This document shows, piece after piece, positions 1-63,903 of a stretch of DNA of 63,903 bases (positions within the stretch are counted from its first letter, which is position 1; every line of letters begins with the position of its first letter). Both the position numbers and the translations under genes were made by a program. Under the pieces are notes generated by a model, which saw only the letters and a list, made by a program, of their open reading frames with translations, was not told the DNA's origin and did not search any database. The DNA lies in contig NZ_JQEY01000016.1 of the NCBI RefSeq assembly GCF_000743715.1, positions 1 through 63,903 on the forward strand, given 5' to 3'. The DNA comes from Palleronia rufa. Its GTDB lineage: Bacteria > Pseudomonadota > Alphaproteobacteria > Rhodobacterales > Rhodobacteraceae.

Positions 1-639
1 GGGTGAGCAAGCTCCGCGACCTCACACCAAAGGCGCCGAAGCCTGCGCACAAGCCTTTCAGGGCCTATGAGCCCGGCTATCTGCATGTCGACGTGAAATA
101 CCTGCCGCAGATGCCGGACGAGCAGCGGCGACGCTACCTCTTCGTGGCGATTGACCGTGCGACCCGATGGGTCTTCGTCCGCATCTACCCAGCGAAGACG
201 GCCGCCAACGCGCGCCGCTTCCTGCGTGACCTGGAGCGCGCCGCGCCGATGAAGATCACACGTGTTCTCACCGACAACGGCAAGGAGTTCACCGACCGGC
301 TGTTCGGCCTGCGCAAGCGCGCGGCCACGGGCAACCACGAGTTCGACCGCCTCTGTGCCGACCTCGGGATCGAGCATCGCCTCGCACCACCGATGCGGCC
401 GCAAACCAACGGCATGGTGGAGCGCTTCAACGGGCGGATCGAGGACGTCCTGCAGAGTCATCGCTTCCGATCAGGCGAGGACCTTGAGCAGACGATCCTG
501 CGCTATGTCCGCCTCTACAACGGCCAGCTCCCGCAATCCGTCCTGAAGGGCAGAACGCCTATCGACGCCCTCAAGGACTGGCATCGCCAAAAGCCAAGGC
601 TCTTCAAAAAGCGGCCATACAATCAAGCGGGATCTGACA
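1..639 (+). mobile_element. Right-hand part of an IS481-type insertion sequence (cut by window edge)
   Basis: The window opens inside an insertion sequence. Its transposase runs to base 644, and a likely right terminal repeat (TCAAGCGGGATCTGACA, 623-639) overlaps the last codons of the gene. The end TGACA fits the IS481/IS3-like TGT...ACA rule. The left end and any target duplication lie outside the window, so the boundary is inferred from the repeat-like end only. Confidence 0.6.
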
Positions 640-644
640 GCTAG
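3..644 (+). CDS. IS481-type DDE transposase, 5'-truncated by the window
   Basis: This is the integrase-core (rve) half of a DDE transposase, which cuts and joins the ends of its own insertion sequence. The catalytic positions are visible: D of HVDVKYL near residue 30, D of VLTDNGKEF near residue 91, and E of NGMVERFNGR near residue 140. The tail, with an ARLYN-like YVRLYNGQLPQ and a TPIDAL motif, is typical of IS481/IS3-group proteins. The first in-frame GTG at base 3 is unlikely to be the real start, because the N-terminal helix-turn-helix of the family is missing and must lie upstream of the window. No internal stop is seen, so the gene may be intact. The stop lies 63 bases before the next gene. 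Confidence 0.85.
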   Translation: MSKLRDLTPKAPKPAHKPFRAYEPGYLHVDVKYLPQMPDEQRRRYLFVAIDRATRWVFVRIYPAKTAANARRFLRDLERAAPMKITRVLTDNGKEFTDRLFGLRKRAATGNHEFDRLCADLGIEHRLAPPMRPQTNGMVERFNGRIEDVLQSHRFRSGEDLEQTILRYVRLYNGQLPQSVLKGRTPIDALKDWHRQKPRLFKKRPYNQAGSDS

Positions 645-707
645 GCTGATGGCCAGACGCGCGCCCGGCCGCTTGCCGGGTGCCCATACATTCAAGGGAG
701 GATCGAC

Positions 708-2006
708 ATGACCAGGACAGGACTGCTTTCCGCGACGATTCTGGGCGCCGCGCTGGCGCTGAGCGCTCCGGCCGCCGCGCAGGACAAGCCAGAAAGCCTC
801 AAGATCGGCATCACCACGTTTCTGACCGGGCCGGCCTCGGTCTTCGGTGTGCCCGCCCGGGACGCGGCCGAGATGCTGATCGAACAGATCAATGCGGACG
901 GCGGCATCGGCGGTGTGCCGGTCGAAGCCAGCTTCATCGACGAGGGCGCGGGCGGCGAGGCGCTGACCACCGAATACCGCCGCCAGGTCGAAGACGAGGG
1001 CGCGGATGTCATGCTGGCCGCGATCTCCTCGGGCAACTGCACGCAGCTGGCCCCTCTGGCCGAAGATTTGCAGGTCATCAACCTGATGTGGGATTGCGGC
1101 ACCCAGCGGATCTTCGAGGAGGGCGACTACACCTACGTGTTCCGCACCCAGGCCAACGCCACCCCGGAGATGCTGGCCAGCGTCCTCTACCTGCTCCGGC
1201 AAAAGCCCGACTTCCAGACCATCGCCGTGGTGAATCAGGACTACGCCTGGGGGCGCGACAGCTGGGACATCTTCTCGACCGCGCTGAAGGCCCTGAAGCC
1301 GGACGTGGAAATCGTCGGAGAGTTCTTTCCGGCTTTCGGCGCGCCGGACTATTCCACGGAAATCTCACGCCTGTCGGCCATGCGGCCGGACGTGATTCTG
1401 TCCACCTCATGGGGCGGCGATCTGGATACGTTCGTGCAGCAGGCCGCGCAACGGGGACTGATGAACCAGTCCACCTTCGTGCTTCCGCTGGCGGAAAGCT
1501 CGCTGGAGCGGCTGGGCACTGCGCTGCCCGACGCCGTCATCGTCGGCGCGCGGGGCGACCACTATTTCCAGCACCCCGAAATGGTCGGCCAGGAGGGGTT
1601 CGACAGTTTCGTGGCCGATTTCCGCGATCGGACCGGCGCCTACCCGATCTATTCGGTCTTCCACATGGCGCAGGCCCTGTCGGCGCTGGAAGCGGCCTAT
1701 GAGACGGCCATCGAGCAGAACGGCGTAGAATGGCCGACGGAGGAACAGGTGATCGCCACTCTCGAAGGGATGGAGTTTCAAGGGTTCGGGCGGCCGGTGA
1801 CCATACGTGCGGATCACCAAGGCGTCGAGGCGCAGCTTCTGGGGACGACCACCACCGACAACGACCTCGGATTCGCTTCCCTGACCGATATCGCCATCTA
1901 CGACGGCGGGCCGCTGACGACCCCGGTTGGCGAGAATTCGATCGAATGGATCGAAGCGCTCGACCCGTCCTTCGTGGATCAGGTCACGCCGACGACCTTC
2001 GACTGA
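708..2006 (+). CDS. Branched-chain amino acid-type ABC transporter substrate-binding protein
   Basis: This is a periplasmic solute receptor of the LivJ/LivK (peripla_BP_6) family, 432 residues. It has a clear Sec signal peptide (MTRTGLLSATILGAALAL, cleavage expected after the Ala-rich AAAQ near residue 25). The following segment LKIGITTFLTGPASVFG is the family's first beta strand and ligand loop. The ATG is preceded by GGGAGG at a normal distance. It is the first gene of a five-gene transporter operon continued by an SDR and a hydratase. The substrate is not readable: the family carries branched-chain amino acids, amides, urea, aromatic acids and others. The co-transcribed enzymes hint at an organic acid. 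Confidence 0.9.
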   Translation: MTRTGLLSATILGAALALSAPAAAQDKPESLKIGITTFLTGPASVFGVPARDAAEMLIEQINADGGIGGVPVEASFIDEGAGGEALTTEYRRQVEDEGADVMLAAISSGNCTQLAPLAEDLQVINLMWDCGTQRIFEEGDYTYVFRTQANATPEMLASVLYLLRQKPDFQTIAVVNQDYAWGRDSWDIFSTALKALKPDVEIVGEFFPAFGAPDYSTEISRLSAMRPDVILSTSWGGDLDTFVQQAAQRGLMNQSTFVLPLAESSLERLGTALPDAVIVGARGDHYFQHPEMVGQEGFDSFVADFRDRTGAYPIYSVFHMAQALSALEAAYETAIEQNGVEWPTEEQVIATLEGMEFQGFGRPVTIRADHQGVEAQLLGTTTTDNDLGFASLTDIAIYDGGPLTTPVGENSIEWIEALDPSFVDQVTPTTFD

Positions 2007-2050
2007 TCCCGGACCCCCTGACCGGGACCGGACACCGAACCATGGCCGGC

Positions 2051-2073
2051 CCGCCCCCCCGGGGGGGGGGCGG
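2051..2073 (+). terminator. Very strong GC hairpin between the SBP and permease genes
   Basis: CCGCCCCCCC (2051-2060) is followed by three G and its perfect complement GGGGGGGCGG (2064-2073), a ten-pair stem with a three-base loop. It has no T-run after it. It sits in the 90-base gap between the receptor and the first permease, so it more likely blocks 3' exonucleases or partly attenuates transcription than ends it fully. The homopolymer runs could also hide a sequencing length error. Confidence 0.5.
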
Positions 2074-2096
2074 CCCCCGGGCGAAAGCAGGACCAC

Positions 2097-3002
2097 ATGA
2101 CCGGCGCGACCATCCTTTTGGCCATCTTCGACGGCGTCGCCTACGCGGCGCTGGTCTTCATGGTGGCGGTGGGGCTGACGCTGATCTTCGGCGTGCTCAG
2201 GATCCTCAACGTCGCCCACGGCTCGCTCTATGCCATCGGCGCGTATCTCACGGCATCTATCGGCGGTGCGATCTTCGCGATGGGCTGGTCGCCGGTGCTG
2301 GCCTTTCCGCTGATGCTGGTGTCGGCCGCGCTGGTGGGCGTCCTGCTGGGCGCACCGATGGAGCGGCTGCTCTTGCGGCGGATCTATCACCGGCCGGAGG
2401 TGCTGCAACTGCTGGTCACCTTCGCGGTGTTCATGATTCTTGAGGACGTGCAGCGCCTGGTCTGGGGCAACCAGCCCTATTTCGAAAGCTCGGCGCTCGC
2501 GCTTCTGGGCAATGTGCAGGTCTTCGGCGTCTATTACACCGTCTATCAGCTGATCCTGCTGCCGCTTGTGGCCATCGCCACACTGATCGGGCTGCGGCTC
2601 TTCCTGCGCCGGACCCTGACCGGCAAGCTCATCACCGCCGTGACCGAGGACCGCGAGGCCGCGCAATCCATCGGCATCGACGCCGACCGGGTCTATTTGC
2701 TGACCTTCGTTCTGGGCGCGGCCCTGGCCGGTCTGGGCGGCGCGCTGGCGTCTCCGACAACCTCCGTGCTGCCCGGGATCGGAGCAGAGATGATCGTGCT
2801 TTCTTTTGCCGTGGTCGCCACCGCGGGACTGGGCCAGATCGAGGGGGCCGCGCTGACCGCGCTGATGATCGGGCTGGGCCGGTCCTTCGCCGTCTATCTC
2901 TTCCCGGAGCTGCAGGTGCTGGTGCCGTACCTCATCATGCTCGCGGTCCTGCTGATCCGCCCCGAGGGGCTGTTCGGCAGCCCCGCGGCGCGCAAGATCT
3001 GA
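2097..3002 (+). CDS. livH: Branched-chain amino acid-type ABC permease (LivH-like)
   Basis: Inner-membrane permease of 301 residues, with about eight hydrophobic segments and the LivH hallmark near the N-terminus, GLTLIFGVLRILNVAHGSLYAIGAY (recognisable as the GLxLIxGxxxxxNxAHG pattern). The EAA-like cytoplasmic loop that contacts the ATPases is the DREAAQSIGIDADRVY region near residue 190. The start is ATG 2097, with an AGGA-type ribosome site just upstream. It pairs with the LivM-like protein 10 bases downstream to form the channel. The gene name describes the family, not a proven substrate. Confidence 0.9.
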   Translation: MTGATILLAIFDGVAYAALVFMVAVGLTLIFGVLRILNVAHGSLYAIGAYLTASIGGAIFAMGWSPVLAFPLMLVSAALVGVLLGAPMERLLLRRIYHRPEVLQLLVTFAVFMILEDVQRLVWGNQPYFESSALALLGNVQVFGVYYTVYQLILLPLVAIATLIGLRLFLRRTLTGKLITAVTEDREAAQSIGIDADRVYLLTFVLGAALAGLGGALASPTTSVLPGIGAEMIVLSFAVVATAGLGQIEGAALTALMIGLGRSFAVYLFPELQVLVPYLIMLAVLLIRPEGLFGSPAARKI

Positions 3003-3012
3003 GGTCCAGCAC

Positions 3013-3987
3013 ATGTCCGTCCGCCTGATCCTTCCAGCCCTTGCCATCGTCGCCCTGGCGCTGGTCCCGCCCCTGGCGCCATTCCTCCAGGTGCTGCTGA
3101 CGCTGGCCATGGCCAAGGGTATCGCGGTGATGGGTGTGACCCTGCTGCTCCGGGCCGGACAGGTCAGCTTCGGACACGCGCTGTTTTTCGGCATCGCCGC
3201 CTACGGGGCCGCGTTCCTTGCCGCCTCGCCGCTGGACGACCTGCTGCTGCTCTTGCTGGCGGGCGCGCTGGGCGCCGGGATCGCGGGGGTACTCGTGGGC
3301 CTGTTCGTGGTCCGCTACCGGGGTATCTTCTTCGGGATGCTGAACCTGGCGTTCTCGATGATCTTCTGGTCGATTCTGGAGAAGTTCTATTACGTCACCG
3401 GCGGCGCGGACGGGCTGCGCCTGCCGCGCCCGTCCGTCGCGTTCATCGAGATGGACCGAGGTCCCTATGAGGTGCTGCTTTACTATGCGTCGCTTCTGCT
3501 GGCCATCGCGCTCGGCTGGTTCGTCGTGCGGTTCCTTGCCAGCCCCGTGGGCCAGCTCTTCCAGACCGTCAAGACCAACGAGACGCGGCTGGAATACCTC
3601 GGCGTCTCGGCCCGGCGGACGCTGCTGAAGGGCTACGTGCTTTCGGCGGTGCTCTGCGGTGTCGGCGGCGTGCTGATGGCTGCTGCCCAAGGCATCGTGA
3701 CGCCCAGCTACGCCTACTGGATCCGGTCGGGGGAAATGGTGTTCATCGCCGTCCTGGGCGGGGCGGGGTCGGTCGTGGGCGCCTTCGCCGGGTCCATCGC
3801 CTATGAACTGGTGCGCAGCTACGCCGCCGCCTTCGCGGCCGATGCCTGGCAGATGGTGCTGGGCGGATTCCTGTTGGCCATCATCCTCTTCGCGCCGGGC
3901 GGTCTGGTGGGGATCTACGCGGCATTTGCCGACCGGATCGGGGCCAGGCGCGCCAAGTCCGCATCGAAGAAGGAGGCCGGGACATGA
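3013..3987 (+). CDS. livM: Branched-chain amino acid-type ABC permease (LivM-like)
   Basis: Second inner-membrane permease, 324 residues. It carries the LivM/LivH family signature GQVSFGHALFFGIAAYGAA (near residues 50-68) and a conserved loop ETRLEYLGVSARR that should dock on the ATPases. Many hydrophobic helices run from the N-terminus to near residue 305, followed by a short basic tail. Its stop overlaps the next start as ATGA (3984-3987), so the ATPase is probably translationally coupled. Confidence 0.9.
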   Translation: MSVRLILPALAIVALALVPPLAPFLQVLLTLAMAKGIAVMGVTLLLRAGQVSFGHALFFGIAAYGAAFLAASPLDDLLLLLLAGALGAGIAGVLVGLFVVRYRGIFFGMLNLAFSMIFWSILEKFYYVTGGADGLRLPRPSVAFIEMDRGPYEVLLYYASLLLAIALGWFVVRFLASPVGQLFQTVKTNETRLEYLGVSARRTLLKGYVLSAVLCGVGGVLMAAAQGIVTPSYAYWIRSGEMVFIAVLGGAGSVVGAFAGSIAYELVRSYAAAFAADAWQMVLGGFLLAIILFAPGGLVGIYAAFADRIGARRAKSASKKEAGT

Positions 3988-4736
3988 GCGACGCCTTGCT
4001 CGAAGCCCGTGGGCTTGAGATCCGGTTCGGCGGCGTGGTCGCGGCGGATGACGTGAATCTGCGCATCGAGGAAGGCCGGAACCTTGCGATCATCGGACCG
4101 AACGGCGCGGGCAAGACCACGTTCCTGAACATCTGCACCGGCTGGATCAAGCCCACCAGGGGCACCGTCCTGTTCCGTGGCAAGGACGTGACCAGGCTTG
4201 CCCCGCGCGACATCGTGCGCCGTGGCGTGGCGCGTGCATTCCAGATCCCGCAGCTGTTCACAGAGCATACCGCGATGGAGAACATGCTGATCGCCGCCTC
4301 CGCCCGCACCGGACGGCAGTCGCCGCTTCTGGACATGCACGACATGCCGGAGCGCGAGGAAATGGCGCGGCTGCTGGAGATGGTCGGCTGCGACCGCGTG
4401 GCCGACCGCCCCGTGGTGGAACTGTCCGAAGGCCAGCGCAAGCTGATCGACATCGCCGTGGCGCTGGCGCTGAAACCGGCCCTGCTGCTGATGGACGAGC
4501 CGACCTCCGGCGTGGCGTCGTCCGAGAAGTTCGAGATCATGGAGATCCTGGTCAAGGCGCTGGGCAGGGCCGACGTGACGGCCGTTTTCGTCGAGCACGA
4601 CATGGGCATCGTCGAGAACTACGCCGATGAGGTCGCGGTCTGGAACGCCGGCGCCGTGCAGATGCGCGGCACGCCCCAGGAGATCCTGAAGCACCCCGAC
4701 GTGATCCGCGACGTCATCGGTGAGGAGATCGCCTGA
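3984..4736 (+). CDS. livG: Branched-chain amino acid-type ABC ATPase (LivG-like)
   Basis: Cytoplasmic ATPase of the HAAT transporter family, 250 residues. Walker A is GPNGAGKT (38-45), the ABC signature is LSEGQ, and Walker B is LLLMDEPTSG with the D-loop following. The switch histidine is in VFVEHDMG. The length is normal. It overlaps livM by 4 bases and the next ATPase by 1 base (TGATG), so the two ATPases are translated as a coupled pair and should form the heterodimeric motor. Confidence 0.92.
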   Translation: MSDALLEARGLEIRFGGVVAADDVNLRIEEGRNLAIIGPNGAGKTTFLNICTGWIKPTRGTVLFRGKDVTRLAPRDIVRRGVARAFQIPQLFTEHTAMENMLIAASARTGRQSPLLDMHDMPEREEMARLLEMVGCDRVADRPVVELSEGQRKLIDIAVALALKPALLLMDEPTSGVASSEKFEIMEILVKALGRADVTAVFVEHDMGIVENYADEVAVWNAGAVQMRGTPQEILKHPDVIRDVIGEEIA

Positions 4737-5404
4737 TGCTGCGCATCGAGAACGCCGACGTGTTCATTGCCAACGTACCGATCCTGCGGAAGCTGAACGT
4801 GGATATCGCGGATTCGGACACCGTGGCGCTGATCGGGCGCAACGGGGCGGGCAAGACCACGACCCTGCGCTCGGTCATGGGGTTCACGGATGTGCGCGGA
4901 AAGGTGTTCATCGACGGGCAGGATGTGACCAGGATGAAGCCGTCCCGCCGCCCGTCGCTGGGCGTCGGCTACGCGCCGGAGGACCGGCGGCTGTTTTCCG
5001 GCTTCACGGTCGAGGAGAACATCACCCTTCCCGGCGCGGTGGCGAAGCTGGACAGGGCAGAGGTCGCCGCGCGGCTCGACAAGATCTACACCATCCTGCC
5101 GGAGCTTGCCGAGATGGCCGACCGCCCCGCCGGTGCCGTGTCGGGCGGGCAGGGCAAGATGGTGGCGCTGGGCCGCGCACTCATGGTCGGCACGCGATTG
5201 TTGATGCTGGATGAGCCGTTTCAAGGCCTCGCCCCGGCGCTGGCCCAGCGCTATGCCGAGGCGCTGGGCAAGCTGCGCGACGTGGACCGCGATGTCACAC
5301 TCATCATCACCGAATCGAACCCGGCCCTGTTGAAGACCATCGCCCGCCGCACGCTGGTCATCGAGCGGGGCGAGATCGCCGAAGCGGCACCGGAAACCGC
5401 CTAA
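4736..5404 (+). CDS. livF: Branched-chain amino acid-type ABC ATPase (LivF-like)
   Basis: Second ATPase, 222 residues, a little shorter than E. coli LivF. Walker A is GRNGAGKT (34-41), the signature is VSGGQGKMV, and Walker B is LLMLDEPFQGL. Instead of the usual His after the last strand, the switch region reads IITESNP. Many LivF proteins have Glu-Gln-Asn here (EQN), so the loss of His is a family trait and not a defect. The TGATG junction couples it to the preceding gene. Confidence 0.9.
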   Translation: MLRIENADVFIANVPILRKLNVDIADSDTVALIGRNGAGKTTTLRSVMGFTDVRGKVFIDGQDVTRMKPSRRPSLGVGYAPEDRRLFSGFTVEENITLPGAVAKLDRAEVAARLDKIYTILPELAEMADRPAGAVSGGQGKMVALGRALMVGTRLLMLDEPFQGLAPALAQRYAEALGKLRDVDRDVTLIITESNPALLKTIARRTLVIERGEIAEAAPETA

Positions 5405-5425
5405 ACCCCTATCGGGAGAAACAGG

Positions 5426-6175
5426 ATGCGACTGAAAGACAAGATCTGCCTCATCACCGGCGCCGCCTCCGGCTTCGGCGAAGGGATGGCCCATAAATTC
5501 ACCGACGAAGGCGCAAGGGTCGCGGTGGTGGACATGAACGGCGACGGGGCCGGCAAGGTCGCGTCCGACGTGGGCCGCGGGGCCATTGCCGTGACCTGCG
5601 ACGTCACCAGCGGCGAAGAGGTCGAAGCCGCCGTCGCCCGCGTGGCAGAGGAATTCGGCCGCATCGACGTGGTGGTGAACAACGCCGGCTGGTCTAACAA
5701 GAACGCGCCTCTGATGGAGACCGACGAGGCCACCATGCGCAAGCTCTACGACGTCAACGTCATGTCGATCTTCCACATGACCAAGTCCATCGTGCCGCGC
5801 TGGCGCGACGGGTCCGGCGGGGTGATGGTGAACATCGGCAGCACCGCCGGCATCCGCCCCCGGCCCGGCCTGACCTGGTACAACTCCTCCAAGGGTGCCG
5901 CGAACCTGATGACCAAATCGCTGGCCGTTGAGCTGGCCCCCGACGGGATCCGCGTCTGCGGTATCGCGCCGGTGATCGGCGTGACGGCGCTGCTGGAGAA
6001 CTTCATGGGTTTGCCCGACACGCCGGAGAACCGCGCCAAATTCCTGGCCACCATCCCGCTGGGCCGCATGTCGGAGCCGCGCGACGTGGCCAATGCGGCG
6101 GCGTTCCTCGCCTCGGACGAGGCAGCGTTCCTGACCGGCGTGGTGCTAGAGGTCGACGGCGGACGCACGGTCTGA
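5426..6175 (+). CDS. SDR-family oxidoreductase (3-oxoacyl-ACP reductase/glucose dehydrogenase type)
   Basis: Classical short-chain dehydrogenase of 249 residues. The nucleotide-binding motif is TGAASGFG (11-18), followed by an acidic residue at the end of beta-2 (VVDMNGD) that favours NAD. NNAG is present (VVVNNAGWS), the catalytic Ser lies in NIGSTAG, and the catalytic Tyr-Lys is YNSSK. It probably oxidises or reduces a hydroxy/keto acyl group. It follows the transporter by 21 bases with a GGGAG ribosome site, and its stop overlaps the next start (TGATG), so it belongs to the same operon. The substrate is unknown. Confidence 0.88.
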   Translation: MRLKDKICLITGAASGFGEGMAHKFTDEGARVAVVDMNGDGAGKVASDVGRGAIAVTCDVTSGEEVEAAVARVAEEFGRIDVVVNNAGWSNKNAPLMETDEATMRKLYDVNVMSIFHMTKSIVPRWRDGSGGVMVNIGSTAGIRPRPGLTWYNSSKGAANLMTKSLAVELAPDGIRVCGIAPVIGVTALLENFMGLPDTPENRAKFLATIPLGRMSEPRDVANAAAFLASDEAAFLTGVVLEVDGGRTV

Positions 6176-6993
6176 TGGACGCGGCGATCCAGCAGGAGTG
6201 CAAGGCCTACGTGGGCCGCCGCCGCGTCGCGGAGGATCCGATGCCCCCGGCACCGGCGGAGAAGCTGGCGACGATCCTGCAAAGCGGGATGCCCGCCGAC
6301 GGTCTGCCGCCCACCTGGCACTGGGTCTATTTCACCGCCGCCGTTCCGCCCGCCGACATCGGCCACGACGGTCACGAACGGCTGGGACTGTTCCTGCCCC
6401 CGGCGCCATTCCAGCGCCGGATGTGGGCCGCCGGCAGGATCGAGATGCACCGACCGCTGGCGCTTGGGCTCCGGGCGCAGCGGGTCTCGACCATCGAGGA
6501 CGTCTCCTTCAAGACCGGCGCCTCGGGCGATCTCTGCTTCGTCACGATCCGCCACGACATCTCCCAGGGCGGGCAGACCCGTATCACCGAGCATCAGACG
6601 GTGGTCTATCGCGACAGGGGGCTTGCCGTCTCCGCCCCACGCCATCCGGACGATCCGGTGCCGCAAGGCTACGTTGTCCACCCCGATACGACGCTCGTCG
6701 CCTATTCCGCGGTCACCCAGAACGGCCACCGCATCCACTGGGACCGGGACTTCTGCCGCGACGCGGAGGGGTATCCCAGCCTGGTGGTCCACGGCCCCTT
6801 GATGGCGACAGAGCTATGCGACGCGATGCGCGACGGGCTGGCGCCCTGCCGTTTCGCGTTCCGCGCCACGGCGCCGGTCTTCGACACGACGCTCGTGCGC
6901 CTGATTCCGGGACAGCCCGGCAGCCCGCGCCAGGGCCGGATCGAGCGGTCGGACGGCGAGACGGCGATGACCGCCACATGGGAGGCGATCTGA
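6175..6993 (+). CDS. MaoC/HTD2-like acyl-CoA hydratase (mesaconyl-C4-CoA hydratase-like)
   Basis: A 272-residue protein resembling the hot-dog-fold hydratases that COG3777 groups with mesaconyl-C4-CoA hydratase and fungal/mitochondrial HTD2. Features supporting this are a long N-terminal hot dog with WHWVYF and an RRMWAAG segment, and a C-terminal hot dog with the NGHRIHWDRDF and LVVHGPLMA motifs that carry the catalytic region. Translation is coupled to the SDR (TGATG). A beta-hydroxyacyl-CoA dehydratase beside an SDR and, across the convergent gap, a CoA-transferase suggests a small acyl-CoA pathway. The precise substrate is not readable. Confidence 0.7.
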   Translation: MDAAIQQECKAYVGRRRVAEDPMPPAPAEKLATILQSGMPADGLPPTWHWVYFTAAVPPADIGHDGHERLGLFLPPAPFQRRMWAAGRIEMHRPLALGLRAQRVSTIEDVSFKTGASGDLCFVTIRHDISQGGQTRITEHQTVVYRDRGLAVSAPRHPDDPVPQGYVVHPDTTLVAYSAVTQNGHRIHWDRDFCRDAEGYPSLVVHGPLMATELCDAMRDGLAPCRFAFRATAPVFDTTLVRLIPGQPGSPRQGRIERSDGETAMTATWEAI

Positions 6994-7021
6994 GGCTTGT
7001 GGGACGGGCCGCGCTGGGGAA

Positions 7022-7037
7022 CCGCAAAGCCTTGCGG
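7022..7037 (+). terminator. Possible weak terminator hairpin after the liv-SDR-hydratase operon
   Basis: CCGCAA, tetraloop AGCC and TTGCGG form a six-pair hairpin 28 bases after the hydratase stop, followed by a CTCCCGGGAG palindrome (7048-7057). There is no T-tract. The 232-base gap to the convergent CoA-transferase holds nothing else that I recognise. Confidence 0.3.
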
Positions 7038-7225
7038 GCTGCGGCGGCTCCCGGGAGGTCTGGGAACGACCGGCGTGATTGAGCGCGGTGTTGTGCGGGG
7101 CGATACCGGTCATGCGGTGCGTGCCCACGTGGCCAGAGGGTGTTCGAGCCGGACGATAACCAAGTCGCGCCGGCGGCCGCTGCCGCCCCCCGGCCGCATG
7201 GATCGACCGGGCGGGCGTGTCCCGC

Positions 7226-8371
7226 TCACCCTACCGCGCCACTCTTCATCACCGTCTCGATCTTCGCGTCAGAGTAACCGAGTTTTCGCAGGATCGCCGG
7301 GGTCTGTGTTGCGGCATCGGGCATCTGCGGCGCGCGTGTATCCAACCCGTCGTAGCGCGGGGCCGGAGCGGGCTGCGTCACGCCAGAAACCTCCACGAAC
7401 GTGCCCCGCGCCGCGTTGTGGGGATGGCACGGCGCCTCGCGCAGGGACAGGACAGGCGCGTAACAGCCGTCCGAACCATCGAAAACCGCATCCCACGCGT
7501 CCCGGGTCCGCGTGCGAACCCGCGCGGCGATGCGGTCCTTGAGCTCGCCCCAGGCCGCCGGATCGTCCCTGCGCGAGAAGCCGGGATCTTCGGCCAGCCC
7601 CAGCCGCGCCAGCATCTCGTCGTGGAACTGGGGCTCGATCGCGCCAAGCGCGATATGGCGCCCGTCCGCGGTCTCGTACACGTCATAGTAGGGTGCGCCG
7701 CCGTCCAGCACGTTCGCGCCGCGCCGGTCCTGCCAGCGTCCCTGTCCCAGCAGCGTATGCATCATTGCCGTCAGCAGAGCCGATCCATCGGTCATCGCCG
7801 CGTCCACCACGCAGCCCCGGCCGGTGGCCTGCGCGCCAAGGATCCCGGACAGCAGGCCAAAGGCCAGCATCATGGCCCCGCCGCCGAAATCGCCCAGCAT
7901 GTTGAGCGGTGGCACCGGCGCCGCGTCCCGTCGCCCGATGGCGTGGAGCGCGCCGGAAAGTGCGATGTAGTTGATGTCATGCCCGGCGCGCCCCGCCCAG
8001 GGCCCGCTCTGCCCCCAGCCGGTCATGCGCCCGTAGACGAGCCGTGGGTTGATCCGGTGGACCGTTTCCGGGCCCAGCCCCAGCCGCTCCATCACACCGG
8101 GACGGAAGCCTTCGACCAGCGCATCGGCCGTGGCCAGCAGATCCAGCAGCACGGCACGCCCCGCCTCGGACTTCAGGTCCACCGACATGCGGCTGCGAGA
8201 GCGCAGCAGGATGTCGGTTTCGGCCGCGCTCTCCAGCCCGCCTTTCGTGCCGCCGGGACGCTCGACCCGGATCACCTCCGCCCCATGATCGGCCAGCATC
8301 ATGCAGGCGAACGGTCCCGGGCCGATACCGGCGAATTCGACGACCCGGAGGCCCTCCAGCGGATATGCCAT
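7226..8371 (-). CDS. CaiB/BaiF family CoA-transferase
   Basis: Type III CoA-transferase / alpha-methylacyl-CoA racemase family, 381 residues from the chosen start. The N-terminus MAYPLEGLRVVEFAGIGPGPFACMMLAD is the family opening (LxGxRVxxxxxxxxGPxxxxxLADxGA). DLKSEAGR and the catalytic-Asp segment LGDFGGGAMML (near residue 150) are present. The ATG at 8371 was chosen because it matches the family start and has GGAGG just upstream; the frame stays open 21 codons further but without homology. It may act as a racemase, or activate the acid imported or processed by the convergent liv operon. The stop faces the hydratase stop across 232 bases. Confidence 0.88.
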   Translation of the reverse strand: MAYPLEGLRVVEFAGIGPGPFACMMLADHGAEVIRVERPGGTKGGLESAAETDILLRSRSRMSVDLKSEAGRAVLLDLLATADALVEGFRPGVMERLGLGPETVHRINPRLVYGRMTGWGQSGPWAGRAGHDINYIALSGALHAIGRRDAAPVPPLNMLGDFGGGAMMLAFGLLSGILGAQATGRGCVVDAAMTDGSALLTAMMHTLLGQGRWQDRRGANVLDGGAPYYDVYETADGRHIALGAIEPQFHDEMLARLGLAEDPGFSRRDDPAAWGELKDRIAARVRTRTRDAWDAVFDGSDGCYAPVLSLREAPCHPHNAARGTFVEVSGVTQPAPAPRYDGLDTRAPQMPDAATQTPAILRKLGYSDAKIETVMKSGAVG

Positions 8372-8429
8372 GGCGGTTCCTCCCGGTTTGCGCCCGAGTA
8401 TTCCGGGACGACGGCCCGGGTGCAAGATC

Positions 8430-8497
8430 GACACGCGCCCGCGTCAGGCCAGCATTGACACGCGCCCGCGTCAGGCCAGCATTGACGCGCGCCTGCG
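8430..8497. repeat. 27-bp tandem repeat, two perfect copies plus a partial third
   Basis: The unit begins GACACGCGCCCGCGTCAGGC and ends CAGCATT. Copy one is 8430-8456, copy two 8457-8483, and a degenerate 14-base start of a third is 8484-8497. It fills the divergent gap between the CoA-transferase and the di-heme peroxidase gene and ends 18 bases before the peroxidase start. It could be a duplicated protein-binding site or replication slippage. Confidence 0.85.
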
Positions 8498-8515
8498 CCC
8501 GGGCAAACTGCGCCC

Positions 8516-9829
8516 ATGGATGCCAGAACCCTCCTCCTTGCCGCCGCCGCGCTTCTGGCCGGTGCCGCCGGGCCGGTCCCGATCGACCCTGCGGATTTCC
8601 CCGATCCGCCGATGGCAGAGGTCCGTCTGGGCCAGCTGCTGTTCTACGATCCGATCCTGTCGGGCAACCGCAACATCTCCTGCGCGTCCTGCCATCATCC
8701 GCGCTTCGCCACCGGGGACGGGCTGTCGCTGGGGGTCGGCGAAGGCGGCATCGGCCTTGGCCCCGCCCGCCGCGCCGATCCGGCCAACACGCCCGAACAA
8801 CGGGTCCCCCGCAACGCGCCACCGCTCTTCAACCTGGGCCATAGCGCCATCACGACGCTCTTCGCGGACGGGCGGATCGAGGCCGACACCACCCGCGCGT
8901 CCGGGTTTCGCACCCCCCTGGAGGATGAGATGGTCGCCGGCTTCTCCGGCATCCTGTCGGCGCAGACCATGTTCCCCGTGCTCTCCCCCGACGAAATGGC
9001 GGGCCATTATCAGGAGAACGACGTGGCCAAGGCCGTCCGGCAGGGTCGGCTGACCGGCGACGGCGGTGCCTGGGACATCATCGCCCGGCGCGTGGCGGCG
9101 ATCCCGGCCTATCGCGCTCGGCTCGGTGACGCCTACCCGGAGATCGGCGCGGGTCGCAGCGTCGGCTTCGCCGACATCTCCAATGCGATCGCCGCCTTCA
9201 TGGCCCACGAGTGGCGCGCCGACGACAGCCCATTCGACCGTTACCTGAGGGACGGAACGCCGCTGCCGCCGGACGCCGCAGAGGGGATGGCGCTGTTCTT
9301 CGGCGATGCGGGCTGCGGAACCTGCCATTCCGGCCCGCTGCTCAGCGACCAGTCCTTTTACGCGATGGCCGCGCCGCAGCTCGGTCCCGGCAAGGCCGAG
9401 CGCTTCGAGAGCCACCGCCGCGACACGGGCCGGATGCGCGTGACGGGCCGCGATGCCGATGCCTACGCGTTTCGCACCCCGATGCTGCGCAACGTGACGC
9501 TGACCGGCCCATGGGGTCATGCCGGCGGCCACACGGACCTGCGCGGCTTCCTTGCCGACCACGCCGACCCGGCGACAGGGCTCGCCCGCTACCGGCCCAG
9601 CGCCGTTCTGCCGCGGATCGCCGGGCTGGGGCCCGACTGGACGATCCTCGACGATCCCGGGGAACGCGCCGCCATCGCCCGCGCCGCGAAGACGCCGTCG
9701 CGCCGCCTGACCGGGCCCGAGCTCGACCGCCTGATGGCCTTCCTCTCCGCCCTGACAGACGCGGCCTCGCTCACAGGTCGGCTCGGCATCCCCGCCACCG
9801 TCCCGTCCGGCCTCCCGGTCGAGCGCTGA
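8516..9829 (+). CDS. Di-heme cytochrome c peroxidase / MauG-family protein
   Basis: Predicted periplasmic c-type cytochrome of 437 residues. After a short signal peptide (MDARTLLLAAAALLAGAAG), the first heme site is CASCH (56-60) and the second is CGTCH (267-271). The segment after heme 1 (FATGDGLSLGVGEGG) and the RNAPPLFNLG motif are typical of the CcpA/MauG family. The C-terminal GHAGGHTDLRGFL supplies the usual distal/ligand region. These enzymes reduce H2O2 or oxidise protein or small substrates. No ribosome site is evident before ATG 8516. It is larger than bacterial CcpA (about 330), closer to the MauG-like group. The partner is unknown. Confidence 0.85.
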   Translation: MDARTLLLAAAALLAGAAGPVPIDPADFPDPPMAEVRLGQLLFYDPILSGNRNISCASCHHPRFATGDGLSLGVGEGGIGLGPARRADPANTPEQRVPRNAPPLFNLGHSAITTLFADGRIEADTTRASGFRTPLEDEMVAGFSGILSAQTMFPVLSPDEMAGHYQENDVAKAVRQGRLTGDGGAWDIIARRVAAIPAYRARLGDAYPEIGAGRSVGFADISNAIAAFMAHEWRADDSPFDRYLRDGTPLPPDAAEGMALFFGDAGCGTCHSGPLLSDQSFYAMAAPQLGPGKAERFESHRRDTGRMRVTGRDADAYAFRTPMLRNVTLTGPWGHAGGHTDLRGFLADHADPATGLARYRPSAVLPRIAGLGPDWTILDDPGERAAIARAAKTPSRRLTGPELDRLMAFLSALTDAASLTGRLGIPATVPSGLPVER

Positions 9830-9833
9830 CCGT

Positions 9834-9878
9834 CTTCATCTTTCTATAAATATCCCGGGGTCTGGGGCAGAGCCCCAG
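9834..9878. repeat. Palindromic repeat element, copy 1, acting as convergent terminator
   Basis: This element begins CTTCATCTTTC and continues through AAATATCCCGGGG into a perfect hairpin CTGGGGC-AGA-GCCCCAG (9862-9878). On the minus strand the core reads CCCCGGGATATTT then GAAAGATGAAG, the same core found inside xdhB and xdhA. It lies between the convergent peroxidase and FG-GAP genes, 4 bases after the first stop and 13 bases before the second. It probably ends transcription from both sides. Confidence 0.75.
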
Positions 9879-9891
9879 TCCTCTTCACGCT

Positions 9892-11391
9892 TCACCGCCT
9901 CAGGGTCACGCGCCCGTCCGCCGCTACGTCCTGCCAGGCGCCGACGGTCCCGTCCGGCCAGATCACCCTGACATCGGCCCGATCCGCGTCACCCAGCCCG
10001 AAATGCACCGGTCCGGCCTGCCCGCCCGCATGTCCGCCGCCCACGGTGACTTCGCGTGTCTGTACCCCGTCACCGGTCCGCACCTCCACGATCGCGCCCA
10101 CGGCGCGGGTATTGGCCCCGGTCATCCGCGGCTCGACCGCGAGCCAGCGCCCGGTGCCCTCCGTCACGTTCTGCCACACCTTCAACGGGGCGCGTCTTGC
10201 GCTCACCACCAGATCCAGCCGCCCGTCGCCGTCGAAATCCGCCAGCGCCGCCCCGCGGGAGCGTACCGGGTCGGCCACCCCCGCAGCGGCCCCGGCTTCG
10301 CTGAACCGTCCGTCCGGACCCTGCATCAGCAGGTTGTTCGGGTCGGCCATCGCGTTCGATGGCATCTGGTCCACATTGCCCTTTGCGATGAACAGATCCA
10401 GCCGCCCGTCGTTGTCCACATCGCCGAACTCTGCGTGCCATCCGGTCGAGGGCCGCCCGTCGTCGCCCGTATAGGGTCTCTGCGCGGCTGTCCCCGTCTC
10501 GAACGGCGCGTTGCGCCAGCCGTCCCCTTCGTTGACCTGCAAAAGCTGGTCGCCCATCGACGTCAGCATCACCTCCGGCCGGCCATCCCCCGTCAGGTCG
10601 GCAGAGGCGATGCCCATGCCCCAGAGCGACACCTTTTCCCAGCCGTCGGCTTCGGTCCGGGGGGCAAGCGGTGAGAGGCGCCACATCTCTTCATAGCCGC
10701 CTTGCAGGTAATAGTGCCGGTCGTTCGAGATCCTCAGTTCCGGCGTGCCCGACCGCTGCCAGTCAGAGAACAGCATCGACAGCGCGCAATAGCCCGGCGC
10801 GATCGGCAGGGGCGCATCGTAGCCGTCCGGGCCGGGCCGGTGAAGCTCATTGTCGTCGCAGGCGCCGAACGGGCCGTCCGGATCCTTCCTGTCCACGTAG
10901 TTGCCGATGGCCAGCGTCGGTCCGCCGCGCCCCGCCTCCCAGGTGGCCGAAAACGCGGTGCTCCAGGCATCGCCGCCGGCAAAGCCCCAGGCGGCGCTGG
11001 CGTCGGCGAAGCCGCAGGCTCCGTCGCCCCGCAACAGCAGGTTCGCGCCGACCCGCAACACGGCAAGGTCCAGCGTCCCGTCGCCGTCGATGTCCAGGGG
11101 ATAGAGCCCGGTCACGCCGGTCAGCGATGGCAAGTCGCCCCGGTCGAACCCGATCGGTGCACCGGGGGCGGGGGTGGCGTTGACGAAGAGCCGCGCGGGT
11201 GCGGTTCCGCCGGCGGCGGCCACGTCGGGCCGCGCGTCGCCGTTGCAATCGAACACCGCGACGCCGCCGCCCACGAAATGCTCCCACCCCCCGGTATAGA
11301 CGTGCTCCACCGGAAACGCGTCGGGACGCTGGACGAAGGCCGGGTCGGCCGCGGCAGAGCCGGCCATCACCGTCAGGGCCAGCGTCCTCAC
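9892..11391 (-). CDS. Exported FG-GAP/VCBS repeat protein with ASPIC/UnbV C-terminus
   Basis: A 499-residue protein with several FG-GAP/VCBS calcium-binding blades: FDCNGDARPD, YPLDIDGDGTLDLAV, SADLTGDGRPEVML, GDVDNDGRLDLFIAKGN and ADFDGDGRLDLVVS. The C-terminal domain with WLAVEPRMTGANTRAVGAIVEVRTG and a VHFGLGDAD motif matches ASPIC/UnbV (CRTAC1-like). Such proteins are beta-propellers that act outside the cytoplasm. The GTG at 11391 was chosen because it gives a signal peptide (VRTLALTVMAGSAAADPAF) and overlaps the ROK stop as GTGA. The longer frame would run deep into the regulator. Coupling to a sugar-type regulator is odd. The function is unknown. Confidence 0.8.
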   Translation of the reverse strand: MRTLALTVMAGSAAADPAFVQRPDAFPVEHVYTGGWEHFVGGGVAVFDCNGDARPDVAAAGGTAPARLFVNATPAPGAPIGFDRGDLPSLTGVTGLYPLDIDGDGTLDLAVLRVGANLLLRGDGACGFADASAAWGFAGGDAWSTAFSATWEAGRGGPTLAIGNYVDRKDPDGPFGACDDNELHRPGPDGYDAPLPIAPGYCALSMLFSDWQRSGTPELRISNDRHYYLQGGYEEMWRLSPLAPRTEADGWEKVSLWGMGIASADLTGDGRPEVMLTSMGDQLLQVNEGDGWRNAPFETGTAAQRPYTGDDGRPSTGWHAEFGDVDNDGRLDLFIAKGNVDQMPSNAMADPNNLLMQGPDGRFSEAGAAAGVADPVRSRGAALADFDGDGRLDLVVSARRAPLKVWQNVTEGTGRWLAVEPRMTGANTRAVGAIVEVRTGDGVQTREVTVGGGHAGGQAGPVHFGLGDADRADVRVIWPDGTVGAWQDVAADGRVTLRR

Positions 11392-12650
11392 GGGCCCGCA
11401 TCCCGCGCCGCGCCCAGGGCCGCCTCCGTGGCCCGGGACAGGGCCAGCGCCCCCGCCCCGTAGGCCCAGAGCAGCGTGCCCCATTCATGCACCTTGAGCG
11501 GCGGCACCCCGTTGCCGGTGTTCAGCGCCAGGGCGCGCATCTCGGCCAGGGTGTCGTCCACGAACGGACCGTCATAGCGCATCCGGTCGCCCGACAGGAT
11601 CAGCAGGGACGGGTCGAACAGGTTCACCAGATTCGCCAGCCCCAGCGCCAGATAGCGCCGGGACCGGTCGAAGATCGACTGGGCGGCGGCATTGCCGGCG
11701 CGCGCCTCGTCGTGCAGCCGCGCGATCAGGTCCGCCACGGTCCGGGGCTCCCCGTCGGGCGCGCCCAGCGCCACGGCGGCCTCCCGCGCCAGCGCATAGT
11801 CGGAAATATAGGCCTCCAGGCAGCCGCGCTGGCCGCAGCGGCAAAGCGCACCGTCGAGCTGCACCTTCGTGTGCCCCAGCTCCAGCCCCACGCCGTGCGC
11901 GCCACGAAACACCCTGTGATCCAGCACGATGCCGGTCCCGACGCCGTGTTCTATCGTGACGACGGCGAAATCGGGCCGGTCGCGCCCGACGCCGAACCAG
12001 AGCTCGGCCAGGGCCACCAGGTTGGCGTCGTTGTCCACCACCACGGGCCGGCCGATGCGGCGCCGGGCGGCGGCGGCGAAACCGACATCGCGGGTGTCCA
12101 GCACGGGCGACCAGAAGACGTGGCCCCGTTCGTGGTCCACGAACCCCGGCAGGCCCACGCCCACGGCGTCAAGCGCGCCGGAAGAGACGCCCGCGTCGCG
12201 GCACAGACTCTCGACCACCTCGGCCAGGGTTTCGACCTGCTGCGCGAGGGGCAGGGCCCCTGGTGTCGCCTTGCGCCGGACCGACGCAAGCTCACCGCCC
12301 GCGCCGTCCAGCAGGATGCCGGTCAGTTCCCGGTCGGCGAGCTTCACGCCCGCGACGCGGAACGACTCGGGGCGGACGCCCAATGCCACCGGCGGGCGCC
12401 CGCGCACCGTGTCGGTCGACGCGCGCGCCGCGGTTTCTTGCAGGTAGCCCTGCTCGATCAACTCGGCAGTGAGGGTCGAGACGCTTCCCGCGGAGACGCC
12501 GAGATCCTTGGCGACGCCGGCCCGGGGGACCGTCCCGGCGGCACGCACCGATTCGAATATCCTCAGTCGCAAGGGTCGCGCGCCCGCGCCGGTCTCACCC
12601 GTAAGCGGTCCGCAGCCTGACACCCTCGGGATTGCGACCGGCGCATCCAT
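11388..12650 (-). CDS. ROK-family transcriptional regulator (probable XylR-type repressor)
   Basis: A 420-residue ROK repressor. The N-terminal winged helix (RLRIFESVRAAGTVPRAGVAKDLGVSAGSVSTL) is followed by a ROK kinase-like fold with VDNDANLVALAE, the EHGVGTGIVLD loop and the zinc motif CRCGQRGCLEAY. ATG 12650 has GGGAGG upstream and matches the family start; upstream codons in the frame lack homology. It is divergent from xylFHG with a 206-base shared control region, so it most likely represses those genes and itself until xylose or a related sugar binds. It is the first gene of a two-gene unit with the FG-GAP protein (GTGA overlap). Confidence 0.88.
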   Translation of the reverse strand: MDAPVAIPRVSGCGPLTGETGAGARPLRLRIFESVRAAGTVPRAGVAKDLGVSAGSVSTLTAELIEQGYLQETAARASTDTVRGRPPVALGVRPESFRVAGVKLADRELTGILLDGAGGELASVRRKATPGALPLAQQVETLAEVVESLCRDAGVSSGALDAVGVGLPGFVDHERGHVFWSPVLDTRDVGFAAAARRRIGRPVVVDNDANLVALAELWFGVGRDRPDFAVVTIEHGVGTGIVLDHRVFRGAHGVGLELGHTKVQLDGALCRCGQRGCLEAYISDYALAREAAVALGAPDGEPRTVADLIARLHDEARAGNAAAQSIFDRSRRYLALGLANLVNLFDPSLLILSGDRMRYDGPFVDDTLAEMRALALNTGNGVPPLKVHEWGTLLWAYGAGALALSRATEAALGAARDAGP

Positions 12651-12771
12651 ATAGTTCGCCTCCCGAACAAAAGACCCGGCGGACCTATTTCTGCACCTGC
12701 AAAAACACCGATGGAAGGGGGTCATGGCCGGAAGGATAGGGCCGGCAACGGAGGATCGGCAAGAATTAACT

Positions 12772-12800
12772 TTGACAACCGAAATAAACCGGTCATCATG
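12772..12800 (+). promoter_or_regulatory. Candidate sigma-70 promoter for xylFHG
   Basis: TTGACA at 12772-12777 and, 17 bases on, a poor -10 (ATCATG, 12795-12800). The stretch 12763-12790 is the only AT-rich part of the divergent region, so polymerase and the ROK regulator probably both bind here. The -35 is perfect and the -10 weak, so this is suggestive only. Confidence 0.35.
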
Positions 12801-12856
12801 CCGCTGATCCGGCGGGCGGACCCGCACCGGACCATAAGAAACTGTGGGAGGATTCC

Positions 12857-13891
12857 ATGCAAAGACGTACCCTGCTGGCCGCGGCCCTTGCCGCGACAAG
12901 CCTGACACCGGCCGCCGCGCTGGCCCAGGACGACCTGACCATCGGCGTCAGCTGGTCGAACTTCCAGGAAGAGCGCTGGAAGACCGACGAGGCCGCGATC
13001 AAGGCCGCGCTTGAAGAGGCCGGAGCGACGTATATCTCCGCGGACGCGCAGTCGTCGTCGTCCAAGCAGCTGTCGGACATCGAATCGCTGATAAGCCAGG
13101 GTGCCGACGCGCTGATCATCCTGGCCCAGGACAGCCAGGCCATCATCCCCGCCGTGGAGCAGGCCGCGAACGAGGGGATCCCCGTCGTCGGCTACGACCG
13201 GCTGATCGAGGACGACCGCGCCTTCTACCTGACCTTCGACAATATCGAGGTTGGCCGGATGCAGGCTCGCGCCGTTCTGGAGGCCCAGCCCACCGGCAAC
13301 TACGTGATGATCAAGGGCTCTCCGACCGATCCGAACGCCGATTTCCTGCGCGGCGGCCAGCAGGAAGTCCTGCAGGAGGCCATCGACGCCGGTGACATCA
13401 CCATTGTCGATGAGGCCTACACCGACCAGTGGCTGCCCGCCAACGCCCAGCGCAACATGGAACAGATCCTGACCGCCAACGATAACCAGGTCGACGCGGT
13501 CGTGGCCTCGAACGACGGCACCGCCGGTGGCGCCGTGGCCGCGCTCCAGGCGCAGGGGCTGGCCGGGATTCCGGTGTCCGGACAGGATGCCGACGGGGCC
13601 GCGCTGAATCGCATCGCGCAGGGCACCCAGACGGTGTCCGTCTGGAAGGACTCGCGCGAGTTGGGCAAAGCCGCCGCCGAGATCGCAATCGCCATGGCCG
13701 ACGGCACGGAGATGAGCGCGATCGAGGGCGCCGAGGAATGGACCTCGCCGGCCGGAACGACTCTCTGGGCAAAATTCCTGGAGCCGGTGCCCGTGACCGC
13801 GGACAACCTGAACGTGGTGGTCGACGCTGGCTGGATCAGCAAGGAAGAGCTCTGCCAGGGCGTATCGGGCGGCCCCGCCCCCTGCGAGTGA
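12857..13891 (+). CDS. xylF: D-xylose ABC transporter substrate-binding protein
   Basis: Periplasmic sugar receptor of 344 residues (peripla_BP_4 family). The signal peptide is MQRRTLLAAALAATSLTPAAALAQ. The mature start DDLTIGVSWSNFQEERWKTDEAAIKAAL matches XylF well, as do ADALIILAQDSQAIIPAVEQA, VVGYDRLIED and the QWLPANAQRNMEQILTANDNQVDAVVASNDGTAGGAVAAL region. The ATG has GGGAGGATTCC upstream. It is followed by the permease and the ATPase, an F-H-G order. It binds D-xylose or a similar aldopentose and hands it to XylH. Control by the divergent ROK gene is likely. Confidence 0.92.
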   Translation: MQRRTLLAAALAATSLTPAAALAQDDLTIGVSWSNFQEERWKTDEAAIKAALEEAGATYISADAQSSSSKQLSDIESLISQGADALIILAQDSQAIIPAVEQAANEGIPVVGYDRLIEDDRAFYLTFDNIEVGRMQARAVLEAQPTGNYVMIKGSPTDPNADFLRGGQQEVLQEAIDAGDITIVDEAYTDQWLPANAQRNMEQILTANDNQVDAVVASNDGTAGGAVAALQAQGLAGIPVSGQDADGAALNRIAQGTQTVSVWKDSRELGKAAAEIAIAMADGTEMSAIEGAEEWTSPAGTTLWAKFLEPVPVTADNLNVVVDAGWISKEELCQGVSGGPAPCE

Positions 13892-13969
13892 TCTGCTGAC
13901 CGATCCCGCCCCGGCGCAGGCACGCGCCGGGGCGGTGCCCCACGATCCACTTCCCGAAGGAACGTCCCG

Positions 13970-15262
13970 ATGGCCGACGCCAGCGCGCCCTCCGCCTCTC
14001 CGCCTCGCAAGTCCCTCATGCAGACCCTGGAGGTCGACACCCGGCTTCTGGGAATGATCGGCGCCTTCGCCATCGTCTGCATCGTGTTCAACGTCATGAC
14101 GGACGGACGCTTTCTGACGCCCCGCAACGTGTTCAACCTGACCATCCAGACGGTGAGCGTGGCGATCATGGCCACCGGCATGGTGTTCGTCATCGTCACG
14201 CGGCATATCGACCTCAGCGTCGGATCTCTCCTGGCCACGGCGTCGGCGATGATGGCGATGATGCAGACCAGCATCCTGCCCGGCATGGGTCTGGATCTGG
14301 GCGACCCTTGGATCGCGCCCCTGGCGATCCTGGCGGGTCTTGCGACGGGGGCGGCCATCGGCGCCTTGCAGGGCTACCTGGTCGGCTACCTGGCCATTCC
14401 GTCGTTCATCGTGACGCTGGGCGGTCTGCTCGTCTGGCGCAACGTCGGCTGGTATCTGACCAACGGCCAGACCATCGGCCCGCTCGACGAGAATTTCCAG
14501 CTTCTGGGTGGGATCGGCGGCACCTTAGGGACCACCGGCAGCTGGATTCTGGGGCTGATCGCCGTGGTCGTCGCCTGCATGGCGATCTGGTCGGCGCGGC
14601 GGTCGCGCATCGCGCATGAATTTCCGGTCAAACCCGTCTGGGCGGAGGCCGCGATGATGGCCCTGTCCGCGGTCGCGATCCTTGGCTTCGTCGCGGTGCT
14701 GAACGCCTATCAGGTGCCGTCCCGCGTGCTCCAGCGCGACTTCCAGGCGCGTGGAGAAACCATGCCGGAGGGCTTCACCCAAGGCTACGGCGTGCCTTAT
14801 TCGGTGCTCTTGCTGATCGCCGTGGCGGTGGTCATGACGGTGGTCGCCCGGCGCACGCGGCTGGGGCGCTACATCTTCGCCACCGGCGGCAATCCCGACG
14901 CGGCAGAGCTGTCGGGCATCAACACCAGACTTCTGACCGTCAAGGTATTCGCCATCATGGGGATGCTCGCGGCGCTGGCCGCGGTCGTGGCCTCGGCGCG
15001 GTTGTCGTTCCACTCCAACGACATCGGCACCCTGGACGAGTTGCGCGTCATTGCCGCCGCGGTCATTGGCGGCACGGCGCTGGCCGGTGGCATGGGCACC
15101 ATCTACGGCGCGATCCTGGGCGCGCTCATCATGCAGTCGCTGCAATCGGGCATGGCCATGGTCGGTGTGGACGCCCCGTTCCAGAACATCGTGGTCGGCG
15201 CGGTGCTGGTTCTGGCGGTCCTGGTGGACATCCTCTACCGCAAGCGCATGGGAGCACGATGA
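13970..15262 (+). CDS. xylH: D-xylose ABC transporter permease
   Basis: Inner-membrane permease of the BPD_transp_2 family, 430 residues, with about ten hydrophobic segments. Recognisable motifs are the [22 protein letters not shown] signature near residue 65 and the cytoplasmic coupling loop [24 protein letters not shown] near residue 295. The extra length over the E. coli protein (about 390) lies in the middle loop after the fifth helix ([18 protein letters not shown]) and a [11 protein letters not shown] segment, usual for alphaproteobacterial XylH. The SD is GAAGGAA. It overlaps xylG by 4 bases (ATGA). Confidence 0.92.
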
Positions 15263-16026
15263 TGGTCGATCGCAGCGGAACGCCCCTGGTCGAATTGCGC
15301 GACATCCACATCGCCTTCGGGGGCGTGAAGGCGGTGGATGGCGTGTCGGTCGACCTTTTTCCGGGTGAGGTCGTGGGGCTTCTCGGCCATAACGGCGCCG
15401 GAAAGTCCACGCTGATCAAATGCCTGTCGGGCGCCTATCGGCAGGATTCGGGCGATGTTTACGTCAAGGGTGAGAAGGTCAACATCCAGACCCCCCGCGA
15501 CGCGCGCGACTACAACATCGAGACGATCTACCAGACCCTTGCCTTGGCAGACAATCTGGACGCGGCTTCGAACCTGTTTCTGGGCAGGGAACTGACGACG
15601 TCCCTGGGCTTTGTGGACGATTCCGCGATGGAGGCGGAGACACGCAAGATCATGGGCCGGCTCAACCCCAATTTCCGCAAGTTCGCATCACCGGTCTCGG
15701 CGCTGTCGGGCGGGCAGCGCCAATCCGTCGCCATCGCACGGGCCGTCTATTTCGAAGCCAAGATCCTGATCATGGACGAGCCGACCGCGGCCCTTGGCCC
15801 GCAAGAGACGCAGATGGTGGCCGAGCTGATCCAGGAGCTGAAGAAGGACGGTTTGGGCATATTCCTGATCGACCACGACGTGCATCAGGTCAAGCGGCTC
15901 TGCGACCGGGCGGCGGTGATGAAGAACGGCGAACTGGTGGGGATCGTCGATGTGGACGATGTGTCCACCGACGACCTGCTGGGGATGATCATCGCCGGCA
16001 AGACGCCGGACCATCTGGCCGCCTGA
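15259..16026 (+). CDS. xylG: Xylose-type ABC transporter ATP-binding protein (single ABC domain)
   Basis: ATPase of 255 residues with one nucleotide-binding domain, unlike the two-domain XylG of E. coli. Walker A is GHNGAGKST, the signature [15 protein letters not shown], and Walker [14 protein letters not shown], with the switch His in [11 protein letters not shown]. The single-domain form is common with alphaproteobacterial xylFH and must homodimerise. Translation is coupled to xylH (ATGA). Its stop lies only 3 bases from the convergent sqdC stop, so there is no room for a terminator between the two operons. Confidence 0.9.
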
Positions 16027-16029
16027 ACG

Positions 16030-16851
16030 TCAGGACACCAGCATGGCGGCCAAGGCGGACCGCAGGCCCGCCCAACCCCTCGGCCGCCAACCCAGGGTGC
16101 GCAGCAGAGCGCAGTCCATCTCGGATACCGTTGTGGGATCGGCGCGGTCGGGCAGGGTGCCGCCCTGGCCCGTGACCTGCGCATAGGTCCGAAGCAGGTC
16201 GCGCCGGTCCAGCACGATGTCCGACACGTTCAGGACCGGCGGTGCGGGTCCGCGCAGAACCAATGCCACGGCGGCCGCCAGGTCGTCGACATGGAGTTCC
16301 GTGCCGACGCGGGGCGCGATGGGATGCCCGGCGGTGAAATCGGCAAAGAGGTCCGCCCATTTGTGATCCCGCCCCGGCGGCGGCGGTCCATAGAGGCCCG
16401 TGGCCCGCAGAGTCACCCCGCCGCGCTCGGCAACGTGGCGCTCTGTCTCAAGTTTCAGCCGGCCGTAAAGCGTGTCGGGACGCGGCTCCGTCACTTCCGT
16501 CAGGCGCGTGCCGGGGGGCCAGGCGCCATAGACGGCGCGCGACGACAGGAACACGACCCGTACTCCCGCGGCACCGTCCAAAAGACGCCGCGTCCCGTCG
16601 CGGTTCAGTGTCACGAAGCTGGCCGGATCGTCCCCTTCGCCGCCCCGGTACCGGCCGGGTACATGGGCGAACGCGCAATGCACCAGGGCATCCGCGTCGA
16701 GACGGACGCTGTCGCCCAGCCGCCACGGCACATGCGCAAGGCCCGGCACCGGCTCGCGGCCCAGCGCGACGACGCCATGGCCCAGCGCGGACAGGTGTCG
16801 CGCCACGGCAAATCCGGCCCGCCCGGTCGCCCCGGTCAACGCGACGCGCAC
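16030..16851 (-). CDS. sqdC: NAD(P)-dependent epimerase/reductase, probable SqdC of sulfolipid synthesis
   Basis: A 273-residue extended-SDR protein. It has the N-terminal Rossmann motif TGATGRAGFAV (residues 7-17), a Ser-Tyr-Lys-like triad (LSSRAVYG and YGRLK), and RATGLYGP. In Rhodobacter the operon sqdBDC makes sulfoquinovosyl diacylglycerol, and loss of sqdC causes a dead-end sulfoquinovosyl-dihydroxyacetone product. Position after sqdB and the glycosyltransferase supports sqdC here. The start overlaps the previous gene by 16 bases. The family is firm. The sqdC name rests on gene order. Confidence 0.7.
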   Translation of the reverse strand: MRVALTGATGRAGFAVARHLSALGHGVVALGREPVPGLAHVPWRLGDSVRLDADALVHCAFAHVPGRYRGGEGDDPASFVTLNRDGTRRLLDGAAGVRVVFLSSRAVYGAWPPGTRLTEVTEPRPDTLYGRLKLETERHVAERGGVTLRATGLYGPPPPGRDHKWADLFADFTAGHPIAPRVGTELHVDDLAAAVALVLRGPAPPVLNVSDIVLDRRDLLRTYAQVTGQGGTLPDRADPTTVSEMDCALLRTLGWRPRGWAGLRSALAAMLVS

Positions 16852-17639
16852 GGACGCGGCAGAGCGGAAAGGTCCGGTGTGTCGCCGGCCTCATACCGGC
16901 GCCAGAGGTCGATCAGGGGCCGAAGGCGATCCGCCCGGGAATGATCCTGCCATGGCTTTTCGTATTGATAGTGAAGCACGTGTACCGCGTCCCATGACCA
17001 CAGTTCGGGCAGATTGAACCACACGTATTGCAGCATGTTCATTGTCACCGGCAAACCGTGCCAATCCGGGAAGAATGCCTGCAGAAAGCTCTGATCGGTG
17101 CGCCGCCAGAATGCCCCCGGCGTGTCCAGCCGGGTCAGCATCGCCTCGAACGTTGCCTGTGACGGTCGCGCCGTGAACACGCCCGAGTTCATGCGGTGGA
17201 AATCCGACAGGCTTTCGTAGACATTCGGCGCGGCGCAGAACTCGGGGTAGGCGAAAAGCTTGTCGATATTGCGCAACACCAGCGTGTCGGCATCCAGGAA
17301 TACCACCCGGTCGTATGGCAATTGCCACAATCGAAGCTTGGCGAAATTGTCGAGCGGGGTATGAAAGGCAGGTTTTTCGCCTTTGGTGAAGGGCGCGGCG
17401 CCGTGCAGAGCGTTGCGGGCATGGGCGGCGTTGAAGGCAGCCGAGGTTGGCAGCAACTCGATCCGGAACGGACGCGCACCGGCCCGCGCCAGGTGCGCGA
17501 CCGCGGCGGGGTCCACCCCGTCGGTGTGCATCACAACCCGGTCCGCCCGTGTTCCCGTCAGCTTCAGCGAGTGCAGCAGCGCGAGGCATCCGCGCGCGAA
17601 ATCGGCGTTGGTGACCAGCGTGACATAGGCGTGGCGCAT
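16836..17639 (-). CDS. sqdD: GT8-family glycosyltransferase, probable sulfoquinovosyltransferase SqdD
   Basis: A 267-residue glycogenin-like (GT8) transferase. MRHAYVTLVTNADFARGCLALLHSL is the family N-terminus. The metal/sugar-nucleotide DxD is in VVFLDADTLVLRNID, followed by the conserved acceptor region FHRMNSGVF and a DQSFLQAFF segment. SqdD of Rhodobacter is a glycogenin-like protein that moves sulfoquinovose from UDP to diacylglycerol at the inner membrane. It starts 31 bases after sqdB and overlaps sqdC, so the three are one unit. A glycogen or polysaccharide role cannot be excluded from the domain alone, but the context is strong. Confidence 0.8.
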   Translation of the reverse strand: MRHAYVTLVTNADFARGCLALLHSLKLTGTRADRVVMHTDGVDPAAVAHLARAGARPFRIELLPTSAAFNAAHARNALHGAAPFTKGEKPAFHTPLDNFAKLRLWQLPYDRVVFLDADTLVLRNIDKLFAYPEFCAAPNVYESLSDFHRMNSGVFTARPSQATFEAMLTRLDTPGAFWRRTDQSFLQAFFPDWHGLPVTMNMLQYVWFNLPELWSWDAVHVLHYQYEKPWQDHSRADRLRPLIDLWRRYEAGDTPDLSALPRPCASR

Positions 17640-17670
17640 ATGCGATTTTCTCGGACGAAAGATCGTCTCC

Positions 17671-18888
17671 TCAGGACACCGACTTCAGGGACCGCCCCTC
17701 CGGGTCGTGCTCCACCGTCGCGCCCAGGTCCCTGGTCCAGGCCGACACCGCCGGCACACGGCTGCGGTCGATCCGATGGGCGAACTTCCGCGCGACATCG
17801 ACAACCTCTTCCAGAAGCCCCTCGGCCAATACGGTGGGGTTCAGCCCCAACGCCAGGAACTGGTCGTTCTTCACGACCAAGTCGTTCTCTGGCGCTTCCT
17901 TCCGCGGGTTGGGCAATGTGGCGATCGTGGCCCCGGTAAGCCGCGCGACCATCTCTGCCAGGTCGCGGACACGGTGCGTTTCGGTCATCTGGTTGAAGAT
18001 CTTCACGCGGTCGCCCGCCGCGGGCGCGTCCGACAGCGCAAGCTCTATGCAGCGCACCGAGTCGCGGATATGGATGAAGGCACGGGTCTGCCCACCTGTG
18101 CCATGCACCGTCAGCGGATAGCCGATCGCGGCCTGGATCAGGAACCGGTTCAGCACCGTGCCGTAGTCGCCGTCATAGTCGAACCGGTTGACGAGCTGCG
18201 GATGCAGCGCGGTCTGCGATGTATGGGTGCCCCAGACGATGCCTTGGTGCAGATCGGTGATCCTGAGCCCGTCGTTCTGTGCGTAGAACTGGAACAGGAT
18301 CTGATCCAGGCTCTTGGTCATGTGATAGACCGATCCTGGGCGTGTCGGATAAAGGATTTCCTGTGCACGCTCGCCGTCCGGCGTGTCGATGCGGATGTTG
18401 AGGTAACCCTCCGGGATCGGCGCGCGGACGCTGGAATAGCCGTAGACACCCATCGTGCCGAGATGGACCAGATGCGCGTCGATGCCGGTCTCGACCATTG
18501 CGGCCAGCAGGTTATGCGTCGCGCACGTGTTGTTGGTCACGGTATAGACTTTGTGGCGGTCGGATTTCATCGAGTATGGCGCGGCGCGCTGCTCGGCCAG
18601 GTGAACGATCGCGTCAGGGCGATGCTCGGCCAGCCAGGCCTTGAGCCGGTCGTATTCCTTTGCCAGGTCCAGCAGGTGGAAGTGGATCGTCCGGCCGGTG
18701 ACCTCGCGCCAGATCCGGCAGCGTTCCTGGATCGAGTCCATGGGCGTGAGAGATTGCACGCCAAGTTCGGTGTCGATCCAGCGCCGGGACAGGTTGTCGA
18801 CGACGTGGACCTCGTGGCCGGCGTCGCTGAGGTGAAGCGTGGCAGGCCATCCGCAGAAGCCGTCTCCGCCCAGGATCGCGATCTTCAT
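17671..18888 (-). CDS. sqdB: UDP-sulfoquinovose synthase
   Basis: SqdB joins UDP-glucose and sulfite to give UDP-sulfoquinovose. The protein has 405 residues from the ATG at 18888, chosen for MKIAILGGDGFCGWPATLHLS (NAD site GGDGFCGW, 7-14) and an AGGAGAT ribosome site. SqdB marks are DNLSRRWIDTELGVQSLTPM, HLAEQRAAPYSMKSD, LGTMGVYGYS, the catalytic YHMTKS and the RITDLHQGIVWGT region. The SqdB-specific insert, the full length and the neighbours make this one of the most secure calls here. It is 101 bases after soeC on the same strand and may share its transcript. Confidence 0.95.
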   Translation of the reverse strand: MKIAILGGDGFCGWPATLHLSDAGHEVHVVDNLSRRWIDTELGVQSLTPMDSIQERCRIWREVTGRTIHFHLLDLAKEYDRLKAWLAEHRPDAIVHLAEQRAAPYSMKSDRHKVYTVTNNTCATHNLLAAMVETGIDAHLVHLGTMGVYGYSSVRAPIPEGYLNIRIDTPDGERAQEILYPTRPGSVYHMTKSLDQILFQFYAQNDGLRITDLHQGIVWGTHTSQTALHPQLVNRFDYDGDYGTVLNRFLIQAAIGYPLTVHGTGGQTRAFIHIRDSVRCIELALSDAPAAGDRVKIFNQMTETHRVRDLAEMVARLTGATIATLPNPRKEAPENDLVVKNDQFLALGLNPTVLAEGLLEEVVDVARKFAHRIDRSRVPAVSAWTRDLGATVEHDPEGRSLKSVS

Positions 18889-18989
18889 CGGGGATCTCCT
18901 GCGTTCATGCCGCTTGCTCATCTGAAACCATGAGACGCAGCATCGAACAAGTCTCCTGCGCGCGCACGTCGGCGGCGACCCGCCCGGGA

Positions 18990-19853
18990 TTACCGATAGT
19001 AGCGGGCGAGCACGTGCTCAGCCTCGGCGAAGAAGAGCCAACGCGTAAGGGCGGTGCCCGCCAGATGCAGCGCCGCGGCAAACGCGACCGCGACGATGTG
19101 CGGCGGTATGAGCAGCACGCCGACCGGTGCGAGATAGGCCAGCGCCAGGGCGAGGGCCCGCAGCTTGACCGCGTGTTTGCGGCCGATGACGAAGACCATC
19201 TCTTTCGTCAGGTAGCTGTTGCCGGTATGGGGCGGCTCGAACGGACGCACATGGCCGATCGGACCCAGCCCCGTGGCGCTCTCACGCGTGGTGGGGCTGG
19301 CGGCGGCCCGCGCGTCGCCGGTTTTCCACGCCACGAACTGCGCCAGGGCGGTGGCCATCAGCAAGACGATCGCAGGCCAGCGGAACCCGGTCAGCACGGT
19401 GCCGGCGGTGACCGCGTGGGCCAGGAAGATCGCGGGCGTGGACCAGTGGTGCCAGCGCGGCACGGTGCGAAGCTGGGCGTAGATCATTGCCGTGGCGGCG
19501 ACCGTGAAGAGGGCAAGCGCCGCCCCGAGGATGCCGACCGGAAGCGCCGGAAGGTTGGCCAGCCGCAGTGCCGCGAAAAGCGTGAGGGTCCCCAGCGCGG
19601 CCAGGGCGAGCCACGCCTCACGCGACAGCCAGGACGAACGCCATTCGCGGAACGCCTTGATCGCACGCTCGGGCCGGCCCAGGTGGGCGGTGGACGCGGC
19701 AAGGCCGGTCAGCGCCAGGCCGAAGCCCAGGGCGAAGAGGCCCGCACCCGCCCAGCCCCGACTGACACCGAGGCCCAGGCCCATGAAGGCGAGCAACCCG
19801 AACCCCGCGCCCGAGAGCGTCGTGAACGCGATGAGGGACGCCGCCGGGTGCAT
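18990..19853 (-). CDS. soeC: DmsC-family membrane anchor, probable sulfite dehydrogenase SoeC
   Basis: A 287-residue protein of eight or so hydrophobic helices with the DmsC-family opening MHPAASLIAFTTLSGAGFGLLAFMGLGLG and conserved WRSSWLSREAW and PRWHHWSTPAIFLAHA segments. It should carry electrons from the iron-sulfur subunit to the quinone pool. The ATG at 19853 was chosen from that family start; the frame is open to 19928 but would overlap soeB. It lies 46 bases after soeB, with a hairpin in the gap. Confidence 0.85.
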   Translation of the reverse strand: MHPAASLIAFTTLSGAGFGLLAFMGLGLGVSRGWAGAGLFALGFGLALTGLAASTAHLGRPERAIKAFREWRSSWLSREAWLALAALGTLTLFAALRLANLPALPVGILGAALALFTVAATAMIYAQLRTVPRWHHWSTPAIFLAHAVTAGTVLTGFRWPAIVLLMATALAQFVAWKTGDARAAASPTTRESATGLGPIGHVRPFEPPHTGNSYLTKEMVFVIGRKHAVKLRALALALAYLAPVGVLLIPPHIVAVAFAAALHLAGTALTRWLFFAEAEHVLARYYR

Positions 19854-19872
19854 CAGCCGCCCCCCGGGGAAA

Positions 19873-19891
19873 GATTTTTCTGCGAAAAATC
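19873..19891. repeat. Perfect 8-bp-stem palindrome in the soeB-soeC gap
   Basis: GATTTTTC-TGC-GAAAAATC forms an eight-pair stem with a three-base loop in the 46-base space between soeB and soeC. It is AT-rich amid very GC-rich DNA, so it stands out. On the transcript it could tune soeC relative to soeB or protect the soeAB message. Confidence 0.75.
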
Positions 19892-19899
19892 GCCACCCC

Positions 19900-20646
19900 T
19901 CATCCCAGTTTCTCCAGCGCCCGGTCAAGCCAGCCGAGGAACCCTTTCGGCCCCTCCGTCACCGGCGTCAGAAGGGGCGCGAGGATGTCGAGCTCGGTCT
20001 CCTTATCGCGCGGCGGCAGATAGCGGTTCACTGGCCCGGTATCCTGTTCCGGCATCAAAGCCATGCCTCCGCGCTCGGCCACCAGCCGCGACACCGCGCT
20101 GTCGGGATCGCCCAGGTCGCCGAAATGCCGCGCGCCGGTGGGGCAGGTGCGCACGCAGGCCGGGATGCGGTCGATCTCGGGCAGGGCCGGGTTGTCGATC
20201 CGGTCCACGCAGAGGGTGCATTTCTTCATCACCTTCTGAGCCGGATCCTGTTCCCGCGCGCCGTAGGGGCAGGCCCAGGCGCAGAGGCCGCAGCCGATAC
20301 ACTCGGCCTCGTTCACCAGTACGATGCCGTCCTCGGCCCGTTTCCAGCTTGCGCCCGTGGGGCAGACAGTCACGCAGGGCGCGTCGGTGCAGTGCAGGCA
20401 GCTTTTGGGGACATGTACGATGCGGGGCGCGGTGCCGTCATGGGGCGTGACCTCATAGGAATGGACCCGGTTCAGGAACGCGCCGGAGGGATGCGCGCCA
20501 TGGGCATCCATGTCGGCCAGCGGGCTCTGGCCCTCTTCGGTGTTCCACGCCTTGCAGGCGATCACGCAGGCGTGGCAGCCAACGCAGGTGTCGAGGTCGA
20601 TCACCAGCCCAAGGCGCTTTCCCGTAGCCTGCGGAAGATCCGTCAT
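19900..20646 (-). CDS. soeB: Four-cluster ferredoxin subunit, probable sulfite dehydrogenase SoeB
   Basis: A 248-residue electron-transfer subunit of the DmsB/NrfC type. Four cysteine sets bind four [4Fe-4S] clusters: CVGCHACVIACK, CLHCTDAPCVTVCPTGA, CIGCGLCAWACPYGA and CTLCVDRID...CVRTCPTGA. ATG 20646 was chosen because it fits the family N-terminus (KRLGLVIDLDTCVGC) and overlaps the soeA stop as ATGA. It accepts electrons from the molybdopterin subunit and passes them to the membrane anchor. The lack of a signal sequence matches the cytoplasmic SoeB. Confidence 0.9.
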   Translation of the reverse strand: MTDLPQATGKRLGLVIDLDTCVGCHACVIACKAWNTEEGQSPLADMDAHGAHPSGAFLNRVHSYEVTPHDGTAPRIVHVPKSCLHCTDAPCVTVCPTGASWKRAEDGIVLVNEAECIGCGLCAWACPYGAREQDPAQKVMKKCTLCVDRIDNPALPEIDRIPACVRTCPTGARHFGDLGDPDSAVSRLVAERGGMALMPEQDTGPVNRYLPPRDKETELDILAPLLTPVTEGPKGFLGWLDRALEKLG

Positions 20647-23561
20647 CGTCCGATCCTGTCTTTCAGGGCGGCCATCGCGCCACGCAGCACTTCTCTGGCC
20701 GATGGCGGCGGGGCGGGGACGTCGCCGGTCCGCCGCGCGACGACTTTCCTGCCCTGCCCCACGGGGCTTGTCTGGCGCGCGATGGCCGGATGCGACACCC
20801 CTGATGGCGGCACCCTCTCGACCTTCACCCGGCAGTCGAACCACGCTGCCTGACCCGTCACCGGATCCGAATTGGACCAGCGCAACCCGTCGCCCTTTTC
20901 AGGCAGAAGCTCGTGGATCAGGTGGTTCAGCAGAAAGCCTTGACGGGCTTCCGGCGCGCCCGGCGACAGCGCCCAGGCGCCGCGGCGCTTGGCGATGGCG
21001 TTCCAGGTCCAGACGGTGTTCGGGTTCAGCGCGTCCATGCGCGCCACCGGCACGGTGATCTCTCCGTGCGCAGAGGTCACGCGCGCCCAGTCGCCGGTCG
21101 CGAAGCCTTCGGAGAGCCACAGATGCGTGGGCAGGAACAACGGGTTCATGCCGTGGATCTGCCGCAGCCACGGATTCTGTCCGCCCCAGCTGTGATACAT
21201 GGCCGCCGGGCGCTGGGTCAGGGCGTAGAACGGGTATTCCACCGGGTCGGCATGGCCGTCCTCCAGCGGCGGATACCAGATGGGCAGCGGATCGTGGGTG
21301 ATCCGGATCATCGCGCGAAGATGCTCCGGGGGCTGGTGCTCTCCCCGCCCTTCCGCCGCCGCCTGGAACCTGCGAAGCGGTTCGGACCACAACTCGAACA
21401 GGTAGGGCTGGGGCGCGTCGGTAAAGCCCATCCGCTGCGAGAACTCCCACCAGGCGTCGTTCCAGGGCCGCATGAACCGCGCACTTTCGGGCACGTCGAA
21501 CTGCTTGAACCCGCCGGCGCGGATATAGTGGTCAAGCTGGCCGCCGTTCGGATCGCCCCGCCCGTCCACCAGATGGGTCTGACCCAGCCGCCACCCGGCG
21601 AGCGGGCCGACGCCGGGGCGGCGTTCGTGGAGGGTGATGTATTCCGCGTAATCGGCATAGAGGGGCGTCCCGTCGCCTTCGGTGAAGCCCGGCAGCTTCA
21701 GCCGGTTGGCCAGATCCACCAGAACGCTCTGGAAAGCGCGCACATTGCGGTCCGGCTGCACGACCGGATGGCGGATGGCGTCGGCCGCGTGATCGGGCTC
21801 GGAGATGGGGCGGTCGAGCAAAGAGATGCAGTCGTAGCGTTCAAGGTAGGTCGTGTCCGGCAACACCAGGTCGGCATAGGCGACGGTTTCCGACGAATAG
21901 GCGTCCGCCACCACCACGTAGGGAATGACGTAATTCCCGTCCTCATCCGCATCGGCCAGCATTCCCATGACACCGCTGGTGTTCATGGACGAGTTCCAGG
22001 CCATGTTCGCCATGTAGAGAAACAGCGTGTCGATGGGGTAGGGGTCGCCCGCATAGGCGTTCGAGATCACCATGTGCATCAGGCCATGAACCGATAGCGG
22101 GTTCTCCCACGAAAACGCCTTGTCGAGGCGGAGCGGACGATTGTCGGCATCCACCAGCAGATCCTCCGGGCCCGTGGGAAAGCCCAGGTGCGGTCCGTCC
22201 AGAGGCGTGTCCGCCGCGGACGTCGCGCAGGGACGCGGATGGGCATGGGCGGGCTTGGGGTAGGGGGCCTTGAACCGCATGCCGCCGGGACATTCCACCG
22301 CGCCCAGCAGGATCTGCAGCAGATGGATCGCGCGGGCGGTCTGGAACCCGTTGGAGTGGGCAGAGATGCCACGCATGGCGTGGACAGAAACGGGGCGGGC
22401 GGTGACGGTCTTGTGCGTCTCGCCGCGGAAGTCGGTCCAGGTCTGTGCCACCTCGTAGCTCTTGTCGAAGGCGGCATGGGCGAGGTCGGCGGCCAGGCGG
22501 TGGATCTGGTCGGCCTCCAGCCCGGTCTGCGGTGCGATGCGCTCGGGCGCGAACTCATCCGACAGATACCGCTCCGCCAGTATCTGGAAGACCGTGCGGT
22601 GGGTGATGCCCGCGCGCCGGATCCGCCCCGACAGGTCCGGCCGCACGCCCTGTGCGTCGAACGGCATCGCCTTGCGGGAGGCGCGGTCGATGACCAGCGG
22701 CTTGCCGTCGTCGCCCCTCAGCAGCAGGCCGGGCATGTCCGATTTCGGATTCTCATCCACCAGGCAGGGCGCGTTGGTCCAGCGCGACAGGTAGTCGAGA
22801 TCGACCTTGCCGGCCTTCAGCAGGCAGTGGATCAGCGACAGCACCAGCAAGCCGTCGGTCCCCGGCGTGATGCCCAGCCACCGGTCTGCCACCGCGTTGT
22901 AGCCCGTGCGGATCGGGTTGATCGCCACCACCGGAACGCCCCGCGCCTTGAGCCGCCCCAGTCCCATCTTGATGGGGTTGGAATCGTGGTCTTCGGCCGT
23001 CCCGAACAGAAGGAACAATTCGGCGCGCTCCCAGTCCGGGGACGAGAACTCCCAGAACGCGCCGCCCATGGTGTAGATGCCCGCCGCCGCCATGTTGACC
23101 GAGCAGAACCCCCCATGCGCCGCGTAGTTGGGGGTGCCGAACTGCTGCGCCCAGAAGCCGGTGAACGATTGCGACTGGTCGCGCCCGGTGAAGAACGCAA
23201 GCTTGCGCGGATCGGTCCTGCGAATCCCGTCCAGCCGCGTGGCCAGCTCTTCAAGCGCCTCGTCCCAGGTGATCTCCTCGAACCGGCCCTCTCCGCGCGG
23301 CCCGACCCGGCGCAGCGGCGCCCGCAGCCGCGCGGCCGAGCGGTGCTGCATGATCCCAGCCGCCCCCTTGGCGCAGAGCACGCCCTTGTTCACCGGGTGA
23401 TCGCGGTTGCCCTCGATATAGGCGACCTCCTTGCCGGAGGGTCCGTCCTTGATGTGCACGTCGATTCCGCATCGGCACGCGCACATGTAGCACGTGGTCT
23501 TGCGGATCTCCCGTCCGGGCGGGCCGGGGGGGCGTTGGGTCTGGTCGCCGTCCATGGCCAC
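20643..23561 (-). CDS. soeA: Molybdopterin oxidoreductase, probable cytoplasmic sulfite dehydrogenase SoeA
   Basis: A 972-residue molybdo-bis-MGD enzyme. The N-terminal cluster motif is CYMCACRCGID with the fourth Cys in GVLCAKG. Domains for molybdopterin binding follow (GRDQSQSFTGFWAQQFGTPNYAAHGGFCSVNM, then a C-terminal dinucleotide-binding half from about residue 780). No twin-arginine signal is present, which separates it from exported DmsA/TtrA/PsrA proteins and fits SoeA, which oxidises sulfite to sulfate in the cytoplasm with SoeB and SoeC. Coupled to soeB by ATGA. An alternative is another cytoplasmic-facing member of the family. The sulfur-linked sqd neighbours support Soe. Confidence 0.82.
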   Translation of the reverse strand: MAMDGDQTQRPPGPPGREIRKTTCYMCACRCGIDVHIKDGPSGKEVAYIEGNRDHPVNKGVLCAKGAAGIMQHRSAARLRAPLRRVGPRGEGRFEEITWDEALEELATRLDGIRRTDPRKLAFFTGRDQSQSFTGFWAQQFGTPNYAAHGGFCSVNMAAAGIYTMGGAFWEFSSPDWERAELFLLFGTAEDHDSNPIKMGLGRLKARGVPVVAINPIRTGYNAVADRWLGITPGTDGLLVLSLIHCLLKAGKVDLDYLSRWTNAPCLVDENPKSDMPGLLLRGDDGKPLVIDRASRKAMPFDAQGVRPDLSGRIRRAGITHRTVFQILAERYLSDEFAPERIAPQTGLEADQIHRLAADLAHAAFDKSYEVAQTWTDFRGETHKTVTARPVSVHAMRGISAHSNGFQTARAIHLLQILLGAVECPGGMRFKAPYPKPAHAHPRPCATSAADTPLDGPHLGFPTGPEDLLVDADNRPLRLDKAFSWENPLSVHGLMHMVISNAYAGDPYPIDTLFLYMANMAWNSSMNTSGVMGMLADADEDGNYVIPYVVVADAYSSETVAYADLVLPDTTYLERYDCISLLDRPISEPDHAADAIRHPVVQPDRNVRAFQSVLVDLANRLKLPGFTEGDGTPLYADYAEYITLHERRPGVGPLAGWRLGQTHLVDGRGDPNGGQLDHYIRAGGFKQFDVPESARFMRPWNDAWWEFSQRMGFTDAPQPYLFELWSEPLRRFQAAAEGRGEHQPPEHLRAMIRITHDPLPIWYPPLEDGHADPVEYPFYALTQRPAAMYHSWGGQNPWLRQIHGMNPLFLPTHLWLSEGFATGDWARVTSAHGEITVPVARMDALNPNTVWTWNAIAKRRGAWALSPGAPEARQGFLLNHLIHELLPEKGDGLRWSNSDPVTGQAAWFDCRVKVERVPPSGVSHPAIARQTSPVGQGRKVVARRTGDVPAPPPSAREVLRGAMAALKDRIGR

Positions 23562-23724
23562 ATGTTTCGCAGAGCCCGGGCCGGGACGGAAGCCCCGCCA
23601 TGAAGCCGGGGCCGTCCCACAGTCGCCAGGGTGTCGGTTTCGCGCGGCGTTTGGTCGGACGGACGCAGGGGGGCGGGTCCGCGGGTGATACCACCGGCCA
23701 GCAGCAGCGCAGGAGGCGGACGCG

Positions 23725-26214
23725 ATGAAGACCCATGTGAAGGCCCTTGTGGTCGGCGGCGGCGCGGTCGGGACCTCGATCGCCTATCACCTGGCGCGCG
23801 CGGGCTGGCAGGACGTGATGCTGCTGGAGCGCGATGAGCTTACCGCAGGCTCGACCTGGCATGCCGCTGGCCTTCTGCCTTATTTCAACATGTCCTACGC
23901 CACCACCCACATCCACGACTATTCCATCAAGTTCTACAAGACGTTGGAGGAGGAAACCGGCCTCAACGCCGGGTTCTACGTGGTCGGCAACCTGCGCATG
24001 GCCCAGTCCAGGGCGCGGATGGACGAATACATGCTCTATGCCGCCACGGCCGAAAACGTGGGCGTGCCCTTCGAGTGGCTCAGCCCGGCCGACATCAGGG
24101 ACCGTTTTCCGCTGGTGCGGACCGACGATCTGGAGGGCGCGATCCTCCACCCAACGGACGGCTACATCAACCCCGCGGACGTCACCATGGCCATGGCCAA
24201 GGGTGCGCGCCAGCGCGGCGTGACCGTCGAGCGGCGCTGGCAGGCCGACGGCTACGAATGGACCGGGGATGTCTGGCGCGTGACGCTGACGAAGATGGTC
24301 GAGAAGGGCGGCAACCTCGTCGCGTCAGACGAAACCGCCGTGATCGAGGCCGAGCATGTCGTCACCGCCACCGGCAACCACGCCCAGCGCACCGCCCGCC
24401 TGCTGGGGCTGAAAATCCCCGCCATCCCGGTCGAGCATCAGTACATCGTCACCGAACCCGACCCCGCCCTGGTCGAGTGGCGCAAGACCAACGACCAACA
24501 CCCGGTGCTGCGCGACGCCGATGCCAAATGGTACGTGCGCGAGGAACGCGGCGGCTGGATCCTCGGGCCCTATGAGCGGAACGCCCCCGCGCGCTTCGCC
24601 TACGGCGTGCCCGACAGCTTCCGCGCCGATCTCTTCCCCCTGGACCTGGAGCGGATCGAGGCGGAATACATGTCCTTCATCCACCGCATTCCCTCGTCCG
24701 AGGAGGTCGGGCTGAAGGACGATTTCAACGGCCCGATCTGCTACACCCCGGACGGCAACCCGCTGATCGGCCCCGCGCCGGGCCTGCGCAACATGTGGCT
24801 GGCCGAGGGATTCTCGTTCGGGATCACCGCCGCGGGCGGCGCCGGCAAGTATCTGGCCGACCTGATGGTCGAGGGCGAGGCCGAGATCGACATGGCGAGC
24901 CTCGATCCCCGCCGGTTCGGGCCGTGGGTCACCACCGACTACGCGGTCAAGAAGAACGAAGAGGCATACGATCACGTCTACGTTCTCCACCACCCCGATG
25001 AGGAACGTCCCGCCGCCCGCCCGCTGCGGACCGCGCCCTGCCATGACCGCATGGCCGCCCGCGGCGCGCAGTTCGGCTGCGTGAACGGCTGGGAGCGGCC
25101 GAACTACTTCGCCAGCATCGACTTCGACGACCATGCCGCGCGCAGCTTCCGGCGCGGCGGCTGGTGGGACCACGCCCGCGACGAGGCGCAGGCGATCCGT
25201 TCCGCCGCGGGTCTCATCGACGCGACCGCGTTCGCCAAGCATCGTGTCAGCGGCCCTGGGGCGACCGCGTTTCTGGACTGGTTCACCTGCAACAAGCTGC
25301 CGAAAGTGGGCCGGATCAACCTGACCTATGCGCTGACCACTGCCGGCACGGTCCGCACCGAATACACCATCGTCCGCACCGCCGAGGACGACTACACCCT
25401 GATCTCCGCGGGCGCATGGCATGCCTATGACCAGGATTTCCTCTACCGGGCGATCGCGGAGAAGGAGGGCCAATTCGGCCGCATCGACAAAGAGGACGTC
25501 ACCGTGAAATGGGGTGTCTTCGCCCTTGCGGGACCGAAATCGCGCGCTGTCCTGAACGAGTTGATCCGCGATGCCGATCCCGCCACCGCCCTGTCGAACA
25601 AGCGTTTTCCGTGGCTCTCGGTCCGCGACATCGAGCTTGGCATGGTTCCGGTCCGCGCCCTCCGCGTGGCCTACACCGGTGAGTTGGGGTGGGAGCTGCA
25701 TCACCCGATGGAGATGCAGAACCATCTTTTCGACCGTCTGATGGAGGCGGGCGCCGCCCATGGTCTGAAACCCGTCGGCGCACGGGCGCAGAACTGGCTG
25801 AGGCAGGAGAAATCCTACCGCGCTTTCGGCAACGAGCTTGGCCGCGACGCGACCCCCCTTGAGGCCGGGCTGGACCGGTTCGTGGATCTGTCCAAGGACT
25901 TCCAAGGCAAGCAGGCAATGGAGGCCACGGGCATCCGTTCCAAATGCGTGACGCTGCTGGTGGACGGGCCGGATGGCGCTGATCCCTGGGGCCGGGAGGC
26001 GCTGTACCTTGGCGATGACCGTGTCGGGCGGCTGACCTCGGGCGGGTATTCGGTGGCCTTCGGTCGTTCCATCGCCATGGGCTACGTGCGTCCGGACCTC
26101 GCCGCGCCCGGCGCGCGGCTGAAGGTACGCATGTTCCGCGATCTCTGGGACGCGGAGGTGACCGAGGACAGCCCCTACGACCCCGGCAACGCCACGATCC
26201 GGCAGGACGGCTGA
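23725..26214 (+). CDS. FAD-dependent dehydrogenase fused to GcvT (dimethylglycine/sarcosine dehydrogenase type)
   Basis: An 829-residue two-part enzyme. Residues 1-370 are a DAO-type flavoprotein with GGGAVG (11-16), ERDELTAGSTWHAAGLLP (the histidine that usually binds FAD in this family) and a GITAAGGAGKY end. A bridging FAO_M segment follows to about 430. The rest is an aminomethyltransferase GcvT fold that captures the one-carbon unit on tetrahydrofolate (motifs FAKHRVSGPGATAFLDW, YTGELGWELHHP, KSYRAFGNELGRD). Such enzymes remove N-methyl groups from dimethylglycine, sarcosine or related amines. The SD AGGAGG precedes the ATG. It is divergent from soeA. The exact amine is unknown. Confidence 0.85.
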   Translation: MKTHVKALVVGGGAVGTSIAYHLARAGWQDVMLLERDELTAGSTWHAAGLLPYFNMSYATTHIHDYSIKFYKTLEEETGLNAGFYVVGNLRMAQSRARMDEYMLYAATAENVGVPFEWLSPADIRDRFPLVRTDDLEGAILHPTDGYINPADVTMAMAKGARQRGVTVERRWQADGYEWTGDVWRVTLTKMVEKGGNLVASDETAVIEAEHVVTATGNHAQRTARLLGLKIPAIPVEHQYIVTEPDPALVEWRKTNDQHPVLRDADAKWYVREERGGWILGPYERNAPARFAYGVPDSFRADLFPLDLERIEAEYMSFIHRIPSSEEVGLKDDFNGPICYTPDGNPLIGPAPGLRNMWLAEGFSFGITAAGGAGKYLADLMVEGEAEIDMASLDPRRFGPWVTTDYAVKKNEEAYDHVYVLHHPDEERPAARPLRTAPCHDRMAARGAQFGCVNGWERPNYFASIDFDDHAARSFRRGGWWDHARDEAQAIRSAAGLIDATAFAKHRVSGPGATAFLDWFTCNKLPKVGRINLTYALTTAGTVRTEYTIVRTAEDDYTLISAGAWHAYDQDFLYRAIAEKEGQFGRIDKEDVTVKWGVFALAGPKSRAVLNELIRDADPATALSNKRFPWLSVRDIELGMVPVRALRVAYTGELGWELHHPMEMQNHLFDRLMEAGAAHGLKPVGARAQNWLRQEKSYRAFGNELGRDATPLEAGLDRFVDLSKDFQGKQAMEATGIRSKCVTLLVDGPDGADPWGREALYLGDDRVGRLTSGGYSVAFGRSIAMGYVRPDLAAPGARLKVRMFRDLWDAEVTEDSPYDPGNATIRQDG

Positions 26215-26290
26215 GGAACCCGGCGCGCGGTCACCGAATCTTCACTCCTGCTGGTGCAACCTGCGTATGTACCCTGCCGGAGAAAGTCGC

Positions 26291-26920
26291 GTGAGTCTCA
26301 TCGCTCCTCTGTCGGTCGAAACGGTTCCGCCCCTGACCGGGGTCGGTGCGCTGACGCCCGTTCGCACCGCCTGCGGATTTCGCCACGCGGAGCGTATCCG
26401 CGAGGGCGATCTGCTTGTGACCCGCGACAATGGGTTGCAGCCCGTCCAGCTGGTGATCCGCGGCTCGATCGCCGCCGCCGTGCGCCTGTCGCCGGAGAAT
26501 GCCGCCTTGCGCGTCGCGCGCCGCACCATCGGCCCGATGATGCCCAGCGCGGACATTCTCATCGCCCCGGACCAGACGATCCTGACGCCCGCCTACCTGA
26601 TCCGCACCGCCGTCAACGGTCCCGCGGCACTTTTGCCAGCGCGGGCGCTGGGCGGCACCTCCGACGCGGTGTGGCGCGACAGGACTGCGGACGACCAGCC
26701 GTTCTACGCGTTCGCCTTCGGCCGGCATGAGGTCCTCTCTGCCGCCGGTCTGTGGATCGAAAGCTACCGTCCCGTGGCCGACCGCCTGGGTGCCATCGAC
26801 GACGAGCTGCGAGAGGCGCTGCTCCGCCGCTATCCCCAGCTTCGCGACAAGCGCGACCCGTTCCCGCCCTGCCGGTGGGACAGCGTGCCGCCGGACTCCT
26901 ATCTGCCGCAGGCGACCTAG
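26291..26920 (+). CDS. Hint-domain protein (Hedgehog/intein fold), apparently without the splicing Cys
   Basis: About 209 residues. The segment HAERIREGDLLVTRDNGLQPVQLV, the later LVTRDNG-associated strands and SADILIAPDQTIL match the Hint_2 domain common in Rhodobacterales. In active members the domain opens with a Cys in CFxxGT; here the aligned stretch reads GALTPVRTACGF, so the nucleophile appears missing. GTG 26291 was preferred because GGAGA sits seven bases upstream; ATG 26267 (eight codons earlier) has no ribosome site but remains possible. No signal peptide is visible. The role is unknown. It is not obviously linked to its neighbours. Confidence 0.65.
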   Translation: MSLIAPLSVETVPPLTGVGALTPVRTACGFRHAERIREGDLLVTRDNGLQPVQLVIRGSIAAAVRLSPENAALRVARRTIGPMMPSADILIAPDQTILTPAYLIRTAVNGPAALLPARALGGTSDAVWRDRTADDQPFYAFAFGRHEVLSAAGLWIESYRPVADRLGAIDDELREALLRRYPQLRDKRDPFPPCRWDSVPPDSYLPQAT

Positions 26921-27401
26921 ACCGGAACAAAGCTCGGCCAGACACCCAGGCGCGCCGGTCCTATGGGCGGATCGGAGGTGCGGATGCGCAGCCGGGCGCC
27001 AAGGCAGACAGTGCCTGTCGCCGACGTACCAGCCCGTTGGTGCGGGTCTCTCGGCACCCGTGGAAGATCGGTGGCGCCCCGCCCTTTCCGGGGCTGCCAC
27101 GGGGTCAGTCCTCCCGGAAGACACGATGTCCTTCTGCTGTGCCATGCGCCTGTTTCCTCGTCGGCGCGCTCGATCTTCGGTCCCGAGTTCCGTTTCCGCC
27201 CGGACCTGCGGTCGTCCGCCCCGATCTTTCGTCCCGCGCCGCCCTTGCGTTGTCGTCCGGTGGTTCAGACATCCGGCGCGGGCGAACAGATTAGCGGTGT
27301 ACCTGCGCCGCCGCAGCGGCTATCCCCCGCCCCTGACCTTGCGGACCGCCCGCGCCTTCGGCGGGTGCCGCAAACCGTCCCCCCACGTGGAAGACCCTGA
27401 C
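26921..27401. other. 481-base gap upstream of the DEAD-box helicase
   Basis: The gap holds a frame open through 26963-27400, but I see no ribosome site or family resemblance and treat it as high-GC noise. Near its end is a hairpin: TTGCGG (27339-27344) with CCGCC (27346-27350) pairs with GGCGG (27360-27364) and CCGCAA (27368-27373). This ends 28 bases before the helicase ATG. It may be the leader of the helicase transcript. Confidence 0.4.
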
Positions 27402-29558
27402 ATGATCCAGACCATCGCAGATGCCCTTTCCGCCCGGGGTTACGACACCCTCACCCCGGTCCAAAAGGCCGTCACCGCGCGCGAACTCGACGGCGCCGAC
27501 CTGCTGGTTTCCGCCCAGACCGGATCGGGAAAGACGGTCGCTTTCGGTCTGGCCATCGCGCCCACGCTTCTGGACGGCGCGGACCGCTTCGGTCCGGCCG
27601 CCGCCCCTGCCGCGCTTGTGGTGGCCCCGACGCGGGAACTGGCGCTGCAGGTCATGCGGGAACTCGGCTGGCTCTACGCCGGGGCCGGTGCGCGGGTGGT
27701 GTCATGCATCGGCGGCATGGACGCACGGGATGAGCGCCGCGCGCTGGAGCGTGGCGCCCATGTGGTCGTCGGCACGCCCGGCAGGCTCCGCGACCATATC
27801 CAGCGCGGCGCGCTCGATCTCACGCAGATCCGCGCCGTCGTGCTCGACGAGGCCGATGAGATGCTGGACCTGGGCTTCCGCGAGGATCTGGAATTCATGC
27901 TTGCAGAGGCGCCCCGGGCCAAGCGGACGCTGCTGTTTTCCGCCACGGTGCCGCCCATGATCGCCACGCTGGCCAAGACCTACCAGCGCGATGCGGTGCG
28001 GGTGAACACGGCCCAAAGCGGCACGCAACATGCGGACATCGACTACCAGGCGCTGCGGGTCGCCCAGCGCGATGCAGAGAACGCCGTCATCAACGTCCTT
28101 CGCTACCATGAGGATCAGGTCGCGCTGGTCTTTGCCAACACCCGCGCCGCGGTGACGCGGCTGGCCACACGCCTGTCGAACCGGGGCCTGTCGGTCGTCA
28201 CCCTGTCCGGTGAGCTGAGCCAGGCCGACCGCAGCCACGCGCTCCAGGCCATGCGCGACGGACGCGCGCGGATCTGCGTGGCCACGGATGTGGCGGCACG
28301 CGGCATCGATCTGCCCAAGCTGGAACTGGTGATCCATGCCGAACTGCCGTCCAACGCGGAGGCGCTGCTGCACCGGTCCGGCCGAACCGGGCGCGCCGGT
28401 CGCAAGGGCGTGTCTGCGCTGATCGTGACGCCCAAGGCCGCGAGCAAGGCGGCGCGGCTGCTGAAATTCGCCAAGATAACCGCGGAATGGACCACCGCCC
28501 CCTCTGCCGAGGACGTGCTGCGCCGTGACGAGGAGCGGCTTCTTTCCGATCCCGCCTGGTCCGAGGAGCCCTCGGACGAGCAGCGGAGCTTCGCTGAGAA
28601 GCTTTTGGCACGCCATACGCCCGAACAGGTCGCGGCGGCCTACCTGCATCTCTACCGCGAACGCCATGCCACGCCGGAGGACCTGACCGACCCCGGCGCC
28701 GCGCCCGAGCGCAAGGAGCGGGCGCCCTTCGGCCCCGCGGGATGGATCGCGCTGTCCGTCGGCCGCGACGACCGGGCCGAGGCGCGCTGGCTGCTGCCGC
28801 TTCTGTGCCGCGCGGGCGGGGTCGACAAGGACGCCATCGGCGCGATCCGGGTCCAGCAGAAGGAGACATTCGTGGAGTTGACCGAGGCAAGCCTGCCGGG
28901 GTTCTTCACGATGCTCGGTCCGGACGCGCAACTGGAAAACGGAGTCGCGGTCCGCCGGCTGAGCGGCCCGCCGGATCTGGCGCCGCGCGGCCCGGCCCAG
29001 AAGAAAGGCCGGTCCCCCGACGCCGATACGCCGGCCCCGCGCCCCCCGCGCACCGAGGCTTCGCCCGCACGAGGCGAGCCTGAGCCGACCCCACCCCGGC
29101 CTCGGGACAAACCCCGTCACGACCCCGGGCCCGTCGCCGCGCAAATGCCGGAGAGCGCCACGGCGGACCGCCCGCGGGACGCGCCGAAGCCGGCAGCCGC
29201 AAAGCCTGCCGCACGCGGAGAGAAGGGCCCGTCGCCGTCCCAGAAGCCGAACCGCTATGCCAAGCCGGGCGGCAAACCCGGCGGAACGCCCGCAGGACCG
29301 GGCGGCAAACCGACGCGACACCCCGGTGCCGCGGGGCCGAAAGGCAAGCCCGCCGGGACCGGCAAGCGGTTCGACAAGGCAGGGGGGCCGGGCGGCAAAC
29401 CGGCATCCCGACCGGGGGGCAAGCCGTCCGCAAAGCCGGGACCGAAACCCGACGCGGCGGATACGTCGAAACGGATGGAACGCCCGGGCAGGCCGGCCAA
29501 GCCGCGCGGCAAACCGACGGGAAAACCAAGCGGCGCCAAGCCGCCCCGGCGGGGCTGA
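27402..29558 (+). CDS. DEAD-box RNA helicase, DbpA-like, with long basic low-complexity tail
   Basis: A 718-residue ATP-dependent RNA helicase. Helicase motifs in order: Q motif (TLTPVQKAV), AQTGSGKT (38-45), PTRELALQ, VVGTPGRL, LDEADEM, FSATVPP, then VALVFANTRA, ATDVAARGIDLP and HRSGRTGRAGR. A DbpA RNA-binding domain follows (WIALSVGRDDRAEARWLLPLL to about residue 520), which in DbpA recognises 23S rRNA hairpin 92 and helps build the 50S subunit. Residues from about 530 on are Pro/Gly/Lys/Arg-rich with GGKPGG-type repeats. ATG 27402 matches the helicase start; the frame is open much further upstream without homology. Six bases separate it from the convergent GH25 gene. Confidence 0.9.
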   Translation: MIQTIADALSARGYDTLTPVQKAVTARELDGADLLVSAQTGSGKTVAFGLAIAPTLLDGADRFGPAAAPAALVVAPTRELALQVMRELGWLYAGAGARVVSCIGGMDARDERRALERGAHVVVGTPGRLRDHIQRGALDLTQIRAVVLDEADEMLDLGFREDLEFMLAEAPRAKRTLLFSATVPPMIATLAKTYQRDAVRVNTAQSGTQHADIDYQALRVAQRDAENAVINVLRYHEDQVALVFANTRAAVTRLATRLSNRGLSVVTLSGELSQADRSHALQAMRDGRARICVATDVAARGIDLPKLELVIHAELPSNAEALLHRSGRTGRAGRKGVSALIVTPKAASKAARLLKFAKITAEWTTAPSAEDVLRRDEERLLSDPAWSEEPSDEQRSFAEKLLARHTPEQVAAAYLHLYRERHATPEDLTDPGAAPERKERAPFGPAGWIALSVGRDDRAEARWLLPLLCRAGGVDKDAIGAIRVQQKETFVELTEASLPGFFTMLGPDAQLENGVAVRRLSGPPDLAPRGPAQKKGRSPDADTPAPRPPRTEASPARGEPEPTPPRPRDKPRHDPGPVAAQMPESATADRPRDAPKPAAAKPAARGEKGPSPSQKPNRYAKPGGKPGGTPAGPGGKPTRHPGAAGPKGKPAGTGKRFDKAGGPGGKPASRPGGKPSAKPGPKPDAADTSKRMERPGRPAKPRGKPTGKPSGAKPPRRG

Positions 29559-29564
29559 TCGCGC

Positions 29565-30329
29565 CTACTGCCGCCGGCGGGCCAGCCACGCGGCCCAATC
29601 CCCGGTCCGCCCGTTGAAGACGTTCAGATCCACGTCTCCCGCTATTCCATCCACGCGGCCCGTGGCGCTGTACTGCCAGACGGTCCAGCGCGCTCCGGGA
29701 TAGACATCGGTCACCGGCTCGGCCGTGGCGCGCAGCCACAGGTCGGTCCCAAGCTGGCCTATGCCCGTCTCTCGATAGAATTCCCGCGTGGTGTAGATGA
29801 CCGGGCGCTGGCCATAGTGCCGCTCGACGATGTCCAGGAACCTGCGCGCCCGGTCGCGCACCTCCGCCGCCGGAGGGCGCACGGTGCAGGTCGGCGAGAA
29901 CGGTGTCCATTCCAGGTCCAGCACCGGCGGCAGGTCGCCGGCGCGCCGCGGCACGTTTCGGATGAACCACGCCGCCTGGTTCTCGGCGGAGCTGCACCAG
30001 TAAAAGAAATGATACGCCCCGATGGCCACCCCGGCGGATTTCGCCGCATCGTGGTTGACGGCGAACATCGGGTCGACCCGGTCCGCGCCCTCCGTCGCCT
30101 TAATCCAGGCAAAACTGGTTCCCGCCCGTCGTGCGGCGGCCCAGTCGAGCTGTCCTTGCCAGCGCGACAGGTCCACTCCGTGGATCGGATAGGCGTCAGG
30201 GCCCCGGCCGCCCCAGTCCACCGGGTCGCGGTCGCCGAAGGTGACGCGGGGCGCCGGAACCGCGTCGGTCGCGACCCGGGAACCGCCGCATGAAGCAAGC
30301 AGGAGGCACAGGAGGATCAGGCGCGTCAT
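29565..30329 (-). CDS. GH25 lysozyme-like lipoprotein
   Basis: A 254-residue muramidase-type protein. The N-terminus MTRLILLCLLLASCGG has a lipobox with Cys14, so it is probably anchored in the envelope. The GH25 fold shows the catalytic start HGVDLSRWQG, AWIKATEGA, GAYHFFYWC, the catalytic acidic pair in PVLDLEWTP, YTTREFY and WTVWQYS. It should hydrolyse the beta-1,4 bond between MurNAc and GlcNAc. No ribosome site is evident. It follows the aldo/keto reductase by 19 bases on the same strand. Confidence 0.88.
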   Translation of the reverse strand: MTRLILLCLLLASCGGSRVATDAVPAPRVTFGDRDPVDWGGRGPDAYPIHGVDLSRWQGQLDWAAARRAGTSFAWIKATEGADRVDPMFAVNHDAAKSAGVAIGAYHFFYWCSSAENQAAWFIRNVPRRAGDLPPVLDLEWTPFSPTCTVRPPAAEVRDRARRFLDIVERHYGQRPVIYTTREFYRETGIGQLGTDLWLRATAEPVTDVYPGARWTVWQYSATGRVDGIAGDVDLNVFNGRTGDWAAWLARRRQ

Positions 30330-30348
30330 CGGGCTGGCGGGTCCGGGA

Positions 30349-31281
30349 TCAGGACTCTTCCAGCCGATCGGTCGCAGGCGGCGGCGTCCGCGTCAAGGCG
30401 GTCAGACGCGTGTCGATGTCATCGTCATAGGCCATGGTCAGCGCCTCCAGCGACGGCACCAGCTGCTCGACCGACCGGGCCGAGATGATCGGCGCGGTCA
30501 CCCCCGGCCGCCGCATCGCCCAGGCCACCGCCAAGGTGGCGGGATCGACCCGGAGCTGATTGGCCACCGTGGCAAGATCGGCGGCGGTGTTGTGCATCCA
30601 TTCCTGGCCGTACCGCTTCGAATACATGTCGCTGTCCTTCAGCCGCCCCTCGCCGCCGGCGCGGTATTTGCCGGTGAGCAGCCCGCCGCCCAGCGGCGAA
30701 TAGGAATAGACGTCGATGCCGACGTCCCGCGCCATCGGCAAAAGCTCGACCTCCACCTGACGCTTGACCAGGTTTAGCATCGGCTGGATGGCGTCGATCC
30801 GGGCGTTCGCGGCCTCTGCGGCGGGCTGCGCGCGCATCACCTGCCAGGCGGCGTAGTTCGAGACGCCGACATACCGGATCTTGCCCGCGCGCTTGAGTTT
30901 GGCAAGGGCGGCAAAGCTTTCCTGTGCAGGAACGTCGGGGTCAAAGCTGTGCAGGTAATAGAGGTCGATCACGTCGATCCCCAGGCGCGACAGGCTCTCG
31001 TCGCAGCTTTCCTGGATGGCTTCGGGAGAGTTGCCGCGGTTGAAGTTCGCCTTGGTGGCGATGATCAGATCGTGCCGGTCGTCGCCGAGGCACTGGCCCA
31101 GGATCTCTTCGGACCGGCCGTCCGTATAGACATGGGCGGTGTCGAACATGTTGATGCCGCGATTGCGGCAGGCGTGATAGAGCTTCTTGCTCTCATCCAC
31201 GTCGGCGTTTCCTCCGAACTGCATGCAGCCGAAGGACAGGGCGGAGGGCGGGCTGCCGTTGGGCGATGTCACATGGGTCAT
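30349..31281 (-). CDS. Aldo/keto reductase
   Basis: A 310-residue NADPH-dependent TIM-barrel reductase. Catalytic residues appear in NMFDTAHVYTDGRSEEILGQCL (Asp and Tyr), IIATKANF (Lys) and YYLHSFDPD (His). The cofactor end reads APIISARSVEQL. It is close to the YajO/Tas group that reduces aldehydes or sugar ketones. ATG 31281 fits the family N-terminus (PPSALSFGCMQFGG); the frame stays open far upstream with no homology. No strong ribosome site is seen. The 273-base gap to the BMP gene holds nothing I recognise. Confidence 0.87.
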   Translation of the reverse strand: MTHVTSPNGSPPSALSFGCMQFGGNADVDESKKLYHACRNRGINMFDTAHVYTDGRSEEILGQCLGDDRHDLIIATKANFNRGNSPEAIQESCDESLSRLGIDVIDLYYLHSFDPDVPAQESFAALAKLKRAGKIRYVGVSNYAAWQVMRAQPAAEAANARIDAIQPMLNLVKRQVEVELLPMARDVGIDVYSYSPLGGGLLTGKYRAGGEGRLKDSDMYSKRYGQEWMHNTAADLATVANQLRVDPATLAVAWAMRRPGVTAPIISARSVEQLVPSLEALTMAYDDDIDTRLTALTRTPPPATDRLEES

Positions 31282-31554
31282 GGCGCGAAGGGTGGTCCGT
31301 CGGCAGCCCAAGGCAAGGGGGACGGCATGTGATCGGCGGCGAGCCCGCGACAGAAAGGCGCGCGTGCCTGCCGTCGCCGGCCGGACGATGCCCGACGCGT
31401 CGCCTGCGCTCCGAAACTCTTGGTGCCCAGACCGTCGGCACCGAACCTCTGGCGCATCCCGGCCGCCCTCCAGGATCCCGCCCCGCGGAGGAGAAACGCA
31501 TCGGAACGCCCCCCGCCATTCGCGGGGGGCCGCCCAGCCGCGGAGCACGATGGG

Positions 31555-32631
31555 TCAGTTCGGGATGTCGCCCGTCAGGCCCTCGACGTAGAAATCCATG
31601 CCCAGCAGCACCTCATCGGTCGCGGTCTCGCCGTCGGCCAGCCATTCGGTGCCATCCTGCCTGTTGATCGGCCCGGTGAACGGGTGCATCTCTCCGCTGG
31701 CGATCTTGTCCCTGATCTCCAGCGCCCGGGCCTTCACGTCCTCGGGCACGGCGTCGGAGATCTCACCGATCTCGACCATGCCGTCGCCGATCCCCTGCCA
31801 GACCGACTGGCTTTCCCAGGTGCCGTCCATCACTGCGCCGACCCGGTCGATATAGTAGGGCGCCCAGTTGTCGATGATGGAACTGACGCGCGGCTTGGGC
31901 GCGTATTCCGCCATGTCTGAGGCCTGTCCGAAGGTGATGACATTGCCCGCCTCGGCGGCCGCCGCCTGCGGCGCGGTGGAATCGGTATGTTGCAGGATCA
32001 CGTCCGCGCCCTGTTCGATCAGGGCCTTGGCGGCGTCGGCCTCCTTGCCGGGGTCGAACCAGGTGAACGCCCAGACGACCGAGAATTCGATCTCCGGGTT
32101 CACCGCCTTGGCCGCCAGATAGGACGCATTGATGCCGCGCACGACCTCCGGGATCGGAAAGGACGCGATGTAGCCGATCTTGTTCGTCTGCGTCATCGAG
32201 CCGGCGATGAAACCCTGCACCGCGCGCCCCTCATAGAAGCGGGCCGAGTAGTTGGACACGTTCTCGGCGGTCTTGTAGCCCGTCGCGTGTTCGAACTTCA
32301 CGTCGGGGAACTTCTGGGCCACGTTCATCGTCGGATCCATGTAGCCGAAGGACGTGGTAAAGATCAGGTCCGCACCGGACAGGGCCATCTGGGTCATCAC
32401 CCGCTCGGCATCCGCACCCTCGGGCACGTTCTCCTGGAACACGGTCTCTACCTGGTCGCCGTATTCGGCCTCAACGGCCCGGCGGGCCTGATCGTGTTCG
32501 TAGGTCCAGCCGCCGTCGCCCACCGGGCCGACATAGACAAAGCCGACCTTGGTCTTGTCGTCTTGCGCCCAGGCGCCGGGTGCCAGCGCGAGGGCCGCCG
32601 CCGCGCCGAGAAGTGTCCTGCGTGTCGTCAT
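31555..32631 (-). CDS. BMP-family ABC transporter substrate-binding protein (nucleoside/purine type)
   Basis: A 358-residue periplasmic receptor of the Bmp (PnrA/TmpC/BmpA) family. The signal peptide MTTRRTLLGAAAALALAPGAWAQ has adjacent arginines and could use Tat or Sec. The mature start TKVGFVYVGPVGDGGWTYEHDQAR is the family hallmark, as are TTSFGYMDPTMNVAQKFPDVKFEHATG and GFIAGSMTQTNKIGYIASF. Family members bind nucleosides or purines. It is 14 bases after the tannase-like gene, with GGGAG as ribosome site. Its likely permeases and ATPase lie 2.4 kb upstream on the same strand, next to xanthine dehydrogenase genes. Confidence 0.9.
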   Translation of the reverse strand: MTTRRTLLGAAAALALAPGAWAQDDKTKVGFVYVGPVGDGGWTYEHDQARRAVEAEYGDQVETVFQENVPEGADAERVMTQMALSGADLIFTTSFGYMDPTMNVAQKFPDVKFEHATGYKTAENVSNYSARFYEGRAVQGFIAGSMTQTNKIGYIASFPIPEVVRGINASYLAAKAVNPEIEFSVVWAFTWFDPGKEADAAKALIEQGADVILQHTDSTAPQAAAAEAGNVITFGQASDMAEYAPKPRVSSIIDNWAPYYIDRVGAVMDGTWESQSVWQGIGDGMVEIGEISDAVPEDVKARALEIRDKIASGEMHPFTGPINRQDGTEWLADGETATDEVLLGMDFYVEGLTGDIPN

Positions 32632-32645
32632 TGGTCCGTTACTCC

Positions 32646-34202
32646 CTATCTGTCCCCGTTTTCAGTAGCTTTCGCCGTCTCGCAGGTCCAGCCGGCGGGA
32701 TCGCGCCAGTCGCCGCTACCATCGAACTGCGCCCTGGCCGGCCAGGCGCAGACCGGGCGCGACCACAGCGTTTCGCCCTCTGCCGTCTTGGCGGTGTCCA
32801 GCCGCTCCGGAGCCTCGCCCCGCTCGACCCAGGCTTCGAGCGCGGACAGCGGATCGAAGCCGGACTGGTCGATGCCCGGTCCGGTGGCCTGGATGCCGCA
32901 ATGGTCCATGCCGGGGATCATGAAGAGCCGGGCAAAGTCGCCAGTCGTCTCGGCAGTCATCTTGTCCCAGTAGTCCAGCGTCTTGCCCGGAAACACGATC
33001 GCGTCGGCCCAGCCGTGGTACATCAAGAGCTTGCCGCCCGCGTCGCGGAACGCCGTGAGGTCCGGGTCGTCGGAATTGTAGACCTCCTCCATCGGGGCCA
33101 TGCGCGCGGGATCGGTGTCGAAATCGAACTCGGACACGCTGTAGCCGGCGCCCGGATCGTCAGGAAACGCCATGTATTTCAGGAAGTTCGGGCCGAAGGC
33201 TGTGGGCACCAGCGCGCCGCCGCCGCCCTCCAGCCCGGTCAGCCATAGGGGCCAGAACGGCTCTGACCCCACGGGCACGGACGCGGGGTAGAGCACATCT
33301 CCGGCGGCGTTGACGGGTTCGGAATACCAGGCGTCGAGCACCGCGATCTTGTCCTCGGACAGGTCCAGCGTGGCAGGGTCGAAATTGCACGACAGCGGGT
33401 CCGACACCACACCGTCCTCGACCCCGTCGCCGGCGTCGCAGGCGGCGATCACCGCGTCGCGGACCACGGCGGCGTCGGCGGGCGTCAGGATCGGGCCGTC
33501 GGGACCGGCATCGGCCTGGGCGATCCAGGCGAAGGAGGTGCCGACCAGGCCGGGATAGTCGAGCGCGGGCGCGCCGGAAATGATGCCGTCGAAATCCTCG
33601 GGCTGGCGCAGGGCGGCCATGTTGGCCATACGCCCGCCGGTCGAGCAGCCCTGGAAATAGGAATATTCGGGATCGCCCCGATAATAGGCAGCGATGATGG
33701 TTTTCGCGGCTTTCGTCGTCTCCGCGACGGCGCGGTATCCCCAGTCGGCCTCGGCCACCGGATTCGCCAGCGCCCAGCGCGCGTCGGTCGAGCCGGTGCC
33801 CCAGTGCCCCCCGTTCATGGTGGCCGCGGCATAGCCGCGGGCGAGCGCGTGGTTGATCGCGTTGACCGTGCCCGGCGCATCGGCGCCCAGCGTGCCGCAG
33901 AACCCGCCGCATCCGGCCATGTAGAACTTGCCGTTCCAGTCCTGGGTCGGAAGTCGGACCTCGAACCGGGTTTCGGGCAGAATCGTGCCCTGCACCCGGC
34001 AATAGGCGGGCAGGTCGCCAGTGGCCGCCACATCGACGGCAAGGGTGATGTCGGCATCGGCCAGGGCGGCGGTATCGAGCGCGGTACAATCGCGGCCCTC
34101 CTGCGCGCTGGCCGCGCCGCTGTCCATGGGCACCTCGGCGACCTGCGCGGTGGCGGGCGCGGCAAGGCACAGCGCCGAGAGAGCGGCAATCGTGGCTTTC
34201 AT
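32646..34202 (-). CDS. Tannase/feruloyl esterase family hydrolase, exported
   Basis: A 518-residue secreted alpha/beta hydrolase. The signal peptide is MKATIAALSALCLAAPATAQ. The nucleophile motif is GCSTGGRMANMAALRQPEDFDGIISGAPA, with Asp in YHGWADAIVFPG and His in MDHCGIQATGPG; the Cys flanking Ser and His form the disulfide typical of the family. The PAYCRVQGTILPETRFEVRLP start is also typical. Members cut gallate or ferulate esters, and some act on mono(hydroxyethyl) terephthalate. ATG 34202 has GGGGAGGAT upstream. It immediately precedes the BMP receptor gene, so it may free the ligand, but no evidence fixes the substrate. Confidence 0.87.
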   Translation of the reverse strand: MKATIAALSALCLAAPATAQVAEVPMDSGAASAQEGRDCTALDTAALADADITLAVDVAATGDLPAYCRVQGTILPETRFEVRLPTQDWNGKFYMAGCGGFCGTLGADAPGTVNAINHALARGYAAATMNGGHWGTGSTDARWALANPVAEADWGYRAVAETTKAAKTIIAAYYRGDPEYSYFQGCSTGGRMANMAALRQPEDFDGIISGAPALDYPGLVGTSFAWIAQADAGPDGPILTPADAAVVRDAVIAACDAGDGVEDGVVSDPLSCNFDPATLDLSEDKIAVLDAWYSEPVNAAGDVLYPASVPVGSEPFWPLWLTGLEGGGGALVPTAFGPNFLKYMAFPDDPGAGYSVSEFDFDTDPARMAPMEEVYNSDDPDLTAFRDAGGKLLMYHGWADAIVFPGKTLDYWDKMTAETTGDFARLFMIPGMDHCGIQATGPGIDQSGFDPLSALEAWVERGEAPERLDTAKTAEGETLWSRPVCAWPARAQFDGSGDWRDPAGWTCETAKATENGDR

Positions 34203-34355
34203 GTGGCATCCTCCCCTTCGGTTCGACGCCCACCCTGTCGCGGACCGGGCGGCTGGGCAAGGGACGTATCCTGATGCGGTTCGTTCCGTCCGGGACGTCC
34301 GGAACCGACGCGGCCATTCCGTCGGACGTTCCGCCATGGTCACTGAAAACAGGGG

Positions 34356-34856
34356 CTAGTGCGGCGACCGCAGCCGGTAGAAATAGCTGTCGCGCGAGGT
34401 ATCGCCGTCGCGGACCCGGTCGGGGTGCAGGGCCACCCGTTCAAATCCAAACGATTCGAAAAAGCGGATGGCGCGCGTATTGTTCGTATCGACGAACAGC
34501 TCCAGTTGCGCGACGCCGTTGTCCCGCGCTGCGCGGATCACATGGTCCAACAGAAGGGCGGCGGCGCCGCCGCCCTGACGGTCGCGCGTCACGAAGACCG
34601 GGCCGATCGTCGCCCTGTGGCGGGTCAGCTTCCATCGCTTGCGGCTGAGACCGCAGAATCCGATCAGATCCTCGCCATCGAAGACGCCGTGCATGGAGCC
34701 CTTTTCCAGAATGCGCCGCGCCTGCTTTTCGCTGGTGGCCCGCGCGCGCGCCTCGCTGAACAGAAACGCCAGGGGGAAGTCGCGTGCGCCCTCCTCGCGC
34801 AGGGTCAGCCAGGGCGCTGCGTGGTCCGGCCGCAGGATGTCGCAGACAAGCGTCAT
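34356..34856 (-). CDS. GNAT-family N-acetyltransferase
   Basis: A 166-residue acetyltransferase. The acetyl-CoA loop is VFVTRDRQGGGAAALLLDHVI (R/Q-x-x-G-x-G/A pattern) near residue 95, followed by LELFVDTNNTRAIRFFESFGFERV, the usual motif B strand-helix. The N-terminal acceptor half (PWLTLREEGARDFPLAFLFSE) is variable, so the acceptor amine is unknown. It stands alone, with 153 bases to the tannase-like gene and 136 bases from the permease stop upstream. Nothing else is seen in those gaps. Confidence 0.85.
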   Translation of the reverse strand: MTLVCDILRPDHAAPWLTLREEGARDFPLAFLFSEARARATSEKQARRILEKGSMHGVFDGEDLIGFCGLSRKRWKLTRHRATIGPVFVTRDRQGGGAAALLLDHVIRAARDNGVAQLELFVDTNNTRAIRFFESFGFERVALHPDRVRDGDTSRDSYFYRLRSPH

Positions 34857-34992
34857 GTCACCGGGGTCCCTCCCGCGAAAAGTTCTAGCACGGTGCCGGG
34901 CCGGTGCGCCAACACGGCCCGTTCAGATGCGCGGAAACTGGAGCATCTGGCGGGTCCGGAATGGTGTGTGTCGCCGCCCGGACGCGCACCTG

Positions 34993-35922
34993 TCAGGCCG
35001 TGGCGTGGAACGGTTTGCCAAGGCTCGCCGGGGCCGCGGTGGCGCGCGAGCGACGGGCGGACATGATGACCAGCACCAGGATGGTGATGACGTAGGGCGA
35101 CATCGACAGGTACTCTACCGGCAGCGCCGACCCCGCCGCCTGCAGGTTCAGCTGCAGCACCGTGACGCCGCCGAAGAGATAGGCACCCAGCAGCACCCGG
35201 TCCGCCCGCCAGGACGCGAACACCACGATGGCCAGGGCGATCCATCCCGCGCCTGCGGTCATCCCCTCGGTCCATTGCGGAACGCGCACCAGGCTGAGGT
35301 ACGCGCCGCCCAGCCCCGCCATGGCGCCGCCGAATCCGATGGCGGCGAAGCGGATCGCCACGACCTTCAGCCCCAGCGCATGGGCGGCATCGTGGTTCTC
35401 GCCCACGGCGCGGAGTGTCAGCCCGGCGCGGGTGCGCGTCAGGACATACCAGATGGCGACGGTGAGCCCCAGGCTGACATAGACCATCCAGTCGTGGCTG
35501 AAGACAGCGCGCCCCAGGAACGGCAGGTCCGACAGCGGTCCGAGGTCGAGCCGGGCGGTCGCCGGCGGCTTGATCCCGACGTAGCCCTGTCCCAGCATCG
35601 ACGACAGGCCCAGCCCGAAGAGCGTAAGCGCCAGTCCGGTGGCCACCTGGTTGGCCAGAAGCACCAGGGTCAGCACGGCGAACACCATGCTGAGGGCCGC
35701 GCCGCCGGCCATGGCGGCAAGGAAGCCCAGCGGGGGAGAGCCGGTCTCGACGGCGATGGCGAAGCCGCAGATCGCGCCGGTGATCATCATCCCTTCGACA
35801 CCCAGGTTCAGCACGCCGGCCTTTTCCACCACGAGTTCCCCGAGGGCTGCCAGCAGCAGCGGGGTCGAGGCGACCATCAGCGACGCGACGACGAGGGCGG
35901 GTGAGATCGAGGAAAGGTCCAT
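34993..35922 (-). CDS. BMP-type ABC transporter permease 2
   Basis: A 309-residue inner-membrane permease (BPD_transp_2, as in NupQ/YufQ type nucleoside importers). The opening MASTPLLLAALGELVVEKAGVLNLGVEGMM is the family signature. RAGLTLRAVGENHDAAHALGL is the ATPase-coupling loop. ATG 35922 was chosen for this and for the AGGAG ribosome site, which lies in the last codons of a small upstream frame. It is the last transporter gene before a 136-base gap to the GNAT gene. Confidence 0.9.
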   Translation of the reverse strand: MDLSSISPALVVASLMVASTPLLLAALGELVVEKAGVLNLGVEGMMITGAICGFAIAVETGSPPLGFLAAMAGGAALSMVFAVLTLVLLANQVATGLALTLFGLGLSSMLGQGYVGIKPPATARLDLGPLSDLPFLGRAVFSHDWMVYVSLGLTVAIWYVLTRTRAGLTLRAVGENHDAAHALGLKVVAIRFAAIGFGGAMAGLGGAYLSLVRVPQWTEGMTAGAGWIALAIVVFASWRADRVLLGAYLFGGVTVLQLNLQAAGSALPVEYLSMSPYVITILVLVIMSARRSRATAAPASLGKPFHATA

Positions 35923-35923
35923 G

Positions 35924-36172
35924 TCAGCTCCTATATCTGCCGACGGAAGAGAGACTGACCAGGCGTGGTGCGGGTCCGCCCGGCGCCGCGGCGGAGGTCT
36001 TGGCGGCGGGCCGGGGGCCTGCCGGGTCCCGGGGCGGGATCGTCGCCGCTGGCGTGGCAAGGGTCCGCAGGACGGCAAGCCGCGTGAGCGGGCGGGTCAT
36101 GCCGCCGCCCGGACGCATCGTCCGCGGCATGGCGGGATCCATGACTGCGTCCATCGGGATCTGCAAGGTCAC
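35924..36172 (-). CDS. Small open frame filling the gap between the two permease genes
   Basis: An 82-codon frame starts at GTG 36172, overlapping the stop of permease 1 as GTGA, and ends at 35924, one base before the ATG of permease 2 (TGAcATG). The peptide is Pro/Arg/Ala-rich with short runs such as MDPAMPRTMRPGGGMTRPL and shows no domain I know and no membrane helix. Its final codons contain the ribosome site of permease 2. It could be a real small protein, or only a translated bridge that couples the permeases. High GC makes chance open frames common, so confidence is modest. Confidence 0.35.
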   Translation of the reverse strand: MTLQIPMDAVMDPAMPRTMRPGGGMTRPLTRLAVLRTLATPAATIPPRDPAGPRPAAKTSAAAPGGPAPRLVSLSSVGRYRS

Positions 36173-37254
36173 GCGCTGGCCCCTTTCCAGGTGCGGATAC
36201 GGTAGTTGGTCAGCACGTCGACGGCCAGCAGGAAGAACAGCAGCATCCCCTGGAAGGCCTGGATCGCGGCCGCGGGAATGCCCAGCGTGAACGACGCAAG
36301 CTCCCCGCCGATATAGGTCAGCGCCATCAGCAGGCCCGCCAGCACGATGCCGACAGGATGGAGCCGCCCGAGGAACGCGACGATGATGGCCGTGAACCCG
36401 TAGCCCACGTTGAAGTTGATGGTGATCTGTCCCGCCGGGCCGGTCGCCTCGAAGATGCCGGCAAGCCCGGCCAGCGCCCCCGACAGCCCCAGGCAGAACA
36501 CGATCAGCCGCGACGGGTTGACGCCGGCGAACCGTGCCGCGCGCGGGGCCTGCCCGGCCAGGCGGATATGGTGGCCCATGAGGTGCCGCTGCAGCAGCAC
36601 ATAGGCCAGGATCACCGCGATCATCGCGGCCACCACGCCCCAGTGCAGCCCGGTGTCGGGGATCAGCTCGACGTTCCGGGAGGAGCCCCACTGCGAGAGA
36701 TTGCGCGACCCGGGAAAGCCCCCGCCGTCGGGGTTTCTGAGCGCGCCCACGGCCATGGAGGCGAGCAGGTTCTCGGCCACGTAGACCAGCAGGAGAGAGG
36801 TCAGGATCTCGTTCGTGTTGAATCGCGTCCGGAGGATCGCCGGAATCATCGCCCAGGCCCATCCTCCTGCCGCGCCCGCGACCACCATGAGCGGAAAGAT
36901 CAGCCGCAAATCGAGCGGGTAGAGCGCCAGCCCCGCGCCCGCGCCGCAGAGCGCGCCGATGATGTATTGCCCCTCAGCGCCGATGTTCCAGATGCCGGCG
37001 CGGAAGCCCAGCGCCAGACCGGTGGCGATCAGGATCAGCGGCGCCGCCTTGACCAGAAGCTGCGGGCGGGAGTAGCCGGCGAACAGGGGGTTGAAGAGCG
37101 GGTCGTAGAAGATCGTGCGGATCGCCGCGATCGGATCCGTTCCGAGGGCGGCGAACATCAGCCCGCCCGCCACCAGGGTCAGGGCCACGGCCAGAAGGGG
37201 CGTCGCCCAGGCCCAGGCACGCGACGGCTGCGGGCGTTTTTCCAGCAGGGTCAA
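36169..37254 (-). CDS. BMP-type ABC transporter permease 1
   Basis: A 361-residue inner-membrane permease with about nine hydrophobic segments. The family signature is KAAPLILIATGLALGFRAGIWNIGAEGQYIIGAL near residues 70-103; GHHIRLAGQAPRAARFAGV near 230 is the coupling loop. Together with permease 2 it forms the channel. Its start overlaps the ATPase stop (ATGA, 37251-37254). A 246-base space, unusual inside this otherwise overlapping operon, separates it from permease 2. Confidence 0.9.
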   Translation of the reverse strand: MTLLEKRPQPSRAWAWATPLLAVALTLVAGGLMFAALGTDPIAAIRTIFYDPLFNPLFAGYSRPQLLVKAAPLILIATGLALGFRAGIWNIGAEGQYIIGALCGAGAGLALYPLDLRLIFPLMVVAGAAGGWAWAMIPAILRTRFNTNEILTSLLLVYVAENLLASMAVGALRNPDGGGFPGSRNLSQWGSSRNVELIPDTGLHWGVVAAMIAVILAYVLLQRHLMGHHIRLAGQAPRAARFAGVNPSRLIVFCLGLSGALAGLAGIFEATGPAGQITINFNVGYGFTAIIVAFLGRLHPVGIVLAGLLMALTYIGGELASFTLGIPAAAIQAFQGMLLFFLLAVDVLTNYRIRTWKGASA

Positions 37255-38801
37255 GCGGTTGCGCCTTTCTTTCGGGACGGGAGGCCGGGATCTGCGGGCG
37301 CCATGTCATGGGCGCCGCCCAGCATCAGGCCGATCTCTTCCACGCTGAGGTCCGAGGTTGAGCGGAAGGACGACAGCCTGCCGTTGGTCAGCCCGGCGAA
37401 CCGGTCGGAGACCTCCATCAGCTCGTCTAGGTCCTGACTGATGACGATGACGCCGGCGCCCTGCGCGGCCAGGTCCAGCAGCGCCTGCCGGATCACCGCC
37501 GCCGCCGCCGCGTCCACGCCCCAGGTCGGCTGATTGACGACCAGCACCATGGGGTTCTGCACGATCTCCCGTCCCATCACATATTTCTGAAGGTTGCCGC
37601 CCGACAGCGCCCGCGCCGCGGTGTCCGGGCCCGGCGTGCGCACGTCGAAGCGCGCGATCACGCTTTCGGCGAAGGCCCTGGTGGCCGACCAGTCGATCAG
37701 ACCGCGCTTCACCATAGCCGGATCGTAGGAGACCGACAAAAGCGCGTTCTCCGTCAGGCTCATGTCGGGGGCGGCGGCATGACCCAGCCGTTCCTCCGGG
37801 CCGGTGAGCACGCCGGCGCGCCGGCGCGCGTCCGGACCCAGACGCGATATGTCGCGCCCGCCCAGGAACAGGGTTGCCTCTGGCGCCAGGATTTCGCCCG
37901 ACAGCGCGGCCAACAGTTCGTCCTGGCCGTTTCCCGCCACGCCGCCAATGCCCAGCACCTCGCCCTCGTGCAGCCGGAGCGAGACGTTCGTCAGCGGCGT
38001 GCCGAAGGCGTGGGCAGGGGGCAGGGACAGGTCCCTGACCATAAGCGCCAGACTGTCGAGCGCGCGACCCGCCCGCGCCGGGGCGTCGAGCTTGCGGCCC
38101 ACCATCAGCTCGGCCAGCCGCCCCGCGGTCTCTTGCGACGGTCTGCAGGTGGCGACCACCTCACCGTCGCGCAGGATGGTGGCGCGGTCGCAGAGCGCGC
38201 GGATCTCCTCCAGCTTGTGCGAGATGTACAGGATCGCCACGCCTTCGGAGCGTAGCTGCCGCAGGGTCCCGAACAGCAGCTCGACCTCCTGGGGGGTCAG
38301 CACGCTGGTCGGTTCGTCCATGATCAGCAGGCGCGGCTTGCCCAGAAGGGCGCGCACGATCTCGACCCGCTGGCGCTCTCCGGCGGACAGGTCCCCGACG
38401 GTGCGGTTCGGCTCCAGCGGCAGACCGTAGGCGCGGCTGACCTCTGCGATCCGGGGGGCGAGCGTGGCGCGGGGCGGCGGGTCGGACATGCCCAGCGACA
38501 CGTTCTCTGCGACGTCGAGCGCATCGAAGAGCGAGAAATGCTGGAATACCATGCCCACGCCCGCCGCCCGCGCGGCCTCGGGCGAGTTCGGAGCATGGGG
38601 CTTGCCCGACAGCGTCATGCGCCCCTTGTCCGGGGTGACCAGGCCGAAGATCATCTTGACCAGGGTAGACTTGCCCGCGCCGTTCTCGCCCAGCAGGGCG
38701 TGGACCTCCCCCGGCGCGATGCCGAAGGACACGTCGCGGTTCGCCACCACGCCGGGGTAGGCCTTGGTCAGGCCATCGAGCGTGAGCAGGTCGTCCGTCA
38801 T
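37251..38801 (-). CDS. BMP-type (nucleoside/purine) ABC transporter double ATPase
   Basis: A 516-residue protein with two fused ABC domains. Domain 1: Walker A GENGAGKST, signature LSAGERQRVEIVRALL, Walker B LLIMDEPTSVLTP, switch His in ISHKLEE. Domain 2: degenerate P-loop GVAGNGQDELLAALSGE, signature LSGGNLQKYVMGREI, and Walker B with Asn-Gln (VLVVNQPTWGVD) in place of Asp-Glu, usual in this sugar/nucleoside class, so only site 1 should hydrolyse ATP. ATG 38801 overlaps the xdhC stop (ATGA). This tight coupling ties transport to xanthine dehydrogenase assembly. Confidence 0.92.
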   Translation of the reverse strand: MTDDLLTLDGLTKAYPGVVANRDVSFGIAPGEVHALLGENGAGKSTLVKMIFGLVTPDKGRMTLSGKPHAPNSPEAARAAGVGMVFQHFSLFDALDVAENVSLGMSDPPPRATLAPRIAEVSRAYGLPLEPNRTVGDLSAGERQRVEIVRALLGKPRLLIMDEPTSVLTPQEVELLFGTLRQLRSEGVAILYISHKLEEIRALCDRATILRDGEVVATCRPSQETAGRLAELMVGRKLDAPARAGRALDSLALMVRDLSLPPAHAFGTPLTNVSLRLHEGEVLGIGGVAGNGQDELLAALSGEILAPEATLFLGGRDISRLGPDARRRAGVLTGPEERLGHAAAPDMSLTENALLSVSYDPAMVKRGLIDWSATRAFAESVIARFDVRTPGPDTAARALSGGNLQKYVMGREIVQNPMVLVVNQPTWGVDAAAAAVIRQALLDLAAQGAGVIVISQDLDELMEVSDRFAGLTNGRLSSFRSTSDLSVEEIGLMLGGAHDMAPADPGLPSRKKGATA

Positions 38802-39703
38802 CCGGCGATCCTTCTGGCATGCGCTGCGTCCTGCCGGGAGATGAGCGCGGCCGCGACGCCGATGGCGATGGCCTGCGGGTGCTTGCCCAGGGCCGGATCG
38901 CCGATCGGGCAGCGGATACGGGCGATGGCGTCGGATGCGTGACCCAGCGCGGCCAGTCTGCTGCGGAAACGCGCCCATTTCGTGGCCGATCCGATCAGCC
39001 CGACAGAGGCGACACCCGCCGTCAGCAATGCATGGCAGAGCGCAAGGTCGATGTCATGGGAATGTGTCAGGATCACGTGGTGGCTTTCGGGACCGGCGCG
39101 CCGGGCGATAATCTCTGGCCGGGCGGCGTCCAGACGCGTGACCCCTGCCGGTATGTGATCTGGGAACTTGCCGGGCAGATCGACCCACAGGATCGCGACG
39201 TCCGGCATCGGGGCCAGCACCGCGACGAGCGCACGGCCCACATGCCCCGCCCCCCAGACGGTGATCGGCAGTGCCGGGTCCGCGGTGGATTCCAGAACGA
39301 AGCCGTCGATGACCCGCGGAAGCGGCCCGGTCGGGTCGCAAAGCGCGGCGCGGACGGCGTCGGTCGGCGCGCCGGGGCCGTGCGCGCAGACCCCGGTGCC
39401 GGTATGAAGTGGGGTGTCCTCGGTCCAGCGCGACAGGTGCAGCGTCACCGACCCGCCGCAGCATTGCCCCAGCGATGGGCCCAGCGCGACCGTGCGCAGC
39501 CCGGTCCTGTCGTCCCGTGCCGCCGCGGATGCCTCCCACTCCAGCCGGCCGCCTCCGATCGTCCCGTCCTGCCCGTCGCCCCAGACGAACATCGCCGTGC
39601 CGGCCTGGCGCGGCACGGATCCACGGGTATCCAGGATTAGCACCCGCCAGACCACCGGGTGATCCCGCAACAGCGACCGCAGCCGGGAGGCATCGAAGCT
39701 CAT
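38798..39703 (-). CDS. xdhC: Xanthine dehydrogenase accessory protein XdhC
   Basis: A 301-residue chaperone that binds molybdenum cofactor, helps sulfurate it, and inserts it into XdhB. The XdhC start WRVLILDTRGSVPRQAGTAMFVW, TIGGGRLEWEA and the CCGGSVTLHLSRW motif are visible; the C-terminal half is a Rossmann domain (VWGAGHVGRALVAVL and LTHSHDIDLALCHALL). The start overlaps xdhB as ATGA, and its own stop overlaps the ABC ATPase start. The order A-B-C then transporter suggests one transcript for purine oxidation and uptake. Confidence 0.92.
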   Translation of the reverse strand: MSFDASRLRSLLRDHPVVWRVLILDTRGSVPRQAGTAMFVWGDGQDGTIGGGRLEWEASAAARDDRTGLRTVALGPSLGQCCGGSVTLHLSRWTEDTPLHTGTGVCAHGPGAPTDAVRAALCDPTGPLPRVIDGFVLESTADPALPITVWGAGHVGRALVAVLAPMPDVAILWVDLPGKFPDHIPAGVTRLDAARPEIIARRAGPESHHVILTHSHDIDLALCHALLTAGVASVGLIGSATKWARFRSRLAALGHASDAIARIRCPIGDPALGKHPQAIAIGVAAALISRQDAAHARRIAG

Positions 39704-42168
39704 CCCGCGGCCCTCCGGCAGGCGGCCAGGACCCTTTCGGGCGTCGCCGGCGCGTCGAGCGCCGGATAGACCGGCCCGCAGGCGGCGCATGCGTCCGACA
39801 GCGCCATCAGCACCGAGATCCCCAGCATCAGCGGCGGCTCGCCCACGGCCTTCGAGCGGTAGATCGTGTCGGCCTGGTTCTCGGCGTCCCAGATGGCGAC
39901 GTTGAAGACCGGCGGGCGGTCGGAGCAGGCCGGGATCTTGTAGGTCGAGGGTGCGTGTGTCGAGAGCCGCCCGGCCGCGTCCCAGACCAGTTCCTCGGTG
40001 GTCAGCCAGCCGGCGCCCTGGACGTACCCGCCCTCGATCTGGCCCATGTCGATGGCCGGGTTCAGCGACCGGCCGCAGTCGTGCAGGATGTCGGTGCGCA
40101 GGATGCGGTTCTCGCCGGTGCGTGTGTCCGCCGCCACTTCGGTCACGGCCGCGCCATGGGCGAAATAGAAGAACGGCGTGCCGCGGCCTCGGATCCGGTC
40201 CCATTCGATGCCGGGCGTGGCGTAGAAGCCGGTGGCCGACAGGCTGACCCGGCCCTGATAGGCCAGTTCCACCGCGCGCGCGAAGGGCATCGCTTCGGTG
40301 CCGACACGGACCTTGCCGTCCTCGAACACCACGCCGGCAGGGTCGGCCTGGTGCAACTCTGCCAGGAACGCACCGATCCGGTCACGGATCGTGTCGCAGG
40401 CGATGCGCACGGCCATGCCGTTCAGATCCGCGCCGGACGACGCCGCCGTGGCGCTGGTGTTGGGAACCTTGCCGGTGTCGGTCGCGGTGATGCGGACGCG
40501 GCCGGTGTCGATGCCGAAACGGTCGGCCGCGACCTGTGCCACCTTGCGATGCAGCCCCTGGCCCATCTCGGTCCCGCCGTGGTTCAGTTGCACGGACCCG
40601 TCCTGATAGACATGCACCAGCGCGCCGGCCTGATTCAGATGGGTCAGCGTGAAGGAAATCCCGAACTTCACGGGCGTCAGGGCGATGCCGCGCTTTATTC
40701 CGGAATGCGTCGCGTTCCAGGCCGCGATCGCCGTCCGGCGTGCCATGTAGTCCGATGTCTCTGCCAGCCGGTCGACCATTCCGCCCAGGATGAAATCGGT
40801 CACCGGCATGTGATAGGGTGTCGTCTGCACGCCCGACGGGACAGCGGCCACCGGGCCGTCCGGCTCGGCCATCTCGTGCAGCGCGCCGCGGCTGGCGATG
40901 TCGCCCTCCCCCTCTACCGCCGTCTCGGCACCCACGTGCCCTTTCATCTTTCCCGAAATATCCTCGGGGGGGCGGGCTTGCCCGCGGGGGGCGGACAGCC
41001 CCCTTCTGGCCTCCGTTCCCGGCGCAGCGTCGGCATAGAAGTTCGTCCGCCGCACCGCCAGCGGATCGAGATCCAGCCGATGCGCGATTTCGTCCATGAC
41101 CCGCTCGATCCCCACCATCCCCTGCGGCCCGCCGAAGCCGCGGAAGGCGGTGGCGGACTGCGTGTTCGTCCTGAGACGGTGCGACACGATGCGCGCGTGG
41201 GTCAGGTGGTAGGCGTTGTCGGCATGGAGCATCGCGCGGTCGGCCACGGGCAGGGACAGGTCCTGGCTCCAGCCGCACCGGCAGAACTGTTCGAACGCAA
41301 TGGCCTCGATCCTGCCGCGGCGGTCGAAGCCCACGTCGTAGGCGATGCGGAAATCGTGGCGCTTGCCGGTGATGGTCATGTCGTCGTCGCGGTCATAGCG
41401 CATCTTGGCGGGTCGGCCCGTGGCGGCCGCGACCATCGCGCAGGCCACTGCCAGCGCGTTGCCCTGGCTTTCCTTGCCGCCGAACCCGCCGCCCATGCGG
41501 CGCATTTCGACCCGGACCATGTGCATGGGCACGCCCAGCGCCTCGGCCACCTTGTGCTGGATCTCGGTCGGGTGCTGGGACGAACTCATCACCACCATCT
41601 CGCCGCCCTCTCCGGGCAGCGCCAGCGCCGCCTGCCCTTCGAGGTAGAAATGCTCCTGCCCGCCGATCTCCACCCGGCCGGACAAGCGGTGCGGCGCTTG
41701 CGCCAGAGCGCCGTCGGGGTCGCCCTTCTGGTAGGTGCGGGGGCCGTCCTCGAAGATCCAGCCCGCCGACAGCGCGTCGTCGATCGACAGGACCGGAGGC
41801 TCTTCGGCGATCTCCGGGCCGACAAGCCGCGCGGCCCGGCGGGCCGCCAGATGGCTGGTGGCCGCGATCAGGGCGAGGGGCTGGCCCATGTAGTGGACCG
41901 CGCCATCGGCGAGCAGCGGCTCGTCATGGGCCGATGGCGACACGTCCGCCGGGCGCGGCAGGTCGCTCCAGCCCCAGGCCAGCGCCACGCCGGGCGCGGC
42001 ACGGGCGGGCCCCAGATCGGGCGGGGTCAGGGTTCCGCGCGCCTTGGGCGAGAGGGCGAAGGCCAGGTGCAGCGTGCCCGGCGGCACGGCAATGTCGTCC
42101 ACGTAGCGCGCCTGCCCGGTGACATGGAGCGCGGCACTGTCATGGGGGAGGGGGGTGGCAACGCTCAT
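39700..42168 (-). CDS. xdhB: Xanthine dehydrogenase molybdopterin subunit XdhB, with an in-frame palindromic insert
   Basis: An 822-residue molybdenum hydroxylase large subunit. [23 protein letters not shown] is the start. Mo-site motifs are [35 protein letters not shown] and, near the end, [12 protein letters not shown] with the catalytic Glu. It converts hypoxanthine/xanthine to urate with XdhA. The protein is about 50-60 residues longer than expected; the excess follows NFYADAAPG near residue 380 and is encoded by the palindromic element at 40942-41003 plus adjoining DNA. ATGA overlaps join it to xdhA and xdhC. Confidence 0.93.
40942..41003 (-). repeat. Palindromic repeat element, copy 2, in frame inside xdhB
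   Basis: Read on the minus (coding) strand: hairpin GGGGGC-TGTCC-GCCCCC (41003-40987), hairpin GCGGGC-AA-GCCCGC (40985-40972), then a CCCCC-rich stretch, GAGGATATTTC and GGGAAAGATGAA. The order of two hairpins plus a GGATATTT...GAAAGATGAA core matches the copy in xdhA. In the protein it reads roughly [19 protein letters not shown] then KMKG. It sits in the same orientation as the gene. Confidence 0.8.
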
Positions 42169-43655
42169 GCGCGCACCTCCAGGATGGCCGGACCGCGGTC
42201 TGCCAGCCGGGCCACCATGCCGCGCGCGGCAGCCAGCCGGTAGTCGGCCGATGCACGCATGTCCGACAGGGGCGCGAAATCGCGCTCCAGCGCCGCCTGC
42301 GCGGCGGCGACGCCCTCCGCGGTCAGCGGCTGGCCGATCAGCGCGGCTTCGGTCTTTGTCGCGCGTTTCGGCGTGCCGGCCATTCCCCCGAAGGCGATCC
42401 GTGCGTCGGTCACGGTGCCGTCGGCGGCGGCGACGTTGAAGCAGCCGCAGACGGCCGAGATGTCCTGGTCGAAGCGTTTCGACAGTTTCTGGCAGGTCAG
42501 CCGGTCGGGCTGGCGGGGAAGGGTGACACGCTCGACGAATTCGCCGGGCCTGCGGTCCTGCTTGCCGTATTCCAGAAAGAAGTGTTCGAGCGGCAAACGG
42601 CGCCGGTCCGGGCCCCGTCGCAGGTGCAGGGTGGCGCCGAGCGCGATCAGGGCGGGCGGGGTGTCGCCGATGGGCGATCCGTTGGCGATATTGCCGCCGA
42701 CGGTGGCGGCATTGCGCACCTGGGTCGATCCGTAGCGGCGGATCAGCTCGGCGAACGACGGATGATGCGGGGCGATGGCGGCGCGCAGATCGCTGAGGGT
42801 GGCGCAGGCGCCGATGCGGATCTCCCTGTCGGTGACGGTGATCGTCCGCAGATCTGCGATGCCGCCCAGAAAACAGACCGGCCCGAGATCGCGCAACCCC
42901 TTTGTCACCCAAAGGCCCACATCGGTGGCGCCGGCGATGAGGGTCGCGTCGGGGTTCTCCGTGTACCAATCGGCCAGATCGTCGGCGGAGGAGGGGCGGA
43001 ACGCGTCCTGCGGCGCACCGGTGTCGCCGTCGGTGTCGGCCCCCGTCGCGGAAACCGGATCGCGGCCGCCCCATCCTGCGGCGGGGGCGTCGGATGGGCG
43101 CGGGGGGCGCTGCCCCCCGTCCGGCGCTGCCGGACTCCCCCCGGGATATTTGGAGAAAGATGAAGTCAGCGGGGTATCATGCATCCAGGCGGGAACGGGC
43201 AGCGCTTCGGCGGCCCGGGCGGCGCGGACGATGGGAGCGTAGCCGGTGCAGCGGCAGAGGTTGCCGGCGAGCTGGTCGTCGTGATCGGTGGCACCGTTCA
43301 GGTGCGCGGTGGCCATGGCGACGACGAACCCCGGCGTGCAGAAGCCGCACTGGCTGCCGTGATGGTCGATCATGGCCGATTGCACGGGGTGAAGAGCGCC
43401 GTCCGGACCGCCGATCCCTTCGACCGTGCGGATCGCCTGGCCGTCGAGCTGGCCCATGAACAGGATGCAGGCGTTGAGCGCGCGAGCGCCGGCGGCGTCG
43501 GTGAGCATGACCGAGCAGGCGCCGCAATCGCCTTCGTTGCAGCCCTCCTTGGTGCCGGTAAGTCCGCGCATCTCGCGCAGCCAGTCGAGCAAGGTCGTCG
43601 TGGGGGCGATCTCTGTCGTGACGGCTGCGCCGTTCAGTTTGAATCTGACCTTCAT
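42165..43655 (-). CDS. xdhA: Xanthine dehydrogenase iron-sulfur/FAD subunit XdhA, with an in-frame palindromic insert
   Basis: A 496-residue small subunit. The first [2Fe-2S] site is [13 protein letters not shown] (about 39-51) with a distal Cys at CILF; the second is CGFCTPGFV with CRCTGY. The FAD domain starts after about residue 210 ([37 protein letters not shown]). It passes electrons from the Mo site to NAD. The linker between the two domains is extended by about 45 residues, [20 protein letters not shown] onward, encoded by the palindromic repeat at 43102-43165. MKVRFKLNG at ATG 43655 is the normal start. First gene of a seven-or-more gene minus-strand unit. Confidence 0.92.
43102..43165 (+). 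repeat. Palindromic repeat element, copy 3, in frame inside xdhA (antisense)
   Basis: On the plus strand: perfect hairpin GGGGGGC-GCT-GCCCCCC (43102-43118), perfect hairpin TCCGGC-GCT-GCCGGA (43120-43134), then CCCCCCGGGATATTT and GAAAGATGAAG (43135-43165). The layout is that of the xdhB copy, but the element faces the opposite way to the gene. The coding strand reads it as a Pro/Gly/Arg-rich linker. Confidence 0.8.
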
Positions 43656-43840
43656 GAGTCGTCGTCCGCCGCGTTACCTGTGGTCCCCGGGGCGCCGCGA
43701 CCGATGCGGCGTAGAGCGCGGCGCCCGGGGGCGAGTGAACCCGTGCGGATCGCCTTTGGCAACCCTCTGGCGTGTGGCGCGCTGGTGCCGATGCAGAAGG
43801 GCAGCGTGGCGGTCTTCACAACATCGGGGGTTTCTCCGCG

Positions 43841-43866
43841 GGTCGGCCCGACATATCGTGCCGACC
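43841..43866. promoter_or_regulatory. Inverted repeat abutting the dnaE start codon
   Basis: GGTCGGC (43841-43847) and GCCGACC (43860-43866) are perfect complements around a 12-base spacer, and the ATG follows directly. No Shine-Dalgarno is visible. It could be an operator in the xdhA/dnaE divergent region (211 bases), or a leader hairpin that limits dnaE translation. Confidence 0.45.
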
Positions 43867-46800
43867 ATGGGCAATCCGCGATTCATCCACCTCCGATTGC
43901 ATACGGAATATTCACTGCTGGAGGGCGCCATGCGCCTGAAGGCGCTGCCTGGACTTGTGGCCGGCATGGGTATGCCGGCCGTCGCGGTCACCGATACCGA
44001 CAACATGTTCTGCGCGCTGGAGTTCTCCGTGGGGGCAGAGGCCGCCGGGGTGCAGCCGATCGTGGGCTGTCAGCTATCGGTCGGCGGCTTCGGGGCCGAG
44101 GGCCAGCGCGGACAGGCTTCGGCCCCGGCGCCGGTGGTGCTGCTGGCCCAGTCGGAGACCGGATACGAGAACCTGATGCGGCTCAACTCTCGCCTCTACC
44201 TGGAGGGTGACAGGTCCATGCCGCAGGTGTCGCTGGACGATCTGGCCGCCCATGGCGAGGGGCTCATCTGTCTCACCGGCGGTCCGGATGGGCCCGTGGG
44301 GCGCCTGCTCCGGGCCGGGCACCGGGGCCGGGCCGAGGCGTTGATGGCGCGGCTGGCGGCGATCTATCCCCGGCGGCTCTATCTTGAGCTGCAGCGCCAT
44401 CCCGGCGAGGGCGGCGCGTTGCCAGAGGCCGAGCGGCTGACCGAGCGCGGCCTTGTAGAGATGGCCTATGCCATGGAATTGCCGTTGGTCGCCACCAACG
44501 ACGTCTATTTCCCCAAGCCGGACATGCATGCGGCCCATGACGCGCTGATCTGCATCGCGGACGGGGCTTATGTGGACCAGAACGAGCCGCGGCGTCGGCT
44601 GACGGAACAGCATTTTCTGAAGTCGCCGGCGGAGATGTGCGCGCTTTTCGCCGATCTGCCCGAGGCCACGGCGAACACGGTGGAGATTGCGCGGCGGTGC
44701 GCGTTTTCCGTCGCGCGCCGCGATCCGATCCTGCCGCGCTTTGCCGAGGACGAAATCGACGAGCTGCGGCGTCAGGCGAAAGCCGGGCTGGAGGCGCGAC
44801 TGGCGGTGATCCCGCATGCCGGCCCGGTCGAGGCGTACGAGAAGCGACTGGAGTTCGAGCTGGGGATCATCGAGGGGATGGGCTTTCCGGGCTATTTCCT
44901 CATCGTGGCCGATTTCATCAAATGGGCCAAGGAGCACGACATTCCGGTGGGCCCGGGACGCGGGTCCGGCGCGGGGTCGCTGGTGGCTTATGCGCTGACG
45001 ATCACCGACCTGGATCCGCTGCGCTATTCGCTGCTGTTCGAGCGGTTCCTGAACCCCGAGCGGGTGTCGATGCCGGACTTCGACATCGACTTCTGCATGG
45101 ACCGGCGCGAGGAGGTCATCCGCTACGTGCAGCAGAAATACGGCCGCGACCGGGTGGGGCAGATCATCACCTTCGGCGCGCTGCTGTCCAAGGCCGCGGT
45201 GCGCGACATCGGCCGGGTGCTGCAGATGCCCTACGGGCAGGTGGACCGGCTGTCGAAGATGATCCCGGTGGAGGGGGTCAAGCCGGTCTCCATCGCCCAG
45301 GCGCTCCGCGACGAGCCGCGCCTGCGCGAGGAGGCCCGCAGCGAGGAGGTCGTGGAGCGGCTTTTGACCTATGGCCAGCAGGTGGAGGGGCTGCTCCGGA
45401 ACGCCTCGACCCATGCCGCGGGGGTGGTGATCGCGGACCGGCCGCTCGACGCGCTGGTGCCGCTCTACCGCGATCCGAAGTCCGACATGCCCGCGACGCA
45501 GTTCAACATGAAATGGGTCGAGCAGGCGGGGCTGGTAAAGTTCGACTTCCTGGGCCTCAAGACCCTGACGGTGATCCAGAACGCGGTGGACCTGATCAAC
45601 CGCACGCGGCCCATCCATGTCGGCCCCGACGGTGCCGAGCTCTATGCCCCGGCGGAGGGGGCCGAGAACCAGATCAACCTGATCCCGCTGGACGACGCGA
45701 AAAGCTACGATCTCTACGCGCGGGCGCGCACGGTGGCGGTGTTCCAGGTGGAATCCACTGGCATGATGGACGCGCTCAGGCGCATGAGGCCGACCTGCAT
45801 CGAGGACATCGTGGCGCTCGTGGCGCTCTACCGGCCCGGTCCGATGGAGAATATCCCGACCTATTGCGAGGTCAAGAACGGGCAGCGCAAGATCGCCTCG
45901 ATCCACCCGCTGATCGACCATATCCTGGAGGAGACGCAAGGCATCATCGTCTATCAGGAGCAGGTGATGCAGATCGCACAGGTCATGGCGGGCTATTCGC
46001 TGGGCGGTGCGGATCTGCTGCGCCGGGCCATGGGCAAGAAGATCAAGGAGGCGATGGACGCCGAGCGGCCGAAGTTCACCAAGGGCGCGATGGAGAACGG
46101 CGTGTCCGAGGACAAGGCGCGCGAGGTCTTCGACCTGCTGGAGAAATTCGCCAACTACGGCTTCAACAAGTCCCACGCCGCCGCCTATGCCGTGGTCAGC
46201 TACCAGACGGCATGGCTGAAGGCGAACCATCCTGTCGAATTCATGGCGGGCGTGATGAACTGCGATATTCACCTGACCGACAAACTCTCGGTCTATATCG
46301 AGGAGGCGCGCCGGGGGCTGAAGATCGACATCGTGCCGCCCTGCGTGAACCGCTCGGCAGAGACGTTCAGCGTGGACGGGAGCCGGATCCTCTATGCGCT
46401 CGGAGCGCTGAAGAACGTTGGGCTCGAGGCGATGCGGCTGATCGTCGAAGGCCGGGGCGGGCGCGCGTTCTCGACCCTTTTCGACCTGGCGCGGCGGGTC
46501 GATCTCAAGCGGATCGGCAAGCGGCCGATGGAGATGCTGGCGCGCGCGGGTGCGTTCGACGAGCTCGATGCGAACCGGCGGCGGGTGTTCGACAGTCTGG
46601 ACCAGCTCGTTGCCTATTCGGCCGCGATCCATGAGCAGAAGGCCAGCAACCAGGTGTCGCTTTTCGGTGAGTCCGGCGACGATCTGCCCGAACCGCGGCT
46701 GAGCCCGGTCGCCGACTGGCTGCCCACCGAACGCCTGGCCGAAGAACACACCGCGATCGGCTTCTATCTGTCGGGCCATCCGCTGGACGACTACATGGTT

Positions 46801-47364
46801 CCGCTCAAGCGCAAGGGCGTGATGACCCTGGAGGAGGTTGCCGTGCGCGCCGAGCGGGGACCCTTCGTGGCGCGGATGGCCGGCGTCGTGGCAAGCCGGC
46901 AGGAGCGCAAATCGGCGCGCGGCAATCGGTTCGCCTTTGTCGGGCTGTCCGATCCCACGGGTCTCTATGAGGTGACGATCTTCTCCGACACGCTGGAGGC
47001 CGCGCGGGAGCATCTGGAGCAGGGCACCAACATCGTCGTGCAGGTCGAGGCGACGATGGAGGCCGAACAGCTGAAGCTGCTGGGCCGGTCCATCGCTCTG
47101 GTGGACACCGCCGTGACCGATGCCGGCGGCGCGGGGCTGCGCATCTACGTGGAGGCGGCGGGCGCGGTGGGGCTGGTCGCGTCGGTCCTGGAGCGGGCGC
47201 GAGAGGATGCCAAGATCCGGATGCGCGGACCGGTGAGCCTGTGCCTGATGGACCGCAGCCTGCCCGGAGAGGTCGAGGTCACATTGGGCGATTTCCCGGT
47301 GACGCCGCAGATCAAGGGCGCGCTGAAATCCCTGGGCGGGGTCATGACGGTGGAGGACCTGTGA
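43867..47364 (+). CDS. dnaE: DNA polymerase III alpha subunit (replicative DnaE1)
   Basis: The replicative polymerase catalytic subunit, 1165 residues, close to the E. coli length of 1160. The PHP domain opens with FIHLRLHTEYSLLEGAMRL; the palm catalytic carboxylates are in MPDFDIDFCMDRR (about residue 403) with the third Asp in KFDFLGLKTL; fingers follow with a helix-hairpin-helix (about 780-860) and an OB domain (about 930-1010). DnaE1 rather than the error-prone DnaE2 is indicated by length, a full tau-binding-type C-terminus and the lack of imuA/imuB neighbours. ATG 43867 fits the family start; the frame is open upstream without homology. Its stop overlaps the next start (GTGA). Confidence 0.95.
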   Translation: MGNPRFIHLRLHTEYSLLEGAMRLKALPGLVAGMGMPAVAVTDTDNMFCALEFSVGAEAAGVQPIVGCQLSVGGFGAEGQRGQASAPAPVVLLAQSETGYENLMRLNSRLYLEGDRSMPQVSLDDLAAHGEGLICLTGGPDGPVGRLLRAGHRGRAEALMARLAAIYPRRLYLELQRHPGEGGALPEAERLTERGLVEMAYAMELPLVATNDVYFPKPDMHAAHDALICIADGAYVDQNEPRRRLTEQHFLKSPAEMCALFADLPEATANTVEIARRCAFSVARRDPILPRFAEDEIDELRRQAKAGLEARLAVIPHAGPVEAYEKRLEFELGIIEGMGFPGYFLIVADFIKWAKEHDIPVGPGRGSGAGSLVAYALTITDLDPLRYSLLFERFLNPERVSMPDFDIDFCMDRREEVIRYVQQKYGRDRVGQIITFGALLSKAAVRDIGRVLQMPYGQVDRLSKMIPVEGVKPVSIAQALRDEPRLREEARSEEVVERLLTYGQQVEGLLRNASTHAAGVVIADRPLDALVPLYRDPKSDMPATQFNMKWVEQAGLVKFDFLGLKTLTVIQNAVDLINRTRPIHVGPDGAELYAPAEGAENQINLIPLDDAKSYDLYARARTVAVFQVESTGMMDALRRMRPTCIEDIVALVALYRPGPMENIPTYCEVKNGQRKIASIHPLIDHILEETQGIIVYQEQVMQIAQVMAGYSLGGADLLRRAMGKKIKEAMDAERPKFTKGAMENGVSEDKAREVFDLLEKFANYGFNKSHAAAYAVVSYQTAWLKANHPVEFMAGVMNCDIHLTDKLSVYIEEARRGLKIDIVPPCVNRSAETFSVDGSRILYALGALKNVGLEAMRLIVEGRGGRAFSTLFDLARRVDLKRIGKRPMEMLARAGAFDELDANRRRVFDSLDQLVAYSAAIHEQKASNQVSLFGESGDDLPEPRLSPVADWLPTERLAEEHTAIGFYLSGHPLDDYMVPLKRKGVMTLEEVAVRAERGPFVARMAGVVASRQERKSARGNRFAFVGLSDPTGLYEVTIFSDTLEAAREHLEQGTNIVVQVEATMEAEQLKLLGRSIALVDTAVTDAGGAGLRIYVEAAGAVGLVASVLERAREDAKIRMRGPVSLCLMDRSLPGEVEVTLGDFPVTPQIKGALKSLGGVMTVEDL

Positions 47365-47744
47365 CCCGGCCCTGCAACAGGCGCCGGCAGGGCGTTGCGC
47401 TGCTGTTGGCGGCCGCTCTGGGGATTGCCTGGGGCGGCGCGGACAGGGGCGCTGCCATGGAGCGCCGGGCAACTACGGCCGCAACGTGCCGTGGTGCGAC
47501 CCCCGACATCGCCGTACCGCCAGATCTCTGCGCCGCGTTCCGCCAGCGCATCGCCGCCGCGTCGGACGTTCCGGATGCGGCGACCCTGGTGGTGGAGAGC
47601 CTCTCCGACAGCCGGATCGTGGCACGCGTCGACATCGCAGGCGTGCCGGGTGAGAGCCTGGGCGCCGCATTGCGCGATGCACCGCTGGACGGCCGCACAA
47701 TCGCCGGATTCCTCGATCGCCTGGTCGGATCGGCCGCAAATTAA
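47361..47744 (+). CDS. Small exported protein of unknown function coupled to dnaE
   Basis: A 127-residue protein starting at GTG 47361, overlapping the dnaE stop as GTGA. The basic start followed by GVALLLAAALGIAWGGADRGAA is a good signal peptide. The mature part has two Cys (CRGATPDIAVPPDLCAAF), which could form a disulfide, and a helix-rich C-terminus. I do not recognise the family. The overlap suggests co-translation with dnaE, though it may only reflect compact packing. Confidence 0.6.
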   Translation: MTRPCNRRRQGVALLLAAALGIAWGGADRGAAMERRATTAATCRGATPDIAVPPDLCAAFRQRIAAASDVPDAATLVVESLSDSRIVARVDIAGVPGESLGAALRDAPLDGRTIAGFLDRLVGSAAN

Positions 47745-47761
47745 CGATTTGTTAGGTTAAT
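47741..47761 (+). promoter_or_regulatory. CtrA-like site / inverted repeat upstream of the first RTX gene
   Basis: TTAA-N7-TTAG (47741-47755), one base off the CtrA consensus TTAA-N7-TTAA, overlapping an inverted repeat ATTAAC...GTTAAT (47740-47761). It lies 120-140 bases before the RTX start, in the only AT-rich patch nearby. CtrA controls surface and motility traits in Rhodobacterales, so the site is plausible but unproven. Confidence 0.4.
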
Positions 47762-47841
47762 CCCGCATTTAGGCTGGCGTTTTCCGAAACGCCTTGATTC
47801 GGACATGCTCCGTTAGACGCCCAGTGATCCCGACCTGCCAG

Positions 47842-47866
47842 ATTGCTTCCTGCTTGGGGAAGCAAT
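47842..47866 (+). promoter_or_regulatory. Leader hairpin just before the first RTX gene
   Basis: ATTGCTTCC and GGAAGCAAT form a perfect nine-pair stem around TGCTTGG. It ends 15 bases before the chosen ATG, close to the ribosome site, with no T-run. A role in translation control or message stability is possible. Confidence 0.5.
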
Positions 47867-47881
47867 GTGGGGATGAGGTCG

Positions 47882-50518
47882 ATGAGCGTTGCTCTACGGC
47901 ATGTGGATACTGTTGCCAGCGGCATATTTTCGGATCCTTCGGGGGCAGTGTCGATCACCGTCACCGGTGAGGGTCGCTTTGTCATCAACGACTTCTCCGA
48001 CAGCCGAACGATAACCGCAACCATCGATGGCAGCGGGATCGGCGGCTTTTCAGGTGCCGTGAACCATAGCGCGCGGGTCGATCTTTCGGTCGTTCAGTCC
48101 GGCTGGAGCATCGCCTCCGGCGCTTTCGATGCCGCGCTGGCCGCCGGGCCGATCAGCCAGGAGATCTATCTCAACGCCCGTGCCCGATATGGCGACAGCG
48201 GCACGCTGATCGCGGCCGATATCGGCCAGAGCAAGGTGGGCGTGCTGGCGGCGGTGGCATCCGACGGGTTCACGGTCCTCAACCTGGACGGCGCGACTCC
48301 GAAAGTGCTGGGCCGCGTCTTTGACACCGAAAACACCCATGCGGCCGGCATCACCGATACGGCGATGATCTCGAACGGCAGTTCCGCGATCCTTGCGACG
48401 GTGTCCGGCAGAGAGGACGGCATCAGTTTCTACACCGTGACGGCGAACGGCGGCGTTGCGCATGTCACCTCCGCGGGGATGCTCGACAGCCTGCCGGTCA
48501 ACACCCCCACGGCCGTGGAGGCGGTGCGGATGGGCGGGAAGGACTACTTCGTCGTCGCCTCTGCCGGCAGCTCAAGCCTGACCGTTCTGGACCTTGCCGC
48601 CGATGGTCGGCTCACCGTCACCGACCACGTGCTGGACAGCCGCGATACCCGTTTCGCTGGCGCCACCGAGCTGGAGGTCGTTACCAAGGGCGGCCATGCC
48701 TTCGTCGTCGCCTCCGGATCCGACGACGGCATCAGCGTCTTCCGGCTGACGGCATCCGGCCGGCTGGTCCATGTGGCGACCATGGAGGACACGACCGCCG
48801 CGGCGCTCGGCAATGTTTCCGGACTGGCGGCGGAATGGCGGGCGGACGGGCTCGACATCGTCACGACGTCGTCCGTGGATGCGGGGCTGAGCCACCTGCG
48901 GCTCGACATCGGCCCTCTGGGAGAGGTCATCCAGCAAGCGTCCGGTTCTCTGACCGGCACCGATCGCGCCGATGTGCTGGAACTGACAGCCGGGAACGGG
49001 ACGATCCGCGGCGGTGACGGAGACGACATCCTGATCGACGGCCCCGGAAGCGATCGCCTGGCCGGCGGCTCCGGGTCGGATCTCTTCGTCATGACGCGCG
49101 ACGGTATGCGCGACGTGATCCTGGGGCTGCGGCTGGGAGAGGACCAGATCGACCTGTCGCTGATCGGCCGACTCTACGACCTGTCGCGGATTTCGATCGA
49201 GCCGACCAAGACCGGCGGGATCCTGACCTTCCGCGGCGAGGAGGTGGAAATCCATACCGCCGATGGCACGTCCCTGACCGCCGCCGACCTGGCCCGGCTC
49301 ATCCCCACGATGACCAGCCATTTCGACATCGCCCTTAAACCCCTCGAAATCGCCAGCACACCGACGGCGTCCACGCCGACACCGCCGCGGCCTCCCGTCT
49401 ATGTGCGGGATGAGCCGGAGAGCGGGGAGGACGGTACCGATCCGGGGTCCGTCTCTCGCCCCAGGCTGGACCCGATTCACGTCCCCGCGCCGCCGGGCCT
49501 CCCCGTTCCGGCGCCCGTGCCGACACCCGTGCCGCCGGGCCTGCCGGTGCCGGCCCCCCTTCCGCAGCCCGTGCCACAACCTGGCCCGGCGCCGATGCCG
49601 GCGCCTTTGCCGGTGCGCGAAGAAGGCCTGACCGCGAACGGCACTCCGGGGAACGACCTGATGGATGGCACGTCCCTCAACGACAGAATGGACGGGCGCG
49701 CCGGCAATGACACCCTGCGCGGCGGCGCCGGTGACGACGGGCTCAAGGGTGGTGCCGGCGACGATCTCCTGGAGGGGGGCGCCGGAAACGACCGCCTGCC
49801 GGGTGAGGATGGCAATGACCGTGTCTTCGGCGGCGACGGCAACGACATGCTCGGAGGCGGCAATGGCAACGACTACATGTCCGGCGGCGACGGGGTGGAC
49901 CGCGGGGGCGGCGGCAACGGCCGGGACACGATCCTGGGCGGCGCCGGCGACGACTGGTTCAGCGGCGGCCCGGGAGAGGACCACGTCGATGGCGGCGCCG
50001 GCAACGACCGCCTCGCGGGCAGCTATTCCAACGACACGGTCCTTGGCGGCGCCGGCAACGACACCATGGGCGGCGGTGAGGGCAAAGACCGTATCCTTGC
50101 CGGCGCAGGAAACGACGTCGTGGGCGCCGGCGGCCATGACGACTACGTCAATGGCGGCTCGGGCGACGACTTCCTGGGGGGCGGCGACGGCGACGACCGC
50201 ATCATCGGCGGCAGAGGCAACGACACCATCAACCCCGGCTATGGAAACGACATAGCCTCCGGAGGGCCGGGCCGGGACCTGTTCGTCTTCAACGCGCTGA
50301 GCGGCGGCGGGCAGACGGTCGTGACGGACTTCACCCCCGGAATGGACGAATTGCGGCTCGTCGGTCTGCGAGGTCTCGATCATATCGGCGAGCTGGAGAT
50401 AGCTGCCATCAGCAATCGGGGAGCCGCCTCGACGGAGATCCAGTACGGAGATCATTCGATCATTCTCAGGGGTGTTGCGATGAGCGAAATCGACAACGGA
50501 GACCTGCTTTTCAGCTAG
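47882..50518 (+). CDS. RTX exoprotein with beta-propeller-like head
   Basis: An 878-residue protein. Residues 1 to about 360 hold repeated blades such as GFTVLNLDG, GISFYTVTANGGVAHV, SLTVLDLAADGRLTV and GISVFRLTASGRLVHV, like a lactonase-type propeller. One RTX patch (GGDGDDILIDGPGSDRLAGG) follows, then a Pro-rich hinge (about 500-580), then about 17 nonapeptide RTX repeats that fold as a calcium beta-roll, and a C-terminal secretion-like domain (DLFVFNALSGGGQTVVTDF). Export by a type I system is expected; none is in the window. ATG 47882 was chosen for the GAGG just upstream; ATG 47873 is possible. Paired with the second RTX gene. Confidence 0.82.
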   Translation: MSVALRHVDTVASGIFSDPSGAVSITVTGEGRFVINDFSDSRTITATIDGSGIGGFSGAVNHSARVDLSVVQSGWSIASGAFDAALAAGPISQEIYLNARARYGDSGTLIAADIGQSKVGVLAAVASDGFTVLNLDGATPKVLGRVFDTENTHAAGITDTAMISNGSSAILATVSGREDGISFYTVTANGGVAHVTSAGMLDSLPVNTPTAVEAVRMGGKDYFVVASAGSSSLTVLDLAADGRLTVTDHVLDSRDTRFAGATELEVVTKGGHAFVVASGSDDGISVFRLTASGRLVHVATMEDTTAAALGNVSGLAAEWRADGLDIVTTSSVDAGLSHLRLDIGPLGEVIQQASGSLTGTDRADVLELTAGNGTIRGGDGDDILIDGPGSDRLAGGSGSDLFVMTRDGMRDVILGLRLGEDQIDLSLIGRLYDLSRISIEPTKTGGILTFRGEEVEIHTADGTSLTAADLARLIPTMTSHFDIALKPLEIASTPTASTPTPPRPPVYVRDEPESGEDGTDPGSVSRPRLDPIHVPAPPGLPVPAPVPTPVPPGLPVPAPLPQPVPQPGPAPMPAPLPVREEGLTANGTPGNDLMDGTSLNDRMDGRAGNDTLRGGAGDDGLKGGAGDDLLEGGAGNDRLPGEDGNDRVFGGDGNDMLGGGNGNDYMSGGDGVDRGGGGNGRDTILGGAGDDWFSGGPGEDHVDGGAGNDRLAGSYSNDTVLGGAGNDTMGGGEGKDRILAGAGNDVVGAGGHDDYVNGGSGDDFLGGGDGDDRIIGGRGNDTINPGYGNDIASGGPGRDLFVFNALSGGGQTVVTDFTPGMDELRLVGLRGLDHIGELEIAAISNRGAASTEIQYGDHSIILRGVAMSEIDNGDLLFS
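49636..50283 (+). repeat. RTX nonapeptide-coding repeats, first cassette
   Basis: Tandem imperfect 27-base units coding GGxGxDxLx (for example GGAGDDLLEGGAGNDRLPG). The irregular units occur in the same order as in the second RTX gene (RLPGEDGND, AGSYSND, GAGGHDD, TINPGYGND). Confidence 0.9.
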
Positions 50519-50691
50519 GGCCTGTCGAGGTGTGAGAAGTACCATATCGGGTGCCGAGCGACTCAACGTCCCCGAATGGGCGGCAGCCTTGATCCCCACG
50601 ACGTTGACCGACCCCCGATGCCGATCGTCACCCCGCAACGTCTTGGCCGGAAATAGGGCCCCGGCTGCATCGGCCCGGCTCCCCGGTTTTC

Positions 50692-51000
50692 GTGCAGGCC
50701 GTGCTCTGGAGCGCACGGACCGGCTGTCCCTGGCGCGACCCACTGGCGGAGTCAGAAAAACGGAACGCGGTTCACGCTCAGCGCAAAAGGGGGGTCTCGG
50801 AGCCAGGCCATCGGACGTTCCTGCGGCGGCATGACCACGACGGCTCTGACCGACGCGCTCGGCGATATGGTCGGCCTCCGCTCGGTGGCCGGACAGACCT
50901 GCACGGGGTTCCTCGCGGATCGCGCCTTCGACGCCAATCGGCGGCGCGATGCGCTGACCGGCGCAGGGATCTCCCCGACGATTTCGACCGATACCCCCGA
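50692..51000 (+). pseudogene. Decayed IS5-family (IS427-type) transposase fragments
   Basis: Two collinear pieces in different frames match a known transposase pattern. The first, from 50692, reads VQAVLWSARTGCPWRDPLAE, like the VEAVLWIARTGxPWRDLP N-terminal block. The second, from about 50831, reads TTTALTDALGDMVGLRSVAGQ and LADRAFDANRRRDALTGAGI, like the LADRAFDAN block that carries a catalytic Asp. Most of the protein between and after is missing, so the element is dead. Confidence 0.65.
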
Positions 51001-51017
51001 AAACGTTGGCATCCGAT

Positions 51018-51190
51018 GGCTATGTTGCAAAGATCGAACAGAAATCCACGCCGTGAATCCGGTCTGGGAACTGATCCGCATGAGAGAACCGACATCGCCT
51101 TCCTGGAAGGCGACGAACGGGACGGCCTGTCTGAAGGCGCTGAAGCGGCGCGTGTCGCTGACGATCTGCTTCGATTGCGAGATGGACTGA
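51018..51190 (+). pseudogene. Left end of a second IS5-type element with truncated transposase
   Basis: GGCTATGTTGCAAAG (51018-51032) resembles the terminal repeat GGCTCTGTTGCACAAA seen at 61639. From ATG 51080 the frame reads MREPTSPSWKATNGTACLKA then LKRRVSLTICFDCEMD and stops at 51190. This parallels the intact-like start at 61702 (MSRPTPPTYKTKNWPAYNEA, LKRRGSLTIWFDPEM). Only the first 36 codons survive. Confidence 0.65.
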
Positions 51191-51456
51191 GGCGGCGACC
51201 CTGGACGACGGTCGCTCTCACGCCAGCGCAACGCAGCCGATAGCGGCCATCCGCGCCAAGTAACGGCGACGCGTCACCGCCGGCGGGAAACGATGCTCTG
51301 GCGTCTTGGTCCCGACCGCGCAGTGCCGAAGTCATTCGTTCCGATCGTGACCCCTGGCGCGGACGAACTGGCGAAAATCCATCGAACATGCCGCGAAAAA
51401 GCCACCATCAGGCGATGCGCATGTCCAGTCGAAGGGAGATCGATCGGGGATGAAGG

Positions 51457-53967
51457 GTGTCCTCGGACCAGGACGTTGGCCCGATCAGCGAATGGATGCA
51501 GCATATGACCCAGTTCCATCACACGTCGACCGCAAAAATGGCGAAAGGCGTCGCCGTGCCTCTGGTGTCCGCGACGAAGTCCGGCAGCCGCAGCGAATCC
51601 GGGGACGCGGCGGACGGCAAGGGTTCTGCCGTTCCGATCAAGATCGGCGATTCCTTCAGCGGCCGCGTCACCTCCGGCGACGTAGATTTCGTGAAAGTCG
51701 ATTTACAAGCGGGCCGTGATTACGTCTTATACGTCTACGGCACCGGCGGCAGCAATGCGGGGCTGAGCGATACCAGGCTGACTGTCTACGGCCCGGACGG
51801 AATGTTGTCGAGTGGCGATGTCGGCAGCAACCCGTTCTCTCTGATTCAGGTCGATGCGGCGACAACGGGCACCTACTACGTCAAGATCGAAGGCCAGCGC
51901 AACCAGACTGGAAACTACGTTCTGCAGACCTCAGACGACACGTTCACGCCGGCCCAGGTGGCCAATTACATGACCCGCTTCGACTGGAGCGAGGCGACTC
52001 CGATCAGGTTCGACATGCGCAACGACAGCGCGATCAAGGTCGATCTGACCGATCTTGGCGCGGAGGGGGCCAAACTCGCGCGCTGGGCGCTCGACGCTTG
52101 GAGCGTGGCGACCGGGATCGACTTCAAGGAGGTGGCGACCGGTGGACAGATCGTGTTCGACGACGCCGGGTCCGGTGCCTTCGCCGGTCCGCAGGCCTAT
52201 TCTCCCGTCACCGGCTACAATGCTCGTTCTACCGTGACCGTCGGCACCGGCTGGGTGGAGTCCTACGGCAACACCGCCGACAGCTACAGCTTCCAGACCT
52301 ATCTGCATGAGATCGGCCACGCGTTGGGGCTGGGTCATGCGGGGCCGTATAACGGCGCCGCGGATTACGGCACCGACAACATCTTTCAGAACGATACGAC
52401 GCAAATGAGTGTGATGTCGTATTTCTCGCTTGCCGACTCGTCCTCGGGGGCCGGGAACCCGTCCATCATCACGCCGATGATCGCAGATCTTGTCGCCATT
52501 CATCAGCTCTATGGAAAGCCGCAGGCCTATGCCGGCAACACCGTCTGGGGTGCGAATTCCAACGTCTCGGGCTATCTCGGCGCCGTCTTCGGGGCGGTAT
52601 TCGACGGCAAGCCCGTAAGTCCCGGCACCTATTCCGGCGACGCCGTGGCCTTCACGATCTTTGATACCGGCGGAAGGGACACCTTGAACACCGGCCCCGT
52701 CACCGCGAACCAGACCATCGACCTGCGGGCCGGCAAGGCGTCGGATATCGGCGGACAGGTCGGAAACGTCGTGATCGCGCTCGGCACCCGGATCGAGAAC
52801 GCGATAGGCGGCTCCGGCAACGATGTCATTTTCGGCAATGCCGCGAACAACAGGATCGCCGGAGGTCGGGGTAACGACACCATCCGCGGCGGTGGCGGGA
52901 CCGATACGGCGGTTATCGGCGACAGCTATGCCGATGCCAAGATCAAGAAGAACGCCAACGGATCGATCACGATCACGTCCGACGACGGCAGGGATGTCTT
53001 CGTAAGCGTGGAGCGATTCGAGTTCACGGATCGTATCGTCTCGGTCTCTGACCTTTTCGGAACATCCTCGAACGTACCGGAGTCATTGAGCGACAACGGT
53101 GATGTCCTGCAAGGCACCGCTTCGGACGACCGCATCACCGGCTCGTCCGGGGACGACACCATTCTGGGCGGTGCCGGAGACGACGGACTCAAGGGTGGGA
53201 AGGGTGACGATCGGTTGTCGGGCGGCGACGGCAACGATCGGCTGCCCGGCGAAGACGGTAACGACACCATCTTCGGAGAGGATGGCAACGACCGTCTGGG
53301 CGGCGGCGACGGCCGGGACGTCATGTATGGCGGCGCGGGCGACGATCGGGGCGGTGGCGGCGACGGCGACGACTGGATCAGCGGCGGTTCTGGCAACGAC
53401 GTGTTCAGCGGCGGCGCAGGCGACGACCGGGTGGACGGCGGCGCGGGCAATGACCGTACGGCGGGGAGTTTCGGCAACGACACGGTCATCGGCGGCTCCG
53501 GCGACGATACGATGGGGGGCGGCGCAGGCCGCGACCTGATGCACGGCGGCGCCGGAGACGATGTCATCGGCGCTGGATCCTTCGACGATACGGTCAATGG
53601 CGGGGCCGGGGACGATTTCATCGGAGGCGGCCATGGCGACGACCTCCTGCGTGGGCAGGACGGTGCGGACACCATCAATCCCGGTTTCGGAAACGACACG
53701 ATCACCGGCGGCGATGGGCGCGACACCTTCGTCTTCAACGCAACCTCCGGCGGCGGCAGGACGGTGATCACCGATTTCCAGGATGGATTCGATACTCTGC
53801 GCTTTACGGGCCTGCCGGATGTCGCGCAGGACATCCAGCGGCTCGACCTGACGGCGATCACCTTCCAGGGCGATACGGCCGTCCAGATGAGCTACGGGCG
53901 CCATACGGTCATCGTCCTGGATGCCAGGGTCTCCGATTTTGCCGCCCCGGACTTCGACTTCGCCTGA
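51457..53967 (+). CDS. Serralysin-like RTX metalloprotease
   Basis: An 836-residue exported protease of the M10 type. A pre-peptidase domain (IGDSFSGRVTSGDVDFVKVDLQ to about residue 155) precedes the catalytic domain, with zinc motif HEIGHALGLGH (about 283-293) and Met-turn SVMSYF. Then a short RTX block (NAIGGSGNDVIFGNAANN), a linker and a C-terminal RTX cassette nearly collinear with that of the first RTX gene, ending FVFNATSGGGRTVITDF. It should be secreted by a type I system and be calcium-stabilised. The start is uncertain: GTG 51457, ATG 51496 and ATG 51505 are in frame and none has a clear ribosome site. No inhibitor gene is adjacent. Confidence 0.88.
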   Translation: MSSDQDVGPISEWMQHMTQFHHTSTAKMAKGVAVPLVSATKSGSRSESGDAADGKGSAVPIKIGDSFSGRVTSGDVDFVKVDLQAGRDYVLYVYGTGGSNAGLSDTRLTVYGPDGMLSSGDVGSNPFSLIQVDAATTGTYYVKIEGQRNQTGNYVLQTSDDTFTPAQVANYMTRFDWSEATPIRFDMRNDSAIKVDLTDLGAEGAKLARWALDAWSVATGIDFKEVATGGQIVFDDAGSGAFAGPQAYSPVTGYNARSTVTVGTGWVESYGNTADSYSFQTYLHEIGHALGLGHAGPYNGAADYGTDNIFQNDTTQMSVMSYFSLADSSSGAGNPSIITPMIADLVAIHQLYGKPQAYAGNTVWGANSNVSGYLGAVFGAVFDGKPVSPGTYSGDAVAFTIFDTGGRDTLNTGPVTANQTIDLRAGKASDIGGQVGNVVIALGTRIENAIGGSGNDVIFGNAANNRIAGGRGNDTIRGGGGTDTAVIGDSYADAKIKKNANGSITITSDDGRDVFVSVERFEFTDRIVSVSDLFGTSSNVPESLSDNGDVLQGTASDDRITGSSGDDTILGGAGDDGLKGGKGDDRLSGGDGNDRLPGEDGNDTIFGEDGNDRLGGGDGRDVMYGGAGDDRGGGGDGDDWISGGSGNDVFSGGAGDDRVDGGAGNDRTAGSFGNDTVIGGSGDDTMGGGAGRDLMHGGAGDDVIGAGSFDDTVNGGAGDDFIGGGHGDDLLRGQDGADTINPGFGNDTITGGDGRDTFVFNATSGGGRTVITDFQDGFDTLRFTGLPDVAQDIQRLDLTAITFQGDTAVQMSYGRHTVIVLDARVSDFAAPDFDFA
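53107..53730 (+). repeat. RTX nonapeptide-coding repeats, second cassette
   Basis: Tandem imperfect 27-base units (GGAGDDGLKGGKGDDRLSGG and so on). The unit order and odd units (RLPGEDGND, RTAGSFGND, GAGSFDD, TINPGFGND) match the cassette at 49636-50283. Confidence 0.9.
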
Positions 53968-53984
53968 GCGGGGGGACGACGCCG

Positions 53985-54004
53985 TGCGGGACTTGCCTCC
54001 CGCA
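53985..54004 (+). terminator. Possible terminator hairpin after the RTX protease
   Basis: TGCGGGA-CTTGCC-TCCCGCA, a seven-pair stem, begins 18 bases after the stop. The following bases are only mildly T-rich, so termination may be partial or Rho-assisted. Confidence 0.4.
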
Positions 54005-54081
54005 TCCGCCTTCCATAAGACCCCGTAAGCCCGGCACGACGTTCGCCCGGGCAGTGACTCCTGGGCGGAGACGGGCTGGAC

Positions 54082-55155
54082 ATGCCACGAACACTCTACC
54101 TGCATATCGGGATGCCGAAATGCGCGTCGAGCACCATACAGGGCGCGCTGAAGGCCAGGTCCGGGGAACTTGCCGGGCACGGTCTTTCTTATGCTGTCAC
54201 GGATTTCGCAGGCACGGAAGGGCAGGGGAACGCGACGTTGCTGGCCGCCCATATCCGATCGGAACAGATCCGCGAAGCGACGGCAGAGCTCGACCAGCTT
54301 CTGGCCGGCGACCAAGACGCCATCCTCAGCAGTGAGGTGATGGTCGGCCTCGCCCGGACCCGCAACGCGAACTGGCTGATCGACAACGCCGCAGCGCGCG
54401 GCCTTGAGACCCGGATCCTCTGCTACGTTCGACGTCAGGACCACTGGATCGAATCCGACTTCAAACAGCACATCAAGGGCGGTTCCGATTTCTCGGATCC
54501 CATCCGGACCCTGATCGGAAACCGCACGCGATCCCGGGTCCTGGATTACCACTGGCTGCTGTCGAATTGGGCGCGCGTCGCGGGTCAGGAGAATATCGCC
54601 CTGGTGCCGCTGTGCAGTGGGCAGACGGATACCTACGCGCTTGAGCAATTCGTCGCGTGGACGGGACGTGACCCCGCTTTGGCTCAGCAGCTTGTCCTGC
54701 CAAGGCGCAACGTCAGCCCGCCCGTCGCCCTGGTCGAGCCGGCGCGGCACCTCAAACGGGTTTTGCAGCGGGACGGAAAGTCCATCGCTGAGATCCAATC
54801 TGCCCTGAGGACGTTCCTGACGAACGCGCCCGCGATGCTGGACCTGCCGAAGCGCCGGTTCATCCTTCCCCGGCAGGACCGGCAGGCGCTGGTTGCCAAA
54901 TTCGCAGACTCGAACGCACGTCTCAGCGCCGATTTCTACGATGGAAAGCCGGTTTTCGACGACGAATTCGAACCGGATGCCGAGGGCCTGAGCGCGCTAC
55001 AGGAAGAGAACGCGCTGGTTCTCGCGGAATGTGCCGTGCGGATGGGCCTGTTCAAGCCGGCTGAACACGTGGTCGAACCGGCGGCGGCGCCAAAGCGGTC
55101 GATGTCGCGCCTGATGCATCGGGTTCGCGACCAGTTCACCCAGACCCGCGGCTGA
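54082..55155 (+). CDS. Sulfotransferase-fold protein
   Basis: A 357-residue cytoplasmic protein. The P-loop-like 5'-phosphosulfate site appears as LHIGMPKCASSTIQGAL (7-23), the usual LHIGxPKxGTTxLQ pattern with a Cys-Ala-Ser variant, and the 3'-phosphate region as RILCYVRRQDHWIESDFKQ. Such enzymes move sulfate from PAPS to sugars or peptides. It lies 6 bases ahead of a large glycosyltransferase, so an exopolysaccharide or surface glycan acceptor is likely. No ribosome site is obvious before ATG 54082. Confidence 0.7.
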   Translation: MPRTLYLHIGMPKCASSTIQGALKARSGELAGHGLSYAVTDFAGTEGQGNATLLAAHIRSEQIREATAELDQLLAGDQDAILSSEVMVGLARTRNANWLIDNAAARGLETRILCYVRRQDHWIESDFKQHIKGGSDFSDPIRTLIGNRTRSRVLDYHWLLSNWARVAGQENIALVPLCSGQTDTYALEQFVAWTGRDPALAQQLVLPRRNVSPPVALVEPARHLKRVLQRDGKSIAEIQSALRTFLTNAPAMLDLPKRRFILPRQDRQALVAKFADSNARLSADFYDGKPVFDDEFEPDAEGLSALQEENALVLAECAVRMGLFKPAEHVVEPAAAPKRSMSRLMHRVRDQFTQTRG

Positions 55156-55161
55156 TCGCGA

Positions 55162-57492
55162 ATGCTGGCCACCGGACCCCTGACCGACGGGGAAGCCCCC
55201 GCCAATCCCGATGCCGCGCTCGTCCTGGTCGTCATGGCGATCTATCGCCCCGATCCGGCGCATCTGGCCGCGCAACTGGATTCCATTTCCGCGCAGACAC
55301 ACCGCAGGACGCGGCTGATCGCGGTAATCGCGGATCTGTCCAGCCAAGGTCTGGTGGCCGAGGCAACCCGCGCCGCGGGCCTCCGCGATGCCGTCATCCT
55401 GTCGCCAGAGCAAGAGCTCGATGCGGTGCACGCCTTTGAGGCCGGGATCGCCGAGGCCGTCCGCCTTGCCGCGACGGAATCGGCGCCGAGCCTGATCGCC
55501 CTGTCGGACCAGGACGACATCTGGCACACCGACCGGCTCTCTGCCGGGATCGACGCTCTGCGGAACGGCGCCGATATGGTCCATAGCAACGCGCGGCTGG
55601 TGGACGAAGCGGGAAAGGTCACCCACGCCTCGATGTTCGCGTATGAGCGGCGACAGAGGCGCCCCGGCCTCAGGGGGCTTCTCTATCGCAACAATATCAC
55701 CGGCATGACGCTGATGATGCGCGTTGAAGTCGCCGAGATCGCCCTGCCGTTTCCCGCGCAGTCCGGGGTGCATTTCTACCATGACCTCTGGCTGGGCTTG
55801 ATCGCGCAGGGCATGGGCGGCATAGCCTTCATCGACCGACCCCTGGTGGACTATCGCCAGCACGGCGCCAATGCCGTAGGTGCGGTGGACCGGCAAAAAC
55901 CGCAGTACGGTCGCTGGCGTCGGCCGAATGCGGAATGGCTCCGCCAGAACGCCGCCGCGTACGGGCTAGCGCGCTACCTGGCGCACAGTGCCCGCGCGCG
56001 CCTGGCCGAGGCGGAGGCGTCCGGCCGGATCGCGGCGGGGCGCGCTTCGACGGCCAAGCTCGGGCCCTATATGCGCACGCTGTCCGGGCCGATCGTCCAT
56101 GGCTGGGACAGCCTGCGGCTTGCCGTGACGGGTCACCTGGCTCTGTCCAGAACGGCTGCCGCATTCGCTGTCGTTTCCGCCGGGCGGGCGGTCTGGGCGC
56201 TGCGGCAGGCTCTGGGGCCGGGAGTCGCTGCCGCCATGCGGACCTTCGACGCCAGACTCTACGCCATGTCGCCCGGTGTTGCGCCTGCGATCGCAGCGGA
56301 CGCGGGCGACGGCGCGCCCGCCGCCGTGGAATGGTCCACGCTTGCGGACGGGCGCAAGTCCCCGCTCTGGGCCCCGGTTTTCGAGGCGGAGCATCCGGCG
56401 GTCACGGTCCTGGTGCCGTCGCTGAACCCCGCTGAGATGTTCGCCGGCATCGCCACGGCCATCGACATCGGCGTTGGCCTGGCCGAACGCGGCCACCGGG
56501 TGCGCTTCATCGCGACCGACCTTCCGGTGTCCTCGGCGCCCGTATCTCGCAACTTCATCCTGCGGCGCATCTCCCGGACCGCGCCGGAGGGGACGCAGGC
56601 GCGCATCTCGATCGCCTGCGGTCGCCGGGACGGGCGTATCCCGGCCCACAGGGACGACGTTTTCGTGGCCACCGCCTGGTGGAGCGCCCATGTGGCCCGC
56701 GCTCTGATCGACACGCACGGCTACCGCTCCGGCCGTTTCCTCTATCTGATCCAGGATTTCGAACCGAACTTCTATCCCTGGGGCCCTGAGTTTGCAGGGG
56801 CCATGGAAAGCTATGCGATGGAGTTCGATCCGATCTTCAACACGACCCTCCTGCGCGACCATTTCGCGGATCTCGGGTTCGGTTTCGCGACCGAACCCGC
56901 TCTGGCCTTTCACCCCGCCATCGACCTGGCGCGCTACACCGCGACGCCGCGCAGCGGTGCCAGCCCACGCCGCCTGGCGCTCTACGGCCGTCCGGAGGTG
57001 TCGCGCAACATGCACGGCACCGCGATCGAGGCGCTGGCCCGGTTCGTGGAGGCCGAGGGGCTGGGGCGAGGCGATATAGAGCTCATCTCCGTCGGGCTGC
57101 GCCATGCGCCCGTGACCTTACCCGGCGGGACAAGGCTCGACAGTCTGGGCAAGTTGCCGTGGGATCGCTATCCGGCGTTCCTCGGCTCGGTCGATGTGGG
57201 GCTGTCGCTGATGTATTCTCCCCATCCCAGCCATCCGCCCCTGGAAATGGCTGCCTCCGGGGTGCGCGTGGTGACGAATCATTTCGGTCCCAAGGATCTG
57301 AGCCGCCTGTCGCCTGCCATCCTGTCGGTTCCCGCCACGCCGCAGGACTTGGCGGAGGCGCTGTCTGCGGCGTGGCACGCGCCGGCGGTGACGGCGGCCG
57401 AGCGTCAGGTGGACCTGCGCCAGTTGGGCGCGCCCCTTCCGGAGGCGCTGGACCTTCTGGCGAAGCGGATCGCCCTTGGCCCGCGCGGCTGA
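55162..57492 (+). CDS. Two-domain glycosyltransferase (GT2 fused to a WsaF/GT4-like domain)
   Basis: A 776-residue fusion. The N-terminal GT2 domain (LVVMAIYRPDPAHLAAQLDSI; metal motif SDQDDIWH; NITGMTLMMR; HDLWLGLIAQGMGG) is typical of rhamnosyltransferases. From about residue 410 (AVTVLVPSLNPAEMFAG) a GT-B domain resembling rhamnosyltransferase WsaF follows, with LIQDFEPNFYPWG and the donor loop MYSPHPSHPPLEMAASGVRVV. It is probably a bifunctional transferase building a surface polysaccharide. Six bases separate it from the sulfotransferase-fold gene, so the two form one unit. The sugars are unknown. Confidence 0.8.
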   Translation: MLATGPLTDGEAPANPDAALVLVVMAIYRPDPAHLAAQLDSISAQTHRRTRLIAVIADLSSQGLVAEATRAAGLRDAVILSPEQELDAVHAFEAGIAEAVRLAATESAPSLIALSDQDDIWHTDRLSAGIDALRNGADMVHSNARLVDEAGKVTHASMFAYERRQRRPGLRGLLYRNNITGMTLMMRVEVAEIALPFPAQSGVHFYHDLWLGLIAQGMGGIAFIDRPLVDYRQHGANAVGAVDRQKPQYGRWRRPNAEWLRQNAAAYGLARYLAHSARARLAEAEASGRIAAGRASTAKLGPYMRTLSGPIVHGWDSLRLAVTGHLALSRTAAAFAVVSAGRAVWALRQALGPGVAAAMRTFDARLYAMSPGVAPAIAADAGDGAPAAVEWSTLADGRKSPLWAPVFEAEHPAVTVLVPSLNPAEMFAGIATAIDIGVGLAERGHRVRFIATDLPVSSAPVSRNFILRRISRTAPEGTQARISIACGRRDGRIPAHRDDVFVATAWWSAHVARALIDTHGYRSGRFLYLIQDFEPNFYPWGPEFAGAMESYAMEFDPIFNTTLLRDHFADLGFGFATEPALAFHPAIDLARYTATPRSGASPRRLALYGRPEVSRNMHGTAIEALARFVEAEGLGRGDIELISVGLRHAPVTLPGGTRLDSLGKLPWDRYPAFLGSVDVGLSLMYSPHPSHPPLEMAASGVRVVTNHFGPKDLSRLSPAILSVPATPQDLAEALSAAWHAPAVTAAERQVDLRQLGAPLPEALDLLAKRIALGPRG

Positions 57493-57495
57493 CGC

Positions 57496-57696
57496 CTACC
57501 AATGGGGCGGACGCTCGTCCCCGATGACCACGCCGCCGCCCCCGTCGCCCTCTCTGCTCCGTTCGCGTTCGGTCAGCAGGGCGACCTGCCGTTCCAGCCG
57601 GTCGATGCGCCGTGACTGCGCCGTCACCACGTCGCTCAGGTCGTCAGTTGCGCGGATCAGGTGGGCCAGCTTCTCCTCCATCGCATCGCGGTCCAT
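57496..57696 (-). CDS. slyX: SlyX-family protein
   Basis: A 66-residue coiled-coil protein. The run MEEKLAHLIRATDDLSDVVTAQSRRIDRLERQVALLTERER has the heptad pattern and the conserved start of SlyX. The tail is Gly-rich and ends in RPPHW, as in other members (PPHY/PPHW). ATG 57696 is preceded by AGAGGG; the frame is open 33 codons further but without similarity. The function is unknown in all bacteria. It is divergent from hisS with 67 bases between the starts. Confidence 0.85.
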   Translation of the reverse strand: MDRDAMEEKLAHLIRATDDLSDVVTAQSRRIDRLERQVALLTERERSREGDGGGGVVIGDERPPHW

Positions 57697-57763
57697 AACA
57701 CCCTCTTTCTTGAAGTGGACATGCGGTTGACCTACACGACCGGCGAACCCGAGGGGAGCCGTC

Positions 57764-59407
57764 ATGGCGAAGCAAAAGAAACAGCCCCGCCCCAAGGCCG
57801 CGACGCCGAAGGGCTTTCGCGACTATTTCGGCGCAGAGGTGACGCGCCGCCAGACGATGCTGGCCGAGATCGCGCGGATCTATCACCTCTACGGGTTCGA
57901 CGCGCTCGAGACGAGCGGGGTCGAGATGGTCGAGGCACTTGGCAAGTTCCTGCCGGACGTGGACCGCCCGAACGAAGGGGTCTTCGCCTGGGACGAGGAC
58001 GGCGACTGGCTGGCGCTGCGCTACGACATGACCGCGCCGCTGGCCCGCGTCGCGGCGCAGTACCGCAACGAGTTGCCGTCGCCCTATCGGCGCTACACAA
58101 TGGGTCCGGTCTGGCGCAACGAAAAGCCCGGTCCGGGGCGGTTCCGGCAGTTCTATCAATGCGATGCGGACACGGTGGGCAGCGCATCCATGGCCGCGGA
58201 TGCCGAGATCTGCGCCATGCTGGCCGATGTGCTGGAGGCGGTCGGGATCGCGCGGGGCGACTACATCGTGCGGGTGAACAACCGCAAGGTTCTCAACGGG
58301 GTCATGGAGGTGGCCGGGATCGGCGGTCCCGAGCACGCGACCGAGCGCGGCATCGTGCTGCGCGCCATCGACAAGCGCGACCGGCTGGGCGCGGACGGCG
58401 TCCGCGCGCTGCTGGGCGAGGGGCGGCGCGACGAAAGCGGGGATTTCACCAAGGGGGCGGGACTAAATCGCGAACAGATCTCCGTACTCATGCGGTTTGT
58501 AAACGCTGGTACGAATATTGATAAACGGCTTTCGTCAAGTATCGCGGAACTTGATCGCTTGAAGCCGAATACGTCTTTTCCCCTTGTGGCCGCAAAGTAC
58601 ACGCTGTCGCCCATCGCAAAACTTTTTGGCTTAGACAGGGTGGAAGCTCGTCGAAGCCGAAATCGCATTACGGTCGACTATTTGCGGGAGATTGTTGAGG
58701 ATTCTGAGACTGGCGCTTCCGGCGTTCTGGAGCTTGAAGAAATAGCGGACCTTTTGTACGCCCAAGGCTACGGCCCCGACCGGATCGTCATCGACCCCTC
58801 CGTGGTCCGCGGCCTCGGCTATTATACCGGTCCGGTCTATGAGGCAGAGCTGATCGGCGAGGATCTGGGCCGGTTCGGGTCGGTCGCCGGCGGCGGGCGC
58901 TACGACGATCTGGTCAAGCGGTTCACCGGACAGGAGGTCCCGGCCACGGGCGTGTCCATCGGCGTGGACCGGCTCTTGGCCGCCCTCACCGCGCAGGGCC
59001 GGTTCGACGCAGAGGCCGAGGGCCCGGTCGTCGTGACCGTCATGGACCGCGCGCGGATCCCGGAGTACCAGGCGATGGTCGGCGAATTGCGACAACATCG
59101 CATCCGCGCGGAACTCTACCTCGGCAACCCCAGGAACTTCGGCAACCAGTTGAAATACGCCGACAAGCGCGGCGCGCCCATCGCGGTCATCCAGGGCGAG
59201 GACGAGGCCGCGCGGGGTGTCGTCCAGATCAAGGATCTCAAGCTGGGCGCGCGCCTGGCGGGTGAGCTCAGCCACGAGGAATGGCGCAACCAGCCCGCCC
59301 AGGTCGAGGTGCCGCGCGACAGGCTGGTGGACGAAATCGCCGCGCGTCTTCGCGTCCACACCTCCCCCCGTGCGTCCACCGGGTCAGACGGCCCCGCATG
59401 GGAATGA
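57764..59407 (+). CDS. hisS: Histidyl-tRNA synthetase with an enlarged, low-GC middle segment
   Basis: Class IIa tRNA synthetase, 547 residues, charging tRNA-His. The start [25 protein letters not shown] is the alphaproteobacterial form. Motif 2 is [32 protein letters not shown]; His-specific motifs are the [14 protein letters not shown] region and [14 protein letters not shown]; the anticodon domain is [17 protein letters not shown] onward. Between DFTKGAGL and GYGPDRI are 100 residues where I would expect about 50-55. That stretch (58455-58760) has about 50% G+C in 58501-58740 by my count, against well over 65% around it. SD GAGGGGAG. The stop overlaps hisZ (ATGA). Confidence 0.93.
58455..58760 (+). 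other. Low-GC patch inside hisS
   Basis: Four consecutive 60-base rows (58501-58740) contain 121 G+C of 240 by hand count, while the row before (58381-58440) is over 80%. Codons such as AAT, ATT, TTG, GTT and CTT appear that are rare in flanking genes. The frame stays open and ends cleanly in conserved sequence on both sides. Confidence 0.75.
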
Positions 59408-60483
59408 GGCCGGCGAGATCCGCCGAAAGGGCGGAGGCGGCGCGGCTGCTGTCCGGATTTCTCAGTGCCGGCGCGGAACTGGTCGAGGCCGATATCCTGC
59501 AACCCGCCGAAATCTTGCTCGACCTCTATGGTGAGGACATCCGGGCGCGGGCCTTCACCACGCAAGGTCCGGAGGGCGAGGTGATGTTGCGCCCGGATTT
59601 CACGGTCCCGGTGGTCCAGATGCACATGGCCAGAGGCGGCGCGCCGGCGCGCTATGCCTATGCCGGTGAGGTGTTCCGCCGCCAGGCCGGCGGAGCCGAT
59701 CGGCCGTCGGAATACCTGCAGGTCGGTTTCGAACTCTTCGGCGGCGACCCGGCGGCGTCGGACGCGGAATGTTTCGCCCTGTTCCACCGCGTGCTGGCGC
59801 CGCATGCTCCGCGGGTGCTGACCGGGGATATCGGCATACTGACCGCAGCGGTTCGGGGGCTGCACACATCCGATGCGCGCAAGTCCGCGCTTTTGCGCCA
59901 TATCTGGCGCCCCCGCCGCTTCCGCGCATTGCTCGACCGCTATGCCGGCAAGACGCCCCCCCCGCCTGCCCGGACGGCGCTGTTGCAGGCCCGCGATCCC
60001 TTCGCCGGTGCAGGACCCGAGATCGGCCTGCGCGATCGCGCGGATGTGGAGGCGCGGATCGCCGCCCTGCGCGCCGACGCCGCGGAACCGCACATCTCCT
60101 CGACCGAGGTCGCGCTGATCGACGACCTGCTGGACCTGCGCGAAGGATCGTCCTGCGCGCTCGGCCGGCTCTGGGATCTGGCCGTGGACATGCCGGCGAT
60201 CGGTCCGGCGGCCGACACCCTGTCCCGGCGACTCGACGCGCTGGATGCCGCCGGGATCGCGCCGGAGAGCCTCCCGTTCGAGGCAAGCCATGGGCGGTCC
60301 ACCATGGAATATTACGATGGTTTCGTCTTTTCCTTCTCCCTGCCGGACCGCCCGGACCTGCCGCCGCTGTCCACCGGCGGTCGCTACGATGCCCTGACCC
60401 GCGTTCTGGGGCAGGGCCGCGCATCGCCCGCCGTCGGCGGTGTGCTCCGGCCCGCCTTGCTGCTGGAGACCGCGTCGTGCTGA
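59404..60483 (+). CDS. hisZ: ATP phosphoribosyltransferase regulatory subunit HisZ
   Basis: A 359-residue HisRS paralogue without the anticodon domain that activates the short HisG. Class II motifs are recognisable: [55 protein letters not shown] and [14 protein letters not shown]. The start overlaps the hisS stop as ATGA (59404); an in-frame ATG at 59398 is the only near alternative. It overlaps hisG by 7 bases. hisS, hisZ and hisG are one coupled unit, linking histidine synthesis and its tRNA charging. Confidence 0.92.
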
Positions 60484-61184
60484 AACTCGGGGTGCCGTCC
60501 AAGGGGCGGCTCATGGAAAAGACCTTCGACTGGTTCGGCGAAAGCGGTCTTGCCATGGGCAAGGGCGGCGGGGACCGGGAATATGCCGGAGTGGTGGAGA
60601 ACAGTGACGACATCGCGCTGGTGCTCCTGGCGGCAGGTGAGATTCCTCGGGAACTGGCTTCGGGGCGCATTCACCTGGGCGTGACGGGATCCGATCTGGT
60701 GCGGGAACGGATCGGCCACTGGGACGAGGCGGTTGAGGATCTTGGCCAGATGGGCTTCGGCCATGCCGATCTGGTCATCGCGGTACCGGATTTCTGGGTC
60801 GATGTGGACACGCTGGACGACCTCGACGCGGCCGCGGCGGCATTCCGGCGGCGGCACGGATTTCGTCTGCGGATCGCCACGAAGTACCATCGCCTGGTGC
60901 GTGATTTCCTGCAATCCCATGGCGTCGCGGACTATCGTCTGGTGGACAGTCAGGGTGCGACCGAAGGGACCGTACGGCACGGCACCGCAGAGGCCATTGC
61001 CGACATCACATCCACGGGCGAAACGCTGAGGGCGAACCATCTGCGGATGCTCTCGGATGGACCGGTCCATGCAAGCCAGGCCACGCTCTACCGCGCACGG
61101 CACGCGGACTGGAATGACGCAACGCAAGAGAGTCTGCGACGCCTGAAATCCCGCCTGGGGCCTGCGCTCACCTCACGATCATAG
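60477..61184 (+). CDS. hisG: ATP phosphoribosyltransferase, short form
   Basis: First enzyme of histidine synthesis: joins ATP and PRPP. A 235-residue short-form HisG (lacking the regulatory C-terminal domain), so it needs His[17 protein letters not shown] is the usual start; the PRPP site is DSQGATEGTVRHGTAEAIADITSTGETL, and the substrate lid has the IATKYHRLVRDF segment. GTG 60477 is the only start that keeps [11 protein letters not shown], and it overlaps hisZ by 7 bases. Confidence 0.93.
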   Translation: MLKLGVPSKGRLMEKTFDWFGESGLAMGKGGGDREYAGVVENSDDIALVLLAAGEIPRELASGRIHLGVTGSDLVRERIGHWDEAVEDLGQMGFGHADLVIAVPDFWVDVDTLDDLDAAAAAFRRRHGFRLRIATKYHRLVRDFLQSHGVADYRLVDSQGATEGTVRHGTAEAIADITSTGETLRANHLRMLSDGPVHASQATLYRARHADWNDATQESLRRLKSRLGPALTSRS

Positions 61185-61186
61185 CG

Positions 61187-61208
61187 GCGCCATTTCGCTC
61201 TTTGGCGC
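61187..61208 (+). terminator. Possible terminator hairpin after hisG
   Basis: GCGCCA (61187-61192) and TGGCGC (61203-61208) can pair around a 10-base loop, three bases after the hisG stop. No T-tract follows. Confidence 0.3.
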
Positions 61209-61638
61209 GAGCGTTCAACATGCTGATACCGGATTACACGGGAAACACGGCCTGGTTCGCGGTCATGAACGCGAAGACCTCGACGCGCCGCGCTCGTCCC
61301 GAGCACACCGGCCGTCGTCCACTGGGCCCCCACCAATGGCGCCGTCAATGAACGCCCCTTCGAGAGAATGTCGCGCTCCATCCAAAGCCGACGGTTTTCC
61401 TTCGCAGGTGCGCCAGCTCTTCGCGTTCAGACTGGTGGGGCCGTCATCCCCGACCCCGGCATCAGCCCCAGCCTGTCCCGGCCATGGATCGTCGCGGCAC
61501 AGGCTCGAACTCCCGCGCCAAGCTCTCAACGCTGCGGCTGGCACGCGCCAGCGCGATGATCCGGTCCCTGAAGTCCGCAGGTTACGGGTTTCTCGTTCTC
61601 GGCATGCGGACACGAAAGCCAAAATGTGTCCACGAAAC
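61209..61638. other. Degenerate region before the IS5-type element
   Basis: About 430 bases with no gene I recognise. Short frames on both strands carry fragments that look transposon-like (on plus, STLRLARASAMIRSLKSAGY) but they are too decayed to assign. It is probably more IS debris between hisG and the element at 61639. Confidence 0.45.
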
Positions 61639-62263
61639 GGCTCTGTTGCACAAACCCGGTGAGGGATTCATGTCGTGAGTCCAGCGTGGTAGCTGGACGA
61701 CATGAGCAGACCCACACCGCCAACCTACAAGACCAAGAACTGGCCGGCCTATAATGAAGCGCTCAAGCGCCGTGGCTCGCTGACGATCTGGTTTGACCCA
61801 GAGATGATCTGGGATGCTGCGCCGACCGGCAAACGCGGCCGACAGCCAACCTACAGCGATACCGCCATCCAGACATGCCTGACGATGAAGGTTCTGTTTG
61901 GCATGGCGTTGCGCCAGACGACCGGGTTCGTCGAGAGCCTGTTGCGTCTGATCGGTTTGAACTGGGCGGTGCCCGACTTCAGCACGCTATCGCGCCGCCA
62001 GAAAACGCTGGCCGTGAACATCCCGTATCGTGGCTCCAACGGCCCAGTGCATCTCCTGATCGATAGCACGGGCATCAAGGTCGAGGGTGAAGGCGAGTGG
62101 AACGCACGCAAGCATGGTGGGCCCAAGCGGCGGGTTTGGCGCAAGATCCATCTTGGGATCGACGACCAAACGCTGGAGGTTCGGGCGCTCGAGATTACCG
62201 GAAGCCACATCGGTGATGCGCCGGTGATGCCCGATCTGCTCAACCAGATTCCGGCGGACGAGG
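61639..62263 (+). mobile_element. 5' part of an IS5-type element, truncated by a second IS
   Basis: The left terminal repeat is probably GGCTCTGTTGCACAAA (61639-61654). The transposase begins 48 bases later and is cut at 62263 where the inner element begins. The rest of this element is not found beyond the inner element's other end, so the right half has been lost. Confidence 0.65.
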
Positions 62264-62289
62264 GGTTTTGTTGCAGAAAGGCCGCCTGA
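61702..62289 (+). pseudogene. IS5-family transposase, C-terminus lost
   Basis: About 187 genuine residues followed by a few codons from the inner IS (GFCCRKAA). The N-terminal block KTKNWPAYNEALKRRGSLTIWFDPEM and the first catalytic Asp region (LLIDSTGIKVEGEGEWNARKHG) match the intact transposase on the other strand at 62318-63250. The second Asp (TADGAYDT block) and the Glu are missing, so it is inactive. Confidence 0.85.
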
Positions 62290-63316
62290 GGCGTGAGTGT
62301 CCCTTTCCCGTTCGGGTTCAGGCCACGCGGACCACCTCGGCGGTGCCGAGCGCGTTGAAGCGATTGATAAGGGCGACACGGATGTGGATTTCGGCGGTCT
62401 GGCGGTCTGGGTCTCTCGCGGCGATGCGCTCGCCGAAGGCCTTCAGGCATCGCATCTTGGCCTCCACGCGGCTTCGGGCGTGGTATCCGGTCCACCGCTT
62501 CCAAAACGCCCGACCGTAGTGACGCGTGGCGCGCAGGGTTTCGTTGCGTGCCTTGGCAGCCGGACAGTCCTCCTTCCAAGCCCGACCGTTCCTTCGGATG
62601 GGTATGATTGCCGTGCCACCGCGTGCGATGACGGCGCCGTGGCAGCGGCGGGTGTCGTAGGCGCCGTCCGCGGTCACGGTGCCGATGTCTTCGTCTTCGG
62701 GGATCTGGCCCAACAGGTCCGGCAGGACGGGGCTGTCGCCTTCCCGGCTGTGGGTGAACTCGACGGCCAGGATATCCGAGGTGGCGGTGTCCATCGCCAG
62801 ATGCACCTTGCGCCATTGGCGGCGACCCTGAATGCCATGCTTCCGGGCCTGCCACTCGCCATCGCCGAGGAACTTGATGCCGGTGCTATCAACCAGCAGG
62901 TTCAGTGGCCCGCCAGCACGGCGATAGGGGATCTGAACCTTCAAGGTCTTCTGCCTACGGCACAGGGTCGAGTAGTCCGGAACGGGCCAGTCCAGCCCCG
63001 CGAGTCGCAGCAGACTGGCGACCATCCCGGCAGTCTGTCTGAGCGGCAACTTGAACAGAACCTTGATCGATAGGCAGAACTGTATCGCGGCATTCGAAAA
63101 GACCGGGGGGCGCCCCGGGCGTCCCTCATGCGGCGCGTGCCAGGTCATCTCCTTGTCCAGCCAGATCAGCAGCGACCCGCGCTTCCTGAGCGCATCGTTG
63201 TAGGTGGACCAGTTCGTCGTGCGGTAGCGGGCGGGCTTGGGCTTGCTCATGCTGCTCGTCTAAGCGCATGAATTCCCGATGTGAATCCTTTACGGCTAGA
63301 GTTCTGCAACAACGCC
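62264..63316 (-). mobile_element. Intact IS5-type insertion sequence, about 1.05 kb
   Basis: Ends are GGTTTTGTTGCAGAA (62264-62278) and, inverted, GGCGTTGTTGCAGAA (63316-63302), 13 of 15 matching. One transposase fills it. I see no clear target duplication, in line with loss of the right-hand flank of the outer element. Confidence 0.75.
62318..63250 (-). CDS. IS5-family transposase, intact
   Basis: A 310-residue DDE transposase. Catalytic residues: Asp in LLVDSTGIKF (about 118), Asp in TVTADGAYDTRRCH (about 195), and Glu in SRVEAKMRCLKAFGERI (about 268). The N-terminus TTNWSTYNDALRKRGSLLIWLDKEM is typical. It is related to, but distinct from, the broken copy next to it. ATG 63250 lies 52 bases inside the right end, normal for the family. 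It appears functional. Confidence 0.92.
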   Translation of the reverse strand: MSKPKPARYRTTNWSTYNDALRKRGSLLIWLDKEMTWHAPHEGRPGRPPVFSNAAIQFCLSIKVLFKLPLRQTAGMVASLLRLAGLDWPVPDYSTLCRRQKTLKVQIPYRRAGGPLNLLVDSTGIKFLGDGEWQARKHGIQGRRQWRKVHLAMDTATSDILAVEFTHSREGDSPVLPDLLGQIPEDEDIGTVTADGAYDTRRCHGAVIARGGTAIIPIRRNGRAWKEDCPAAKARNETLRATRHYGRAFWKRWTGYHARSRVEAKMRCLKAFGERIAARDPDRQTAEIHIRVALINRFNALGTAEVVRVA

Positions 63317-63416
63317 GGTCGACCAGCTCTTTGGCAGTTCCACGAACTATCGTGGGTCACAGCATTAGCCTACTTCACAGACGGAGTAAGTTCACAGAAC
63401 GCTTGGTTTTCTTTTT

Positions 63417-63797
63417 CTAGAAAACCCGCTCTGCCTGCTCCCCCCACGGTTCTGCCGCTAGAAAACACAGATCGTAAAGACTGACCGCCGACGCCTCCCG
63501 CCCGCAGGTCAACAGCTTCAGCACCTCGGGGGCGAGATACGCGAGCCGCAGCTGCCGGCTGACATGGCGCTCGGCCAGACCGACAGCCTCAGCCAGTTCT
63601 TGGATCGTGGCGAACTCCCCTGCCTCCATGCGCCGCCGCCAAGCCCATGCCCGGCCGATGGCGCGAAGGATGTGGGGATCCTGTGCCTGATCCGCACTCG
63701 GGCCATGGTCAGCGGGCGGCAGGATCTTCGGTCGCCCGTTTTTCTTCCGCACTTTGAGAGGGATCAGAATGCGGATGGTGTCATTGGAATTGGTCAT
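63417..63797 (-). CDS. Small HTH protein of a mobile/recombinase locus
   Basis: A 126-residue protein. After a basic segment (LKVRKKNGRPKIL), a helix-turn-helix resembling ParB/KorB-type or sigma-like motifs is seen: FATIQELAEAVGLAERHVSRQLRLAYLAPEVL. Its start overlaps the stop of the upstream gene as ATGA. Genes like this are often paired with serine recombinases in alphaproteobacterial islands. It may be a partner or regulator of that recombinase. The 100-base gap to the IS end (63317-63416) holds nothing I recognise. Confidence 0.65.
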   Translation of the reverse strand: MTNSNDTIRILIPLKVRKKNGRPKILPPADHGPSADQAQDPHILRAIGRAWAWRRRMEAGEFATIQELAEAVGLAERHVSRQLRLAYLAPEVLKLLTCGREASAVSLYDLCFLAAEPWGEQAERVF

Positions 63798-63903
63798 TCG
63801 GCGGCCTCTATCTCGCGCGGGGCGAACATCTCGCGGATGACCCCGGCGATGCCTTCGCGCCGGATATCGACCTCGAGCCCCGCGGCAGTCACCGTGCAGC
63901 GTC
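63794..63903 (-). CDS. C-terminal end of a probable serine recombinase (cut by window edge)
   Basis: Only 35 codons before the stop at 63794 are in the window: CTVTAAGLEVDIRREGIAGV followed by IREMFAPREIEAAE. The pattern V-x-V-x-x-EG-I-x-G-V-I-R-E-M at the end is what I expect from large serine recombinases of alphaproteobacterial islands. The stop overlaps the start of the HTH gene (ATGA). The identification rests on a short tail and on context. Confidence 0.45.
   Translation of the reverse strand, partial: RCTVTAAGLEVDIRREGIAGVIREMFAPREIEAAE

Follow-up and report, generated by a model that had tools for sequence, protein, structure and literature searches.

A short repeat with genome-specific tail spellings lies in frame within enzyme genes of Palleronia rufa and other Rhodobacteraceae

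Two xanthine dehydrogenase genes lie on the minus strand of the window, by which we mean the whole 63,903-nt stretch of Palleronia rufa DNA that was analysed: xdhB (39700..42168), which encodes the molybdenum subunit of 822 aa, and xdhA (42168..43655; 496 codons translated), which encodes the iron-sulfur/FAD subunit. Within xdhB, on the same strand, a 62-nt repeat copy (40942..41003) is read as protein, contributing a 20-residue peptide in frame, as the first-pass annotation had proposed. Read from the sequence, it comprises a first hairpin with the stem GGGGGC/GCCCCC (40987..41003) and a second hairpin, GCGGG-CAAG-CCCGC (40972..40985); core search places its tail, GATATTTCGGGAAAGATGAA, at 40943..40962, spelled in the dialect of this genome. 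The same core had also been pointed out between genes on the minus strand at 9834..9878, and this too is a real copy, made of a hairpin CTGGGGC..GCCCCAG and the tail GATATTTATAGAAAGATGAA, with the core (9835-9854) beginning 37 nt past the end of the called gene that lies upstream in the orientation of the element. A third copy, absent from the first-pass annotation, runs antisense to xdhA on the plus strand (43102..43164), with its tail, GATATTTGGAGAAAGATGAA, found by core search at 43145..43164. The gene strand reads this copy as a 23-residue peptide, which is placed by Pfam in the linker between the Fer2_2 and FAD_binding_5 domains. The 20-nt core GATATTTnnnGAAAGATGAA has three exact matches in the window vs 0.01 expected from 100 shuffles. 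A shorter pattern, CCCCGGGATATTT, gives three matches in the window at up to two mismatches vs 1.25 expected and is not significant alone, and a pattern variant with a 4-nt spacer is matched once in the genome and nowhere in the window.

The xdhB copy sits between two molybdenum-cofactor domains, both of which are detected by Pfam (stretches 145-377 and 468-752). In an AlphaFold model of XdhB based on 15 sequences, which is weak overall (mean pLDDT 62.7), pLDDT is below 50 for residues 383-443 and 23-29 for residues 391-440, but low elsewhere too, so that the values of the loop are consistent with a disordered linker. The extra peptide is most likely neutral and of this disordered kind.

The core is repeated throughout the 3.85-Mb genome (G000 in the comparisons below), with 55 matches at up to two mismatches (44 exact, eight with one mismatch and three with two) vs none for the same pattern read backwards; the first-pass annotation would have been refuted by a core confined to the two places named, and it withstands this test. 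Our own gene caller, a codon model and not a curated annotation, places six copies inside genes and 49 between them, the latter in tandem sense (20), convergent (17), tandem antisense (9) and divergent (3) contexts; an alternative training set of the caller gives 19, 18, 8 and 4 for these classes and again six inside, and a stricter test leaves five inside. A gene in the same direction lies upstream of 37 of the 49 intergenic copies, and the core often stands 30-60 nt past its end. The six in-gene copies are found in xdhB, in xdhA (antisense), in the gene of a CobN-type cobaltochelatase (cobN), in that of a geranylgeranyl-reductase-like protein (bchP), in that of a protein with BchB-type domains (bchB), and in one antisense C-terminal extension (L060). 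The name bchP presumably applies, being given from homology; the Pfam match of the product to the geranylgeranyl-reductase domain is below the cut-off. All four sense copies (xdhB, cobN, bchP and bchB) read DISGKM, and the copies of XdhB, XdhA and BchB are located between Pfam domains. In relatives, copies called inside genes amount to 2 of 70 in G004, 3 of 35 in G003 and 1 of 47 in G016, the calls for L182 (G003) and L210 (G016) being provisional; the counts miss any in-gene copy with a tail that ends otherwise than in GAAG.

Several further arrangements were observed in P. rufa. In the extension at L060 (around 4001), read by hand, the antisense copy gives the last residues of the gene, ADLHLSGNIPGSGAEPQRDPAAD, and then the stop. 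Tail-to-tail inverted pairs about 30 nt apart occur at L036:4001/4029, L061:4001/4034 and L067:2876/2908, and the nearly identical flanks of the L036 and L067 pairs perhaps reflect a duplicated region. At L054, L039 and L064:12596, half of the hairpin is tandemly repeated just before the tail, in CGTTCGGGGCGCTGCC-like units numbering from at least two to five copies. At L032, L043, L045, L047:4001, L048 (two copies) and L068:4001, the caller places the start of the downstream gene at the ATG of the tail (GATGAA), so that such genes may take their start codon or N-terminal residues from the tail.

The general layout of the family is one or two GC-rich hairpins, sometimes none, and then a directional tail of 20 nt, xxTATTTnnn[5-mer]GAWGAA. 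It is this tail, and not the palindrome emphasized in the first-pass annotation, that is the fixed, conserved unit of the element. Within the 12 nt upstream of the tail, a CCCC run occurs in 46 of 55 copies of G000, 38 of 70 of G004, 22 of 35 of G003 and 3 of 47 of G016, whose copies usually have another, GCCTCCGGCGG-like stem. Other copies of G004 look like a tail alone, some of them directly after ordinary terminators, which weakens the case for the hairpin as the mobile part. Within the tail, the nnn spacer is variable, with mostly G or A as its third base, and no consistent complementarity of the prefix or the spacer with the 5-mer was seen by eye. Folding of the 52 nt that precede the tail gives a median energy of -29.2 kcal/mol vs -17.8 kcal/mol in control stretches; corrected for composition, the effect is modest (median z of -0.9 for the G000 copies vs 0.17 for controls). 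A T-run of four within 12 nt before the tail is found in 0 of 55 (G000), 2 of 70 (G004), 1 of 35 (G003) and 0 of 47 (G016) copies, and the tail itself contains TATTT. The sense copies within genes, together with the lack of a T-run after the hairpin, led us to reject an intrinsic terminator. The element does not correspond to an Rfam family either: no match at gathering score was obtained in the window, and in 20 more of about 190 loci the sole match was to 5_ureB_sRNA, which lies outside the element. That match (L190:1167-1454, in G016) is far above the cut-off, with a repeat copy about 1 kb away. An unsystematic look around the copies noticed neither a target duplication nor a sharp 5' end.

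Relatives were searched with the loose pattern RNTATTTNNNNNNNGRNGAAG, to which the genomes holding the family have 6 to 126 matches. The spelling of the tail differs between genomes, although some close relatives have one in common: it is GATATTTnnnGAAAGATGAA in G000, GGTATTTnnnCAAGGATGAAG in G003, AGTATTTnnnGACAGATGAAG in both G007 and G011, GGTATTTnnnGAACGATGAAG in G009, AGTATTTnnnCAACGAAGAAG in G023 and GGTATTTnnnCCAAGAAGAAG in G033. Some genomes contain several discrete families, in which the prefix and the 5-mer are locked to each other. Among the 76 listed of the 126 copies of G015, the prefix GA goes with GACAG in 32 of 32 cases, AG with CAGAG in 23 of 23 and GG with CCAAG in 17 of 21; likewise, in the 54 copies of G018, the two pairings of prefix and 5-mer hold in 30 of 30 and 23 of 23 cases, with one outlier. 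In 24 genomes that belong to the class and lie outside the family, a related pattern is matched once per genome at most, and so is its reversed control. Many Rhodobacteraceae carry the small repeat in a genome-specific spelling, mostly between genes and sometimes within enzyme genes.

The first-pass annotation had expected the extra segment to be absent from most XdhB homologues, an expectation contradicted by the orthologues themselves. In the interval between NFY and QTTPYH, a tail with up to two mismatches to RRTATTTNNNNNNNGRNGAA is recognisable in 25 of 40 distinct XdhB orthologues, vs 9 of 108,233 windows under the same test elsewhere in those xdhB genes, and the site is therefore an old or repeatedly used one. 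Since 24 of the 25 tails are in one frame (the exception being L095, from G004), one old insertion is favoured over recurrent ones. The shortest loops have 8-11 residues, so the site can do without the segment. The loop peptides vary with the dialect (ISGKMK, ISTTKK, ISRQMK, GYLEKGE), ISxKxK-like versions being recurrent. The best PDB match is 1jro chain B, which we take to be the Rhodobacter capsulatus protein, and its deposited sequence has ERGGLSAPPSPPEPIATKK at this loop, which looks like the same kind of peptide. In the linker of xdhA, an antisense tail is found in 14 of 30 rows (12 of 28 if L071/L085 and L072/L086, equal in tail and loop length, are counted as the duplicates they apparently are), vs 2 of 40,656 control windows. 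These tails lie in three reading frames, which indicates that the linker was probably hit more than once. In G010 (L087), the sole pattern match looks like chance and both the XdhB and XdhA loops are devoid of a tail, as if in-gene copies decayed where the family is gone. The XdhB loop of G018 (L102) contains an AT-rich hairpin, GATTTTTCGACGAAAAATC, without a tail, and a similar hairpin is present in some copies of G000.

In-gene copies mostly carry the dialect of their own genome; neither the dialects nor this agreement had been part of the first-pass annotation. In a permutation test that ignores phylogeny, and with dialect tables that rest on the copies listed, the XdhB tail equals the host dialect exactly in 10 of 17 genomes vs a permuted mean of 1.0, with 0 of 100,000 permutations reaching 10; the XdhA tail does so in 6 of 6 genomes, a value reached by 145 of 100,000 permutations. 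This test covers genomes with a recognisable tail and leaves aside G008 and G012, whose host prefixes are not listed, as well as G013 and G034, which have no listed host copies. Once the prefix is disregarded and G008 and G012 are added, the agreement is 11 of 18 for XdhB and 7 of 8 for XdhA, the XdhA tail of G012 being off by one. The XdhB tail departs from the host dialect by one mismatch in G003, G006 and G025, two in G009, five in G029 and six in G019 and G032; host copies are partly listed for G009, G015 and G019, and those of G029 are unlisted and seemingly have another prefix. At the cobN site, G000 and G003 have tails in their own dialects and G006 has AAAGGGTGA, its own. In G015, the cobN tail (AG..CAGAA) is one letter from the second dialect of that genome, and the XdhA and XdhB copies have the first. 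A mismatch is seen in G001, with GACGG in cobN vs GAAAG in its listed copies. The cobN site is empty in G012 and G005, holds at most a relic in G009 and is not comparable in G002.

Orthologous sites are shared between genomes. For 12 of the 55 copies of G000, at 11 sites, a gene next to the copy or enclosing it matches one at a copy of G004, vs about three gene matches expected at random. In six of these pairs the genes on both sides match, and two pairs share the host gene (bchB and xdhA), the xdhB site being common as well. Between G000 and G003 there are five matching copies, vs 1.4 expected. Two of them share the host gene (cobN and bchP), a third has matching genes on both sides, and for another the neighbour is at a different position; the xdhA and xdhB sites are again common to both genomes. 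With G016, which belongs to another genus, three copies match, two of them on both flanks, and this is not above the rough expectation of 2.2. Chance-like hits were omitted from the fetched regions (C12:90198, C25:19203, C62:300513 and C63:242021 in G004; C11:547809 and C31:276995 in G003; C1:89233 and C1:2047087 in G016). At shared sites the dialect differs, and often the type of hairpin does too.

In bchP, the copy is a discrete block added relative to relatives. The stretch concerned measures 52 aa in G000 and 45 aa, with hairpin and tail, in G003; it has 40 aa in G002 and G006, which retain a tail-only relic with no hairpin, 33 aa in G001, and 28-30 aa in G004, G007-G011, G013 and G014. 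G003 and G006 have the tail end at one and the same 3' junction, ahead of the YDP codons, and differ in dialect, which points to the insertion of a unit followed by overwriting in place. In the XdhB tree, G006, G000, G009, G003 and G012 form one clade (100/99), and G002 is outside the sampled tree. The simple reading of this clade would be one gain in bchP in its ancestor and a loss in G009; independent insertions at one hot spot are a possible alternative.

Protein-coding palindromes are, reportedly, presented in the title of a 2002 paper, cited in PMC10969869, as a unique feature of Rickettsia. The likeness to Rickettsia palindromic elements (RPE) that the first-pass annotation had drawn survives insofar as a dispersed hairpin repeat lies in frame in conserved genes of an alphaproteobacterium other than Rickettsia, and has to be given up insofar as the repeat is not peculiar to this XdhB. 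RPE have been described as small repeats with a palindrome that occur both in intergenic DNA and as in-frame parts of conserved protein genes (PMC2229807, PMC10969869), with a length of 105-146 bp and long stem-loops (PMC2229807). Going by these descriptions, in-frame insertion in protein genes is found in both, whereas the element of the Rhodobacteraceae is about 45-65 nt long, combines short hairpins with a directional tail of 20 nt whose dialect depends on the lineage, and is intragenic in only 6 of 55 copies.

The GTAG and CGTC REPs are described as hairpins at gene 3' ends, in tandem and convergent contexts, with paired copies and some copies in genes, and two Xanthomonas species are reported to have different REPs at approximately one and the same site of recB; CGTC REPs are said in the same account to have no dedicated transposase (PMC3733652). 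The present element resembles REPs in its hairpins, its location at gene 3' ends, its paired copies, the presence of some copies in genes and its tandem and convergent, rarely divergent, contexts (3 of 55, or 4 of 55 with the other training set). It differs from them in that the consensus of 55, 70, 35 and 47 copies in four genomes has a long tail instead of a GTAG or CGTC tag, in that, compared with GTAG REPs, no Y1 transposase is found in G000, and in that its dialects match the host at orthologous in-gene sites across genera. The DNA uptake sequences (DUS) of Neisseriaceae, as portrayed in PMC3630211, are short and directional, with a spelling fixed per lineage and occasionally two dialects per genome; lineage dialects, intragenic copies and inverted pairs are common to both systems. 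On the other hand, DUS occur in thousands of copies vs 55 in G000 and 6 to 126 in relatives, unit-length insertion is seen here, and any receptor of the present tails would be a putative one. Among open-licence PMC papers, no earlier report of the element was found for Rhodobacter, Rhodobacteraceae, Rhodobacterales or Alphaproteobacteria. As far as these accounts go, coding palindromes (RPE), REPs inside genes and one recB pair of different REPs (PMC3733652) are known already; the 20-nt tail dialects by lineage, mostly matched by in-gene copies, are new.

The explanation that we favour, with somewhat better than even confidence, is that of a non-autonomous, REP- or RPE-like interspersed family of the Rhodobacteraceae, whose copies entered tolerant loops and were subsequently overwritten in a concerted manner. 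A unit of hairpin and tail would insert and spread through a putative trans-acting activity; where an insertion fell in a tolerant linker and left the frame intact, it would survive as extra peptide, and old copies would be overwritten by the current dialect of the genome, via gene conversion or replacement. The search for a Y1 transposase (PF01797), positive in 5 of 14 control genomes, gave 0 matches in G000; a RAYT/Y1 transposase was accordingly discarded as the mobiliser, and its absence counts against the mobile family. The main rival holds that the tails are words recognised by a trans-acting DNA-binding protein and evolving together with it, as DUS do with ComP, the dialect shifting with the receptor and the hairpins being incidental terminators. 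Lineage dialects, of which some genomes have several, speak for this rival, as do a conserved tail that may stand without a hairpin or after an ordinary terminator, and inverted pairs; DUS, moreover, are described with dialects, intragenic copies and an association with terminators (PMC3630211). We nevertheless consider this rival unlikely, given the 6 to 126 matches per genome vs 1543 to 3770 for DUS (PMC3630211) and the unit-length insertion of hairpin and tail in bchP, which is unlike the turnover of single sites.

A role at the RNA level appears more improbable still. An RNA 3'-end element (a terminator, a stabiliser or a nuclease site) standing after genes and occasionally trapped in coding sequence would fit the intergenic copies downstream of genes in the same direction, with the core often 30-60 nt away, and the more stable folding of the upstream 52 nt; however, one would expect the message to be cleaved or terminated at the sense copies in xdhB, cobN, bchP and bchB, at most two copies in any of the four genomes have a T-run before the tail, the fold z is modest, and discrete dialects would be superfluous. 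The lowest probability, a very small one, goes to the already disfavoured notion that old insertions were inherited vertically under selection on the peptide, an ISGKMK-like linker, with no concerted process: the single frame of nearly all XdhB tails and the recurrence of ISxKxK-like peptides speak for it, but the peptides vary with the dialect, the XdhA tails occupy three frames, and intergenic copies at shared sites differ in dialect likewise.

The interspersed family that we favour brings coding repeats to many genomes of another alphaproteobacterial family, in metabolic enzymes and at the same sites across genera, with a spelling that is mostly that of the host. It lends itself to a natural test of the way in which a bacterial genome homogenises its short repeats, and gives a starting point for finding the factor that would read the tail. 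Since 1jro chain B apparently contains such a peptide, its structural effect could be looked up, and an adaptive reading of insertions or loops in these enzymes needs a check for the repeat first. More tentatively, and with a chance that we put a little short of even, the family may represent a new class of dialect-bearing mobile repeat, with a putative recognising machine, that rewrites its own old copies, so that parts of enzymes would evolve by concerted evolution at the DNA level and not by protein selection. If this is true, parts of xanthine dehydrogenase, cobaltochelatase, geranylgeranyl reductase and protochlorophyllide reductase would have been shaped by such a process.
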